From: Hysterangium stoloniferum
Taxonomy: Eukaryota; Basidiomycota; Agaricomycetes; Hysterangiales; Hysterangiaceae
Reading direction: 5' to 3'
DNA: 64,000 nucleotides
NCBI GenBank assembly: GCA_015178975.1
Contig: WHVD01000069.1
Location: 372,001 to 436,000, forward strand
Positions 1 through 64,000 of this stretch are shown piece by piece. Position 1 is the stretch's first letter. Every line of letters begins with the position of its first letter. The position numbers and the translations under genes are program-made. The notes under the pieces were generated by a model. That model was not told the origin of the DNA, made no database searches, and worked only from the letters and a program-made list of their open reading frames with translations.

Positions 1-960
1 GTTAATGCATCACAACAGATCTCTGAAATCAACGCCACTGGAAATTGATAGCAGGTGAGATTGCATCGCTGATGGATAGGGCTGATTAGACAACAACGCC
101 AATGATGTTGAGCATAGATGCGACAGATGTGGTGGTGATGAGACAATGAAGTGGGCGGTTATGCGCCGAAGTAAGTCGAAAGAGATGTTGAAGGACGATG
201 GATATGATGTACATGCGATGAGTGTGGTTAGAATAGACAGACACCATTATGCAGCAAGCCTAAACAAAGGAGGGCCGCTTCCTTCCATGGTACAGTGTTC
301 TCTTCTCAACGCTCCTCCTCACTGCTCTCCTTCCTATTGTGCTGTGTCTTAATGCTCCTCCTCACTGCTCTGAAGGATGGAAGATATGAGGGCAGCCGTG
401 ATTGGTACATCGAACATAAACATAGGGAGCGCCTCCTTCCTATTGTGCGGTGTCTTAACGCTCCTCCTCACCGCTCTGAAGGATGGAAGATATGAGGGCG
501 GCCATGATCGGTACATCGAACATAAACATAGGGAGCGCCTCCTTCCTATTGTGCAGTGTCTTAACTCTCAATGCTCCTCCTCACCGCTCTACTCCTCCTG
601 TTATGTAGTTCCCTGCCGGAGACCTAAAGGATATGATCGGTTCATTGGCTATGGAAAAGGAGGGACGGATGAGATAGGAGTGACGGCTACCATAGAATGG
701 TGATGAGTGACGTTATTTGAGTTGTCGATTGTAGAATGGTTGTAAAGTCTTGTGGATGAAATAGAATTATGGTAGATGTGATAAATGGGTTTTCGAATGG
801 TTATTGTTGGGATTAGTCCTGAATAATAAGCCCTAAAGGGAATGTGGGCCAAAGAGCATTTCGAAGATGAATATGCAACCTGTGCAGAAAGTGGAAGGTG
901 GGTCTTGAGACTCGAAAACACAATTGGACAGTGTTTCGTCACTTGGTTATACGGTGTGAG
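1..960. other. Repeat-rich stretch, no recognisable gene
   Basis: I see no protein family in either strand. The stretch contains a short tandem repeat at 329-560 (listed separately). Its right end abuts a retrotransposon primer-binding site at 961-975, so at least the part near 960 is probably the decayed internal region of a copia-type element reading on the minus strand. No open frame here resembles gag or protease, so this is inferred only from the adjacent PBS and LTR boundary. Confidence 0.4.
329..560. repeat. 106-bp tandem repeat, about 2.2 copies
   Basis: The string CCTTCCTATTGTGC recurs at 329, 435 and 541, exactly 106 bp apart. The intervening sequence (containing GAAGGATGGAAGATATGAGG) is near-identical between copies. 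Short open frames here come from the repeat and do not look like genes. Confidence 0.8.
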
Positions 961-975
961 CCAGGGCCCATAACC
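961..975 (-). other. Copia-type primer-binding site (half initiator tRNA-Met)
   Basis: Read on the minus strand the site is GGTTATGGGCCCTGG, immediately preceded by an LTR end ...TTTTAACA (complement of 976 onward). It is complementary to the anticodon-arm segment of eukaryotic initiator tRNA-Met (GCTGGGCCCATAACC) apart from the outer base. Priming by an internally cleaved initiator tRNA-Met is known for Ty1/copia elements. A second copy of this signal is at 58761-58776 on the plus strand. Confidence 0.6.
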
Positions 976-1180
976 TGTTAAAATTCAAGACCCATATTAT
1001 TAGGGAGTCAAGGATAAGTATAACCGACACCTTGTAACTATACAGTAGTTGCCTCATTTATATACATTTTCTCGATTATGTAGGCGCTGGGGGAGTCGGG
1101 TGATATGCCCGAGAACAAAGGGCGGAAGAACCTTTATGTCTCAGGTCATATTGCCCCCTGATCGGGAAAAGCAGAACGGT
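976..1180 (-). mobile_element. Probable copia LTR remnant (minus orientation)
   Basis: The sequence begins TGTTAAAATTC directly beside the primer-binding site, as an LTR boundary should. The far end is not defined: coding sequence of another copia fragment on the plus strand starts at about 1,200. No target duplication could be assigned. Confidence 0.4.
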
Positions 1181-1199
1181 GTTTTCTTCACCTTCCAAC

Positions 1200-1964
1200 A
1201 ACTGTCATCCAGTTCTCACACCTATGACACCTGGTACATCCCTTTCCAAGGAAATGGGTCCTGAGAATGCTGCAGAGGTGGATTTCATGTGTAGTGTTCC
1301 TTATCTCAGTGCTGTTGGGTCTTTACAATACCTGGCTACTATGACCCGTCCAGATATTGCTTATACTGTGTCCTACTTGGCACATTTTAATGGCAATCCT
1401 GGACCAAAACATTGGACAGCAGTGAAGCACTTGTTCAGATACCTAAAAGGTACACTGGAATACAAGTTGCATTACTCTGGTAAAAGTGGCTCTGAATTAT
1501 TCACCACATATACTGATGCTGCTCATGGTGATTGCATTGATTCTGGAAGATCCACTGGGGGTTATGTAACTATGATGGCTGGAGGTGCTATTGGCTGGAG
1601 TAGTAAACTGCAAAGTATTGTCACACTTTCTACAACTGAAGCAGAATTTGTCTCTGCTGTAGAAGCTGGCAAGGAGATTGCCTGGATGTGGAAAATCCTA
1701 GGTGAATTTAGCTACCAAGTTAATCAACCCTCCACTCTATACATTGACAACCAGTCTGTCATCAGTGTGGCTAAGAATCCTGAGCATCATGGGAGGATGA
1801 AACATCTTGATCTTCACTACTATTGGCTTAGAGATGCTGTAAATGCCAAGTGTATTACTCCTTCCTATATTCCTACTGCAGAACAAATTGCAGATATTCT
1901 AACCAAGCCTCTATCCTCTCCCAAGGTTCAATTTTGCCGTGATGGAATGGGCATTAGAACTTAG
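1200..1964 (+). pseudogene. Ty1/copia polyprotein C-terminus (RT end and RNase H)
   Basis: The frame shows copia hallmarks in order: the RT tail with SVPYLSAVGSLQYLATMTRP, the linker RYLKGTLEYKLHYSG, RNase H with YTDAAHGD and the STTEAEFVSA block, a YIDNQSV block, and the C-terminal HLDLHYYWLRDAV and EQIADILTKPL motifs. The stop codon at 1962-1964 is a natural polyprotein end. The N-terminal gag, protease, integrase and most of RT are missing, so this is a 5'-truncated copy. It is followed by a CT-rich stretch, a purine tract and an LTR in the expected order. It inserted into the integrase of the minus-strand gypsy element on its right. Confidence 0.9.
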
Positions 1965-2066
1965 TTCTATTCTCTCTTTTCTTACTCTCTGTAGTTTAGC
2001 AAAGTCTCTGTCTCTGTCTCTGTCTCTGTTTCTTTTTCTTTAGAGACATGTGAGATCAGGGGGGTC

Positions 2067-2334
2067 TGTTAAAACTGCCTCCACTGTCTCCAAGACCTTC
2101 TGGAACCTTCTAGAACCTTCTAGAAGCTTCCAGCTGTTAAAGGCATAGAAAAGAATTGACCCAGCCTGGGATTAAACCAAGGACCTCCTGGCTTTATATG
2201 CAGGTGCTCTTAACCACTGAGCTACTGGACCTATGATCTAGTATTATATGATACATATATATAAGGACTTATGATGCCAACTTGTGCTCTTATAACAGTT
2301 TATATAACTGATGGCAAACCTGGGTCTTATAACA
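2067..2334 (+). mobile_element. Copia 3' LTR with purine tract just upstream
   Basis: A purine tract containing GATCAGGGGGGT (2052-2065) precedes TGTTAAAACTGCC. The right boundary is ...TCTTATAACA, giving TGTTA/TAACA terminal inverted bases, and the length is 268 bp. The right flank GTCTG (2335-2339) would be the target duplication, but the left copy is lost because the element is 5'-truncated. Unusually, most of its middle is a tRNA-like sequence on the opposite strand. Confidence 0.7.
2158..2231 (-). tRNA. tRNA-like sequence or tRNA pseudogene inside the copia LTR
   Basis: On the minus strand these 74 nt begin GGTCCAGTAGCTCAGTGGTT, which contains an A box. A 7-bp acceptor stem (GGTCCAG with CTGGGTC, two G-U pairs), a D stem GCTC/GAGC, and a T arm CTTGG-TTTAATC-CCAGG can all be drawn. 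The anticodon arm has an extra base in one strand, so the anticodon is ambiguous. That defect and its position inside a retrotransposon LTR suggest a tRNA-derived insertion (SINE head or pseudogene) more than a working gene. Confidence 0.55.
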
Positions 2335-2339
2335 GTCTG

Positions 2340-3849
2340 TCACATATAGATATTGTATTTTCCCATTTCTAACACAAAGATGGCTGAGTAGGAACCCTCT
2401 GTAGAAGAAGGCAATCTGGTAATCAGGTCCATTGAGACAACCTCAAACGGCCTTAAAGGTACATCCACGGGTCGAAGAGCTCCCTGTCGAGCAGAATGAT
2501 CAACCTTAGTTTTCTGGCATATGTCACAGCTGCGAGCATATGCCACACAGTCCTGTAACATCCTCGGCCAGAAAAACTGATCCTTCATCAGTCAAAAAAG
2601 TCTGTGACCACCTGCATGAGCTCCTTCGAAGGGGTTGTCATGGATCAATTTGAGTATGGTTGACATCATGCTGCTAGGTACACAGATTTGACTTTTCCAG
2701 TCTGAATCTCGAAAGAATAATAGCTTATTCTTGCTGATGAAATAGTGCGAGGGGGTAGCTACCATATTTGGGGAAATGGGATCAGCGGCATAATGATTTC
2801 TGAAGGCGGGATCTTTCTGATATCCATCATGAAGTTTCTTGACATAATTCTTATTGATTTCTATGAGTACTTGGGGGTTCGAGAGATTAAAGGTCACCTC
2901 GTCAATTTCATTGTTTCTGGGGAGGTTGTGTAAATCCCATTTCATTTGGGGGACTTCTTCCATCATCCCAACTGGTTCGACTAACTCATGATGAGTGAGA
3001 AAGACGGCCTTTTCTGCTGGTTTGTTCTCCCATAATGTCTTGTTGTCATTCCGGTTGTGAGAGTCCGCTATGATTGGTAAAAGGTCGTCTCTCACGGGAC
3101 TAGCACAGTCAGGTACTCGAGGAAGTCTAGACAGTGGGTCAACATTGCTGTGTACCCGCTCCGCTCGATGTAAGATTTCCAGACTGGGGTATGCAGTGTA
3201 TACCACCCTCCATGTGGCCAGTCGACGATTGGTATTCTTGTAAGATCTGGCCCATTGTAATGCCGCATGGTCAGTGATCAAAAGGATATGTTCTCCTTTG
3301 ATAAAGGGCTGGAAATGGACTAGTCCCTCCTTAGCAGCGAACACTTCTCGCTCCGTGGCTGAATAATTACATTCTGCTTTCTTGAGCATGCGGCTCCAAT
3401 ATGCAATGATGCGCTCGACCATGACACTGGTATCATCAAAATCTGAGGCCCAGGAATCTGCCCAAGTGAATTCTGGCTCCTTGGTTTTATAACAAGTAAC
3501 AAAAATGGGCACATCTTGAGATTGATTGAAGGCTGATCTTGCTTGGGCATAGATTTTAGTGTCCTTTAGATCCCTGAGCGTTATTTTCTGTATTTGTTGA
3601 AGACAACATCCCAGTGCGAAGTCTGAAGCGTCCGTGTATAATCAATAAGGCATGCCACTTGCGGGGTGTCCGAGTACTGGAGCAGAGCTCAATGCAACCT
3701 TGATGTCTTCAAAAGCTCAGGTGTGTTTCCAACGGACACCTTTCTTTAAGAGGTTAAAGAGTGGAGCAACCATCCAGGAATAAAATGGTATGTAAGCTGA
3801 AAAGTACACAACCATCCCTAGGAAGCATTGAAGATCTGCTATCTTGGAA
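2340..3849 (-). pseudogene. Gypsy-B RT tail, RNase H and integrase N-terminus
   Basis: Reading from 3849 downward, the RT tail has CFLGMVVYFSAYIPFYSW. RNase H follows at 3512-3000 with AIL-type residues degraded but ATEREVFAAKEGL, LLITDHAALQWA and HSNVDPLSRLPR clear. The integrase H2C2 zinc-binding region comes next (HDNPFEGAHAGGHR, then FFWPRMLQDCVAYARSCDIC), and the start of the catalytic core has VSMDLITRLP. Frame breaks lie at about 3,550-3,700 and at 2,590. The core stops at the copia insertion, so the DDE triad is incomplete. Confidence 0.85.
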
Positions 3850-4952
3850 GGTGTTGTTACAACTGTGTCACAGCCGTTCGGCCCTGAGGTTATTGCCACC
3901 TATTGACGATTCAATTATCACTCAAGTCACCACATCGGAAACCATCGCCCCCAATGCTGATATATGCTTTTGCGGTGATCAAACTCCGTTTATGCCCATG
4001 TCAAAATATACTCGTACTATCTGGTTAAACTTTTGATACGTCCCTTTTATTATGATGATCCACTCTATCCTACGTTTCACATATGTCTATATAGTTGTAA
4101 CCCTCGAACTATTTCCTTTTACCGTAATTCCACTCTCAGTTATCATCAGCCTCCGAACTAATCATAAACTTCCCATTCCTAGTCAAGCTTATTGTTAATA
4201 CCGTTTTCCACCCTTCTCCCCGTTAGTATTTTATAGATGCCTGATACTTGTATATGAACCCGCTGTAGTTGTAGTTACTAGGCAATCAGAATATCGACTC
4301 AGAATACCCTCTTACGCCTCTAGCAGTCTTGTACTAAGAATCCCCTCATCCGCCTTCGTGTGCGCTCGTCCACTTGTGATGTATTAGCCTTATTTTAATA
4401 CTATTTTCTGAAAAAGGAGTCCAATGCTCTATCAAAATGTGCAAATACTCAATTCACTGCAAGGTAAAATAATTTAAGTATTTGATATTAATCAGTGGCA
4501 GCCTAAATAGACTTAGAACCCCTGAAGTCAAGAGTTTACTTGAATATATGCACCCTACTTCGCAAAGAAGGTTTTGAGAGCTGCTTGTGCAAGCTTGTTC
4601 TTTTTCTGTAAAAACACTACTAAAATATGAATAACAATTCACTGATTCCGAAACTAGATTCAACTTCGATTCTAGCTAGTTTATACATATTTTATACTAT
4701 TTATCAAACAGTAAAAATATTTATAAACAGGTCAAAAGATTAGATATAGAATAAAACACTATTTGGCTAATATATGCTTTATTTACACTAACCTACAAGG
4801 TCTACTGTGATACTAACTTATCAGGATCTTAATGTAGTCTTAAGGATTCTGCAAGGATATTCTCAGTATTTGTTTATGTGAATATGCTTTACTGATTCAC
4901 AATAAATGAACAAAGGAACGGGATTATTTGCAATGTAATAAACAGTCAAATT

Positions 4953-5238
4953 ACTCAACTAGAGGTGACTGAAGTTTTAGACTACAAATAACAATGTAAA
5001 GAAAACTAATAATCGGTACTCAATTAAGAGATGACTATAGTATAAAGAATTAATACCAGAAACTCAACAAGAGGTGGCAGGGAATCCTGATTGGTCAGAA
5101 GAGTGACCAGGGGGTAGGATTATTGTCAGAAGCTCAACAAGAGGTGACAAAGGGATCCTGAGATAGCTTAGGTCAGCAGCTCAACTAGAGATGACTAAGT
5201 ATTTATATTTATTTGTCCAACAGCCCAACAAGGGGTGG
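4953..5238 (+). repeat. Six dispersed copies of a ~17-bp CTCAACAAGAGGTGAC motif
   Basis: Imperfect copies occur near 4953, 5019, 5061, 5131, 5180 and 5223, spaced about 40-70 bp apart. The core is CTCAAC(A/T)AGAG(G/A)TGAC, and the last copy reads CCCAACAAGGGGTGG. The spacing and conservation look like an old, diverged tandem array rather than a coding signal. Confidence 0.7.
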
Positions 5239-5692
5239 AATAAACTGCTTGCTGCAGTGGCACACTGATGTGGCTGATAAATTGTAGTAAAGATTGATTG
5301 ATTTTGATATTCAAGGCTGGAGCTGAGCTCCTTATATACATTTTGGTCTGAGACATTTTAGAAGATTCTAGAAGATTGAATGATGTCATTCTGGAAGGAA
5401 TGATGTCATTTAGAATTTTCTAGAATTTTCTAGAGCATAGTGGAAGGTTCTAACTACTTCTAAGACACTATAGAATATTCTTGGCATAATAGAACTTACT
5501 GGAATCTTATAGAATATTCTACAATATTCTATCTATTATTAGTATCTACTATCTACTGTTCCTTTGGAAACCACTGGAATGTTCCAGAGATTTCCGGTTT
5601 TTGTTGAAGTAGCATATATGATTATATAATGCTCTCACGCCTGTGCACGCGCATAACATCCTTCGCGTCTTGTGACTGTCACATGTTGTGAC

Positions 5693-5998
5693 AGTCGCGC
5701 GCCTGTGTGACCGTTGCGCGCCTGTGTGACCGTCGCACACCTCTGTGACCGTTGCGCGCCTGTGTGACCGTTACGCGCCTGTGTGACCGTTGCGCGCCTG
5801 TGTGACCGTTGCGCGCCTGTGTGACCGTTGCGCGCCTGTGTGACCGTTGCGCGCCTGTGTGACCGTTGCACGCCTGTGTGACCGTTGCGTGCCTGTGTGA
5901 CCATTGCGCGCCTCTGTGACCATTGCGCGCCTCTGTGACTGTTGCGTGCCTCTGTGACTGTTGCGCGCCTCTGTGACTGTTGCGCGCCTCTGTGACAA
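5693..5998. repeat. 19-bp GC-rich minisatellite, about 16 copies
   Basis: The unit is GCGCGCCTGTGTGACCGTT. Variants with CTCTGTGAC, GTGCCTCTG or CGCACACC cluster towards the ends, with the most uniform units in the middle. The unit length is not a multiple of three, so all frames stay open and give meaningless repetitive ORFs. It sits inside the 4375-6237 element. Confidence 0.9.
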
Positions 5999-6561
5999 CT
6001 GTCATTTGTTGTGATGGCTGTCACTCGTTGTAAGGAGTTTCCCGCGTGCCGTAGAAATTCAATATCTTGCTCAATTTATTAGATAAAAATACAAAATAAA
6101 TTGTATAAATTCAAGATAAATCAAACAAATATTGTACAATTTTATCATCGCAATATAATTACATTTGAATATTCGTTTTCACAATTTGTTAGGGGAAATT
6201 GTTTAAAAAATCAGAAAAAACCTATAAATACATAACACCACTCTCGGTCACTGACCCTTGGCCCGACACTCGACTTAACCTTTGGTCCCGATCGGTACCT
6301 CACCAAAAGGAACTTGTTAGGATTAGTCTTTGCCCACCCGAAATTTAAGGACACTCAACAGACATTTGTGAGGGTGCAGCACATAAGCTGAAGCCAAGTC
6401 CTTCCGATCGGTCCCTGTCGGCCAACTGACATCAGTCAGTTTTCAGTTCTTAACAGGTGTAGCTAGTTCCAGTATGGCAGCGACCTTCTCTTGGTGGGTT
6501 GAAAAACCAAGTCTAGACACCTTATGACCTAGTAATAGAATCGAGTTATACCCAATGTAGC

Positions 6562-7381
6562 TGTTAGGATACACACACAGGCCGGGTTTCCGGAGAAACC
6601 CGCGGGATATCCGGTAGGACTTGGCTTCAGCTTATAGGCTGCACCCTCGCTAGATCGTGTTGTCCAATTTCAAACGGACGGATGGGGATCCCGGGGAGTC
6701 CGGGCGGGGTTCGTGGGTCGTGGGTCATAGGTTGGGGGTCGTGGGTCATGAGTCGAGTTGGTTGAGAGAGATAGATGCGCTGGAGCCTGTGGGCTCTGAC
6801 TAGTGCGAGCGATGTGAATCGAGTAAGGTTTTAGAGCGGAAAATATATTTAGATTACTGGGGGGAATCTAAGCTAATTTTCTGACTGGATTGTATGTACA
6901 ACATCTGCCAGTTTATATAGACCGTGGAATGCATGACATACCAAATCCAGTAATAATCGAAACGAAACTAACAAAACATGAAACGGGAATAGTAAACACC
7001 AAATTGGTGTTAGGAATGGAACGGAATGGAGCGGAGTCCGAATCATGACAAAGCATAACCCATAACGGGAAACGGAGTGGGAGTGGAGTCCTAAATCGTG
7101 ACAGGTCATTTGACTAAAACGGGAATGGGGCTCGATTAGAGCAGTGACAGGATTCTAAGCAGGGACCGGTGACTGATGCGTGGGACGAAGACGGACATAG
7201 ACAGAGACGGAGTCCGGGGGAAGTCCGGTGACTGATATGTATCGTAATGAGGTCGAACGTAATGAGTCTTGACGTGACGGAGTCCGGGCGGGAAATCCTA
7301 TAAACAGACGATTGGTGCTTGTAGCGCATGGGGGCGTACGGGTTAGTGCCCGGAGTCCGGCGGGATTGTCCGGTCGTAACA
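6562..7381 (-). mobile_element. Gypsy-A LTR, left arm (3' LTR of the minus-strand half)
   Basis: On the minus strand it runs from TGTTACGACCGG to GTATCCTAACA, 820 bp. A purine tract AAAGGGAGGATAC (complement of 7382-7394) precedes it, as for a 3' LTR. It contains the TATATAAACTGG promoter-like box and the short GACCCACGAC-type direct repeats shared by all Gypsy-A LTRs in the window. Open frames inside it recur in every LTR copy and are not genes. Confidence 0.9.
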
Positions 7382-7442
7382 GTATCCTCCCTTTATGCCG
7401 AAGTCCCAAAGAGGCTCTAGACCTAGATAAGGTTCTTGTCGG

Positions 7443-8108
7443 CTACGCGCATGTGTCAAAAGTCATGTCCAAGGATTTTCCGAGGGATCTAAAGAAGTGA
7501 GACATGAACTCTGATCCTCTATCGGAAGTCACGTGGGACGGAACTCCGTGCTTGGAAAATACGTGGATAATGAAAAGTTCCGCTAACTGCACGGATGTAA
7601 TTGTATCATAAGTAGGGATGAATATACCTTGTTTTGAGAATCTGTCAACAACGACTAGAATAGCAGAAAAGCCTTCAGAATCCGGTAGGTGTTCAATGAA
7701 ATCCATAGAGATAGAATTCCACGGATGTTCCGGTACCGGGAGTTGTTTCAAAAGGCCATATGGCTTGTGTCGCTGAGATTTCGAGCGGGGACAAGTAGTG
7801 CAAGATTTACAATAGTGCTTAATGAATCCACGGAGTCCGGGCCAAGTATATTCTCTTCTTATTAATGATAGAGTTTTGTTGTACCCGAAATGTCCTGAGA
7901 GTGGATGATCATGTTTGTATTGTAGGATCCTGAGGCGGAGGCCGTCGGAGTCCGGTACATAGATACGATCGTCAAGTCTAATGAAACCATGTTGATCAAG
8001 AGACCACCGAGGTTGATCGGGGTCCACGGGATTGTCCAGATGAGCTTTAGTGACTGGGTCTAGCAGAATTGCCGATAGAATATCTTGATGTAACTTCTCG
8101 ATATCCAT
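7443..8108 (-). pseudogene. Gypsy-A integrase, truncated (minus half)
   Basis: The frame contains the H2C2 zinc-binding region (HDHPLSGHFGYNKT, then CKSCTTCPRSKSQRH) and part of the DDE core (SMDFIEHLPDSEGF, VVVDRFSKQG, VTSDRGSEFMS). It stops at KSLDMTFDTCA. From GACATGAC onward the sequence is not integrase but the element's 3' tail, leading straight into the purine tract and LTR. The last catalytic acidic residue, the C-terminal domain and the chromodomain are therefore deleted. The plus-strand arm at 12090-13325 has the identical truncation. Confidence 0.9.
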
Positions 8109-8345
8109 AATGATAATTCCACGGACAATGGGATTGACGAGGAAAGTTGCTCAGACCGATGCGGTAAGCTGTTGATTCGTGAAAATAGGTTTCAGGTTGT
8201 GCGGATTTACCGTTGCATAGTTGTTGCTCCCCTCTTTAGGATAGATGTCCCATCGTCTAGTTAAAGTGTCGGGTTTGCCGCCGAGATGGCCGGGTCGAAA
8301 ACGGATAATCATATTGAAGGCAGAGAGATATTCAGACCAGCGGGC

Positions 8346-10103
8346 CTACTGGCAGGTCAAAAGCTTTGTGGTAGAAAAGTATTCCAGGTTTTTGTGATCT
8401 GTTACAACGTCAATAGGAGCTCCTGAACCTTCCAAATAGTGTCGCCACGCTTTGAAAGCTGAAAAGATTGCCAGAAGTTCTTTATCATGAACATTGTAGT
8501 TGAGCTCTGCTCCGGTAAAAGTCTGGGACAGAAAAGCCACGGGGTGGACTTCTCCGTTGGAGTCCTGGATAGAAAGAATGGCTCCAAGTGCATAGTCGGA
8601 GGCGTCCATTTCAACAATGAGCGGGAAGTCCGGTTTCCAATGCGACAGAATAGGAGCTGTAGAAAAAGAATTTTTTAAAAGATTGAAAGCTTTTTGACAC
8701 TTATCATTAAAGGTCCACGGAGTACCCTTACGTGTAAGATGGGTAAGGGGTACCGCGATGTCGGAATATCCACGGATAAAACGTCTGTAAAAATTGGCAA
8801 AGCCGAGGAAAGATTGTATATCTTTAACTTTTTGGGGTTCGGGCCAATCTTTGATGACTTGCACTTTAGTTTCATCCATGCGGAGTCCATCGGGTCCCAT
8901 CATGAAACCTAGGTATTCCACGGAGTCCGTGTCAAAAGTACATTTTTTACCATTTGCGAATAAACCATGTTGTCTGAGCCTCCGGAGAACTTCACGGACT
9001 TGTTTGTCGTGTTCCGCGGGATTCTCGGAGTAGATAAGAATGTCGTCCAAGTAAACAATGACGCATACATCGAGCATGTCGGAGAAAATGTCGTTGATAA
9101 AACACTGAAAAACAGACGGAGCATTGGTGAGTCCAAAAGGGATGACCAACCACTCGAAGGCCCCATAACGGGTTCTAAAAGTGGTTTTCCATTCATCACC
9201 TGTGCCAATCCAGACCAAATGATAAGCATGCTTGAGATCTATTTTGGTGTAAATCCGGGCATTCCGCGGAGCATCGAGCAGGTCAGATATAAGTGGGAGT
9301 GGATATTTATCCTTTTTGGTGACAGCATTGAGTCCTCTAAAATCAACACATAGTCGAAGGGATCCATCCTTTTTCCTGACAAACAGAACAGGTGCTCCAA
9401 AAGGAGACTTTGAGGGTCGAATAAACCCTATGGACAAATGTTCATCCAGGAAATCACGGATTGCGGATAGCTCCGTGGACGAAAGCAGGTAAATATGTCC
9501 TAGGGGTGGCTGGGCGCCATCTTCAAGATCGATTTTTAAGTTGTATTCTCTGTGAGGTGGAAGCCGGTCAGCTTTTCGCTTGCTAAAAACATCCGCAAAG
9601 TCATGATATTTCTCCGGGACGCCTTCTAGGTCAGCGGCTTGCTCAGAATCAGATACCGGGGTTGAAAAACGTCCAGTTGCTTCATCAATTTTTAAGTTGA
9701 TAGTGAACGCCTGGGACCCATCCATTTTTGAAGCCCTAATAAAAGCTGCAGCATTAATCAGAGAAATGGACGGAGGTGCCGTGGGTTCCGGGGAAGCTGT
9801 AGGTGCCGTAGGGATCACAGGAGTCCTCGAGACTGCAGGTGCCGGGAAGGCCATGGGTGCCGTGGAGGCCGAGACAGGCGCAGTTTCCTCGGTCGCCACG
9901 GGAGTCCGGAATGTTATACTGTTAGCTATCCAGTCAATCAACAGATTGTAGCGGGTAAGCCAGTTATGTCCTAGGACTACCGAGCAACTTGAGTCTAACT
10001 GGGTCACATAGAAAGTGACCAATTGAGATGTTCCACAAGGGAAATTGATGGGTAAATCACAAGCTTGGGTAACAACCGAATTACTTGTGCCATCGAAGAG
10101 GCT
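8346..10103 (-). pseudogene. Gypsy-A protease end, reverse transcriptase and RNase H (minus half)
   Basis: The frame starts inside the aspartic protease domain (SLFDGTSNSVVTQACD), lacking the catalytic DSG that Gypsy-C has upstream. RT follows with RLCVDFRGLNAVTKKDKYPL, VIPFGLTNAPSVFQ and VIVYLDDILIYSE (intact YLDD). RNase H then has VEMDASDYALGAILS and ELLAIFSAFKAWRHYLEG. It ends at a TAG after TTKLLTCQ. The plus-strand arm reads TTKLLTRRQ through the same point, so this stop arose by C-to-T changes. The protease end abuts plus-strand integrase sequence at about 10,100, an inversion junction. Confidence 0.9.
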
Positions 10104-10506
10104 TGCTGAAAAATATTTAGGTCCGTTTGAAATTATCACACAAGTAGGTTCAGTCTCTTGGACTCTACGGCTTCTGGATAGCATGCGTGCGGTACACCCG
10201 GTATTTCATGTTTCTATGCTAGAACCTTGTACTGCTAACACTATCCCGGATCGCGTGCAATCTCCGCCTCCTCCTGTCGTCATTGACGGAGAACCCGAGT
10301 TTGAAATCTCACAGATTTTAGATTCAAAAATAGACAAGCATCGACGCACTTGTAAACTGCTTTACTTGGTCAAGTGGGCGGGTTACGAGGGCACCGATGA
10401 AGAGACTTCATGGATTTTGGCCACGGAACTCAGTAATGCCACGGAAATCGTTATTGACTTTCATACAGCTTACCCACTCAAACCTGGACCATTATCGTCT
10501 CTCTGA
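10097..10506 (+). pseudogene. Gypsy-A integrase C-terminal domain and chromodomain
   Basis: The frame begins at RLAEKYLGPFEII, the start of the chromovirus integrase C-terminal domain, followed by VHPVFHVSMLEP. It ends in a chromodomain with ILDSKIDKHRR, YLVKWAGY and DEETSWI (residues roughly 95-140). The stop at 10504-10506 is a natural polyprotein end. This is exactly the part missing from both integrase copies in the outer arms. Its left edge is the inversion junction. To its right lies ~200 bp without coding and then the antisense zinc-cluster gene. Confidence 0.9.
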
Positions 10507-10711
10507 CCGCACTCCACGGACCCCGTGTTACGTTTGGACTCATTTTCATTTTTCCCTGTCGCCCTATGTCTCTCTTTGCTTTTACAGGTTCTGACATGTC
10601 TTGTCAAGTCTTTAAGCGGACTCCCCGCAAACTTTGGCTTTGACTTTTATTTTTTATGTTTTTCTTTCACGCTTTACTTTTATGATTCAAAATTATTTTA
10701 TATTACTTTTC

Positions 10712-11693
10712 TCAGTCTACATTTATGGGACTGTGTTTTTTCCCCGCCTCCTCAGCTACCTCTCCAGGAAGCTCCGCGACCTCCACGGCAACCCCCTCCT
10801 CATCCGACCCGGCATCCTCGGAACTCCCGATCTGTGGCTCTTCATAGACATAGCCGCCATACTCCGCCAGGAACTTCCAAAACTCCTCGCGGAGTCCGGA
10901 CAGCTCCTTTGCCACCACAATTTGGACCTTGTTGCTCTTCCGGAGCAACTCATTTTGGGCCTCGATGCCCTCGGCGATCCGTCCAAGGACCTCGTCCAAC
11001 CCGGACAACCTGTCTGTCCCACTTATGTCTCGCGTCCCGGACCCCGTGGCCTGCTCGTGAACAAGTGAGCACCTCACCTTGAGGTGCGCGCATTGGTAAC
11101 ATCCCGGACCCCGGCCAGACTTTCGGTTACATTCTGTGTTCCGGTCGTTGCAACCGGAACACTGCGGCTCGTTCTGCATCGGAAGACGAACTGGCGCTGC
11201 CTTCCTTGCCTTCTGTTGATATGGTCAGTTCCCGCGGGTATCCCACGGACAAGAGGCATACCTTTTGGGGGCTCTCTGGCTCCCCCTCGGACTCCGACTC
11301 TACCTCTGTCGCTTTGCACTGAAAATCACAAGTCAGTAAAGTTCGATAAGTGAAATTGGGACTTACTTTTCCCACAACAATGGCGGCCCTCTCCGCGGCC
11401 AACCGGGCTTTCTCTGCAGCCACCCGGGCATTCTCCGCAGCCACTCGCACAGCCTCCTCCGCCTCACATTCCCTCTCCTTCACGGCCTCTTCCTCCGCGG
11501 CCAATGCTTCCTGGTACTCTCTGTCCAGGGCCTCCTCGGCCTCCCTCGCCTCTCTCTCTGCTGCTTCATGAAGCCGGCGCTGCTCTTCTCGCCGCACCAA
11601 CAATTGGGCCGCGCTCCAAGGTCCCCAATACGGAGTGCCCGTGGAGGGCCCTGCTGTAGGCATTGGCTTGCGTGGTGTTGGTTTTGGTCCCAT
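10712..11693 (-). CDS. Spliced Zn2Cys6 zinc-cluster/coiled-coil protein, antisense within Gypsy-A
   Basis: Three exons (11367-11693, 11262-11318, 10712-11212) joined by introns of 48 nt (GTAAGT...TTTCAG) and 49 nt (GTATGC...CAACAG) give a 294-residue protein. The N-terminus (MGPKPTPRKPMPTAG) leads into a long Glu/Ala/Arg-rich coiled coil (residues ~40-105). After an acidic linker comes CSGCNDRNTEC...CYQC...C with spacing CX2CX6CX9CX2CX6C, the fungal binuclear zinc cluster. A second helical region follows, then an acidic tail. It may bind DNA; no target can be read. It lies between an integrase/chromodomain end and the element's purine tract and LTR, in the opposite direction, so it seems to be cargo or an antisense ORF of Gypsy-A. 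Similar hypothetical proteins could exist elsewhere as host genes. Confidence 0.75.
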
Positions 11694-11743
11694 AGTGATG
11701 AAGATGGGGGTAATAAAGAAGAAGAAATTTCTATTTTTTCAAA

Positions 11744-11753
11744 TTTTTATATA
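11744..11753 (-). promoter_or_regulatory. TATA box of the antisense zinc-cluster gene
   Basis: On the minus strand the sequence TATATAAAAA lies about 50 bp upstream of the ATG at 11693, with a purine-rich leader between. This placement supports an independent antisense transcript and does not require read-through from an LTR. Confidence 0.5.
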
Positions 11754-11794
11754 GGCTCGCCGCGTTTGAACCTTACCTTCCAGATCACATGACT

Positions 11795-12088
11795 CTTTGA
11801 CACATACGTGTAACCGACATGACTTTTGACACATGCGCGTAGCCGACAAGAACCTTATCTAGGTCTAGAGCCTTTTTGGGACTTCGGCATAAAGGGAGGA
11901 TACTGTTACGACCGGACAATCCCGCCAGACTCCGGGCACTAACCCGTACGCCCCCACGCACTACAAGCACCAATCGTCTGTTTATAGGATTTCCCGCCTG
12001 GACTCCGTCACGTCAAGACTCGTTACGTTCGACCTCATTACGATACATATCAGTCACCGGACTTCCCCCAGCCTGTGTGTGTATCCTA
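11795..12088 (+). mobile_element. Gypsy-A 3' tail, purine tract and internally deleted LTR
   Basis: A ~29-bp motif (ATGACT...CACAT..G..TA.CCGAC) is duplicated at 11788-11846, followed by the same tail and AAAGGGAGGATAC tract found before the other LTRs. The LTR starts at 11904 (TGTTACGACCGG) and runs to about 12067. It then jumps to its last ~20 bp (GCCTGTGTGTGTATCCTA, ending 12088), so about 640 bp of LTR middle including the TATA box is missing. It is fused directly to RT-tail sequence. Confidence 0.85.
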
Positions 12089-13325
12089 TTTAAAAAATTC
12101 TTTTTCTACAGCTCCTATTCTGTCGCATTGGAAACCGGACTTCCCGCTCATTGTTGAAATGGACGCCTCCAACTATGCACTTGGAGCCATTCTTTCTATC
12201 CAGGACTCCGACGGAGAAGTCCACCCCGTGGCTTTTCTGTCCCAGACTTTTACCGGAGCAGAGCTCAACTACGACGTTCATGATAAAGAACTTCTGGCAA
12301 TCTTTTCAGCTTTCAAAGCGTGGCGACACTATTTGGAAGGTTCAGGAGCTCCTATTGATGTTGTAACAGATCACAAAAACCTGGAATACTTTTCTACCAC
12401 AAAACTTTTGACCCGCCGGCAGGCCCACTGGTCTGAATATCTCTCTGCCTTCAACATGATTATCCGTTTTCGACCTGGCCGTCTTGGCGGCAAACCCGAC
12501 GCTTTAACTAGACGATGGGACGTCTATCCTAAAGAGGGGAGCAACAACTATGCAATGGTAAATCCGCACAACCTGAAACCTATTTTCATGAATCAACAGC
12601 TTACTGCATCGGTCCGAGCAACTTTCCTCGTCAATCCCATTGTCCGTGGAATTATCATTATGGATATCGAGAAGTTACATCAAGATATTCTATCGGCAAT
12701 TCCGCTAGACCCAGTCACTAAAGCTCATCTGGACAATCCCGTGGACCCTGATCAACCTCGGTGGTCTCTTGATCAACATGGTTTCATTAGACTTGACGAT
12801 CGTATCTATGTACCGGACTCCGACGGCCTCCGCCTCAGGATCCTACAATACAAACATGATCATCCACTCTCAGGACATTTCGGGTACAACAAAACTCTAT
12901 CATTAATAAGAAGAGAATATACTTGGCCCGGACTCTGTGGATTCATTAAGCACTATTGTAAATCTTGCACTACTTGTCCCCGCTCGAAATCTCAGCGACA
13001 CAAGCCATACGGCCTTTTGAAACAACTCCCGGTACCGGAACATCCGTGGAATTCTATCTCTATGGATTTCATTGAACACCTACCGGATTCCAAAGGCTTT
13101 TCTGCTATTCTAGTCGTTGTTGACAGATTCTCAAAACAAGGTATATTCATCCCTACTTATGATACAATTACATCCGTGCAGTTAGCGGAACTTTTCATTA
13201 TCCACGTATTTTCCAAGCACGGAGTTCCGTCCCACGTGACTTCCGATAGAGGATCAGAGTTCATGTCTCACTTCTTTAGATCCCTCGGAAAATCCTTGGA
13301 CATGACTTTTGACACATGCGCGTAG
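12089..13325 (+). pseudogene. Gypsy-A RT tail, RNase H and truncated integrase (plus half)
   Basis: It is the inverted copy of 7443-8680. The RT tail LKNSFSTAPILSHWKPDF leads to RNase H (VEMDASNYALGAILS) and through the [19 protein letters not shown] linker, which is interrupted by a stop in the minus arm. The integrase H2C2 region and partial core follow, to the same GSEFMSHFFRSLGKSLDM end. A few amino-acid substitutions separate the arms. The frame is open for its full 416-codon length, but RT, protease and the integrase C-terminus are absent. Confidence 0.9.
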
Positions 13326-13386
13326 CCGACAAGAACCTTATCTAGGTCTAGAGCCTCTTTGGGACTTCGGCATAAAGGGAGGATAC

Positions 13387-14248
13387 TGTTACGACCGGAC
13401 AATCCCGCCGGACTCCGGGCACTAACCCGTACGCCCCCATGCGCTACAAGCACCAATCGTCTGTTTATAGGATTTCCCGCCCGGACTCCGTCACGTCAAG
13501 ACTCATTACGTTCGACCTCATTACGATACATATCAGTCACCGGACTTCCCCCGGACTCCGTCTCTGTCTATGTCCGTCTTCGTCCCACGCATCAGTCACC
13601 GGTCCCTGCTTAGAATCCTGTCACTGCTCTAATCGAGCCCCATTCCCGTTTTAGTCAAATGACCTGTCACGATTTAGGACTCCGCTCCTGCTCCGTTTCC
13701 CGTTATGGGTTATGCTTTGTCATGATTCGGACTCCGCTCCATTCCGTTCCATTCCTAACACCAATTTGGTGTTTACTATTCCCGTTTCATGTTTTGTTAG
13801 TTTCGTTTCGATTATTACTGGATTTGGTATGTCATGCATTCCACGGTCTATATAAACTGGCAGATGTTGTACATACAATCCAGTCAGAAAATTAGCTTAG
13901 ATTCCCCCCAGTAATCTAAATATATTTTCCGCTCTAAAACCTTACTCGATTCACATCGCTCGCACTAGTCAGAGCCCACAGGCTCCAGCGCATCTATCTC
14001 TCTCAACCAACTTGACTCATGACCCACGACCCCCGACCTATGACCCACGACCCCCAACCTATGACCCACGACCTCCGACTTACGACCTACGACCCACGAA
14101 CCCCGCCCGGACTCCCCGGGATCCCCATCTGTCCGTTTGAAATTGGACAACACGATCTAGCGAGGGCGCAGCCTATAAGCTGAAGCCAAGTCCTACCGGA
14201 TATCCCGCGGGTTTCTCCGGAAACCCGGCCTGTGTGTGTATCCTAACA
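13387..14248 (+). mobile_element. Gypsy-A LTR, right arm (3' LTR of the plus-strand half)
   Basis: It runs TGTTACGACC to GTATCCTAACA, 862 bp, preceded by the purine tract. It is about 42 bp longer than the left-arm LTR, mainly through extra GACCCACGAC-type direct repeats at 14015-14100. Flank GTAGC (14249-14253) pairs with 6557-6561. Confidence 0.9.
13849..13856 (+). promoter_or_regulatory. TATA box in Gypsy-A LTR
   Basis: TATATAAA lies 463 bp into the LTR and is conserved in the minus-strand copies, for example near 7375-370 bp inward from each LTR start. It is the likely core promoter of Gypsy-A. In the composite, both outer LTR promoters drive transcription outward into Gypsy-B. Confidence 0.5.
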
Positions 14249-14253
14249 GTAGC

Positions 14254-15205
14254 ATTTTTTGGGCAAGAGAGTGATTCCCACTGCAATTATGGCTTGTAAA
14301 ACTTGATCTAGATGCTCTAAATGATTGTCCCATGTCTTAGAAAAGATCACGATGTTGTCAATATAAACGAGACAAAAAATCCATAGGTAAGGTGCAAGTA
14401 CAGTTTGCATAACTCTCTGGAATATAGAGGGTCCATTATGAAGTCCAAAGGGCATTCGCCTGAATTGCCACAGTCCTCGATGGGATCTGAAAGTGGTCTT
14501 TGGTTTATCTTCTTCTAACATTTCGAGTTGGGTAAAGCCGGCTAATGCGTCAAAGGAAGATAGGATGTTGGACCCTGAAAGCGCTTGCATGATTTCGGAC
14601 TGGCGTGGCAATGGGAATTCGTCGGGAACTGTGAAGCTATTCAATTTTCTATAGTCAATCACCACTCTCGGTTTCCCATTATGATAGACGACGAAGGCTG
14701 GCACCCCCCAAGGACTTTTGGACGGTTCAATTACTCCCTGTTGAAACCAAGTATCCATCTGCTCATCGATGACCTTCCTATTGGCTGGGGAAGTTGGAAA
14801 CATTGACATCGAAATAGGTTGCATGCCTTCTTTCAATGGGACATTAATTTTGACATCTACTTGTCCTAAACGCCCATCTACTCCAAAGGCTTGAACATTC
14901 TTAGTCAGTACTGACTCTAGGCGGGAGGAGACGTCAGCAGGAATGTCAGGTCCTAAATTGACCAACTTATGTAGGTCCTCCACTCGGAATGTTTCCGTTG
15001 TGGAGACTTCTGACATTTTAGGGCCTGCTGGGTTGAAATTGTCTGCGAGTTCCCATTCTGGAGGCTGTCCGGAAGGTTGAGGATTAAGGACACGCTCCTC
15101 TTCTATTCTCAATAGGCTCTCCACAAGGTGAGCGATCTTGGTTGCCGTTGACTGCATCGATGCTCTCTCAGTTGAAAATCTAGGCATCTGGGCCCATTCG
15201 TTCAC
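14254..15205 (-). pseudogene. Gypsy-B reverse transcriptase, N-terminal two thirds
   Basis: RT motifs read PLKEGMQPISMSMFP, GVIEPSKSPWGVPAFVV, PRVVIDYRKLNSFTVPDEFP, FDALAGFTQLE, FRRMPFGLHNGPSIFQR and LVYIDNIVIFSK. The catalytic block is YIDN, where YxDD is required, so the enzyme would be inactive. The frame stops at the GTAGC duplication of the Gypsy-A composite and resumes in the same frame at 6556-6461 with the expected ..LGHKVSRLG.. block. Confidence 0.9.
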
Positions 15206-15232
15206 ATTGTGAATTAATCCAACAGTTTCCCC

Positions 15233-16474
15233 TCATCGAATGATTCTTGGTGTCAGAGAGGGGTTAGTGAGAGGTATCACAGCACGTTCCCTAGAGATAG
15301 CAGTAGTGGGAGGGGCTAGTATACTCCCATCGTCATTCTGCAGCACAACTCCCTTGATTATACATTGGTCACCAATAAGATCACCAACAAAAATTGGTAC
15401 TAGCTGAGCTGATTCCGACTCTATAGTACAATCCTGTAAGGCCCGTGCGACTCTTTCAGTACACACCCCTTTGTCTGGTTTGGAAGTCAATTCAGGTGAG
15501 TCATTGGCTAGTTCCTCAAGAGGGATCTTGCTAATCGAAAAGGCCAAAGGCTGTGGCTCCTTGGAGGAACTGGCTGGAATAGACCCCACCCTCCCTGGCA
15601 GAATCAATCTAGAGCCTAAGGGCTGGTCTCATAGTGTTCCAATTTCATAGTTCACATGAAAGTCCTCACTGAGAAGAATCGGGACAGTCATGCCTTGGAC
15701 AACGTACGTTTTGGTGGTAAATTTAAGGAGCATACCGGTGCCATCCTCAAGGTAAATGGGGATGTTAACGTATCCTAGAACCTTAGCATTACCGGTAAGC
15801 TGTACAAGGCGTAATTTGAGTCCTTGCTTGAGCTTGGGGTGGTCCACTAGTTCCTTATAGAAATCCTCCAAAATTAAGGAAATATTGGCTCCAGTGTCCA
15901 ACCTGATTTTAATAGGATTAGAGGCTTCGGAGTCCCCTACACGTCTGTAGATGTGTAATGCTGAAATCCCAATACTGGAGTATCCACCCGGGGGATCCCT
16001 TTTGCAGTAGATAATGGTCGAATCTGCTTTCATAAGCCGACTGGATCGAGGGTATTGGACCCTGGGTCTTTTGCTTTCCTTTCTTACAGCCAGTTTGACG
16101 TCCCTCCTGACGCGTCTACTGTTAGGTACATTTGGAACAAAGTCGTCTGCTTCAGAATCCGATTCATCACAAGGAATTAGGTTGGGTAACTGCCCTGGGT
16201 CGAAGGGGAAGTTCTCCTCCTCCGATCCCTCTAACTCAGAGGGGTCTTCTATAATGTAGGTCTGACTTATTTCCTTAGATCGGTTTGCAAATACTTCCTC
16301 GTCAATGATTTCCTCAATGGTAGGAGGTTTAGATTGCAATAAGGCTCCCATCTCAGTCAGACCTTTCTGGTTCTGACGATGAGCATCTAGCCAGTCTCCT
16401 TTCTCAAGGAAATCACAGTCTGATATAGAAACATAGACTTGCGATGCTTCATTCTCATTTGGGGATGAACTCAC
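15233..16474 (-). pseudogene. Gypsy-B aspartic protease region
   Basis: The upstream frame (16474-15629) contains IKIRLDTGANISLILEDF, a retropepsin active-site DTGA, and TVPILLSEDF further on. An acidic, disordered stretch precedes it. A second frame (15607-15233) continues into the protease-RT linker; a stop or frame break separates the two at about 15,610-15,630, and another lies at 15,205-15,240. Confidence 0.8.
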
Positions 16475-16498
16475 ATCTAAAACAATGTCGTCCTCTGA

Positions 16499-19030
16499 TT
16501 AAGGAGGGTAGACAGAAATGAAAATCAATTCCTCATCAACATTATGTACTCGTCCCTGTATGCTTAATCCATAAACCGTTTCATAAGCCCTCTGATCCTC
16601 CACCTCCTGAGTTGGGTTCTGTGCAGAGCATTTGTTAATAGAGACATAGTGCAACATCTTGCCAGTGTGAGGGCAGTCAATCTTAAAATGCTCTAAGCTC
16701 CCGCAAATCCAGCACTCCTTTGGGGGTTTAGCAATGCCTTTCTTATCACTTCGTTCAAAAAAGAACTTGCCATGTTTCTTACCCTGTTTTGTGTTGGATC
16801 TCCTAGGGGCGGTTTTATCTTCAGCTTTGCTGAGAAGGATGTGGCCTCGATTAGTGGAATCGATTCCCCTGGAATGCTCTTCTTCATGCCAGAGATCCAA
16901 TTCCTCCTGCTCAGCGATCATGACTCTGGGCTTCTGAAACCGATATCGCTCTCGATGTGTTTGGATCCAAGCATTAATCAAAGCCTCTTGCAGATTGTTA
17001 GCATAATTCTGTAAGCTCATGATGTCGTCAATGGGTTGTCCTTGTAGAAGGTAAAGCCATTCTGTGGGCAGTGTGAGGATGAGTCTGCATGTTTCGTCCT
17101 TTCGATTTTGGTGGAACCCATACAAGAATTGATAAAGCTTAATTCTTCGTTGAATATAGTGAACAGGTGTCTCACAATCATGGCCGAATTGTCAAAATTT
17201 CATGGCTTCCCATTCTAAGGCTAAGGATTTGTGCCAATGAGTTCCAAGTAATCCCTCTATGATACCCCAAAGGAATGATCCATGAGATCGACTGAATTCA
17301 GTGCGAGGCTCACGGTCTAGGGTGCTCCACCAGATCTTGGCATTGCCGGTGAGTCGTCTTGGCAGAGCGACTTCTAACAACATGCTCATGGAGTCTGAGA
17401 TCTCCGAGAGACTCATGATATCCATGATGTAGTCCAAGGCTTTGGATTGAGTTCCATTGTATTTGGGAAGGTCAGACCATTTTATCTTGATGTTGTTGGT
17501 GTTAAGAGAGATCTTCTTATCCTTAGGTAAGTCATCAATAGGTGTGCTGGCTCGAGGCTGAGTCGGAGTTCGAAAGGGAGAGTTAGGTACTCCACCATGA
17601 TGCCCCCCATGTCCCGAATTCCCTCCATAGTCTGAGCTACTAGAGCTCCTGGATGAACTGCTAGGGGGTCCTCCTGGTGGCAGAAAGGGATTCGAGGAGA
17701 TTGGCAGGGAATGGTGAGGAACGTCTGGATTCAGAGATCCTCAACCAGCAACCTGACCAGCTATGCCCTCAGTGAATGCGGTAGAGAAGGACAGTCGACC
17801 CCTGTTGGCGACTGATTGATTCCTAGTTGTGGGTAGTTCATCATCGAAGTTAGGCTTATCTGGAATTCGTTCAAACACGATGCGAGGGCGATGAGTCCCC
17901 TGGTGGGGTGCGGGGCTGGTTCCTTAGAGATTTCTCTCTCAATTTCGATCATATTCAAAGGCCGACGTGGCTGAGGTTGGTAGAAGGGAGTGTGGATCTC
18001 CATCCCCTTTTCCTGAAGATGGTCTGTGACTTGCATCCTCATATCCAATGGGAAATCTTGCAAAATAATGGGACGGTTGAGCGAATGAAGGAAACGAGTG
18101 TCAGGAGACCCATTTAGGTTATGAACAAATGAACTTGTTGTGGAGATGGGTGAATCGGGCACTTGGATCAAGTTATTATAAGGGTAGAGCACTTCCAAAA
18201 CCATCTTATCGAGTCTCCTCTGATTTCGCCTCAATCGACCCCTTAGAGTAAAATACGCGAACAATGAATTTTGAGTGACCCCGTTAAGAGATTCCTCCAA
18301 CATTCGGATGTATATATACTGGTAGTCGACCTTGGGCACGATGTGATCCCCACCGAGTAGGACGTGAAGGATTTGCAACACATCATCATGTGCACGGAGC
18401 ACTTCGAGGAATAAAGAGAACACATCCTGCTTAAAAATTGTCCTTCCTCCTTCCATAACAGAAGTAACCTCACTCGACCATTCAGGAATTGAGCGGGTCA
18501 GATCCTCAAGGGTTCCTGGTCACGTAAATAGGTCCTGTGCCAATAAGATGGCCTGATAATGACCTAACCAGACTGCTACAGTCACTGGTAAAGAAGGATA
18601 ATCTGTATTGTACTCCTCCACAAAGGGAGTAACCTGATCCGCAGAGATTCAATTGGCATAGTACATATCCCATTGCAAATCGATAGGCTCAGCATAAATC
18701 ATATGACCCCCAAAGAATTGCTTGAGAATGACCAAGCCTAGGCGGGAATGAGAGAACGGGTTCGAGAGCACCAGTAGGCTCGGCATTAGCTCCAGGAATG
18801 CTCAACTGCCCAGTTGATGGACGTTCCTCATGTGGACCTGGGAGAGTATCCATTGACGGTCCAGCTGCTGCTCCGGAGGAACTTCCAGGAGGAACTGGTT
18901 TTTGAAAAGTCAACGAAGACTTCCTCATAGTAACATTACGGGGTGGTTCCAGACTTGCAGGTCTTTGATGAGGTTTTGAACTACTTGGGGTCGTCGAAGA
19001 TCTCGGTGTTTGATTTTTGCCAGTGGTCAT
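16499..19030 (-). pseudogene. Gypsy-B gag, frame-broken
   Basis: The frames at 18689-19030 (Pro/Ser-rich N-terminus starting MTTGKNQTPRSS), 17761-18456, 17192-17437 and 16499-17125 form the gag region. The last carries a CCHC zinc knuckle CWICGSLEHFKIDC (CX2CX4HX4C). The 17192-17437 piece resembles a capsid-type domain (ALPRRLTGNAKIWWSTL). Stops and frameshifts lie between pieces. The N-terminus lies 78 bp from the 5' LTR. Confidence 0.75.
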
Positions 19031-19107
19031 TTACGTGCTTTGAATTTAATAGTCATAAGAGTAACATTTTCTTTGTAGGGAAAGAGCAGTCTGGCCCGGA
19101 TCACCAC

Positions 19108-19740
19108 TGTGAAGAGTGGTGGAAGTTATAACCATTTTATATATGAAGAATATCGACCGTTTAGGTACAACACGTAGTTGTATTGACTGTCTAGGTCTAA
19201 TACACACTAAACGAGTATTGACTATTTAGTTCAATACGTCTGAGTGAAGTAACTATCTAAGGTAGAGTAGATAGCTAAAATGAATAAAGGGAATTGACCG
19301 TTAGGTGCGATTCTGAAAGACTGCTCAAGTGTAGAAAAGAATAACGAGAGTCGAATGATAGAGTAGCATGGATGTGGTTCGTGTGGATTGAGATATAAGT
19401 GGAGTTTCGACTGGTACAGTTCAAAACTCTAGTTGTGTAGATAGTGGAAGCCCATCTGTGATGGTCGAGAGGATACCCCAATCACAACTTACAGGACACT
19501 AACTGTGTGTCTGGGTAAGTCGTGGTTGCGGGGTAAAAAGTGTCTGAGTTCTAATTACGGGTGCTAGAATACATGAGTCCAGTGTATATGTGCCCACAAG
19601 AGTCAATGTACCGCATACATAGGTCATCAAACTAATATAAGTGTATAATAGAATAGAGAGAAAGAAGAAATAATAATGGGAATATAGTATGGGCTTATCC
19701 AGACTATATTTCCCGAGCATATTTCGCCATACCTCTCACA
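19108..19740 (-). mobile_element. Gypsy-B 5' LTR
   Basis: Plus-strand boundaries are TGTGAAGAGTGGTGG and CATACCTCTCACA, 633 bp. A TGG-starting primer-binding candidate, TGGTGATCCGGGCC read on the minus strand, begins one base past the LTR. The same LTR family recurs as solo copies or fragments at 20535-21005, 24857-26090, 26261-26875, ~27400-27951 and 59780-60766. Confidence 0.8.
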
Positions 19741-19750
19741 CTTTGAATTA

Positions 19751-20023
19751 CACCACTCACACTAGTTGGAGCCCACGGGCTCCGACGCATCTATCACTCA
19801 ACCTCTGATTTATTTATCTCGACTCCCCGACTTCTCAACCCACAACCTCTCGACCCACAACCCCTCAACCCATGAACTCCACCTGGACTCCCTGGGATTC
19901 CTGTCTGCCCATTTGAAATTGGACAACATAATCTAGTGAGGGTGCAGCCTATAAGCTGAAGCCAAGTCCTACCAGATTTCCTGCGGGTTTCTCCAGAAAC
20001 CCTCCATGTATGCACCCTTAACA
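19751..20023 (+). mobile_element. Gypsy-A LTR fragment (last ~270 bp)
   Basis: It matches the U5 side of the Gypsy-A LTR from CACTCACACTAGT.GGAGCCC to ...CACCCTTAACA, including the GGACAACA..ATCTAG and CTTCAG/AAGCTGAAGCC blocks. It is 5'-truncated and diverged, with many CG-to-TG/CA differences. Confidence 0.75.
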
Positions 20024-20034
20024 CTTACAGTGAC

Positions 20035-20239
20035 TCAAAAAACCCTTCACATGTTTTGTACTTCAGACTTATATCCCTGATAGCTCAAAGAATAAAAGTG
20101 CAAAAATATCAAGAATATTTGTGAATATGCTCTATCATATCTAGATTATGGAAGTATAGTGCCATTACATAAGCTCCAAATATGGAAATATTACAAATAT
20201 TTAACTACAAGAGACTCATGTGAAGGGTTTTTTTTTTGA
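20035..20239. mobile_element. 205-bp MITE with TCAAAAAACCCTTCACATG terminal inverted repeats
   Basis: The left end TCAAAAAACCCTTCACATG is mirrored at the right end (CATGTGAAGGGTTTTTTTTTTGA, with four extra T). TGAC flanks both sides (20031-20034 and 20240-20243) and may be a 4-bp target duplication. The interior is AT-rich and non-coding. The transposase superfamily cannot be read from this alone. Confidence 0.65.
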
Positions 20240-20388
20240 TGACTATAAATGCTTATAGTCATGTGACCTTGTTGATTGTTTACCTCCAATTAGGTTATAT
20301 CAACAAAATCACATGATGTCACATGACCATGTTATACTGGAGTATAAATATATCACCTTTAGCAACTAGTAATGCCCCAATTCCCAAG

Positions 20389-20535
20389 ATGCACACTTTG
20401 TCTCTTGCCAGCCAGAATCATATCCTCTCACTGCTTGATGCTGGTCATTCAGCTGGCCACATTGCAGTTTCTACTGGTCATAGCATTGGCACAGTCTCAA
20501 AGCTTTGCTTTAAGCATTGTTCTCATCTCCCTATG
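20389..20535 (+). pseudogene. Tc1/mariner-like transposase N-terminal HTH fragment
   Basis: About 45 codons read MHTLSLASQNHILSLLDAGH, AGHIAVSTGHSIGTVSKLC and KHCSHLP. This is the helix-turn-helix start of fungal Tc1-type transposases (motif LL..GHS...IA..TG.S..TVS). It is cut at about 20,535 by a Gypsy-B-type LTR; the DDE domain is absent. Confidence 0.65.
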
Positions 20536-21005
20536 TACATATGGTCACACTTATGTACACTAATGGGCATAACTAAAAACTCAGACACTTTTACCCTGTA
20601 ACCACAACTTGCCCAGACACCCCTTTGAAGTGTCCTGCAAGCCATGACTGGGGTGTCTTGAATGGCTTTCAACTAGAACTTGCTATAATGTTCTAGCTTC
20701 ATACTGCATAGTCAAAGCTTGAACTACATACCATCAACAACTACTCACACCTCATCTTGCTTGTGTTAATATCTCTTCTAACTCATTACTTCATTTAACC
20801 TGTTCTTTGGAATTGTACTGTAAGGTCAATTCCATTCTCATTTTAGTTGTCTTGACTATCCTATGGTTACTAAAGTCAACTAACCCTGTCTTACTATACA
20901 TATATACTGTATGTATTGGACTTTGATAGTCAATATATCATATCATACCTAGATGGTTATTATTCTTCATATATTGAGCAGTCAGAACTTCCACAACTCT
21001 TCACA
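20535..21005 (+). mobile_element. Gypsy-B-type LTR, 5'-truncated, plus orientation
   Basis: It shares the CAGACACTTTTACCC..ACCACAACTTGCCCAGAC block and the terminal TATTCTTCATATATTG...CTCTTCACA with the other Gypsy-B LTRs. The 5' boundary is unclear. Confidence 0.7.
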
Positions 21006-21265
21006 CAAGCATTTGAACTGTTTGAAATAACATTTTTATATGACTGGGACAATGAAGACAACACTATTTGGTTTTGTTCATGACTGGGAATTTTATACAA
21101 CAAATACAAGCCACACTGTTTAAGTGTGCTAGAGTGGAGGATCCTCTGTTCTTACTACCAGTGGTGAATGTTTTGATAGGATATTATGGGTGCGGAAGGG
21201 TATACATGTCACACATACTTGTGTACTCCCAAATTTATTAGTGTGACCTAAATAATTGACTTCAA
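21006..21265. other. Intergenic, nothing recognised
   Basis: AT-rich sequence between the last LTR and the uL2m stop codon. It should contain the 3' UTR of the minus-strand ribosomal protein gene. I see no repeat or gene. Confidence 0.5.
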
Positions 21266-21269
21266 AGGA

Positions 21270-22760
21270 TTAAGCCCTTCTTCCTTCACGTTTCTCCACT
21301 CCACGAGGCCTCTCCTTAACAACCATCTTATTGCTGTTCTTGGGTCCTTTTGGACCAGGTTTACGTGTCCGCTTACCTTCACGGAGTCAAATTAGCATTC
21401 TATCTGTGGCAAAGAGAGGTGTAATCTTACCCTTGGTCAGCCAACCCCATGGCGAGCGGGGATGCTTGTTTCCTTTCGATTTACCACGGCCACCTCCGTG
21501 AGGGTGGTCCACACTGAAAAAAAAGGATAGAAACGGTTAGACTCACAGTGCAAAAACCGAAGTACATATATAAATATATACGCACGCATTCATCGCCATA
21601 CCTCGAACCTTCGGACGTCTTCCTAGCCATCGATTGCGTCCTGCCTTCCCTAAGACTATCTTGTCATGAAGAATGTTACCAACTCGGCCAATCGTCGCTG
21701 GGCATGTCTAGAAAGAGATGAGGGCGCTACATCGTGAACAATATTAAAATCGGGCATACCTGTAGGACTTTTCGTACTTCACCGCTTTGTAAACGTATTT
21801 GAGAGTATACGCCCTTCTCCTCGTGTGCAACCACAGTTCCATACGTCCCAGCCGATCGCAATAAAACCATTCTCCGCTCTGGATGCAGTGCTACTGCATG
21901 TATCTGAGTACCTGTGAGAAAAGGATTATTAAAGGCCATTAATCTAATGAGACCAGAACAATCGTCCAAAACATACCCGTAGGGATTAAACGTAAAGGGA
22001 GTACGTTGCCTACTTTAAGGGTCAATGATCGCATCTGACCGAGGGCTAGTCCAGCTTCTGAGTCATCATCTGTTTCCGTCTATATTTCAAAGCCTCCCAT
22101 TAACTGTCAACGATGATAAGTGGCGCCAAGGTCACTAACTTTTGAGGGATCTGACGAAAAACCCGAGCTTATTTTTGATTTTTTCTTCTTGACATGTCCC
22201 ACATCCACAAATCCAGGTATCAGACCGTCAGGAATGCCCTCTCGAAAACTTTGAACTGTTTGACCTGCACGCAGCCCCTCTGGGGCCAGGATATAACTCC
22301 ACGGTTGTTTCGACTCAGGATCTCGGTTCTTCACAAGGGCGATGTGTCCACTCCGACCAGGGTCATATTCAATACGAACCACGTCTTGAACCCCAGGCTC
22401 TTTCCGAATAAAATCGACGGTGCGTATGCGTTGTTTATGACCACCGCCCCGTCCGCGTATGGTAATGCGACCGTTTGCATTGCGTCCGCCAGTCTTTCGT
22501 TTGGGAATTGTTAACAGTCTCAAGGGGTCTCCATTGTACAAATATGGAGTTAAAGGCCGCCGTAAATGTCGGATACCTGGTGTAATGGGTTTGTATGTTT
22601 TGTAAAGGCCATCCACGATACGAACGAGCGATGATGAGGATGGCTTTCGGGAAGCAGCGGAAGATGTGACAGCATCCCTAGCATAAGAGTGGGATATTGG
22701 GATCCGTCGACAGCTAGAAGCGAAGGGCGATAGCAGTTGTCGTATGCCTAACATCGACAT
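21270..22760 (-). CDS. RML2: Mitochondrial large-subunit ribosomal protein uL2m
   Basis: Six exons (22140-22760, 21977-22079, 21760-21911, 21586-21707, 21431-21513, 21270-21376) join to 395 residues. The first ~30 residues are Ser/Arg-rich, fitting a mitochondrial presequence. The L2 RNA-binding domain follows ([49 protein letters not shown]), then the translation-protein SH3 domain ([43 protein letters not shown]). The signature C-terminus is [27 protein letters not shown] and [14 protein letters not shown] with [14 protein letters not shown]. The peptidyl-transferase-associated His of VDHPHGGG is present. Bacterial L2 is ~275 residues; the excess is presequence and an acidic insertion ([10 protein letters not shown]). 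The gene looks intact and sits as a host island between transposon blocks. Confidence 0.95.
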
Positions 22761-22817
22761 TTCATGTGTGACACCAGTAAAATATGGTCACAACGAAGTC
22801 ACACCAAAGGCATAGTA

Positions 22818-22845
22818 TTGAGTGCCGCAGTAGTTCGGCACTCAA
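22818..22845. repeat. Perfect 10-bp hairpin upstream of RML2
   Basis: TTGAGTGCCG and CGGCACTCAA are separated by 8 nt, 58 bp upstream of the RML2 ATG. It could be a factor-binding palindrome or a 5'-leader stem-loop. No T-tract or tRNA feature goes with it. Confidence 0.6.
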
Positions 22846-23149
22846 CGTCCAGCCGAGCGGTATGAAGGAATTGCACGCCTTTTGTTTCCTATGACATCTA
22901 TTTGAGAAAGTATTCAACATTAGTTGCAGCATAATTATGTCTGTCACGCAGTCAAGGCCATTGAGAAAAACACTCCAGGTGACAGAAGGCCCTCATTGCC
23001 AGTACTATTGCCAATGTTTTTATCCAATGTTGCACAGCACAACCTCTCACTGCATCACCCATTTTGTTCCCCACCATCCAACTCCAACTTGATGATACAG
23101 CCAATGTTGCAGCTCTTGCAACATTTCTGCACTACCCAAGCAACAACCT

Positions 23150-24620
23150 CGGCCAGATCAGGGAGGAGAGAGGATTACTGTGGATTATCTGAACAGGCTT
23201 GGGTGGTTGGGGTGTCTTTGGGCATTCAGGTGCGTATGGATATATTTTGATTTGATGACCATTGCTAACATATATAGATTCATAGCAGATGAGCTCATAC
23301 TATTGAGCCAAATCCTCGAGATCCCAGATCCCCTTATCACTCCTAACCACAACAAAGCCACTGCCATTGAGGCATTCACACTTCTTTGTACACGATTGCA
23401 TAGCCCAGAGGACCAGTGGGCTCTATCTGCCAAATATAACTTGTCGCAGGGTGTCATCTCTGATCTCATCAACTCCACAGCAAAATTTCTCAACAACCGG
23501 TAGGATCATCTACTAGACTGGGATACAGAAGGGGTTGTTCAACCCGGATTGTCTTCAAGAATATGCTGAAGCTATTCATAACTTTGGAGCACCCACATCT
23601 ACAATATTCGGCTTCATCAATTGCACAATCCATCCCACCTGTCAACCAGGTGAATTTCAGGAGTTTGTGTACACTGGCTACAAGAAGTGCCATGGCATGA
23701 AGTTCCAAGGCATTGTAGCCCCCAATGGGCTAATGGTACATCTCAGTGGACCATTTCGTGCCCCTCAAAATGATGTGGGAGTCCTAGCTGAGAGTGGGCT
23801 CCTAGCAATGTTAGAGCAGAAGGTGATCTAACCAGGATCGACTCCAGATGACCCCCCTAAGCACCGATATTTTCAGATCTATGGAGATTTGGCGTATGGC
23901 ACAAGTCCAGTCATGGTGAGCTCATACACTGCAGTTGCACCACTCTCTGAAGAACAGTGTGCATGGAATACAGCAATGGGTAGGGTGCACATTTCAATGG
24001 AGCATGGATTTGGCCTTGTCCTTCAAGACTGGCCATTTCTCAATTCAGTTGCGAAGCAGAAGATAATGGGGACACAGTGTGGAACAATGTATCACAGTGT
24101 GGAACAATGTATCACAGTGTGGAACAATGTATCACAGTGTGGAACAATGTATCACAGTGTGGAACAATGTATCACAGTGTGGAACAATGTATCACAGTGT
24201 GGAACAATGTATCACAGTGTGGAACAATGTATCACAGTGTGGAACAATGTATCACAGTGTGGAACAATGTATCACAGTGTGGAACAATGTATCACAGTGT
24301 GGAACAATGTATCACAGTGTGGAACAATGTATCACAGTGTGGAACAATGTATCACAGTGTGGAACAATGTATCACAGTGTGGAACAATGTATCACAGTGT
24401 GGAACAATGTATCACAGTGTGGAACAATGTATCACAGTGTGGAACAATGTATCACAGTGTGGAACAATGTATCACAGTGTGGAACAATGTATCACAGTGT
24501 GGAACAATGTATCACATTGGTGTCCTATTGTGCAATACCCATGCATGTCTCACTCCGAATCAAATATTTATTTGTTATGGTTGCATCCCGCCAACTGTAG
24601 ATATATATTTTCATGATTAA
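23150..24620 (+). pseudogene. Harbinger (PIF-type, DDE_Tnp_4) transposase, decayed
   Basis: The helical N-terminus (23180-23503, PEDQWALSAKYNLSQGVISD) is followed by a TAG. The catalytic part lies at 23550-23831 (LQEYAEAIHNFGAP, IFGFINCTIHPTC, KKCHGMKFQGIVAPNGL, LSGPFRAPQNDVGVLAESGL) and 23865-24070 (FQIYGDLAYGTSP, MEHGFGLVLQDWPFL). The C-terminus is at 24520-24620 (NTHACLTPNQIFICYG). The first catalytic Asp of FGFIDCT is Asn here. Stops and frame changes at 23,503, ~23,535 and 23,829, plus a minisatellite before the C-terminus, make it inactive. AATAAA follows at 24652. Its accessory partner reads convergently from 29,371. Confidence 0.85.
24072..24516 (+). repeat. Perfect 20-bp minisatellite within transposase, 21 full copies
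   Basis: The unit GGAACAATGTATCACAGTGT is repeated without a single mismatch from 24081 to 24500, with partial units on both sides. All three forward frames stay open through it (20-residue period, 60 bp). It interrupts the transposase between its last catalytic block and its C-terminus. Zero divergence implies recent expansion or ongoing homogenisation; assembly of the copy number should be treated with care. Confidence 0.95.
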
Positions 24621-24856
24621 TTTTACTTTGTTCTATTCTATTGTATTTCTCACAATAAAACAAGTTTCTTTGATCTTTTTTGTATACAAAATATTATTGA
24701 GAAAACTGACTATGATGAGATCACAAGAAAATGGAGAAAAATGAACATCATCCCAACAAACCCTGTCTCAACACATCAATGAGCAACTTCACAATCTCAT
24801 CACTGGCAAGTCATGCTGCATGCACCTCCTCTCATGCTGCACGCACCTCCTCTCAT

Positions 24857-26090
24857 TGTGAAGAGTGGTAGAAGTTCTGACCATTCTATATATGAAGAAA
24901 TGAGTAGAATGGGAAGAAGGATGATTCGAGTGGAGGCCTCAACTGCTATAGTTTGAGGTCTAAAGTGTTAGATAGCTCAGATAATGCTACCTATGTGGTA
25001 GCTGACACGTGTTAGGATACACACACAGGCCGGGTTTCCAGAGAAACCCGCGGGATATCCAGTAGGACTTGGCTTCAGCTTATAGGCTGCGCCCTCGCTA
25101 GATCGTGTTGTCCAATTTCAAACGGACGGACGGGGATCCCGGGGAGTCCGGGCAGGGTTCGTGGGTCGTAGGTCGTAAGTCGAGGGTCGTGGGTCATGAG
25201 TCGAGTTGAGTTGGTTGAGAGAGATAGATGCGCCGGAGCCCGTGGGCTCTGACTAGTGCGAGCGATGTGAATCGAGTAAGGTTTTAGAGCGGAAAATATT
25301 ATTAGATTACTGGGGGGAATCTAAGCTAATTTTCTGACTGGATTGTATGTACAACATCTGCCAGTTTATATAGACCGTGGAATGCATGACATACCAAATC
25401 CAGTAATAACGAAATGAAAACTAACAAAACATGAAACGGGAATAGTAAACACCAAATTGGTGTTAGGAACGGAATGGAACGGAGCGGAGTCCGAATCGTG
25501 ACAAAGCATAACCCATAATGGGAAACGGAGCGGGAGTGGAGTCCTAAATCGTGACAGGTCATTTGACTAAAACGGGAACGGGGCTCGATTAGAGTGGTGA
25601 CGGGATTCTAAGCGGGGACCGGTGACTGATGCGTGGGACGAAGACGGACATAGACAGAGACGGAGTCCGGGGGAAGTCCGGTGACTGATATGTATCGTAA
25701 TGAGGTCGAACGTAACGAGTCTTGACATAATGGAGTCTGGGCGGGAAATCCTATAAACAGACGATTGGTGCTTGTAGCGCATGGGGGCGTACAGGTTAGT
25801 GCCCGGAGTCCGGCGGGATTGTCCGGTCGTAACAACACATTACCCTGATCACTGCTCACTGTAGACCTAGTTTATGTCTTACGAGTGGTGGTGCTTGGGT
25901 AAAAGTGTGTCTGAGTTTCATTTGGTGCTGAGTGCACCCACAAGTATACACAAAGCTTTGAACTAATGAAATAATGCAATATTTGAAGAATATAAAGAAT
26001 AGAAAAATATGAATAAAATGTGTAAAATATAAATAAAATAAAAGGAGTGTTTTACCATAATGAAACTGTGGTAAAAGCATACTCCTCACA
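24857..26090 (-). mobile_element. Gypsy-B-type solo LTR, interrupted by a Gypsy-A solo LTR
   Basis: The ends TGTGAAGAGTGGTAG and CATACTCCTCACA are flanked by CTCAT (24852-24856) and CTTAT (26091-26095), a likely target duplication with one transition. The middle is interrupted by 25010-25834. Confidence 0.75.
25010..25834 (-). mobile_element. Gypsy-A solo LTR
   Basis: An 825-bp LTR, TGTTAGGATACAC to CCGGTCGTAACA on the plus strand. Flanks are ACACG (25005-25009) and ACACA (25835-25839), a duplication with one G-to-A change. No internal sequence remains, as expected after LTR-LTR recombination. Confidence 0.9.
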
Positions 26091-26260
26091 CTTATGCTGT
26101 ATGTGCCTCCAGAACGAACGCTTCTGTCTACTTGCGTTGCTCACTGATCATAACCTCCCTCATATCCACTGAAGTACAAATAAGGCCAATGATTGACTCG
26201 AGTGTGTCTTCACAGTGTTTCTTGCTCTTCGAAGTGTGTCAGCTCATCAACATTGATATG

Positions 26261-26875
26261 TGTGAAGAGTGGTGGAAGTTCTAACTGTTCTATATACGAA
26301 GAATATTGACCGTTTACGACATGAAGATGTATTGACTATCTAAGTCTAATACAGACCGAATGGGTATTGACTACTTAGTTCAATACGGTTGAATAAAATA
26401 GCTATCTAAAGTAGTGTAGAGAGCTAAAACAAATAAAGGGAATCAACTGTTAAGTACGATTCGAAATGACTGCTCGAGTGTAGAAGAGAGTAACAAGAGA
26501 GTTGAATAAAATAGAGTAGCACGGATGTAGTCCACGTGGATTGAGATATTGATGGAGTTTCAACTGATACAGTTTGAAACTCTGATTGTGTAGATAGTTA
26601 AAGCCTGTACATGATGGTCAAGACAATATCCCAATCACAACTTACATGACACTAATGGGTGTCTGGGTAAGTCGTGGTTGCAGGGTAAAAAGTGTCTGAG
26701 TTTTATTTAGTGCTGAGTGCACCCACAAGTATACACAAAGCTTTGAACTAATGAAATGGTGCAATATTCGAAGAATATAAAGAATAGAAAAATATGAATA
26801 GAATGTGTAAAATATAAATAAAATAAAAGGAGTGTTTTACCATAATGAAACTGTAGTAAAAGCATACTCCTCACA
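26261..26875 (-). mobile_element. Gypsy-B-type solo LTR with ATATG duplication
   Basis: A 615-bp LTR from TGTGAAGAGTGGTGG to CATACTCCTCACA, flanked by perfect ATATG (26256-26260 and 26876-26880). It lies within the accessory gene of the Harbinger element. Confidence 0.9.
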
Positions 26876-27399
26876 ATATGCCAGAGCCAGAGGAGTTTTC
26901 CTGTGCTATGTCAGAATGCCCTGTGGCCGAAAAAAGATCATCCTGAGTGCACTTCTTCAGGGATCAGCACAAATGGCCCTTCATCATCACATCACGCAAG
27001 TTCAAGCCAGCAGTCTTCTGAGCTTTGGCTGCCTAAAAAAAGTGAGTAGAATAAAGATATAATATCAAGAACAACATACCAGTTTCACTTTCTCGTGATC
27101 AGATTCCCTTGTTTCCTCCGCCAGTTTTTTGAGAGCTGCCACAGAATCCAAATGACCTGAGATGGCAGTGAAAAGATTTGCATCACGAGTGAGAGAATTC
27201 CATGTGCTAGCACCTTGAGTCTAATAGAGTTGTTATATAAAAAACATAAAGAAAAAAAAAACGCACCTCAACAGCTTTCAAGAGACTGTACACCTTGTTT
27301 TTCAGTATATCTGTGAAGGGTATGCATATATCATGATTGGACTGTTGAATATTAGACATATTATAGTACATTATTATCTACTTTTTATTTCCTTTCCTT

Positions 27400-27951
27400 A
27401 ATTCTTTATACCTTTTGAGCATACCTTTATTTCTTAGTTTGAAGCTTTGTGTATACCTATGGGTGCACTCGGCGCCAAAGAATCAGACACTTTTACCCAA
27501 CAGACACCACCTCGTAACAACTCAGAATGTCGAATAGCGAGAGGTGTCAAGGGTAACGTCTCAGCTACCAATAAGGGTAGCATTTTCTAACTTACTACAA
27601 GCTTCTGGACTCGAACTGTGAAGGTTGAGTCCCTCACTCAAATCGCTGCGCTCATCGACACTACTGTCAATTCACACTTTCATCACTCTACTTTAGATAT
27701 CCATTCTCTCACAGGCTATCTTTCTTTTACCCTTACTGTGAGTTGTACCGCAATGGTCAACTCTTATTTCTCTTACTTAGTCATCACGAGCTACTGTACA
27801 GTTGCTCTAGTGATGTGCATCATGTCTCACTACTAGTACTACCTGTCTAGTAAGCTACCGTATTGTACAGATCAGTCAATACTTTCTAGTTGTGCTCGTA
27901 TAGTCAATATTCTTCATATATTGAATGGTAGAATCTAGCGACTCTTCACAG
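27400..27951 (+). mobile_element. Gypsy-B-type LTR, plus orientation, 5' boundary unclear
   Basis: It carries the GAAGCTTTGTGTATACCTATGGGTGCACTC block and the terminal TCAATATTCTTCATATATTGAATGG...CTCTTCACA. The right flank is GTATC. A possible left flank GTATG at 27320-27324 would make the LTR longer, but its first bases are not TGTGA. Confidence 0.65.
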
Positions 27952-27997
27952 TATCAGCTGAATGTCCCTCACATGCATTAGCCTGTTTGACCAAAAC

Positions 27998-28817
27998 TGT
28001 TAGGATACACACACAGGGCGGGTTTCCGGAGAAACCCGCGGAATATCCGGTAGGACTTGGCTTCAGCTTATAGGCTGCGCCCTCGCTAGATCGTGTTGTC
28101 CAATTTCAGACAGGCGGACGGGAATCCCGGGGAGTCCAGGCGGGGGTTCGTGGGTCGTGAGTCGTAGGTCGTGAGTCGAGAGTCGTGAATCGAGATAGTC
28201 GAGAGAGATAGATGCGCCGGAGCCCGTGGGCTCCGACTAGTGCGAGCGGTCTGATAAGAGTAGGGTTTTAGAGAGGAAAATGTATTAGATTACTGGGGGG
28301 AATCTAAGCTAATTTTCTGACTGGATTGTATGTACAACATCTGCCAGTTTATATAGACCGTGGAATGCATGACATACCGAATCCAGTAATAATGAGACGA
28401 AACAAGCAAAACATAAAACGGGAATAGTAAACACCAAATTGGTGTTAGGAACGGGACGGAACGGAGCGGAGTCCGAATCGTGACAAAGCATAACCCATAA
28501 CGGGAAACGGAGCGGGAGCGGAGTCCTAAATCGTGACAGGTCATTTGACTAAAACGGGAACGGGGCTCGATTAGAGCAGTGACGGGATTCTAAGCGGGGA
28601 CCGGTGACTGATGTGTGGGACGAAGACGGACATAGACAGAGACGGGGTCCGGGGGAAGTCCGGTGACTGATATGTGTCTTAATGAGGTCGAACGTAACGA
28701 GTCTTGACGTAACGGAGTCCGGGCGGGAAATCCTATAAACAGACGATTGGTGCTTGTAGCGCGTGGGGGCGTACGAGTTAGTGCCCGGAGTCCGGCGGGA
28801 TTTGTCCGGTCGTAACA
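27998..28817 (-). mobile_element. Gypsy-A solo LTR with AAAAC duplication
   Basis: An 820-bp LTR flanked by perfect AAAAC (27993-27997 and 28818-28822). It lies inside the Myb-like accessory frame, which continues on its far side. Confidence 0.95.
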
Positions 28818-29375
28818 AAAACCGACACCTCCTGCCACTTGTCCTTTGACTCCCCACATGTGCACATCCAGGGGTTGACATTTAGAACTGCACTCAAAAG
28901 TGCTTTGAGGTCATTGGTCGAGAACTCCTCCCTGGGCTTGCATTGTTGTGTCCTCTTCTTGGTGGGTGAAGAGGCATCCTTGCTGCCATCAGTGAAAATG
29001 CCAGTGTCTGACTCACCTTCAAACACTCGTGGAGATAATGTGACTGAAGTGACCTGGTGATGGCGTGGAGATGACCTGACTGGAGTGACCAGTTGGGGGG
29101 TGTTGACCATGGAAGAGGAGTTGGGGGGAAGAGGGCATATGGGGGTATCCACGTTCATGGGACTAGGGGGGTGTGGGACCTGCATGTTGGATGCTTTGGA
29201 TAAGTATCTTGCACATTTTGAAGATGGGAGTGTGGGAATGAAAGGCATCACATGTGATGATGGGAGAGGAGGTGAGGGTGAGAGAAGGGAAGTATGATAG
29301 AAGTCAGAAGGCGACACAGTCCTAAATTGGTAGGACATGGCACTCAGAATATGTGGACCTTGCAGACACATGTTA

Positions 29376-29850
29376 GATTAGAGAGAAGGGATATGGTTTG
29401 GACACACTGAGAAACCTGGAAAATGTGATGACCACCTCAGAAAAGAATACATATGTTAGCATAGAAAACAGAGGGGACAGGTTGAACTCACTGGGGACCA
29501 CTGGAATGCGAAGTGATGGCCTTGAGAACACATTTGTTAGATTAGGAAGAAGGGATATGGTTTGGATGAACTGAGAAACCTGGAAAACATGATGACAGCC
29601 TCAGAAAAGAGTCAGTTAGCATAGAAAACAGAGGGGACAGGTTGAACTCACTGGGGACCACTGGAACACAAAGTGATGGCCTTGAGAACATGTGTGTAAG
29701 AAGGGATATGGTTTGGATGCACTGAGAAACCTGGAAAATGTGATGACAGCCTCAGAAAAGAGTCAGTTAGCATAGAAAACAGAGGGGACAGGTTGAACTC
29801 ACTGGGGACCACTGGAACATGAGGTGATGGCCTTGAGAACATGTCTGTTA
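29376..29850. repeat. ~150-165-bp tandem repeat, three copies
   Basis: The block GAAGGGATATGGTTTGGA recurs at 29385, 29549 and 29700, each followed by the same ACTGAGAAACCTGGAAAA... and GGGGACCACTGGAA... segments. It lies just upstream of the accessory-gene start and may be its promoter or leader, duplicated. Confidence 0.8.
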
Positions 29851-30188
29851 GGGTAAAGAGCCCGGTTTGGAGACTCAGCTGTCACATTTTAGGTCACACA
29901 TTGGGAAATATTTTGATCAACGATAAATAATAGGTGGAGTTGATGTCCAGATCATTCCGGAGCTGATAATTATTAGTTGCAAATACTCTCTATTGCATTC
30001 AATCACACACATTTCTTTCCTTAATTCTTTCTGTTTTAATTCACCCACCCACCTTGAGTGGCAAGTCTTCCCACACATACATGGAGAGCTAAAGCTCCCC
30101 CCCTACCTTTGACCACAGAGGTTCCTGTTCCTTCTTCTGTTCTTCAAGCAGGTGAGTCATAAATGTATCTATAGTACCTGCTAAAACT
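29851..30188. other. Transposon-derived intergenic DNA
   Basis: No gene seen. A segment around 29965-29990 (TTAGTTGCAAATACTCTCTA) resembles one at 55733-55755 (TTAGTTGCATATACTCTCTA), so a shared repeat family is likely. Confidence 0.4.
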
Positions 30189-30437
30189 TCAGAAGTGGGG
30201 TCCTTGACATGTGGTTATTCTGTAGTTGGGGGTTTTCAACACTTTTTTGCCCATGTCAGGGGTCATGGATTCTTCCTCATGCTCAGAGCTGTCCAGGTTG
30301 TCTGGTACTTCTTCAAAGTGGGATTCATCTATGGTGTCTGGGTTGTTGCTTCTGGATGACTGGCTGGTATACAAAACAAGTGGTGACTGGAGTGTTGGGG
30401 GCTCTGGTTGTTCAGATGGTTTGTTTCTTGGGGGCAT
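30189..30437 (-). pseudogene. Gypsy gag N-terminal fragment
   Basis: An 82-codon frame MPPRNKPSEQPEPPTLQSPL followed by VLYTSQSSRS and an acidic Glu/Asp/Ser stretch. It parallels the Gypsy-C gag start (MGPKCKAAEGPSQLQSPLQL, then YTTQ, then acidic). The capsid and zinc knuckle are absent. I infer a truncated relative of Gypsy-C in the opposite orientation. Confidence 0.5.
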
Positions 30438-30439
30438 GA

Positions 30440-31115
30440 TTACTTAGAGCTTATTTGAGAAACCATGTGGTTAACCCTCTGTGAGAAACCATAATCTCTT
30501 GCAGAGTTCACCCTTGCCCAGCTAATTGTTTTCATGGTTTGTCATTAACAGCCCTGTATTCAGTCTCACCTTCTTGTCCCTGTTGTGTCACCAGTTGTGG
30601 CGCGCCTAGCTCGAGGACTTGATGATTGAATGTCAGAACTTAAGCACCTATATCAACCCAGAGTCCAGACTTTGCCTACCCGAAGCGTTCTTACAACAAC
30701 AGAGCAACGCCGTTAGCCGCGACTCAATTGTACATGATTCAAGCACAATTTAGTCTCAAATTGGCAACATTAATAGGCTTTAATAGGGCTGTCTCACACT
30801 TCTAGCGTATGTGCTCGAATCTTTTAAGTCTTCTTGATGACGTATTCCTCTTTGATCATAAGGGAAATAAAGGGGTACGTTGGCTCATTCGTGCCTTTTA
30901 AACACCCATACAGCTCTCTCCTCTTAGCATTACACATAGACGAAGCTGGATCACCAGAGCTTAAACTCGGTCGGCGCCTGATAAGTTGGCTCACCATAGT
31001 GCAAAGCTTTATTTTCTAAATCTACAATGCATAATATACAATATTGTGTTTAAATATACAGCGTTTGGACAATTTAAATGATACTGCCATGATACTGCCC
31101 GTAAGTTCTCCTCAT
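30440..31115. other. Intergenic, probable LTR remnant then EXO1 3' flank
   Basis: No open frame of interest. 30440-31000 may be LTR or leader of the gag fragment, but I could not define boundaries. The last ~100 bp should hold the EXO1 3' UTR. Confidence 0.35.
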
Positions 31116-33942
31116 TCACCTGAATTGAAAAGCCCGTAGTTGGGCTATATGATCGGTTTTCCCGGTACTCGAATTGTCTGAAATCACTTGACTCGATGAA
31201 CTCGATAGATCTGGATTATTTCCCCTTCTTTCGTGACTGCCCCGTGAATCTGGCGTAAGGTTTCTAGAAGCCATGTTTAGTTGACCTGTTTCGGATTGAA
31301 CTGATATAAGGGGATGTTCTTTTGGCCGTGGTTGTCTTAAGATACCTCTGTTGTTCGGCACGCTTTCGCGTCTTCTCTTGGGAACACGGCCTGTTACCTT
31401 TGGAACCCGATTCAGGGTTATTTATCAGCCCCACAATAGATGAATATTTTGGAACCGCTTACCTTGCCTTTCCCCTGCGCAATAACTACAAGAGGAGGTC
31501 CTCTCGACTGAACGGTAGCATTAGAAAACTTTTTCGCCCATCCAGCTGCTACAAGTCTCTGTCTTTCTTCAAGCTGTGTATCTGCCTCCAACTGTGCTTC
31601 ATGATCGTCGACAATATCATCTGATGCCACACCACCATCATGCGTGATAGGATTCCTTCTCCCCGTGATAAGACTGCTCGACGAAGTTTTTTCGGCATCG
31701 CTCGCAGTACTCTCGATGAAAATGTCCTGTAAATCAACAGTGAATACGTCCTGTATAGAGCGTTGCGGTTGCTGAATGTCACCGTTCGAAAAAGGCAGCA
31801 TACTATTCAGTTCCTGATCCACCTCGATTGTTTTTACTTCAGCATATCGTTTCTTCACCCCCTTTTTCAGTGATATCGTAGGAGGACTTGTGATCCTTCC
31901 ATCCGAACTATTCGAGGGGGAAAATCCAAGGCACAACTTTAGGATTGGTTCAGTTGTTGGAAGGTCCTCGTGCTTTGCAGGGGTAAATATTATAGCATCA
32001 TTTTCGAACGGAGAGCGCTTGGCACATCTCCGTAATTGAAGCGGAGAGGAAAGGTTATCCGGTGTAACTGGTCTCCCTGGGCTGGAAACGGTGGTTTGTA
32101 GCCGTTGCGGGCTAGAAAATATAGGACTAATATAGCCTTCCTCTTGCTCTACTAGATGTGCATCTCCGTTGTCGACTATTAACGACGCCATATCATCCTC
32201 CATATCCTCCAGTTCTTCCAGTTCTTCCAGATTTTCCTTGTCATCATCAAAAGGTACTTCGATGTGAGGTTTTAAAGAGGGAGTGACAGGTTGCGTAGAT
32301 GAGAAGAATTTACTGCGCATTTCTGTTTTTTCAAGTCTGTTATCCACCGATTTTGACCTCTTGGAGAAAGCTTCTCGGTCGTATTCTTCGGCAAGTGTTC
32401 GCTTCCCACTAGCATGACCTACTTGTGCCGCTCTCCTCGCTGTGGATGTAATTGCAGACTTGGCAACCGTCAGCTCTCGAGATTGTTTGTCTAAAAAATC
32501 ATAAATAATGTTTTCATCAACGATAACAAAAGTTACAGACTGAAATATTGTAGTAATGTTCCTTTTATATGCATCCCGTTTTCACTCTGAGGTACGTCGT
32601 GCCTATTCTCGTCAATAGAAGAGAGCGGTTGGGGTCGTGCCGGACGTATGTTTGGTTGATAAGTTGGCAAAATGTCGACCATGGGCTTATAGGAAATTGG
32701 ATCGACATCTCCCCGAGCGATGCCGCGTGCCAAGTCACGATCAATATGACTGGTAGAAGCTATTCAGATAAATGCTGATATAAAAACGTAATGAATACGT
32801 ACCCTCCTACGAACTTTTCACGCTCCTCATCCCAAGTCAATGCGTCCGGTTCCGAAAGGTAAACTATTTCTTCTTTCGACGGATCCCAGACTCGCTGATG
32901 CAAAAATCCCAGTTCCGCCATCCTCATCCTGGCTTGCCAATCATTTTCAACTATTTTGCCGTCCATTTTGAGAGCCCGCAGGGCTTTCTCAACTGTGCCC
33001 CATCTTCTCAAATACTTCGAAGCAGTCTTTAACCCGACACCCCGGACGCCTTCTATATAATCACATCCACTCAACATGGCGCACTCCCTAAGCTCCTTCA
33101 CACCCCATCCATGCAGGGGAAGGTCTGCGGGGGAGTTGGATGCAATTGTGTCCGCGCTGATTAGCGTACAGGTCGCAGTTGCAGAGTCAAGCTTCAGAAG
33201 AAGTAAACGTGTGCCGAAGATCAGCAAGTCTGAATCTTCTGTGAGAACGCCATCCACGATACCGGTGTATTCAAGGTAGAATAGTTGAGCATCCGCTTCG
33301 TATGGCGCTACGATGTAGGGTATCTGCTCAGCACGAAGGGCCTGTCAAGGTTCAGTTCAGCAAAAGGTCAACGTATTGGATAGGTTGCACCTTGATGAAT
33401 TGATAGGCCATTTGTGGAGTGATATCGACACACTTCGCATAGTGTTCTCGTGCTTGGGTATGTTTTCCTTGTTTTGACAACGTAGTCGCCAATTCGAGAT
33501 TATGATCACGTTTACTGAAAAAAAAAGGCAGCGTCAATTCCGGGGTTTGTCAATAAGTAAGCTTTTCGGACCGTTTCCGTTCAACTTCGGTTCCTTTTTT
33601 CGCGGGAAGAGGACCTCCGTCAAAGACAATGTACGGCCTTATGTTGTAATATTGAAGCAATCGAACGCGATTCAGGGCATATTGAACATATCTAACATAA
33701 ATTTAAATGGTGAGTTCTATAACGCAAAACCCTTGAGAGATACGGAGGAGTATACTGTCTTACAGGTATACGGACACTCACTTCGTTGTTGCCTTTCCTG
33801 TAACCACCTCGGGCGCACATGTATAGGCACCACGATGAAGCCAGACATAAGCATCAACTGCAATCGTCTTCCCGGAAAGTTCTGACAGGTGTATGGGTTT
33901 CTGAACTGATTTGAGAAGAGGGAGAAGCCCAGATATTCCCAT
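31116..33942 (-). CDS. EXO1: Exonuclease 1 (Rad2/XPG family 5'-3' exonuclease)
   Basis: EXO1 resects DNA 5' to 3' in mismatch repair and double-strand-break repair in the nucleus. The frame starts MGISGLLPLLKSVQKPIHLS at 33942. Across several short introns it shows the N domain (TIAVDAYVWLHRGAY), YIVFDGGPLPAKKGTEVERK, the I domain (PYEADAQLFYLEYTGIVDG, LTEDSDLLIFGT), and the helix-hairpin-helix SGCDYIEGVRGVGLKTA. All catalytic acidic residues of the family are in place. The long C-terminal half is disordered and acidic. It contains RSKFF (32303-32317), which fits the MLH1-interacting MIP box, and ends QLRAFQFR. An in-frame ATG lies 7 codons upstream (33963), but the conserved family start is MGI. 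Exon-intron borders in the C-terminal half are approximate. Confidence 0.93.
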
Positions 33943-34094
33943 CAGTCTGAACGCATTAAACAAGCGTGGTATTCCGACAATAATATAGTAAGTACCACAG
34001 ATTATGGGGGGGTTGATGTATCCCGGAAGTAACGGTAAGGTCCGACGAGGAAGAAGAGTGTGGATCCCTGTTGCAAGTTACCCGGATTTATTGC

Positions 34095-34127
34095 GACAGA
34101 CGCGATACGTGACAGACGCGATCTGTC
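34095..34127. promoter_or_regulatory. Duplicated GACAGACGCGAT element upstream of EXO1
   Basis: GACAGACGCGAT occurs at 34095-34106 and 34111-34122. The second copy forms a palindrome with CTGTC. It lies ~155-185 bp upstream of the EXO1 start. ACGCGA differs from the MluI cell-cycle box ACGCGT by one base, so MBF-like control is possible but unproven. Confidence 0.35.
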
Positions 34128-34568
34128 ACGCTCGGTAAATATTCACCCCCGGCCCATTTGCGCTATCCTAATATTTTATGAATGATCTACTGTTGTGTCC
34201 AAATAATTCATCTTATATATTATTTGAGATATGTCCAGAAATATTCGAACCATGTCGTCAATACCTTCCACAATGTATTTCAATCTTTCACAACGGGTGA
34301 CTCGAGGCTCCACAAATGTTGCTTAGCCAGGACCAAATTCATCGTGTTACGCCTCCCGTAGTCTTATTAAAATATACAAGTCAGCAATTCATATGCACAA
34401 GGGTGATTCTGTGGAGGTCACACCAGAATGAATACTTTCGCAAGATGACTCTCACATAGTCATAAAAGAGGACATGGTTTATTCCGTGCATAACGGTATT
34501 GACATACATGCATAGCGTCCCCAACCACCAGCAAAGACGACGACAACGCGGTGCTGAATGCGTAACCA

Positions 34569-35248
<680 letters not shown>

Positions 35249-35298
35249 CTAAGCTCAAGGTAAATAACATGACAAGAAGTAAAACTACGAATGTTATA

Positions 35299-38200
35299 TT
35301 AACTCTGCTGCGCACGCCTTGCCATCTGCAACACATGTTAATCCTGTGAATTCTGCTAAACACACTAATATAACTCACTAAGGACGCCAGGTCCATTTGT
35401 CCAGGCGCAGCAGGAGGGGGCTTCACAGTTCCAGGCCGAGTACTGGAACCAGCAACTGGCGGTCGTGAAACCGACGGTATTGGAGGCTTCCCACCAATCT
35501 TTGGGGCAGGTTTGGCTGCAATTGGCGGACCGGGTTTGGGCTTCGCAGCAATCGGCGGCGGTGGTTTACCACCACCTAACGAGGACGAAGGCCGGGAATT
35601 TGATGGACTGTTATCGGTTGCCGAAGGCTGCTTCTTCCAAGGCGTTGAAGATCCATTCGCAGGAGCCATTCCGGGAAATACGGATATCGGCTTTGCAGAT
35701 GGGTTAGCAGACGTAGGGCCGGGTGTGACGACAGGTTTGGGAGCACTTGGGGGAGCACGCTGTACTTGGCGTGGTGGTGGAGGTGGGGTAGGTGCTGGAG
35801 CAGCTTTCGGAACAAGTTCAAGATAGTTATTGGGAGCCCAGGCTTCCTCAGAACCTCGTTTCACTTGCCACCAGCCTAAACAAATGCGGGTGTCAAATCA
35901 GCGTTAAAATATGGAATCTCAATAGAGACTAACCGTTATCATCCTTCTCAATCAATTGCACGACATCGCCTTTCTTCAACGACATTTCACCTTCTTGCCC
36001 CGCGAAATCGTACTTGGCACGGTACATCTCAACATCGGGCTCATTGCGTGCGGGTGGCGGCGGCGGCGGCGGCGGAGGAGGAGGAGGAGGAGGAGGCACA
36101 GACCTACCGCTTGCGGCCGGTGTGTTGCGTGTATTGTTAGAGGGTATCGAAGGTTGGGGCTTCGCAGCAGATGCAACAACAGGTTTAGGTATCGCTGCTG
36201 GCGTCGAATTACCAGGTAACGGCTGAGCTGCAGGCTTAGGTCTCGCAACAGGTGCTGGCTTGGGCTTCTAAAAACTATTGTCAGACGGTTAATATGCAAC
36301 CTGTAAATAAACCCTTGCCGCATCCGAAGGTCCGCCCTTCCGCAATAGTTTCCCTTGGGTAATGGGACGAACGATGCCTGGTTTCCGTTTTGCAGGAGGT
36401 CGACTAACGCTATTCGGAGGTTCGCCGGATGGGACGTGTATTGTGTGGCTCTTGTATTGATCATCCTTTTGAATAGCCTCGTCCTTCTGCACTTTGATAG
36501 TCGCTTTCTTGTCCTTCTTTTTCGAATACTCAATTCTAGGTATTAATAAAGGTCAAGTCTGATACGTCAGCTGGTAAAGACCAGACTCACACCGGGCCAA
36601 CGAGAAGGGATATACTCGCTTGTGTCAATGTTAGCAGACTAGTAGCCAACTCGGTCTTGAAATAGCAGCTAATAATAGGGTCGCCTTCTTCAGAAGCTGT
36701 GGCATTGATAGCCAGCCAATCGTCCCGTAAGTTCGACATGCTGATAGATTTAATTGTTACTAAAGGTATCTTGCGGTCTATCGTAGTCTGTTGTTGACCA
36801 CCGTGAACGGCAATGACGGCAAGGTAAAACGCTTTTTCAGTCTACAGATGTCGATGAGATTGAATCAGCACAATCAATGAATTACGCACCACAATAATGA
36901 ACCGAGGACTCGGTTTACTCGATCGACCAAACTTCGAGACTAATAACTGTCCACGAGCGCTAAATGCTACCTCTTCCGCTGATATAAGGAATGAATAACT
37001 TTGTCATTACGCAACTGAGCAAATAACTTACATCCTATGCCACAAGCGGACTTTAACATCTCTCCGAACGCCTCTTTGTTCTTCCCGCCAACGTCCAAAT
37101 AATCACCTGCGAATCGTCTATAACTTAGTAGACTGAAACGACGGCGCTCCTTTCGTCCAGCGAGAATTTGATGACCGTAATCTCGCACTTGGGCATAGAC
37201 GATTGCCTCTTTATTGTTCTTCCAGAAGCGTTGGATACGAGTAGCACATTCATTCTTGTATCGTAGATAATTGCGGAAGGCGCGCTGAATCCGTGCAGCC
37301 ATGTTGTGCCAATATCGATCTCGCATGGTCTCCAGAGCAAATAGCTGCATTGCGAGTTGATTAGTAGCAGAGGAGACGAATCAATCATACGTACTGTTTC
37401 AGGGTTCTTGATAAACGCCTTTGTGACACCCATTTGCCACTCCTCCTTTGCAATGCCTGTATCATTGAGAATCTTTTCACAGCCAGACCGTGCATCACCT
37501 TGCCAGATATATTCACCGGCATAGGAAGTTGCGGGTGACAAGAGATAGAACCTGCGCAACCTCATCAGCAAATACACCACAAAGAAGTAAATACTACATA
37601 CCGCTCCACCATTTTTTCGAATGTATTTCGATACGCAAATCCAGCGCGACGTACCCGAATATTCTCCTGTAACCCGAGGTATTTGATCTGATGCAGAATT
37701 GCCTTATTATCATACTCAGTCGAGCTACGATTCTGATTAGGCTTTATGGTACGGATATAGGATGGCTGAGCACGCATGAGATTCTCCACCAATGCACCGG
37801 CTGATGACTTTACCCCGAAATAAAAAACACTTTAAAAAAACAAAACTTGAAGAAAATGAGCTAGTCCAGGTTCGCACCTTGATCTTGTCACCGGCGGTCG
37901 GCGGCCGCTTCTTGCTATTGGGATCAGGGCGATCGGAGAAGAGGCCTTGTAGAAACGCATTGGAGCTTCCTGCAGCTAGGTCCAACAGATCTTTGATCAA
38001 AGCGTCTTTGTTCTTGTCCGTCATGCCTGGAATATCATACATTACATCCCCAGCGTAATGTCGCACCAGGAACTGAGATCCACGGGGATCAAAGTGTGGG
38101 TTTGAAGATAGTGCGGAAAGACGCTGTACGAAGCTGTTGTCAGCAGCGGCAGGATCAGCGTGTGCGGTGGCACAAGCATCATTGAGTGCAGCGAATATGC

Positions 38201-40296
38201 CTGGTGGGCGTTTCTCCTCAATGAGATCGCAAACAATCTAGGAAATAAGCGTTGAGACATGGGTCAGAGTAAAAATTGTGTACTTAGTCACCTTGTTGTT
38301 GAAATAATTGATGGGCGTCCATTTGATCTTTTCCCGGACGTACTCTTCTTGTTCTGTCTTCAAAGTAAGCTCGATGAATATCTGTTGGAGTTTCTCGTTG
38401 ACATAGTTGATACATAGCTGCTCGAAGCTGTTGTTCTAGGGCGATTTTAGTAATCGTCACTTGAATACAGTAGTAGAAGTATACCTGGAAGATCTGATAG
38501 AAAAAAAAAAGATGTTGAACACAAAGGGGGAAAAGGAGATGAGGCCAAAAACGACTTACTTCGAAACCAAATATATCTAAGGAAGCGACGTCAGCGTGGG
38601 TTCTGACTCAAGTTGGCTAAAAGTACATGAAACGTACCCTGTTCAAGCATAGATATTTAGAATATTAATACGCACGCAGGAAGATCGAAAACATGGTACA
38701 TACTAAAATCCCAATTAACCTGGCATGTGCCTGCCGAGGCTTCATGCTGACATTGATTCTGGAAACAATCCATTCGAATAAATTATTATAAATAGCCTTG
38801 GCAAGTGCATCTCGTCCAGAACTTGCTTGGGCGGGATTGAGTGGGACATCATAAACAGAACCTATATGACAGATTAGTGAGAATACAAGGGACAGTGTAG
38901 ACGGGATCTACCTCGCCGTCCTCCACGTTGCGTCTCCACGACCCTGGCTGTCATCACTTTCTCTACTTGGGCAGCATCCACTTCGAGCAGATAAGCCACG
39001 AATTCGGTGACGGAAGAATCCGAAACCTGGACAAGGTTACAATCCAGTAGCAATGTGAAGGGAGCAAAATCATACTTGAGAGTTGCCATCGTCGTTTTCG
39101 TCAAACTGAATGTTGCCTAGCCAAAGAATACCGGCAAGCATCCGATATATTTGTGATTGTTCTTCTGCAGATAGCCCAATGATTTGCATCGCTTTCTGTA
39201 GCAATCACATTAGTCGCAAAATATGTTCCTTACACCTCGGCTTACATTAGTCTCTGCAAAATCCTCTGTGTCGTCGATACCAGCAACTTGGAGGCAGTTA
39301 CTTCGACTGGTATAGGCATATGCTTCGGGACCCTGAATACCAAACGTTTCTTGTTTGGGATTAGTCGTGGTAGTGGTCCTCAAGAAAATTGATACGTACC
39401 CCGTTGTTCATCAGAGGCACCCTTGGTAAATTGGTAAAATATATGGAAGTCACGTTCGTTCTCGATTTGACCAACAACTCGACCTTTCTCTAGGAGATAG
39501 TTTGTGATCTGTGCGCCTACCGGTTCGCCCTGTTCGTTGAACATGATCTCCAGGTATTTCCCATGGCGACTCGAGTTGTTATTCCGCAATGTCTTAGCGC
39601 ACCCAAAGCTTTCCAAGAGAGGATTGGTAGCAAGTACCATCTCTTTGATCTGTTGGATATCACCATGGCCTGTGCCTGACCCTGATACAGCTGCGATGTA
39701 CTGCATTATTCGCTTAGCAGCTTCGGTCTTGCCTGCGCCTGACTCGCCCGAGATAATAACACATTGATTCTCATGGTAAGCTTGCATATTATAGTATGCT
39801 GATTCGGCAATTGCGAAGACATGTGGTGTCATTTCGAGTCTGTTCTTGCCGCGGTACGACGCGAGGATTGTATCGGTGTAGATACCAAGATCTGCAATCG
39901 GTTTGAGCCAATGGAATAAGATGTATATCGGGCATTGTGTACCTTTGAAAGGGTTGACAGAAATTAGCACTGATCCAATGTAGGTATATATTTCGCCGTT
40001 AGTCCAACGCTTCTGCAAGTTCTCATTTACGCTTTCATTGGATATCGTGGTGAGGAGGGTCATATCTGATACACCGACTTGTTTCTTCTTGAATCCTTCT
40101 TTCCAATCGGCCTTTGAATGGGGTTTTACTAAAGAGTGTCTGCCTATGGCTAATGAACTCACCTTGGCCACCGCTGACTTTCCAGCAGCTTTCTTAGCTG
40201 TAACAGCCACCTTCTTGCCAGCCTTTTTGGAAGGGGCCTAGGAAGATAAGTTATAGGCATGAGAATAGGCAGCTATTAATGATATTTGCCTACCAT
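35299..40296 (-). CDS. MYO1: Class I myosin with IQ, TH1, proline-rich and SH3 domains
   Basis: An actin motor acting at endocytic patches and hyphal tips. Exon 1 holds only the ATG (40294-40296), followed by a 56-nt intron and [20 protein letters not shown]. The motor starts [20 protein letters not shown] and has the P-loop [19 protein letters not shown] and switch [14 protein letters not shown]. Many introns break up the rest (38260-39360). Two IQ-like helices ([24 protein letters not shown]) lie at ~37200-37300, then the TH1 domain. A 14-15 proline run is encoded at 36056-36102, next to the SH3 domain ([39 protein letters not shown]). A long Pro-rich tail ends [14 protein letters not shown] with no clear acidic Arp2/3-binding end, unlike ascomycete homologues. 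Confidence 0.92.
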
Positions 40297-40480
40297 GATG
40301 GTTTAAGACTCTAAGTATGGTTGCTTGGTTGGTATGAATATATGTAGGGTTGGTTGGCCGCAGCCGTGCCGTTATTGGGCGCCTATTAGCTAAGCTCACT
40401 CAGTACAAAAAATTTCTGTGGGATTCGGCAGATTTCCAGGTTTCTTCGACTTTGTTTTTTGACGTTGACTTTAATTCACG
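40297..40480. promoter_or_regulatory. 184-bp divergent promoter region of MYO1 and HSP60
   Basis: Start codons of the two genes face away from each other across 184 bp. The HSP60-proximal half has several TTC/GAA-like triplets (GGATTCGGCAGATTTCC, then GGTTTCTTCGAC at 40419-40450) that loosely resemble a degenerate heat-shock element. The match is imperfect, so this is suggestive only. Confidence 0.4.
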
Positions 40481-42280
40481 ATGCACCATTTAACAAAGAA
40501 GTCTGCTGCTGCTTTGCGTCGCTCTGCTTCCAAAGCGAAGCCCATCCTCGCTCGAGGAGCACACAAGGATGTCAAATTTTCAAACGAAGGTCGTGCTGCC
40601 ATTCTTGCTGGTGTAGATATTCTTGCAAAGGCCGTCAGTGTAACTTTGGGTCCCAAAGGTAGGCATAATATTCTTTATTATAGTAGAAACATGAATTAAT
40701 AGAGGCAACAAGGACGCAACGTCATCATTGAGCAGTCCTTTGGTGGCCCAAAAATCACCAAGGACGGTGTAACTGTAGCTAAAGCCATATCACTCAAGGA
40801 CAAGTTTGAGAACCTCGGTGCTCGTTTGATTCAAGACGTCGCGCAAAAAACCAACGAAACTGCTGGTGATGGTACAACAACCGCGACTGTCCTCGCTCGC
40901 GCAATCTATGCAGAGGGCGTCAAAAATGTCGCTGCAGGCTGCAATCCCATGGATCTTCGTCGAGGTTGCCAGGCTGCAGTCGAGCGTGTCATCGCTTTTC
41001 TTGAAAGCAACAAGAGGAGCATAACCACCTCTGCTGAAATCGCCCAAGTTGCCACCATTTCTGCCAATGGCGACTCCCACGTAGGTGATCTCATTGCTCA
41101 AGCAATGGAAAAGGTCGGAAAGGAGGGTGTTATCACTGTCAAGGAAGGTCGCACAATCGAGGATGAAATTGAAATCACCGAAGGCATGCGTTTCGATCGC
41201 GGCTATATCTCCCCCTACTTCATCACCGACGTCAAGTCCCAAAAGGTCGACTTCGAGAAGCCCTTGATTCTCCTTTCGGAGAAGAAAATATCTCTTCTTC
41301 AGGATATCCTCCCCTCACTCGAAGCTGCCGCTCAAGCCCGCCGACCGCTCCTTATCATCGCCGAAGACGTCGACGGTGAAGCCCTCGCAGCCTGTATCCT
41401 CAACAAGCTCCGTGGCCAGCTCCAGGTGGCCGCCGTCAAAGCCCCCGGTTTCGGAGACAACCGCAAGTCCATCCTCGGTGACCTTGCAATCCTCACAGGC
41501 GGTACCGTCTTCACCGACGAGCTCGACATCAAACTCGAGCGCGCCACACCCGACATGCTCGGCTCGACCGGCTCCGTAACTATCACCAAGGAAGACACCA
41601 TCTTCCTCAACGGCGAAGGCTCCAAGGACTCTATCGCCGCCCGCTGCGAACAGATCCGCGCTGCCATCGCCGACAGCACCACCTCCGACTACGACAAGAC
41701 TAAGCTCCAAGAACGTCTCGCCAAGCTCTCCGGTGGTGTTGCCGTCATTAAAGTCGGTGGCTCCTCCGAGGTCGAAGTTGGCGAAAAGAAAGACCGCTAC
41801 GACGACGCCCTTAACGCAACCCGGGCAGCCGTTGAAGAAGGTATTCTCCCCGGCGGCGGTGTCGCCCTCCTCAAGGCCAGCGTCGTCGCCCTCGAAAACC
41901 TCAAACCCGACAATTTCGACCAACAACTTGGCGTCACCATCATCCGTAATGCACTCACCCGCCCGGCACGCACTATCATCGAGAATGCAGGCGAAGAAGG
42001 GAGCGTCATCGTCGGCAACATTCTCCGCCAATACCGTGACCAATTCGAGTGGGGCTATGACGCTGGCAAGGGCGAGTATGTCAATTTGATTGAGAGGGGT
42101 ATCGTCGACCCGTTGAAGGTCGTCAGGACCGCGTTGGTTGATGCCAGCGGTGTTGCGTCCCTGTTGTATACGAGCGAGGCATGTGTGGTAGAAGCTGAGG
42201 AGAAGCAACCCCCGGCGGGTATGGGTGGTGGAATGGGCGGTATGGGCGGTATGGGAGGCATGGGAGGCATGGGCTTCTAA
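40481..42280 (+). CDS. HSP60: Mitochondrial chaperonin HSP60
   Basis: Two exons (40481-40658, 40713-42280) with a 54-nt intron (GTAGGC...AACAAG) give 581 residues, the usual length. The basic, hydroxylated N-terminus ([20 protein letters not shown]) is a matrix-targeting presequence. GroEL signatures follow: [40 protein letters not shown], the ATP site [45 protein letters not shown] and [20 protein letters not shown]. The C-terminus is the flexible GGM repeat. The splice choice is forced by the conserved LGPKGRNV block. Long open frames antisense to this gene (for example 41315-42355) reflect its GC-rich codons. Confidence 0.97.
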
Positions 42281-42833
42281 GTCAAGGCTGGTGATTGACA
42301 ACATCATCCCTCTCCCTCTGCTCCCTCGTACCACCATCAAAAGCGCCCGTCGCACTCAAAACTGGAGATTCACAGCTTTCCCTCTCCCCCTCGTACATTT
42401 AAACTCCCCTCATTTCTTTAGCATCATCCTGCATTTCTCCCCCAGCCCAACTTAGCAACTCAATCACCCCCACTCCGTCTTCGTACCCTTGTCTTTACAC
42501 ATTCACTTGTATCTTTGATATATTAATAGCGAGATGTTTAGAAGTAGCTGGCTGGATTGCACATTTTTAAAAGTACTATCTATTGATAGCGTGGGGGTTC
42601 TCTGAACTTCACCTTAAAGACGGATCTCGGGTGGCAATACACTTGCTAATATAAATATCTACCACGTACATTCTGAAGTAATGTTTACAGTCGCTATACA
42701 CAATGGTTGCGATTGATACACATTGACAGCGTACCCCAGATCAGCAATGTGCAATTTTCACGACTATCACTAGGGTAAGGACGTGAACTGTGAAGGAGTG
42801 CCAAGGAAGTTCAGCAGAGTTCGTTCAGACATC
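42281..42833. other. Convergent 3' region of HSP60 and TRM6
   Basis: This 553-bp stretch separates two genes ending towards each other and should hold both 3' UTRs. It is CT-rich next to HSP60. I see no further gene. Confidence 0.5.
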
Positions 42834-44693
42834 TTAGCTGACTATCGCCGCCGATGCTGTTGCTGCTACGCTACCATTCTCAGTCTGCATGCGTCTTTTC
42901 TTCGCCGCCCGCGCAGCCTTCCTAGGAAGGTCTGCAGCATTAGCGTTAGGATCATCATATCTACCAAACTCGTCAATGAATACTCATAGCATGACATGGG
43001 GTGAAACACGGACATCTTGATCGCATGTAACAAAAAACCCGCGGTCCCACTGATCGTCATAAGCGGGTGCGTCCTCCCGGGGAGGACCTGGTATTGCCTA
43101 GTCCATGGTTCTGTAACATTCGGCGCTAGATATTGAGGTTTTGCGCGAAGTTTTGTGTGTAGGTCCGCGAGTATCTGTGCGTTTATGTACCGTGTTATAG
43201 TACCGACAGTGTAACAAAGTTAAAAGGTGCATACCTGGATATTGGGATGATGCACAACAATATTAGCACTACCCGCCAGACGAGGTTCTAACGTTTCGAT
43301 GATGGCGTAAGGATCATATTGCGAAGATACGACCAGACTAAATAATGCAATGATAAGTTCATGTATGTAATAAGAAATACAGAAATAACAAGGCACCCAT
43401 CCCATTCTCCTCTGAAAAAGTCCTCCCTCGTCTCATTAAGCTTGTCTTGCCCCCGCTTCCTCTTCTCCATCCGTGAACGCTGCTTTTCATTTTTCGGGAC
43501 GCCTGGCTTTGCATCCTGTGGATAGACTACTTCATAAATCAATGCCTGAGCAACCTTGAGTACACAGTCTCCACTCACCAACGCTCCAATCTTCATCAGT
43601 ATACGCCCAATTCGTAGATCGAAGTACCCCAGCAAAATACGATTCCGGAAAATTCATATGGGTCAAGACATGGTACACAGGTGTTGTTTCGACGTCTCCA
43701 ATAGTAAGCAACCGTCCTTTTCCTACAGTCCGAGGCAGATTAGCTCTAGTGGCCAAAGCAGGATAAATAACACCATACCACCCATTCTTTCCAAGATACC
43801 AGCGACGAGGAGCCCGCCACCGTCGTCGACAACCAGGTACCGTCCACCTGGGTGAATATTTGCCAAGCTAAGCATCTGAGCTGCACGGCATAGAGCGGTT
43901 AGGACATCGAACGGAGAGGGGTAGTCTCACTCACCTAACGCATCAGGTCGTATCTCTCTAACTCGATTAGCATCTTTGGTAAACCAATAATCTGCAACAT
44001 GGTATAATGTCGGTTCAAGTGTAGTGAATGTCTTTGAGTATCTACATTTCCATACTATCAGTAGGGATTCATGAAGTGAAAAGACCCAGTTGACTTTGCT
44101 TCCTTGCGTTTTCTATATTTATGCTTGCTATATTCAGTTTTAAGGGAATAGTTTGCATGCTGCTCGATCTGGGCCTTGATAATGGCATCTGCAGAAGCAT
44201 CCTCCAGTTTTAAAGCCTCAATCTCTGCAGAGGTGAGAGGCTGCACGAATTCGCCGTCGTTAATCAATTCATTCGTGGCATTAGTTTCCTCTGCATGAGA
44301 AGGTCGGAAAATATTAGACTACAATGTAAATATTCGCATACCAAGATCTTCAATTGGCTTTGCAACTTCCACTGCCAGCTCCCTCTTCGTAATCTGGTAT
44401 GTCAAGCCAAATGGCTGCCCAATTAAAGCATTGCCGTAGAATGAGCCAAATTTTCCTAGGTTTATCAATCTACCACCTATCAGCACATAATCTACAATGA
44501 AAAGATGCACTTACGAATTTTCCTTCACCACAATGCTCCTAACTTCAGCATTAGGTAACCTGATCAAAACAGTGTTCCCCGCCTTAATTGATCGATCATC
44601 GACGACAACCACGGACGACTCTTTTATAGCTGACGAGATATTCGCATCGTCAGTGTTGCTGGTGACGTTGGAGGGACCAGCGACAGCGTTCAT
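42834..44693 (-). CDS. TRM6: tRNA (adenine-58-N1)-methyltransferase non-catalytic subunit
   Basis: TRM6 (GCD10) pairs with TRM61 to make m1A58 in tRNA, including initiator tRNA-Met, in the nucleus. The frame starts MNAVAGPSNVTSNTDDANIS. Family blocks follow: VVDDRSIKAGNTVLIRLPNA, KFGSFYGNALIGQPFGLTYQ, the NDGEFVQPLTSAEIEALK segment, YSKHKYRKRKEAK, the Rossmann-like YLVVDDGGGLLVAGILERMG, RLLTIGDVETTPVYHVLTHM, EDFFRGEWDGLVVSSQYDPY, and RTHPLMTISGTAGFLLHAIK near the end. It finishes in a basic KAARAAKKRRM tail, stop at 42834. At least seven short introns are needed. The catalytic SAM motif is degenerate, as expected for this subunit. Confidence 0.9.
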
Positions 44694-44769
44694 GGCACGC
44701 GTCTAAAAAAATTATGAAGGAACGCCTGTGACTTCTCGCGTTGTGACTAAGTCCGACCGAGATCCATCA
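44694..44769. promoter_or_regulatory. 76-bp bidirectional promoter between TRM6 and OAC1-like carrier
   Basis: The TRM6 and carrier start codons are only 76 bp apart and point away from each other. The interval must contain both 5' leaders unless start sites overlap the genes. ACTTCTCGCGTTGTGACT lies in the centre. No TATA box is evident. Confidence 0.55.
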
Positions 44770-46245
44770 ATGTCGACGGAAGTTACGATCGCGAAGAATG
44801 AATTGTCAACAGCAGAAGGTTTCCTATGTGGCGCGGCTGCAGCATGCATAGCGGTATGTTGATAGTATTTGTATGGTTTAATAAATATCCTCACTGATAC
44901 TTGACAGGTTACCGCATCGAATCCTGCAGAAGTCATAAAGACTCGACTGCAGTTGCAAGGTGAACTTGCAAAAGGCGGCGGGAAAAAGGTGTATAATAAT
45001 GCCATCGATGCATTTACGAAGACTTGGAAGAATGAAGGCTTGCGTGGTGTTCAAAGAGGATTATCCCCTGCTGTATGTCTACCACTCTTGATTTCGCCAT
45101 TACATCCATCAATGTTACTATTTTCCAACAGTATCTATACCAGGTGCTATTCCTAGCCCAAATATAACTCCATATTTCCTCACACTCGTTAATTAATCAA
45201 CATAGTTTCTCCTCAACGGCTCTCGACTAGGTATGTATCTCATCTGCTTCATGGACACTTTCTCACAGCTCTTTTCAGGTTTCTACGAACCCCTTCGTCG
45301 AAGCATAAACCGTGTAGTAGGATTATCTCCGACTGACCAAGTCCCAATTACGTCTCTTTTAGCAGGCGCAGCTAGTGGCGTTATAGGCGGTAAGTCCAGT
45401 GCTTCTTCCCCAACCTACTTATCCAACACACTTTTACACACTAGCCAGTCTCGGAAACCCTCTATTCTTAGTAAAGGCTCGAATGCAGGTGCGCAAATCC
45501 CGGGCAAGCTTCCTAGTCTCTCTGACGCTGACACTGACTGATTCTGACAGGCTTATTCCCCCGCTCTACCTGTGGGTGCCCAACACCATTACCGCTCTTC
45601 GTGGGACGCTCTTTCCACAATTTGGAAAAGAGAGCGCCTGCGCGGCCTTCTTCGCGGAATTGATGCTGCCGCTTTGCGAACGGGTATGGGAAGCAGCGTT
45701 TGTTTCAAGTCTGCTTCCCATATATATACCCATCAACTTACAGATATTGTGATCAGGTACAACTACCCTCTTACAATTTTACAAAACAAACAATCGTCCG
45801 GAATGGGTGGGGCGAAGCAGATAGCAAACTCACCTTCCTTGCCAGTTCTGCTGTTTCTGGCGCATGTGTCGTGCGTATATCGCCCACACGCTGCCAGCTC
45901 CGAGCCCCACGTGTTTACCCATTTCCTCACAGTGTATCGTCATGCAACCCGCCGACACAGCGTTAACACGCATGTACAACCAGCCCACGGAAACGTTGCC
46001 AAACGGCAAGGTCGTCGGACTGCTTTACAAGAACCCCATAGACTGTCTTTGGAAGACAGTTAAAACAGAAGGTGTATTGGGTTGGTATAAAGGTCTGTCC
46101 ACGTGATACATTCAAACACAACCAGATTCTAAGTGCTTTCCCAATAGGCACGACAGCTCATTTCTTACGCATTGCGCCCCATACCATCATCACGCTCACG
46201 GCCAACGACATTATCATTAACGCATATCGGTCATTTAAATGGTAG
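44770..46245 (+). CDS. OAC1: Mitochondrial carrier, OAC1-like (oxaloacetate/sulfate)
   Basis: An inner-membrane solute carrier of the SLC25 family. Exon 1 (44770-44853) starts MSTEVTIAKNELSTAEGFLC. Exon 2 (44908-45072) has the first carrier signature NPAEVIKTRLQLQGE. Then come a 12-nt exon (45132-45143, YLYQ), a 25-nt exon (45206-45230, FLLNGSRLG) and FYEPLRRSINRVVGLSPTDQ. Later blocks are LLAGAASGVIG, NPLFLVKARMQ (second signature), IDAAALRTGMGSSVQLPSYN, FLASSAVSGACV, MQPADTALTRMYNQ (third signature, degenerate) and GTTAHFLRIAPHTIITLTAN. The closest family I know is yeast OAC1; substrate is inferred from that resemblance. At least eight introns. Confidence 0.88.
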
Positions 46246-46780
46246 TATTGCGCACATAGAGATAAGGGATATATATTTGTCGAACCATATCATCATAATG
46301 TCTGTAGTATGATGATATTATCTTGAAGTCCAATTACTTACTCAAGTATGGGGAAAGCACCCGGTGCAAGTCCCTTAATTTCGAAACCAGGATCATCATA
46401 CTTGCCTCCTCGATGCTCTCAGGCACTGGCATTAGTAGAATTATCGTGTTCCCTCTCTTGCCCCTTGGTGCAACAGGATGCACAGGCAGAGGAGACATTG
46501 ACAAAGGCGACCGTTTAGAACAGCGAAGCGTTGAAGGGCACAACGTGGTTGGATGGTAGGGTCATGGTAAGAGTCTTGGGTATTCCAATCCACCTGGAAG
46601 GGGAGCACAACAATTATTAATCGAGCGAATGGCTAGTGTTATATCATATAATATTACAAATTCTGTGAAACCAGAGTGATTGTGAAGCACTCCAGAATAA
46701 GTACATGCAAAAAACGGTCCCACCAGCATATATACTAGAAGGTAACAATACAGGACTCCCTGATCCCACCGCGCCAACCT
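46246..46780. other. Intergenic, nothing recognised
   Basis: Separates the convergent OAC1-like and NIMA-kinase genes. Short open frames at 46323-46559 and its complement show no family resemblance and no codon pattern, so I do not call a gene. Confidence 0.45.
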
Positions 46781-49487
46781 TTACGAGCGAAACAATGCCT
46801 TCTTTGCCCCTTCACTAGCTTGCTTCGCCCTCTCCAAAGGCGGACGCACCCCACCTCCCCCACTCCCACTCCCCGCCGCCAAGTGCATCTCTTTATCATT
46901 GAACCCAGCCGGTACCTTCCTCCCAGACTGAAGCGCATTATTTGTAACCACCTTCATCCTCAACTCTTGCGCATTACTCGTACGACGAGTCTTTCCCTTA
47001 CTCAATGCCTCTCTCTCTCTGCGATTTAAGAATGGACTAGGGAGATTAGCTTCGTCGTTAGGGTCGTATTTCGCAGAAGGGAGAGGAGGCACGGATTGGG
47101 AAGAAACCGGGTGTGAAATGTCGTTCGCAGTCGAAGTGAGTGCCGTTGGACACGAAGCAACAGAAGGAGGGAGCGATGGGCGGGGGATAGATCCACGGAT
47201 GGATGGCTTTCGTAATCGCGTCGCTGCAGGTGCAGATAACGGCCTCGGGGACACGTTCTCTTTTTCATCCGTGTGCTCCTGGTCACGTTCCCGGTCACTC
47301 GACGACATATTTCTCGCCCTCGCATTATCAATCGGAACCTCAGGACTACCACCCACATCCTCTACATCGCTATCCTCATCATAGTCTCGTCCACCACGCT
47401 GCTCATCGAAGATTTTGGTAAAGTTGAATTTGACTCGCGGCGACTCATGAAGAAGACGTGTAAGCTCCACGGGCTGAGGTGCTGGAGGCGGCGTCGGGAC
47501 AGCCTCTCCGTTGGCCAATATAACACCACGCATGGCAGAGAATGGTGAAGGAACATGCTGCCGCTGTGCACGTATTGGTGTGGCAATAGCGGGTGGGCTA
47601 TCTTGTCGTTCTGGAAGCGCAAGTGATGGACTGCAATACAAAACGAAAATCAGGAAGATAGTGGTAATATGAAGACGACGGTACGCACGCTGGAGACGTT
47701 TCTATACTAGCTTTCTGCGCCTGCAACTGCTCCCATTCCCCCTTCAAGTACTCCTCTGCCTTCTGGACCTCCTCCTCCCTGCTTCTCAGCTCCTGCCTAA
47801 GGCCCGTCTCATACTCTTCCCATAAATGCCTTAGCTGCTCCTCCCGCTGTAAAACAGCCTGCAACAACTCCGCCTCTCGTTTCTCCATCCGATCACGCAC
47901 TTCCTCCTCCTTCCGCATCACCGCATCGCGTAATTCCGCCTCACGCTCCGCCACTCGTCTTGATGCAAGGGCTTCAAGCTCTGCTTGACGCTGAGCGAGT
48001 GTTTGAGCGACGCGCTGTTGAAGCTCAGCTTCGCGCGCTTGAAACTCGCGTTCTCGGTGGAGGAGCTCACGCTCACGAGCTGCGAGCATTTGTTTGTGCG
48101 CTTTAGCTAGTGTGAGCCTTGAGAGCGTGAGGCCAGCGTCGTCAAAGGTAGATCATACCATACTTACATCTTCTCAGTCTCCCGGACTTTGTGAACCAGC
48201 TCTATGCGTTCATGCTGCAAGAGTTGTTGTGCAGACGGCCGCATGGCAGGCTACAATGGTCAGACTGGTGAGCTACAAGCGAACATAACTGAGGCATTAA
48301 CGAACGTTGATGTTTAGCATGGCCTTGATAACTTGATGCAATGATTGAGAATATCCTCGAGGCAATGGCGGAATGCGACCGTTGCGGATAAATATGCTTA
48401 ATTCATTGTGAGTCTTGGCTTCGTGAAACGGGGGCCTGCGTATACACCCCGTCAGGAGGCATTCAAGGAGAATAGAACCAAGAAGCTCACTTTAGAGCGC
48501 ATAATTCATACATAAGACATCCTAGACTCCAAATATCGCTCTTCGCATCGTAAGACTTTTCTTGCATGAGCTCGGGAGACATGTAATATGGCGTCTGGGG
48601 GAGCATACAAGTTATAATGGGAAGTTTTGAACATGACGTGAACGATGTACCCCAACGTATGTGTTAGCGAAGCCAGCGACACCAAGTGCCTTGGATAGGC
48701 CAAAGTCACCCAACTTTATGACCTGATTCTCATCTAGGAACACTACGGCAACCGTTAGTTCAAAGCGTGGCTATGTATTCAACATTTACCATTCTCAGGC
48801 TTCAAGTCACGATGTAAGATTTGCTGCCTCGGCGGCGAATTGGACTCATCGGTGGACGGGAAATGGCAGTGGTGAAGAGCAAGGAGAATCTGCAGAAAGT
48901 ATCCCCATATTGTGTCTTCAGGAAGAGGACGATTATTGCGGGAGCAGCTCTTTATAATACTGCCCAAGTCTCCTCCACCACAGTACTTGAATATATATAT
49001 ATAATTAGGCCGTTGGCATGGCGTCGGTGTGAGTGAGAAGAGTGACGGACCTCCATAAGAATGTACAGAATGCCATTATCGCGATCCACATACTAGTGGG
49101 GAAGTGTGATGTTATGTGAGGTTCAAAAAGAAGAAAAAACATACTCGATCGTGATATCGGACTATGTTTTCATGGCAAAGGTCCTTAAGAATATTGCTAC
49201 GCAAAAGGTTTAGGCTAGACAGATGAGGCTGAAAGAGAATGAAGGGATACTCACACTTCGGCAACAATCTGTTTCCTATCCCTCTCTGTCATACGTTCAA
49301 AGTTGAGTTCTTTTCGTGCAAGAACCTTTGTTTGTTCGGTTAGAGTAGACAGACGTAGGTAGAACTGGTACTCACAACACCATCTGAACGACGGCGGACT
49401 TTGCGAATGACGCCAAATGAGCCGTTTCCGATGACCTCCAGAGCTTCGTACTGCTCTAGAGGGTTTTGTGAGACTGGGCTGGACATG
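46781..49487 (-). CDS. KIN3: NIMA-related (Nek2-type) Ser/Thr protein kinase
   Basis: A mitotic kinase like Aspergillus NIMA and human NEK2. The frame starts [20 protein letters not shown] (49487), so the glycine loop is near the N-terminus ([11 protein letters not shown]), followed by [20 protein letters not shown] with the ATP-binding Lys. [40 protein letters not shown], the activation segment [17 protein letters not shown] and [20 protein letters not shown] complete the fold. After the kinase comes a long Arg/Glu-rich coiled coil (48089-47690, for example [19 protein letters not shown]), then a disordered Pro/Ser tail. The stop is at 46781. About ten introns. It is divergent from the homeobox gene with 284 bp between starts. 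Confidence 0.9.
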
Positions 49488-49771
49488 AGGGGGGAAAAGT
49501 CAAAGTGAAGCGCGGGGTGTCACTTTGAATGACAAGCGAGTCACAGAGCGCGAGGAGAGGGAAGGGTCACGTGCGAAGAATGATTTATATTAGTTTTGTT
49601 GGAAGGTCACGTTATAGTTCCCACGAACCAAATTTTTCGCGTCCAGTTCCGTTTATAAGATCGGATGCAAAGCCGGTGAAAACCTTGGAAAAGATTCGCA
49701 GGTCATTAAGACAGCGCGACGTATCTTTGATCCAGTTTGTTTTTTTTTATTTTATTTCAAAGTCTTCAAAA

Positions 49772-51118
49772 ATGGGAAGTATATCCAGAACATGCTCAAT
49801 CGACTACACTGCGAATGCCTTCAACTCCGTAGAACAGCGAAGAACGCGAAAACGGATAACAAGCTCTCAGTTGAGACATTTAGAGGAATTATACCAGGAA
49901 TCTTCGCATCCAACACGTGAACAACGCGATGCATTAGCACGACGCATTCAAATGTACGCGTCTTTTTTTACGTGCGCGACGTTGACCATGATGATGACCA
50001 TGATGATGCCTTGCTCCAGGGAAACCAAGAGTGTTACCATTTGGTTTCAAGTGAGTAGAGCATGTGCATGTTTAGAAAATCTCATTAGTAGTAATTGACT
50101 TTTTCATTTTCAGAATAAACGACAGACTGACCGAAAGGTTGCTCTCCATAACGCGACCCACTCGCGAAGCAGCGTCTCTGCTGCAAACGGTTCAACTTCC
50201 TCTCCAACACCAAATATCACTATAACCGCCCCAACATCACCCTCCACATCCCAGGAATCCAATTCACGATTCATCCCCGAAGACCCTACCCGCAAACAAT
50301 CGATTCCCTGCTCACATCCAGTAAAACGCACCCTTTCATATGCATCCTCCATCTCCTCCTCCAGCACTGCCAGCTCTTCACGAACCCGTCCTTCTCTCGA
50401 CCGCGTCGCATCACGATCAGAAATCCGTTTCACAGACAAGTCCGAGAAACCCAAGTTCTCCCAAACCATGAACACAACCGCAATCCCTCTCTCACGATCC
50501 AGCTCCCACTCCTCTTTGCTTCCACCCACCCACCCTGCTGTCGTCAGCCCTATCCCTAGTACTTCAAACCGTCCTCCTGCATCCCCCCCACCGTCGTCCT
50601 CCCGCGAACTCTGGGCACACATGCTGTCATCCCCAGTCGCGCCATCCTCACCTCCCGCCGCGGACATCGTAGCCTACGCCCGTACACGGAAGACACGCAC
50701 GCTCGACTGGGCATGTGCTGTGGCCAGAGTATCTACAGAAGACGATCTACCATCACTGTCGACCTCAGCCCAGCCACATCATCCCGCGAGTCTCGCCTCC
50801 ACATTACCTCGTCACTGTCGAGCTGACGCTGTGGCATGCCAGCGTGAATACGAAGAGGAGACTGCAATGACTGAGGATGAGACGGAACTTGTCACTCCGC
50901 AGTCTTCCCAGGACGTGTCAATCAACTGGAGCACCGACCTGAACGAAGACGAAAAAAACTTTTCCCGCGCTGATAACCCATTAAAGTCACTTCATATCAT
51001 GGGCCTTGTCCGTTCGATTGGTGAGACACCACTGACCACCTCCGTTCCCATGGACACTGATGGGTGGCAAGAAGACGAGATGAAGGCCGCTTTAGCCCTT
51101 TGTGGACTCAGAGGTTGA
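49772..51118 (+). CDS. Homeodomain transcription factor
   Basis: Three exons (49772-49953, 50020-50050, 50114-51118) give 405 residues. The homeodomain is N-terminal (about residues 22-82): QRRTRKRITSSQLRHLEELY, THPT-like SSHPTREQRDALARRIQM, and recognition helix SVTIWFQNKRQTDRKV with the W, F, N and R that contact DNA. The middle exon of 31 nt encodes most of helix 3 and both introns split the homeodomain. The remaining ~320 residues are Ser/Pro/Thr-rich and acidic near the end (DLNEDEKNFSRAD, WQEDEMKAALALCGL). It is a typical (non-TALE) fungal homeobox protein. I cannot assign it to a named developmental regulator, and its targets are unknown. Confidence 0.88.
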
Positions 51119-51245
51119 TCTTTTAAAAAAGAGGAGCAGAAATTATTTGCAGTGGAAATTATCTATCTTGTTTTGTATATTGATGTTTTCGAGTACATTT
51201 GATGCACCAGATACCCAGTTACCCAAAATTATACATACCTGTCTA

Positions 51246-52472
51246 TTAGAGTGCCCATCCAATTTTAAATAACCTGTACCCGTCCTCATCAGCTCTCCCA
51301 ACCCCATGGTGTCTCGCAACATTCTCAACCTCAATTATTCCAAGTCCAACCTGTCCCTCTTTGCAAAACACATCATCAACACCCTCAACCTCCCCTGTCC
51401 GCGTCGGCCGCCTGGGCACAATCAGCCACATTAAACTTCTCTCCGACTCCCTCAGCATCTGCTCCGCGCACGCCTTAATCCAGCCACCATGCCGCTTATC
51501 GTAAATCACATCCGCCGCAAGGATAACATCGAACTTGTCTGATTCCGCGGGAACAGGAGTATCAGCCCAGTCAAGTTTGTCCACATAAACGGCTGAATCC
51601 TTCCCATTAAAGCTGAAATTCCTGAGTACATTGCTTCGCAGATTCTTCAACACCGCAGGATGGAAATCCGTTGCGACGACATCCAAGTGAACGTCTTGGG
51701 TTTGCATCAGCAACTGCTGGTGTAGCTTGGCCACAACCATGCTAAGCAACCCCGTCCCCGCGCCCAACTCCAACACCCGCACCGTCTGTCGGCGACTTGC
51801 CCCGCCACCGCCGTTCATAGTCCCAGCGCCTTCCAAATACAACGGAAGATACCTCCCCGGATTCATACAAATCCTCCCAGCAAGAACACACGCACTCCCC
51901 CACGTCTGCAAGCCCACACTCGCATGATCCTGATCATAAGACTCATCTTTCAACTCCACAGTGACATCCTGCCCCCCGCCCTCAACAGCGAAGCTAAACT
52001 TCCTCGCCAGTGCGCCATCCGCATGGGTATCAGCCAACAATGCCAACAACGCCGCAACCTCCTCGACTACGCATGCTCGGTCTTCGCACTCCTGGGGCGT
52101 CTCCGAGTCCAAGGATAATGAAAAGCCACCCGCATCAACCCACTCCTCCGACCTTGCAATAAACCCTGTCAACCACTTCGCCGCAAACGCCTTCTCAAAC
52201 GCATCTACCCTCATCAGCATCAGCCTCTCCTCCCCAGCCTCTTCACTCTCCGTATATTCATGTTCATCCTCCTCCGCGGACGCATACCCCGAATCCGGCA
52301 CCTTCCCCGCAATAGCTACCCTCCCCGTCCTTATCGCAGCCCCAAGGACAGAGGCAGGCCAATACAGCGCACGTAAATTAAGCAAGGCCGCTATTATGGT
52401 ACTCCGAGAATATACGATAATGTTCCTAAGTGGTGGAAGGGATGATGTTGGTGGCTTGGGAATGTGATCCAT
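51246..52472 (-). CDS. Family-16 (7-beta-strand) protein methyltransferase-like
   Basis: An intronless 408-codon gene. The N-terminal half is helical with an acidic insert (EEDEHEYTESEEAGEE) and resembles the FAM86/EFM-type leader. The SAM-binding motif I is VRVLELGAGTGLLSMVVAKL, motif post-I DVVATDFHPAVLKNLRSNV, and motif II FDVILAADVIYDKRHGGWIK with the acidic residue before VIYD common to this family. The QTWGSACVLAGRI segment before motif I matches the family's entry helix. Members methylate lysines of translation factors and chaperones; the substrate here is not readable. It is convergent with the homeobox gene (127 bp between stops). Confidence 0.85.
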   Translation of the reverse strand: MDHIPKPPTSSLPPLRNIIVYSRSTIIAALLNLRALYWPASVLGAAIRTGRVAIAGKVPDSGYASAEEDEHEYTESEEAGEERLMLMRVDAFEKAFAAKWLTGFIARSEEWVDAGGFSLSLDSETPQECEDRACVVEEVAALLALLADTHADGALARKFSFAVEGGGQDVTVELKDESYDQDHASVGLQTWGSACVLAGRICMNPGRYLPLYLEGAGTMNGGGGASRRQTVRVLELGAGTGLLSMVVAKLHQQLLMQTQDVHLDVVATDFHPAVLKNLRSNVLRNFSFNGKDSAVYVDKLDWADTPVPAESDKFDVILAADVIYDKRHGGWIKACAEQMLRESERSLMWLIVPRRPTRTGEVEGVDDVFCKEGQVGLGIIEVENVARHHGVGRADEDGYRLFKIGWAL

Positions 52473-53042
52473 GATTATATGTGATATATAATGTGTATAT
52501 TTTGTTTATTTCGTATCTTATTCCTTCTAAACTTGAAACTTCTAGGGTATTGTTGTATGTGTGTGGTGATCTATGTAGGTCTTGTTGTAGCACTTGGTCC
52601 TAAACGACGTCTATGATATTTTTGTACTTGTACGCAGATTCTGCGGCGGGTTATAAGCTTTTGACCGGCATGGTGGGTAGAGGATGGAGAAGAGATGATG
52701 AATGAGAGAATAGGCTATGCAATTATTTTATGGCTGGCGTTTGTTGATAGCAGTGTGACGGCGTGAACAACCTGTCACGTTCTAATCACCTACATGGTAA
52801 AGAGTGTTGTTATAGCGATGCATGTGCTGAATTAAGCAGCAAATGTCTAAGGTAACTACTGTCGATATCGATAACAATGTCCAAGTGTCCAAGACTGCAC
52901 GATCTGTAGGGGAAAAGTCCAGACAATGCATGCATAGCATGTGGAAGGAGAGTTCAGGGTAGAATCTGAAGGAATGCGGCGTGGGGTCAATGTTCATAAG
53001 GGAACTCGAAAACTCTGCAACGGACAGCCAGCACAATTCCCT
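52473..53042. other. Intergenic between methyltransferase and CDA-like gene
   Basis: It should contain the methyltransferase promoter (right of 52472) and the CDA-like 3' UTR. No repeat or additional gene is visible; the 52782-53036 frame has no recognisable features. Confidence 0.45.
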
Positions 53043-55121
53043 CTAGATTCTCCACGCGAGTGTGCCCGCACCACCGGCGACAACACCCATCACACCGATG
53101 GCCAACGAAGCCCAAAGCCCAACATCGAAGCCAAATAGCGGCACGGCGCCATTTCCACTGAATGGAACATACGAAACAGTGGCCGACGTAGCAGCACTGT
53201 TGTCCTCTCCCGATGTCAAGTTCGCGCCGTTGGGCTATAAGAAAGAGGAAGGAAAAAATCAGCCATTACAACCGCCAAGCAAACAAATACACACCCCAAT
53301 AGGTCTTGAATTATCCGCGAACTGACACGACGAATCGTTACAGAGACAGCTTCCAGCGATAGGATCCCAGAATGCAGTATTACAATTAGCGGGAATACGG
53401 AACCGCAACGCCTGTCCCCCTGTGGTCTGCTGAGGGGGGTTAGGGTTAGCAGGTGAGACTTGTTCTGTCGGACATCCATACTATTAACGAAGGAAGGTAA
53501 ATCACTCGGTACACATCCCGCTGTTGACGTCAAAGCAGAACTTACGCATGTGGACCAGGGGAAATCAGTAAAGGCACAATGTGCCAGCAGCCCCGCCTCA
53601 TTACTCGGGATACCATTGCAGATATTCTTATTGACTTGCGGAGTAGGACATTTGAGCGCATCAACCTGGTCCAGTTGACTGATGGGTTTCGGGTTTTGCA
53701 CCCAGGCAAGAAGTTGCTCGGTAGATATGATCCATACTGAAAAATCCAATAAACATCAAGAAAGGAAAGAAAGAAAGAGTATTCCTTACCGTTTGGCTGT
53801 TCCTGAGCCCAGTCTAGAAATTTGTTGATCATGGTAATGGTACTGGAGAGGGGAGTGACTCCGGGAAGATCAATCTAATTGAGGGAAGGGGTTCAAAGAA
53901 GGTAATCTTCAAAAAAAATCAAAAACATTACACACAGCGATGTGGATAGGATGGGTATATAGACCAATTGGTTGTCTCTTTCCATTATCTAAAGTCGCAT
54001 ATATGAACTAATACCAATAGAAGAAAGTTAGTCTATGCACAACTCACAATGATCCATAAAAGTGCTTTGCATATATGCCAAAGTAGCAGAATCATTAGCA
54101 GCCGTAGCACCGTTAGCAGCGTCTCTAAAAAAGAATCATTCTCGTCAGGCACATCTTAATAATATTAAACTCACAACCAGGGATCCATCAAATGAGGCCC
54201 ATTAATCCCTTTACTGTCAAAGAAGCAATACATAGGGACCTCCCAAAGGCCCGGAATAGACGTCCTACCACTACACATATCTGGCAAGGCCAAACAATTG
54301 TTCGCCAGGCCATTATCCAAGGTATACGGCCAATATGCGTCGGTATTGGGATCGGTAACAGGGATGGAGGCGGAGGCGCTGCTGTCATAGGTGAAGCCGG
54401 CGTTCTTGAGACGTTGGAGCATGGAGCCGGAGAAGTTGAGGAAGGGGGCGCGGAAGCCTTGAATGCTTTTCAAAGGGATACCGGCCAAGGCGTTTAGTGC
54501 GATGAGATTGCCGTTAATTTCGTCATTTTGGGGGTCCCCGACGTGTGTGATTCTGGTTGGTATAAGATAGATATGTAGTTGAACAAGAATACATGTAATA
54601 AAAAACGCACGTATGGTCTGCAATCTCATTGCCAGCAACATACCAATCCGTAACGAGTGAAAAGTTGGTGTAAGTGATTGACGTGTAGTATCTAAAAAGG
54701 GCATATAAGCCGTTGTTCGCACGCATACAAGCTGGACACCAACGCACGTCATCTTAATCGGGCACCCATTAGGATTTTTTCGGCCAGCTAACAAGTTATT
54801 AACAGCGTTGATGGTATACGATTGAATAGCATCGTCCGCGGTGAAGACTACAAACATAGGTGTATCCGACTGAAAAAGCGAGTATTAGAGTCATTGGTCG
54901 AAAGGAGGGTTCGAATGAGAACTTACGGGGGAAAGACCACCTGGGGGATTCGTGCTCGCGCAGTTGCAAGTAGGCAACTTGCACTTGTTGGTATCACAGG
55001 AGTAAGGGAATTTGGACGGGTCAGTTGTAGGACCGTCAATGCTGCCATCCTGTGCGCGAACAAGGGAAGGAAAAAAGAAAAAAGACAAAGCGAGAAACCA
55101 AATTGGGTGGAGCGAAAACAT
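53043..55121 (-). CDS. Chitin deacetylase-like polysaccharide deacetylase (CE4), secreted, probable GPI anchor
   Basis: CE4 enzymes remove N-acetyl groups from chitin in the cell wall. The start MFSLHPIWFLALSFFFFPSL is a signal peptide ending VRAQ. A short Cys-rich segment (CDTNKCKLPTCNC) and PPGGL precede the NodB domain. Motif 1 is MFVVFTADDAIQ, motif 2 the His-containing NEIADHTMTHVGDP, motif 3 GFRAPFLNF. Later parts include WEVPMYCFFDSKG, GLYTHPIHI and VWIISTEQLLAWVQNP. A Cys-rich C-terminal section (CPTPQVNKNICNG, CNDSSCQFADNS) is followed by Ser/Thr/Gly and a terminal hydrophobic helix (LWASLAIGVMGVVAGGAG), fitting a GPI signal. Motif 1 has TADD where TFDD is usual. At least ten short introns. 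Similar Cys-framed CDA-like proteins are frequent in Agaricomycetes. Confidence 0.87.
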
Positions 55122-56131
55122 AGGAAAAGAGTGGGGGGGGGGGGTGAGAGATGAGGCTGGCGAGGCCGATGTGAGGCGGGTGGGAAGGGACACGGGGACC
55201 AGGAACGGATGAGACAAAAGATGGAGTCTCAGGATTGGCAAGTTTTGGCTGAGCTAATCCGGCCGTCATGGCCATAGGCGTCTCGAAGCACCAAACCACC
55301 TGGCCTGAAGCTAGCTGAAGAAAGCCATATCCCACCAATGAACTTGCTGTGATCCAAATATAACATCCTCGCGTCCATCACGCGTCATGACAAAGTTTAA
55401 ACAGAGGGAGCTCACCGTCTATTCGCTGTAGCTCACCGTCGTGACTCTGTCTATCCGTCGTAGCTCACCGTCCATCATCCGCGGTCTATCCACTAACACC
55501 GCACAAACGCCACGACACAAATTAAAAAAATTTTGGGGTAGGAAGACGCGCCTACCATATCTTGATTGAATATATATTTAGCAACGGCAGTCTATAATTA
55601 ACACTACAGTAGGCGCCTATCTTCGCCGGCACTGGGACGACGTGCACGCATGTTCACTTGACGACCCGTCAGTTCGACTTCAAAATGTGACCAATCTCGT
55701 GACGCCTCGCAGAAACCCCCCTCACAAAATATATTAGTTGCATATACTCTCTATTGTCTATTTTCATTCTCGTTTAGTATATTAATAGGAGGCTAAGGGT
55801 ATCTATATATCATGGTCCTCCCCCACCCCAAGACCACCCCCGACAGCTCCTTTATATCGTAGTACCCACTCCTCACCTGGAACTGCGCGTGTTCAACGCC
55901 CCACCATCGCCTTCTCTCCCCTTTGTGTGCAAGGACCATCAAAGGACTATTTACAAACGACTCCCGTCCCGTTGCAGAATTAACATTCATGTATATGAGT
56001 CCTTGTGTATGACATTCAATCACTAAAATTCTAATTAGGGTAACACATATACCGTTTACGAATATCAAAAGAAAGACAACCCCTAGCGTACACATCGACT
56101 ACCATTATTCATAATAGTGCGGTAAAGCCTT
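55122..56131. other. Intergenic with short repeats, no gene
   Basis: An 11-bp G run lies at 55134-55145 beside the CDA-like start. A GTAGCTCACCGTC motif repeats three times at 55412-55475. 55520-55760 carries a segment (TTAGTTGCATATACTCTCTA) shared with 29965-29990, so it is probably transposon-derived. The frame at 55793-56095 shows no family resemblance. Confidence 0.45.
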
Positions 56132-57588
56132 TTAATTCCCTTCAGTCGACGTCGACTGCTCCTGCTGAGTACCTGTATGTAAACTTGATAATGCATACGA
56201 TTTAGAGGGATCATCAGCGATGTGAAGTTCAAGATATTCCGATATTGATGAGCTCCGCTCCCGATTTGCAGCACGCAGATTGAGAACGAGACGTGAGCCC
56301 TGACAACCATATATGCCAATGTCTAAATTAAGTAGATGAGGCAATAACTCACCACCACACCAAGGGAAGCGTGCAACCATCTGTATGACCGTTGCTCAAT
56401 TCGACAGACATTGCATAAGCTCAAATTACAATTAGTCACTCACGCTAGGGCTATAGCTCCCACCCCACTGTTTAGATTGACTGTAAATTGGGTTACACTC
56501 CAAACCAGCAACGCTGAAGCAACACGAATCAGGGCTGTTAATCCTTGTAAACAAGATCACCAACCAAACACAGTGAAAAATGCCCAAGCTCCATCCCTAA
56601 CAAGCACCTGTACTAGGCCGCCACTGTCCATGCCCAGGAAACGTTTGTATATCCACATCCCAATCAGGAGAAAGAACAGAACACTGTCATATGCTAAACC
56701 AAGTATCCTTTATGATACGTTTTATTTGGCTATGTTAAAAGATGGTGTATATTCTACATACCAGTAATAAGGAAATAGCTTGGGAATTTTGATTCCTAGG
56801 CACGGAACCCTGAGGAATTTAGAAGGAATATCCGACGGGGTTGGTATAAGTACCATCTGAGAAAGTTCAATCCCGAGGAAGATGAAGGCTGCTCCATGCA
56901 TTGCGACAAATAAGGCACACAAGGCAACAAGGAAACCTTTAGGTCTCCCGTAAAGTGCGTGCACTATAACACAGTATTAAAGATTAGACAGGGACCACCG
57001 AATTGTAAATGCATACGTCGTATAACGAGAAGCATTTCCACACCTAGAAATATAAGGTAACCTATTATGGACTCGAGCCATGCCCACACTAGACAGCCAG
57101 TACTAGTGAGATGTAGATAGATGCTATTGGATAGATTTCGATTAAACGTAATATGCATGCTATAGCTTCGCATTAGCAACGTTCCGGAGAGAGTGGACGG
57201 TAAAAAGCTCACATTGCGATCACAACAGTCAAATATCGAACCTCAAGAAAAAGGAAAGAAATAAAACTCCATTTTCCCCTGTAGTTGTAACGGGTTGAGT
57301 ACATGTGCGGACGAGGGTTAAGAATGACAACGCACTTCCAAATTAACTCCACCTGTAGGAGTGTTGGTTCAACGAGTAGTTAAAGGAGTCACAAATACTT
57401 GCCTCGTCTCCGAATGTAAGACAATAGTCCCAGAAGAAAAATGTCGATGCTGCCACTATGAAGTATGCGGGGCAGCGTGGTGAGTTTATAAGTTCGGGAT
57501 CCAAGAAGGCAAATAACTTACACATGTTAAAACATAGGTTATCTGTAAGCTTGACAAACGTACGCAAATCAAACGGTAGTATAGCCAT
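56132..57588 (-). CDS. DUF6533 seven-helix membrane protein
   Basis: The N-terminal DUF6533 domain reads PAYFIVAASTFFFWDYCLTF, GDEVELIWKGKWSFISFLFL and EVRYLTVVIAM once two introns are removed. The first (57353-57402) has a GC donor (GAG|GCAAGT...CTACAG); the next starts GTGCGT. Further hydrophobic helices include ESIIGYLIFLGVEMLLVIR, GFLVALCALFVAMHGAAFIF and SVLFFLLIGMWIYKRFLGMD, with LYGRPK between helices. A cytosolic tail ends SSLHTGTQQEQSTSTEGN. Function of the family is unknown. The start at 57588 (MAILPFDLRTFV) is a choice; an in-frame ATG also lies at 57636 and a later one at 57525. Confidence 0.75.
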
Positions 57589-58516
57589 TCGGAAACATGT
57601 ACGAGGTAGAGAATCCCAGACAGTTCGCGTGTACATGTGTAGACGATTGAATAAGGCAAGACATGAGAGAATTGTCCGGGGATTAGACCATTCTTTCCCA
57701 CGAGGACTGAGGTCATCAAGATACTAATATTTAGGTGCTTGTATGAAAATATAAGGGAGAATTAAAATGAAGTATTTCTCTTGTTATGGTTGCTTTTAAG
57801 GAATGAAAGGCCTGGCTTCGCCACAACGCCGGCTCTAGCATTCTAAACCCCGCCTCAGGTACCTGGAACAGCTGTAACACGACAGAGGGATCCAGTTTTC
57901 ACACCCGTCGCCATTTTTTTATCCTATAGTTTCAATGAGTTTTTGGTTAATTTGACTGTTTTAATTGCTAGTATTCAATGGATAGTATGTTTGTATTATA
58001 TGGACATTGTTTTTGTATTATTTAAATTGTGTAACTATTGGGAACTTGCGCAGACCACAGTAGATATTAGAATATAACTTGGCTTCTATCTATGAGTAAA
58101 CTACTGGGGATTATATATGTCTATGGGGAGAAGGTTCTGAAGGGATGACAGAGATATTACTAAAGCTATGTTAAGTATGTTCCAAGATATTCTATAATAT
58201 TCTAGGGATGTCAGGTTGATTACCAACAGTAATGAGGGTACATGGTCTGACTGTGTGTGCCAAGGGTGATATGTATTTAGATTTCACGAAAAGATGGTAT
58301 TTATGCTAGAGACGCTAAATTCCATTAATTAAAAGCACCGAAAACAAGGAAATTACTTTATGATGATTGCTTATCTCTTATAGTTTTTGCAAGTACCTTA
58401 GACCTTCGGTCCTCGTGGGAAAGGCCGTTGTAATCCCTGGACAGCCTCCCATGCCTTACACATATACACACAAATTGTCTCCAACATTCTCCTCCTTCAT
58501 GTCTGCAAAGAGATAA
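57589..58516. other. Intergenic, AT-rich, no gene
   Basis: It should contain the DUF6533 gene promoter near 57600-57750. 58180-58205 (AGATATTCTATAATATTCTA) resembles the TTCTAGAA-rich part of the 4375-6237 element. Nothing else is recognised. Confidence 0.4.
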
Positions 58517-58776
58517 TGTTGGGATTTATTGGTATATGTTACAAGCTGTCGGTCACGGTGTTGGTGTGCTCTTTTTGTTGGAATATGTGGTTCGGAACCC
58601 TAAGTACCCACATGTATCCATAGTAGTCCTTATCTGTGGCTTTGGTTCTGTCCACCATGCAGTCAATCTGAGTCTGAGTCTGAGTTTGAGTGGTGGTCTA
58701 TTCGTCCACTAGGGTCACTATTCTGTGCCCTGATCCCCCTTCCCTTCTTTCATTCTAACAGGTTATGGGCCCCAGC
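58517..58776 (+). mobile_element. Copia LTR (5') followed by half-tRNA-Met primer-binding site
   Basis: A likely LTR runs from TGTTGGGATTTATTGG (58517; alternative start 58575) to CATTCTAACA (58760). It is followed at once by GGTTATGGGCCCCAGC (58761-58776), which matches the complement of the initiator tRNA-Met anticodon arm with one extra C. The internal region is interrupted at 58947 and shows no intact gag. Confidence 0.6.
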
Positions 58777-58946
58777 ATTGCCCTGGCAACATCCTCCATT
58801 ATTCTTTGATCTGTGGGATCCACTTCATCAATTCCTTTCTTCTGCTCACAGCACTGTCTTGCAACACCTATCCACAACTCATTCATGTTTCATATCACCA
58901 TGCACTGTTGTTGCCTCTGTGCAGCCAGTGTTCCACTGTGGGAAGG

Positions 58947-59490
58947 TGTTATGACCTGTTCCCGGATGTTTCAATATCCGACTTCCGATCTCCGACTACG
59001 GAACATCATAGTTACCGTATCATCCACATTCTTCCCTTGTTCCATATTTGGTAATTTGTCCGTTGACAAGTATTCACTCATTTGTTTGTTGTATTCCCAT
59101 TTCAGAATATTGTCTCCCTAATATGTCTTTTTGTATTTCCGTTTTAAGAACACTTCCGTTTCCGTCTTATTATGGTCTTAGTTTGTAGTACAATAACGAG
59201 TAGACTTATATTAGTTTCTGCGAATTTGTACTTTACCTTAGATCTGATATCGACTTAGTTTCTTATTCCTTCTCCCATCTTTCTGTACGCTCGATATTCG
59301 GAACTCTTTGGAACTCTGAATATCTGTATCTTCCATCGTAAGTCTCACTTCTGAAATTAAGGACTTTGAGTGTTTGCATAGAGGTGCAGCACATAAGCTG
59401 AAGCCGACATCCTGACCCTATCCGATAGTTCCCGATTTCCCGGTGACTTTCTGATAGTTCCGGAATAAGTTCCTGACATGGCACTTAACA
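58947..59490 (+). mobile_element. Gypsy-C solo LTR with GAAGG duplication
   Basis: A 544-bp LTR from TGTTATGACCTGTTCCC to GGCACTTAACA, flanked by perfect GAAGG (58942-58946, 59491-59495). It is ~95% like 60879-61441 by eye. Confidence 0.95.
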
Positions 59491-59495
59491 GAAGG

Positions 59496-59780
59496 GCCCT
59501 GTTCTGTATCAGGTAAAGTTATTTTTAGACTACTGGGTGCCTATGGGTCACACCTTGCAGGGGGAATTCCTTAGACTGTTTCTCTTCAGATTCCCTCCTG
59601 CTAGGTGAGTTATATAGGTAATTGTTTGTATATATAGGAGTTCTAATATATCTTCAGATTCCCTCCTGCTAGCCTAGTGTGAGTACCACAGACAGCAGGG
59701 GTTGCCCTTACATATCCCCTCCAGACTCAGACAGAAGGTTGCAGTTTCCTCCTTTGGTTGGGGTCACTGGTTATGAAATG
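59496..59780. other. Decayed transposon DNA with a 22-bp direct duplication
   Basis: TCTTCAGATTCCCTCCTGCTAG occurs at about 59582 and 59651. The stretch is probably copia internal sequence displaced by the solo LTR on its left, but no protein motif survives. Confidence 0.4.
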
Positions 59781-60766
59781 GATTCTTTTGGGTAGTATTA
59801 GACAGTTGATATTCTTTATATATCGAGTGGTCAGAACTTCTGTGACTCTTCACACATAGACTCTTATGGGCACATACTTACTTTCATCTTATGTATGTAC
59901 CTGTGAAGGATAGGTCACATAAGAGGCGTGACTAAAGGCTTTAAGCCTTAGACCTTAAGCCACTTTATAATGCTATTATTTCCTTTTCGTTTTATATTTT
60001 ATTTCTCTCTTTATCACTCATAAATACACTTTTATTAGTTCGAGAGTCCATGTATGCTTGTGGGCGCTCTTGCCCACAAGAAGTATGTGTATGTCACAGT
60101 AGTAGTCACACGATAAAAACTCAGACACCTTTCAACCCCGACAACCATCACCTGCACACGCAAGTACTGGTTCGGGGTCTTGTCTAAAAACAAACCTCTA
60201 CTCTATTTCTCTTCATAGAATTACAGTAACTACACTTCGCACTGAAACAGTCGAAGTCAGTTACTATTATTCGACTTGATCTCAAGCTCTTGCCTAGCGT
60301 GGTAAGAATATCCATCGTATCTCACTTTCTTAGGATATTCTATCTCTTTTGTGCTATATATACCTTCTCTTATCTACTCGGTCATCGACCCAGCTAGCTA
60401 CACAATCGAATCGTACCGTAAGGTCGATCCATCTTTGTAATTATCTACTGATCGTACCTTAAAGGTCGATCGTAATCTACATCTTAACTACTAGTCAATC
60501 GTATTTCGTACTATCGTTAGTTGATACATTGAGTGGTAAACTACTCGACCCTTTACAGTACCCTAGTGGGTGTAACAAAGAGACCAGACACTTTTTACCC
60601 CATAACCACAACTTGCCCAAGACATTATCTTAAGTGTCCTGCAAGTTGTGATTGGGGTATCATCTCAGCTGTCTCTAACAGCTACTACTATTCTGAACTT
60701 TGTACTTACTGTCAAAGTCCCAAAACATATACTTGCACTCACTCATTGTGCCAACACTTCTTCACA
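59780..60766 (+). mobile_element. Gypsy-B-type LTR fragments around a nested solo LTR
   Basis: One LTR end lies at 59854 (GAACTTCTGTGACTCTTCACA). A further LTR-like sequence runs from 59855 to 60766 (...CAACACTTCTTCACA), carrying the CAGACACTTTTTACCCC and CCACAACTTGCCC blocks. It is interrupted by 59902-60557. Outer boundaries are uncertain. Confidence 0.55.
59902..60557 (+). mobile_element. Solo LTR (Gypsy-B-like subfamily) with GTACC duplication
   Basis: A 656-bp sequence from TGTGAAGGATAGG to CGACCCTTTACA, flanked by perfect GTACC (59897-59901, 60558-60562). It has the shared CAGACACCTTTCAACCCC block and TTGATACATTGAGTGG near its end. Its TGTGA/TTACA ends differ slightly from the main Gypsy-B LTRs. 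Confidence 0.8.
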
Positions 60767-60878
60767 CCTTCTTATTTCTTTCTTGAAAATCATTCTAACT
60801 TGACTCCATTTCATTGGAGTCTTTCATCCAAATTGTACCATTAAGATCAATTCCACTTATTGTCCTAATCACCTCCAG

Positions 60879-61441
60879 TGTTACGACCCGTTCCCGGATG
60901 TTTCAATATCCGACTTCCGATCTCCCACTTTCGATATCCGATATCCGACTACGGAACATCATAGTTACCGTATCATCCGCGTTCTTCGTTTGTTCCGCAT
61001 TTGGTAATTTGTCCGTTGACAAGTATTCACTCGTTTGTTGTTGTATTCCCGTCTCGGAATATTGTCTTCCTAATATGTCTTATTGTATTTCCGTTTTAAG
61101 AATACTTCCGTTTCCGTCTTATTATGGTCTCAGTTTGTAGTACAATAACGAGTAGACTTATATTAGTTTCCGCGAATTTGTACTTTACTTTAGATCTGAT
61201 ATCGACTTAGTTTCTTATTCCTCCTCCCGTCTTTCTGTACGCTCGATATTCGGAACTCTTCGGAACTCTGAATATCCATATCTTCCGTCGTTAGTTCACT
61301 TCCGAAATTAAGGACATTGAGCGTTTGCATAGAGGCGCAGCACATAAGCTGAAGCCGATGTCCTGACCCTATCCACGAGTTTCCAACTTCCCGGTGACTT
61401 CCCGATAGTTCCGGAATAAGTTCCCGACACGGCACTTAACA
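60879..61441 (+). mobile_element. Gypsy-C 5' LTR
   Basis: A 563-bp LTR from TGTTACGACCCGTTCCC to GGCACTTAACA, followed 34 bp later by the gag ATG. It includes the AGGCGCAGCACATAAGCTGAAGCC block shared, in part, with the Gypsy-A LTR U5 end. Confidence 0.85.
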
Positions 61442-61475
61442 GTATATCAGATCTCAACTCTGCGACTCGCTCATC

Positions 61476-62701
61476 ATGGGTCCCAAATGCAAAGCTGCCG
61501 AAGGACCATCCCAACTTCAATCCCCATTGCAACTTTACACCACCCAACCAGAAACCCCAATTCAGCCGACAACATCAGCTTCAATCGAAGAAGTTACCGA
61601 GGAGGTTACCGAGGTAACGAAGGATCCCAATGATCCCCATACTTCCGACAACGAAGCAGAAGATCAGCCGGAGACATCGAAAAAGAAATCTCCCGACGAA
61701 CCGACTGAAATGTTGTTTATCAACTCCATTGTGAAATTCACTGACTACTTGAAATCCGCTGAGGATAGCAAAGAATCATCCCGCACTGGAGTCAAAGAAC
61801 CCGAACCATTTACCGGCAAGGATCCGAAAAAATTGAAGAATTTCCTTCTTCAATGCCATTTCAGTTTCCGTGATCAACCCAATGCTTTTAAATCCGACAG
61901 TCGAAAAGTCAATTTTGCGCTCTCATATCTCAAGGATACCGCTCAGGATTGGTTCGAACCCGGACTATCCGGAATATCCGACGAGACACCCGTATGGCTC
62001 GACGACTGGGATGCTTTCGTGGAAGAACTGGAAACTAATTTCGGACCTTACGATCAATCCGGTGAAGCAGAAAACGAACTAATGACGCTCAAGATGAAGG
62101 ACAATCAACGAGTTTCCGATTATCTCGTCAAGTTCAATACCCTCGCCGCACGATGTGGATGGGACGATTCCGCCCTCAGGCACCATTTCTATATGGGACT
62201 TCCGTCACGCCTTAAAGACGAAATCTGCAAAGATGGGAAGCCAAAAACTCTCCAACTCATGCGGATGAAAGCTCAAACATCCGATGCCCGTTATTGGGAA
62301 CGAAAAGCCGAGGTCTCTCGAGAGAACCCGACGGAACGTTCTCAGAACAACAAGGCATCAACTAGCAAGTCTTCCGGCAACAACTCAGGCAATAATACTG
62401 GCTCTGGCACTAATACTGGCAAATCAAATTCCGACCGGAAGAAAGACAAGAAATCCAACAAGGAAAAACAGTCAACTTCCGACAAACCCGACATTTCCCA
62501 TTGTTGGGTACCGACGGTAAACTCACCCCGAAGGAGAAACAATGACGTATGGACAACGACCTCTGCCTTTTCTGCGGGAAAGGCGGACACAAGGTTTCCG
62601 ACTGTACCGTTAAATCCAGCTCTTCCAAGGCTCACGCGGCAACTTCCACTACGACTATGACGTCTAAGGAAAAACCCGCCACGGAGTCAAAAAAAGAGTA
62701 A
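61476..62701 (+). pseudogene. Gypsy-C gag, one frameshift and one CpG-type stop
   Basis: Starts MGPKCKAAEGPSQLQSPLQL with an acidic N-terminus, then a retrotransposon capsid domain (EPEPFTGKDPKKLKNFLLQC, SYLKDTAQDWFEPGL, LETNFGPYDQSGEAENEL, RVSDYLVKFNTLAARCGW, YMGLPSRLKDEI). A Ser/Asn/Lys-rich linker follows. The zinc knuckle CLFCGKGGHKVSDC (62564-62605) is in another frame, so a shift occurred near 62,505. Just before it a CGA Arg codon appears as TGA (62543-62545). The gag frame ends TAA at 62699-62701 after an A7 run. Confidence 0.85.
62689..62696 (+). promoter_or_regulatory. Candidate -1 ribosomal frameshift site (A7G) at gag-pol junction
   Basis: The run AAAAAAAG lies one codon before the gag stop TAA. 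The protease frame is -1 relative to the zinc-knuckle frame and is open from this run through the protease, so slippage here would fuse gag to pol. I did not identify a downstream pseudoknot. Confidence 0.4.
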
Positions 62702-63495
62702 GCAACCCTCCGGAATCTGCACGGACAGAGGGTTGCGTTGACTCTCTCCGTGTTTCCGAGGTTGTCCGTCTCAACGCGTCCGCTCTCTCTAATCCCGATT
62801 CATTATTTGTAAAACCCGTCTCTGACTTTCTTGGAAATTTAGTGTTCCGAGCTCTAATAGATTCCGGCTCCACACACTGTTTTGTAGATACCACCTTTGC
62901 CACGAAACATAATCTGAAACTCCATTCTGTTCCCGCAATTTCCTTGCGTTTGTTTGACGGCACTAGCAATACGGCAATTACTCAAGCCTGCGACATGTCT
63001 ATCCGGTTCCCTTGTGGAACATCCCAGACGGTTACATTTTTCGTAACACAGTTGGACTCTAGCTGTTCGGCAGTTCTTGGATACAACTGGCTCACCCGAT
63101 ATAATCCATTGATTGACTGGGTATTGGGCAGTATTACTTTCCGGACTCCCGACACTTCCGTTCCTCCTGCAGTGTCTTTTCTGGCCAACGCCTTTTCGGC
63201 ATCAACGGCATCTCCGGCTTCTATCGAAACTTCCGAGCCCCCAAAAATCTCTCTCATCAATGCTTCGGCATTTGTTAGGGTGAGTAAACTGGATGGTTCG
63301 CAATGTTTTTCGATCAGCTTAAAAGTTGATGAAGCATCTGGACATTTTGCGACTCCAGAATTATCCGAGCTAAAAGCCGATCTGGAAGGAGTTCCCGAAA
63401 AATACCATGATTTTGCGGACATTTTCAGTAAGCAAAAAGCTGACAGGCTTGCACCACATAGGCCCTACGACTTAAAAATCGATATTGAGCCCGGT
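62697..63495 (+). pseudogene. Gypsy-C protease and start of pol, truncated by an LTR
   Basis: The retropepsin has FRALIDSGSTHCFVDTTFA with the DSG active site, then SLRLFDGTSNTAITQACDMS and VLGYNWLTRYNPLIDWVLGS. A linker leads to EGVPEKYHDFADIFSKQKAD and APHRPYDLKIDIEPG, the approach to RT. It is cut there by the Gypsy-A LTR. The region closely parallels the Gypsy-A protease-RT linker at 10103-9500, so Gypsy-A and Gypsy-C are sister families. Confidence 0.9.
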
Positions 63496-64000
63496 TGTTA
63501 GGATACACACTCAGGCCGGGTTTCCGGAGAAACCCGCGGGATATCCGGTAGGACTTGGCTTCAGCTTATAGGCTGTGCCCTCGCTAGATCGTGTTGTCCA
63601 ATTTCAGACAGGGGGACGGGAATCCCGGGGAGTCCGGGCGGGGGTTCGTGGGTCGTGAGTCGTAGGTCGTGAGTCGAGAGTCGTGAATTGAGATAGTCGA
63701 GAGAGATAGATGCGCCGGAGCCCGCGGGCTCCGACTAGTACGAGCGGTCTGATAAGAGTAGGGTTTTAGAGAGGAAAATGTATTAGATTACTGGGGGGAA
63801 TCTAAGCTAATTTTCTGACTGGATTGTATGTACAACATCTGCCAGTTTATATAGACCATGGAATGCATGACATACCGAATCCAGTAATAATGAGACGAAA
63901 CGAGCAAAACATAGAACGGGAATAGTAAACACCAAATTGGTGTTAGGAACGGGACGGAACGGAGCGGAGTCCGAATTGTGACAAAGCATAACCCATAACG
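63496..64000 (-). mobile_element. Gypsy-A LTR, continues past the window
   Basis: It begins TGTTAGGATACACACTCAGG inside Gypsy-C pol and matches the other minus-oriented Gypsy-A LTRs to the window end. The left flank is CCGGT. Whether it is a solo LTR or a whole element cannot be told. Confidence 0.9.

Follow-up and report, generated by a model that had tools for sequence, protein, structure and literature searches.

Ordinary LTR elements carry direct LTRs, with U3 at one outer edge and U5 at the other, and inverted terminal repeats are a property of DIRS-type elements, which rely on a tyrosine recombinase and are not known to produce target duplications. Composite elements assembled by template switching were described by Sabot and Schulman (2007; PMC1950507): these complexes contain an internal third LTR and two complete cores, with the LTRs in one orientation, and a single integration was inferred from the 5-bp duplications around them. 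Inverted insertions templated by fold-back in yeast occur at chromosome breaks and are very short, mostly about 5-34 bp (PMC11724301). Within the open-licence PMC literature searched, no described U5-U5 case was found, which is weak evidence of absence.

The unit presented here, known as one assembled copy, lies in Hysterangium stoloniferum on a 443-kb contig (WHVD01000069.1), the nearer end of which is about 57 kb away; coordinates refer to the window, the whole stretch of 64,000 nucleotides that was analyzed. It shares with ordinary same-family copies in this genome the LTR termini TGTTA...TAACA, a 5-bp duplication at the exact LTR ends, a polypurine-like tract and the RT-RNaseH-integrase-chromodomain set, but in those copies the LTRs are direct and one outer end is U3. 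Like DIRS-type elements, it is a retroelement with inverted terminal repeats; unlike them, it has an rve integrase and a GTAGC duplication of 5 bp, and a Pfam scan of seven frames found rve and no recombinase. With the Sabot and Schulman complexes (PMC1950507) it shares a flanking 5-bp duplication, the apparent use of more than one template and closely similar outer LTRs, a similarity probably restored in part by later conversion, whereas its outer LTRs are inverted, with U5 at both ends, and its interior holds an LTR remnant (11904-12088) in place of a complete third LTR and two cores. Fold-back copying in yeast likewise yields inverted duplications, but the present unit is kilobase-scale, with exact LTR ends and a 5-bp duplication (PMC11724301).

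Outer ends and host site

The outer features, with their strands, are as follows.

6557..6561, no strand: left target-site duplication GTAGC, present as a single copy or variant at the paralogs' empty site
6562..7381, minus: left LTR, 820 bp, with outward U5 end
13387..14248, plus: right LTR, 862 bp, with outward U5 end
14249..14253, no strand: right target-site duplication GTAGC
14243..15232, minus: right flank, with the Gypsy-B reverse transcriptase frame that the insertion interrupts

The original prediction, that GTAGC flanks both sides and that a minus-strand left LTR and a plus-strand right LTR place a U5 end at each outer edge, is confirmed: both edges are exact U5 termini (...CCTAACA). 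The span it gave, 6557..14253, is correct for the GTAGC edges, the LTR-to-LTR unit itself being 6562-14248. A given 5-mer matches by chance about once in 1000, and here the match falls at the exact last LTR base on both sides. Among the 22 other LTRs of the element family with both ends inside a fetched locus, equal 5-mers stand at both edges in 11; the remaining 11 comprise seven in which one side is apparently the element's own interior and four with unlike 5-mers.

The host site was compared by aligning the left and right flanks separately, never as a joined sequence. Of 29 other Gypsy-B loci (L066-L094), 28 have flanks that abut at this site without an insert and carry one GTAGC or a slightly altered form; L091 lacks about 20 nt at the site (a short deletion), and L094 has a different interruption about 30 bp further left. 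To the left of the unit, Gypsy-B sequence is confined to about 6455-6556, because another insertion sits just before it.

Three pieces of one element

The unit consists of three rearranged pieces of one Ty3/Gypsy chromodomain element and is not a simple palindrome. Segment 1 (minus, 6562-10102) runs from the U5 end to a point upstream of the reverse transcriptase; segment 2 (plus, 10103-12088) runs from the integrase C-terminus to a truncated LTR that stops 3 nt short of U5; and segment 3 (plus, 12089-14248), an inverted sibling of segment 1, runs from RNase H to the U5 end. Reverse transcriptase, RNase H, integrase and chromodomain are all present, the integrase being split between pieces. 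The interior features are the following.

7382..7469, minus: part of the minus piece next to the LTR, comprising a polypurine-like tract and the 3' untranslated end, with homology to 11816-12069 and 13299-13552
7459..7469, minus: deletion junction from integrase to 3' UTR in the left arm, with about 8 bp of overlap by BLAST ends
7462..10102, minus: rest of segment 1, with integrase lacking its C-terminal part, RNase H, reverse transcriptase and an upstream stretch
10090..10102, no strand: junction 1, spelled as on the segment-1 side and agreeing with the integrase side at 11 of 13
10103..12069, plus: segment 2, with integrase C-terminus (SH3), chromodomain, 3' region, polypurine-like tract and LTR start
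12070..12088, plus: last nucleotides of U5, from which the terminal ACA is missing, fused to the U3 stretch
12088..12089, no strand: junction 2, where a U5 end short of its last 3 nt meets RNase H without overlap
12089..13306, plus: part of segment 3 with RNase H and an integrase whose C-terminal part is absent, inverted sibling of 7462-8679
13299..13309, plus: matching integrase-to-3' UTR deletion junction in the right arm

Segment 1 gave Pfam hits to Integrase_H2C2, rve, RVT_1 and RT_RNaseH, and segment 2 was assigned from Pfam SH3_Tf2-1 and Chromo and from homology to loci L010-L020; the latter holds the first 166 nt of the LTR, starting at 11904. The U5-U3 join within it was probably made at a CCCGG match that now reads CCCAG. 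The stretch upstream of the reverse transcriptase is named the protease side by its position and has no Pfam hit. Within the unit, no gag, 5' LTR, primer-binding site or anything else upstream of the segment-1 breakpoint was recognized.

At junction 1, all 11 integrase-side copies match 11 of the 13 letters, and four of nine segment-1-side copies match all 13; family homology stops at 10101-10102 in 8 of the 10 loci compared, the unit itself being left out. A candidate junction near 10175 was dropped, since 10090-10260 is mostly ordinary family sequence and the true junction lies at 10102. The internal junctions have no other occurrence in the 111-Mb assembly at up to 3 mismatches, and the pattern of the integrase-3' UTR deletion (again at 3 mismatches or fewer) is confined to the unit's left and right arms.

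Divergence and CpG decay of the arms

By BLAST, 12089-14249 and 8679-6561 are 96.6% identical over 2161 columns (32 mismatches, 5 gap openings), and a MAFFT alignment of the arms contains 33 substitutions and one 42-base gap. Non-CpG differences between the arms number 3/1045 and 0/649, against no fewer than 8/926 (16 copies) and at least 10/661 (33 copies) between the arms and other copies. Segment 2 differs from the arms at 1/208 non-CpG positions; six other copies show 3 to 8 such differences from the arms and 4 to 9 from segment 2. Position 12716 is C in both arms and T at all 100 other places listed, of 121 matching. By these counts, the pieces of the unit are siblings.

CpG decay divides the arms into two parts. 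Inner arm sequence (12089-13092) holds 4 shared and 21 discordant decays, with 5 sites decayed in both arms against 4.3 expected, while the outer arm (13093-14249) holds 16 shared and 6 discordant, bringing the discordant CpG sites to 27. Because decay in the inner 1 kb looks independent, the arms probably parted while fresh, before most CpG decay, and the similar decay levels across the pieces (18-27%) fit one arrival time. Gene conversion between the inverted arms appears to have homogenized the outer part later, most of the LTR sequence included. A tract free of arm differences (13093-13683) covers the common deletion, so that conversion could have spread it, and the deletion was withdrawn as proof of templating; LTR identity was likewise withdrawn as proof of recent origin, given the shared and discordant decays over the outer arm.

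Origin of the unit and search for further copies

The unit is likely to be the product of a single integration of a rearranged extrachromosomal Ty3/Gypsy chromodomain cDNA with two free U5 ends, a reading supported by the 5-bp duplication at exact ends, the empty paralog site, the sibling arms that seem to have separated when fresh and the end of segment 2, which stops 3 nt before a U5 end, as expected of a natural cDNA end and not of a chromosomal DNA end. The earlier proposal that integrase inserted a palindromic cDNA, for example from template switching or end fusion, is supported for the two-U5-end DNA of such an origin and its single integration, but fails for the palindrome, which is replaced by three rearranged pieces. 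Template switching ahead of insertion probably produced the composite, in an order of events inferred from one copy. The minus strand would start at the U5 end and be reverse-transcribed to the point upstream of the RT region, where synthesis may switch at the imperfect 13-nt match onto minus-strand cDNA; the letters kept at junction 1 are those of the segment-1 strand, as its use as primer would predict. Synthesis would then go on in the plus sense through the integrase C-terminus, chromodomain and U3, skip within the LTR at CCCGG, continue to 3 nt before the template's U5 end, jump to RNase H on a copy that carried the deletion (this template may have been its own first strand, folded back) and run off at a complete U5 end. 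The double-stranded product would present two U5 ends, which integrase could join 5 bp apart in Gypsy-B, and conversion between the inverted arms may afterwards have evened out the outer part and most LTR sequence. Several observations sit less well with this reading: the outer-arm CpG decays would, absent conversion, imply later separation; junction 2 lacks overlap, and the CCCGG match presumes one later CpG change; and a folded-back strand is a hairpin that needs copying into a two-ended duplex. That minus-strand cDNA folded back and was copied to its own 5' end, giving a U5-U5 linear DNA that integrated with a normal 5-bp duplication, is a tentative proposal; if true, integrase would have accepted two U5 ends in the living cell, and U5-U5 integration would be a natural, rare way for large inverted repeats to arise in genomes. 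Single integration of the composite, if correct, would provide a natural example of integrase using two U5 ends together and indicate that reverse transcription can make an inverted composite that integrates cleanly; units of this type leave kilobase-scale inverted repeats, here seemingly prone to conversion.

Two sibling cDNAs might instead each have donated one U5 end in a two-donor concerted integration, with the inner breaks end-joined and segment 2 as filler. Two identical donor ends are used by integrase in vitro, and such an event likewise yields U5-U5 ends and a 5-bp duplication; a junction 2 without overlap, at a U5 end trimmed by 3 nt, also suits it. Both donors would, however, need the identical integrase deletion, of which the assembly holds no further copy at 3 mismatches or fewer, unless conversion spread it later, and junction 1 retains primer-strand letters over its 11/13 match; we regard this origin as unlikely.

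A serious though improbable rival is a direct-LTR insertion on the minus strand in which chromosomal repair swapped the 5' half for inverted copies of the 3' half, with TAACAG microhomology placing their end at the former U3 terminus. Ordinary recombination had been argued to require conversion of the outer end to the exact base, and that argument stands, weakened by the TAACAG common to the U3 and U5 termini plus duplication: TAACA ends both U5 and U3 and, with the duplication's G, forms a 6-bp microhomology, so that repair could yield the exact right end. Later gene conversion between the arms also appears to have occurred. Repair would nonetheless have to come soon after insertion, given the inner-arm CpG decays, and its switch would have to land, out of thousands of bases, on the last one of the LTR; segment 2 stops 3 nt before the U5 end; and the outer U3 end is absent, with nothing recognized upstream of the segment-1 breakpoint. 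The sibling arms and their private deletion disfavor a pair of independent insertions at one site. An assembly chimera or fold-back read artefact, an error to which inverted repeats are prone, is very improbable, since the arms differ at 33 aligned positions with 27 discordant CpG sites, the duplication is exact and the unit lies well inside its contig.

A simple genome-wide test follows from the integration of two U5 ends, namely the presence of outward U5 pairs with a common 5-mer. The U5 ends paired were 100 listed of 1207 and 100 listed of 227 under a stricter pattern, giving 152 distinct ends; pairing was done by script for 112 places, the 100 of the first list and 12 of the stricter one, and by eye for the remainder of the latter. 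The listed ends formed seven outward pairs within 20 kb, and eight with a pair from contig 18; none of the eight has a common 5-mer, so the check for other U5-U5 flanked copies yielded no second unit among the roughly 152 listed of 1207 ends. The suggestion of present-day mobility as a terminal-inverted-repeat unit, with the structure as one member of a family using its U5 ends, is hardly credible: both ends are of the type used by the family's integrase, but further copies sharing these junctions and flanked by different duplications were not seen, the unit being single-copy with junctions found nowhere else in the assembly (3 mismatches or fewer), and the C-terminal part of integrase is missing from both arms. 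The contig 18 pair, C18:165225(-) and C18:174362(+), was rejected as a second unit, with flanks GGGTG and CATAT and LTRs about 90-91% like the arms; the LTR variant common to both arms occurs elsewhere at these two places only.

Outer ends and target site

The outer edge of the unit, a rearranged Ty3/Gypsy chromodomain element inserted in a copy of a second family, Gypsy-B, is a CCTAACA (U5) end on both sides, with the following arrangement of features:

6557-6561, read on the window plus strand: left copy of the GTAGC duplication, adjoining the CCTAACA end
6562-7381, minus: left LTR, U5 end outward
6562-10102, minus: segment 1, with U5 end, integrase lacking the C-terminal part, RNase H, RT and a stretch upstream of RT
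10103-12088, plus: segment 2, with integrase C-terminus, chromodomain, 3' region, first 166 nt of the LTR and final U5 nucleotides
12089-14248, plus: segment 3, with RNase H, integrase shortened as in segment 1, complete LTR and U5 end
13387-14248, plus: right LTR, U5 end outward
14249-14253, read on the window plus strand: right copy of the GTAGC duplication, adjoining the CCTAACA end

The left and right flanks form a single Gypsy-B copy. Of 29 other Gypsy-B loci, 28 have these flanks adjoining directly, with a single GTAGC or a slightly altered form; the exception (L091) is missing about 20 nt at the site. In the unit's own family, matching 5-mers occur at both edges of 11 of the 22 other LTRs having both ends within the fetched locus; the remaining 11 comprise seven with an apparent interior of their own element on one side and four with unlike 5-mers. 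That the ends are exact and bordered by a 5-bp duplication speaks for an integrase acting on two U5 ends simultaneously. Integrase can use two identical donor ends in vitro.

Interior pieces and their joining

Segments 1 and 3 contain inverted sibling arms (8679-6561 and 12089-14249) that have in common an integrase-to-3'UTR deletion with an overlap of about 8 bp, judged by BLAST ends; it occurs at no other place in the assembly with up to three mismatches allowed, and the Pfam rve match in each arm extends to profile position 97 of 102. The segment 1 stretch upstream of RT has no Pfam match, "protease side" being a name by position. Since no sequence from upstream of the segment 1 breakpoint was recognised within the unit, gag, the primer-binding site and the 5' LTR seem to be absent. 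The skip of segment 2 within the LTR was probably at a CCCGG match, presently reading CCCAG.

At junction 1, between segments 1 and 2, the unit reads CCATCGAAGAGGC, which nine segment-1-side copies match over 13 (four copies), 12 (two), 11 (two) or 10 letters (one) and all 11 integrase-side copies over 11 letters. Judged by this fit, the segment 1 strand, whose direction is that of minus-strand cDNA synthesis from U5, would have been the primer. Segment 2 ends 3 nt before the U5 terminus, which may reflect a template-end jump or the joining of a trimmed cDNA end. We prefer a single composite cDNA as the integrated DNA; two cDNA donors joined after integration would yield identical U5-U5 ends. 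An ordinary insertion may instead have undergone chromosomal repair via TAACAG, but such repair would need to act early and strike the final LTR base. Composites with 5-bp duplications have been ascribed to template switching (Sabot and Schulman 2007, PMC1950507); their LTRs all lie in one orientation. Searches of an open-licence library showed no described U5-U5 insertion among the matches listed; in PMC12789967, "U5-U5" denotes RNA packaging contacts.

Kinship and CpG decay of the pieces

Because many family differences are C-to-T or G-to-A at CpG, non-CpG sites were tallied separately. At these sites the arms differ from each other at 3/1045 positions in RNase H/integrase and 0/649 in the LTR, versus at least 8/926 (16 copies) and at least 10/661 (33 copies), respectively, for the closest other copies. 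For segment 2 the difference from either arm is 1/208, while six other copies in the same comparison show 3 to 8 differences from the arms and 4 to 9 from segment 2. Both arms have a C at 12716, found in none of the 100 listed places among 121 matches, the other 21 being the two arms and 19 further, unlisted places. An AT/TA LTR variant shared by the arms recurs on contig 18 at two outward LTRs, unrelated and separated by 9.1 kb (L095, C18:165225; L096, C18:174362), probably by recurrence at a TA-rich spot.

The inner arm (12089-13092, 60 CpG sites) has 4 shared decays and 21 discordant sites, with 5 sites decayed in both arms versus 4.3 simulated (P 0.43), whereas the outer arm (13093-14249) has 16 shared and 6 discordant, with 17 decayed in both versus 5.3 simulated (P < 0.0001, 20,000 draws). 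These patterns are unlike (Fisher p ~1e-4), in tests that presume similar rates along the element and draw on a limited set of copies, not all of them complete. Our reading is that the arms were already separate before much CpG decay; the outer parts (13093-14249 and about 6561-7675), not the inner 1 kb, look to have been homogenised later by gene conversion. Decay fractions are 0.18 in the rest of segment 1, 0.26 in segment 2 and 0.23-0.27 in the arms, against 0 to 0.73 in other copies across the four pieces; such similarity within the unit fits a single arrival.

Mobility, family and neighbouring insertions

The original prediction offered movement as a terminal-inverted-repeat unit, yet nothing shows it: the sequences of junction 1 and of junction 2 (12088-12089) have no second place in the assembly with up to three mismatches allowed, and the integrase C-terminal part is missing from both arms. 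A search for other U5-U5 copies, covering 152 of 1207 U5 ends, gave eight outward pairs at most 20 kb apart, none with a shared 5-mer; given this coverage, further cases may exist in the assembly (111 Mb, 554 contigs).

The family, whose LTR starts with TGTTACGACC and ends with CCTAACA, is large, as its U5-end pattern (22 letters, at most one mismatch) occurs 1207 times. The RNase H/integrase piece has 3051 relatives at E <= 0.001, and those named to species among the best 120 belong to Pisolithus, Antrodiella, Meripilus and Pleurotus, all Agaricomycetes, which makes a mushroom-type fungus the probable host. Of 40 listed places of the family's 3' region, 9, including L015 and L016, are at most 1.5 kb from the start of a contig; since these loci and L010, L017 and L020 contain no TTAGGG x3 run, the assembly likely breaks in young copies.

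Two further family LTRs lie in the window, at 25010-25834 with a likely 5-bp duplication (AAAAC, exact) and at 27998-28817 with a likely one bearing one change (ACACG/ACACA). Gypsy-B also carries another LTR-type insertion (about 3855-6455), with GGTGT before TGTTACAACTG at 3855 and after ...TTAACA at 6455, likely its 5-bp duplication; inside it lies a tandem array (5630-6047) with a 19-bp step, in which a 152-nt reference matches in 15 overlapping registers.
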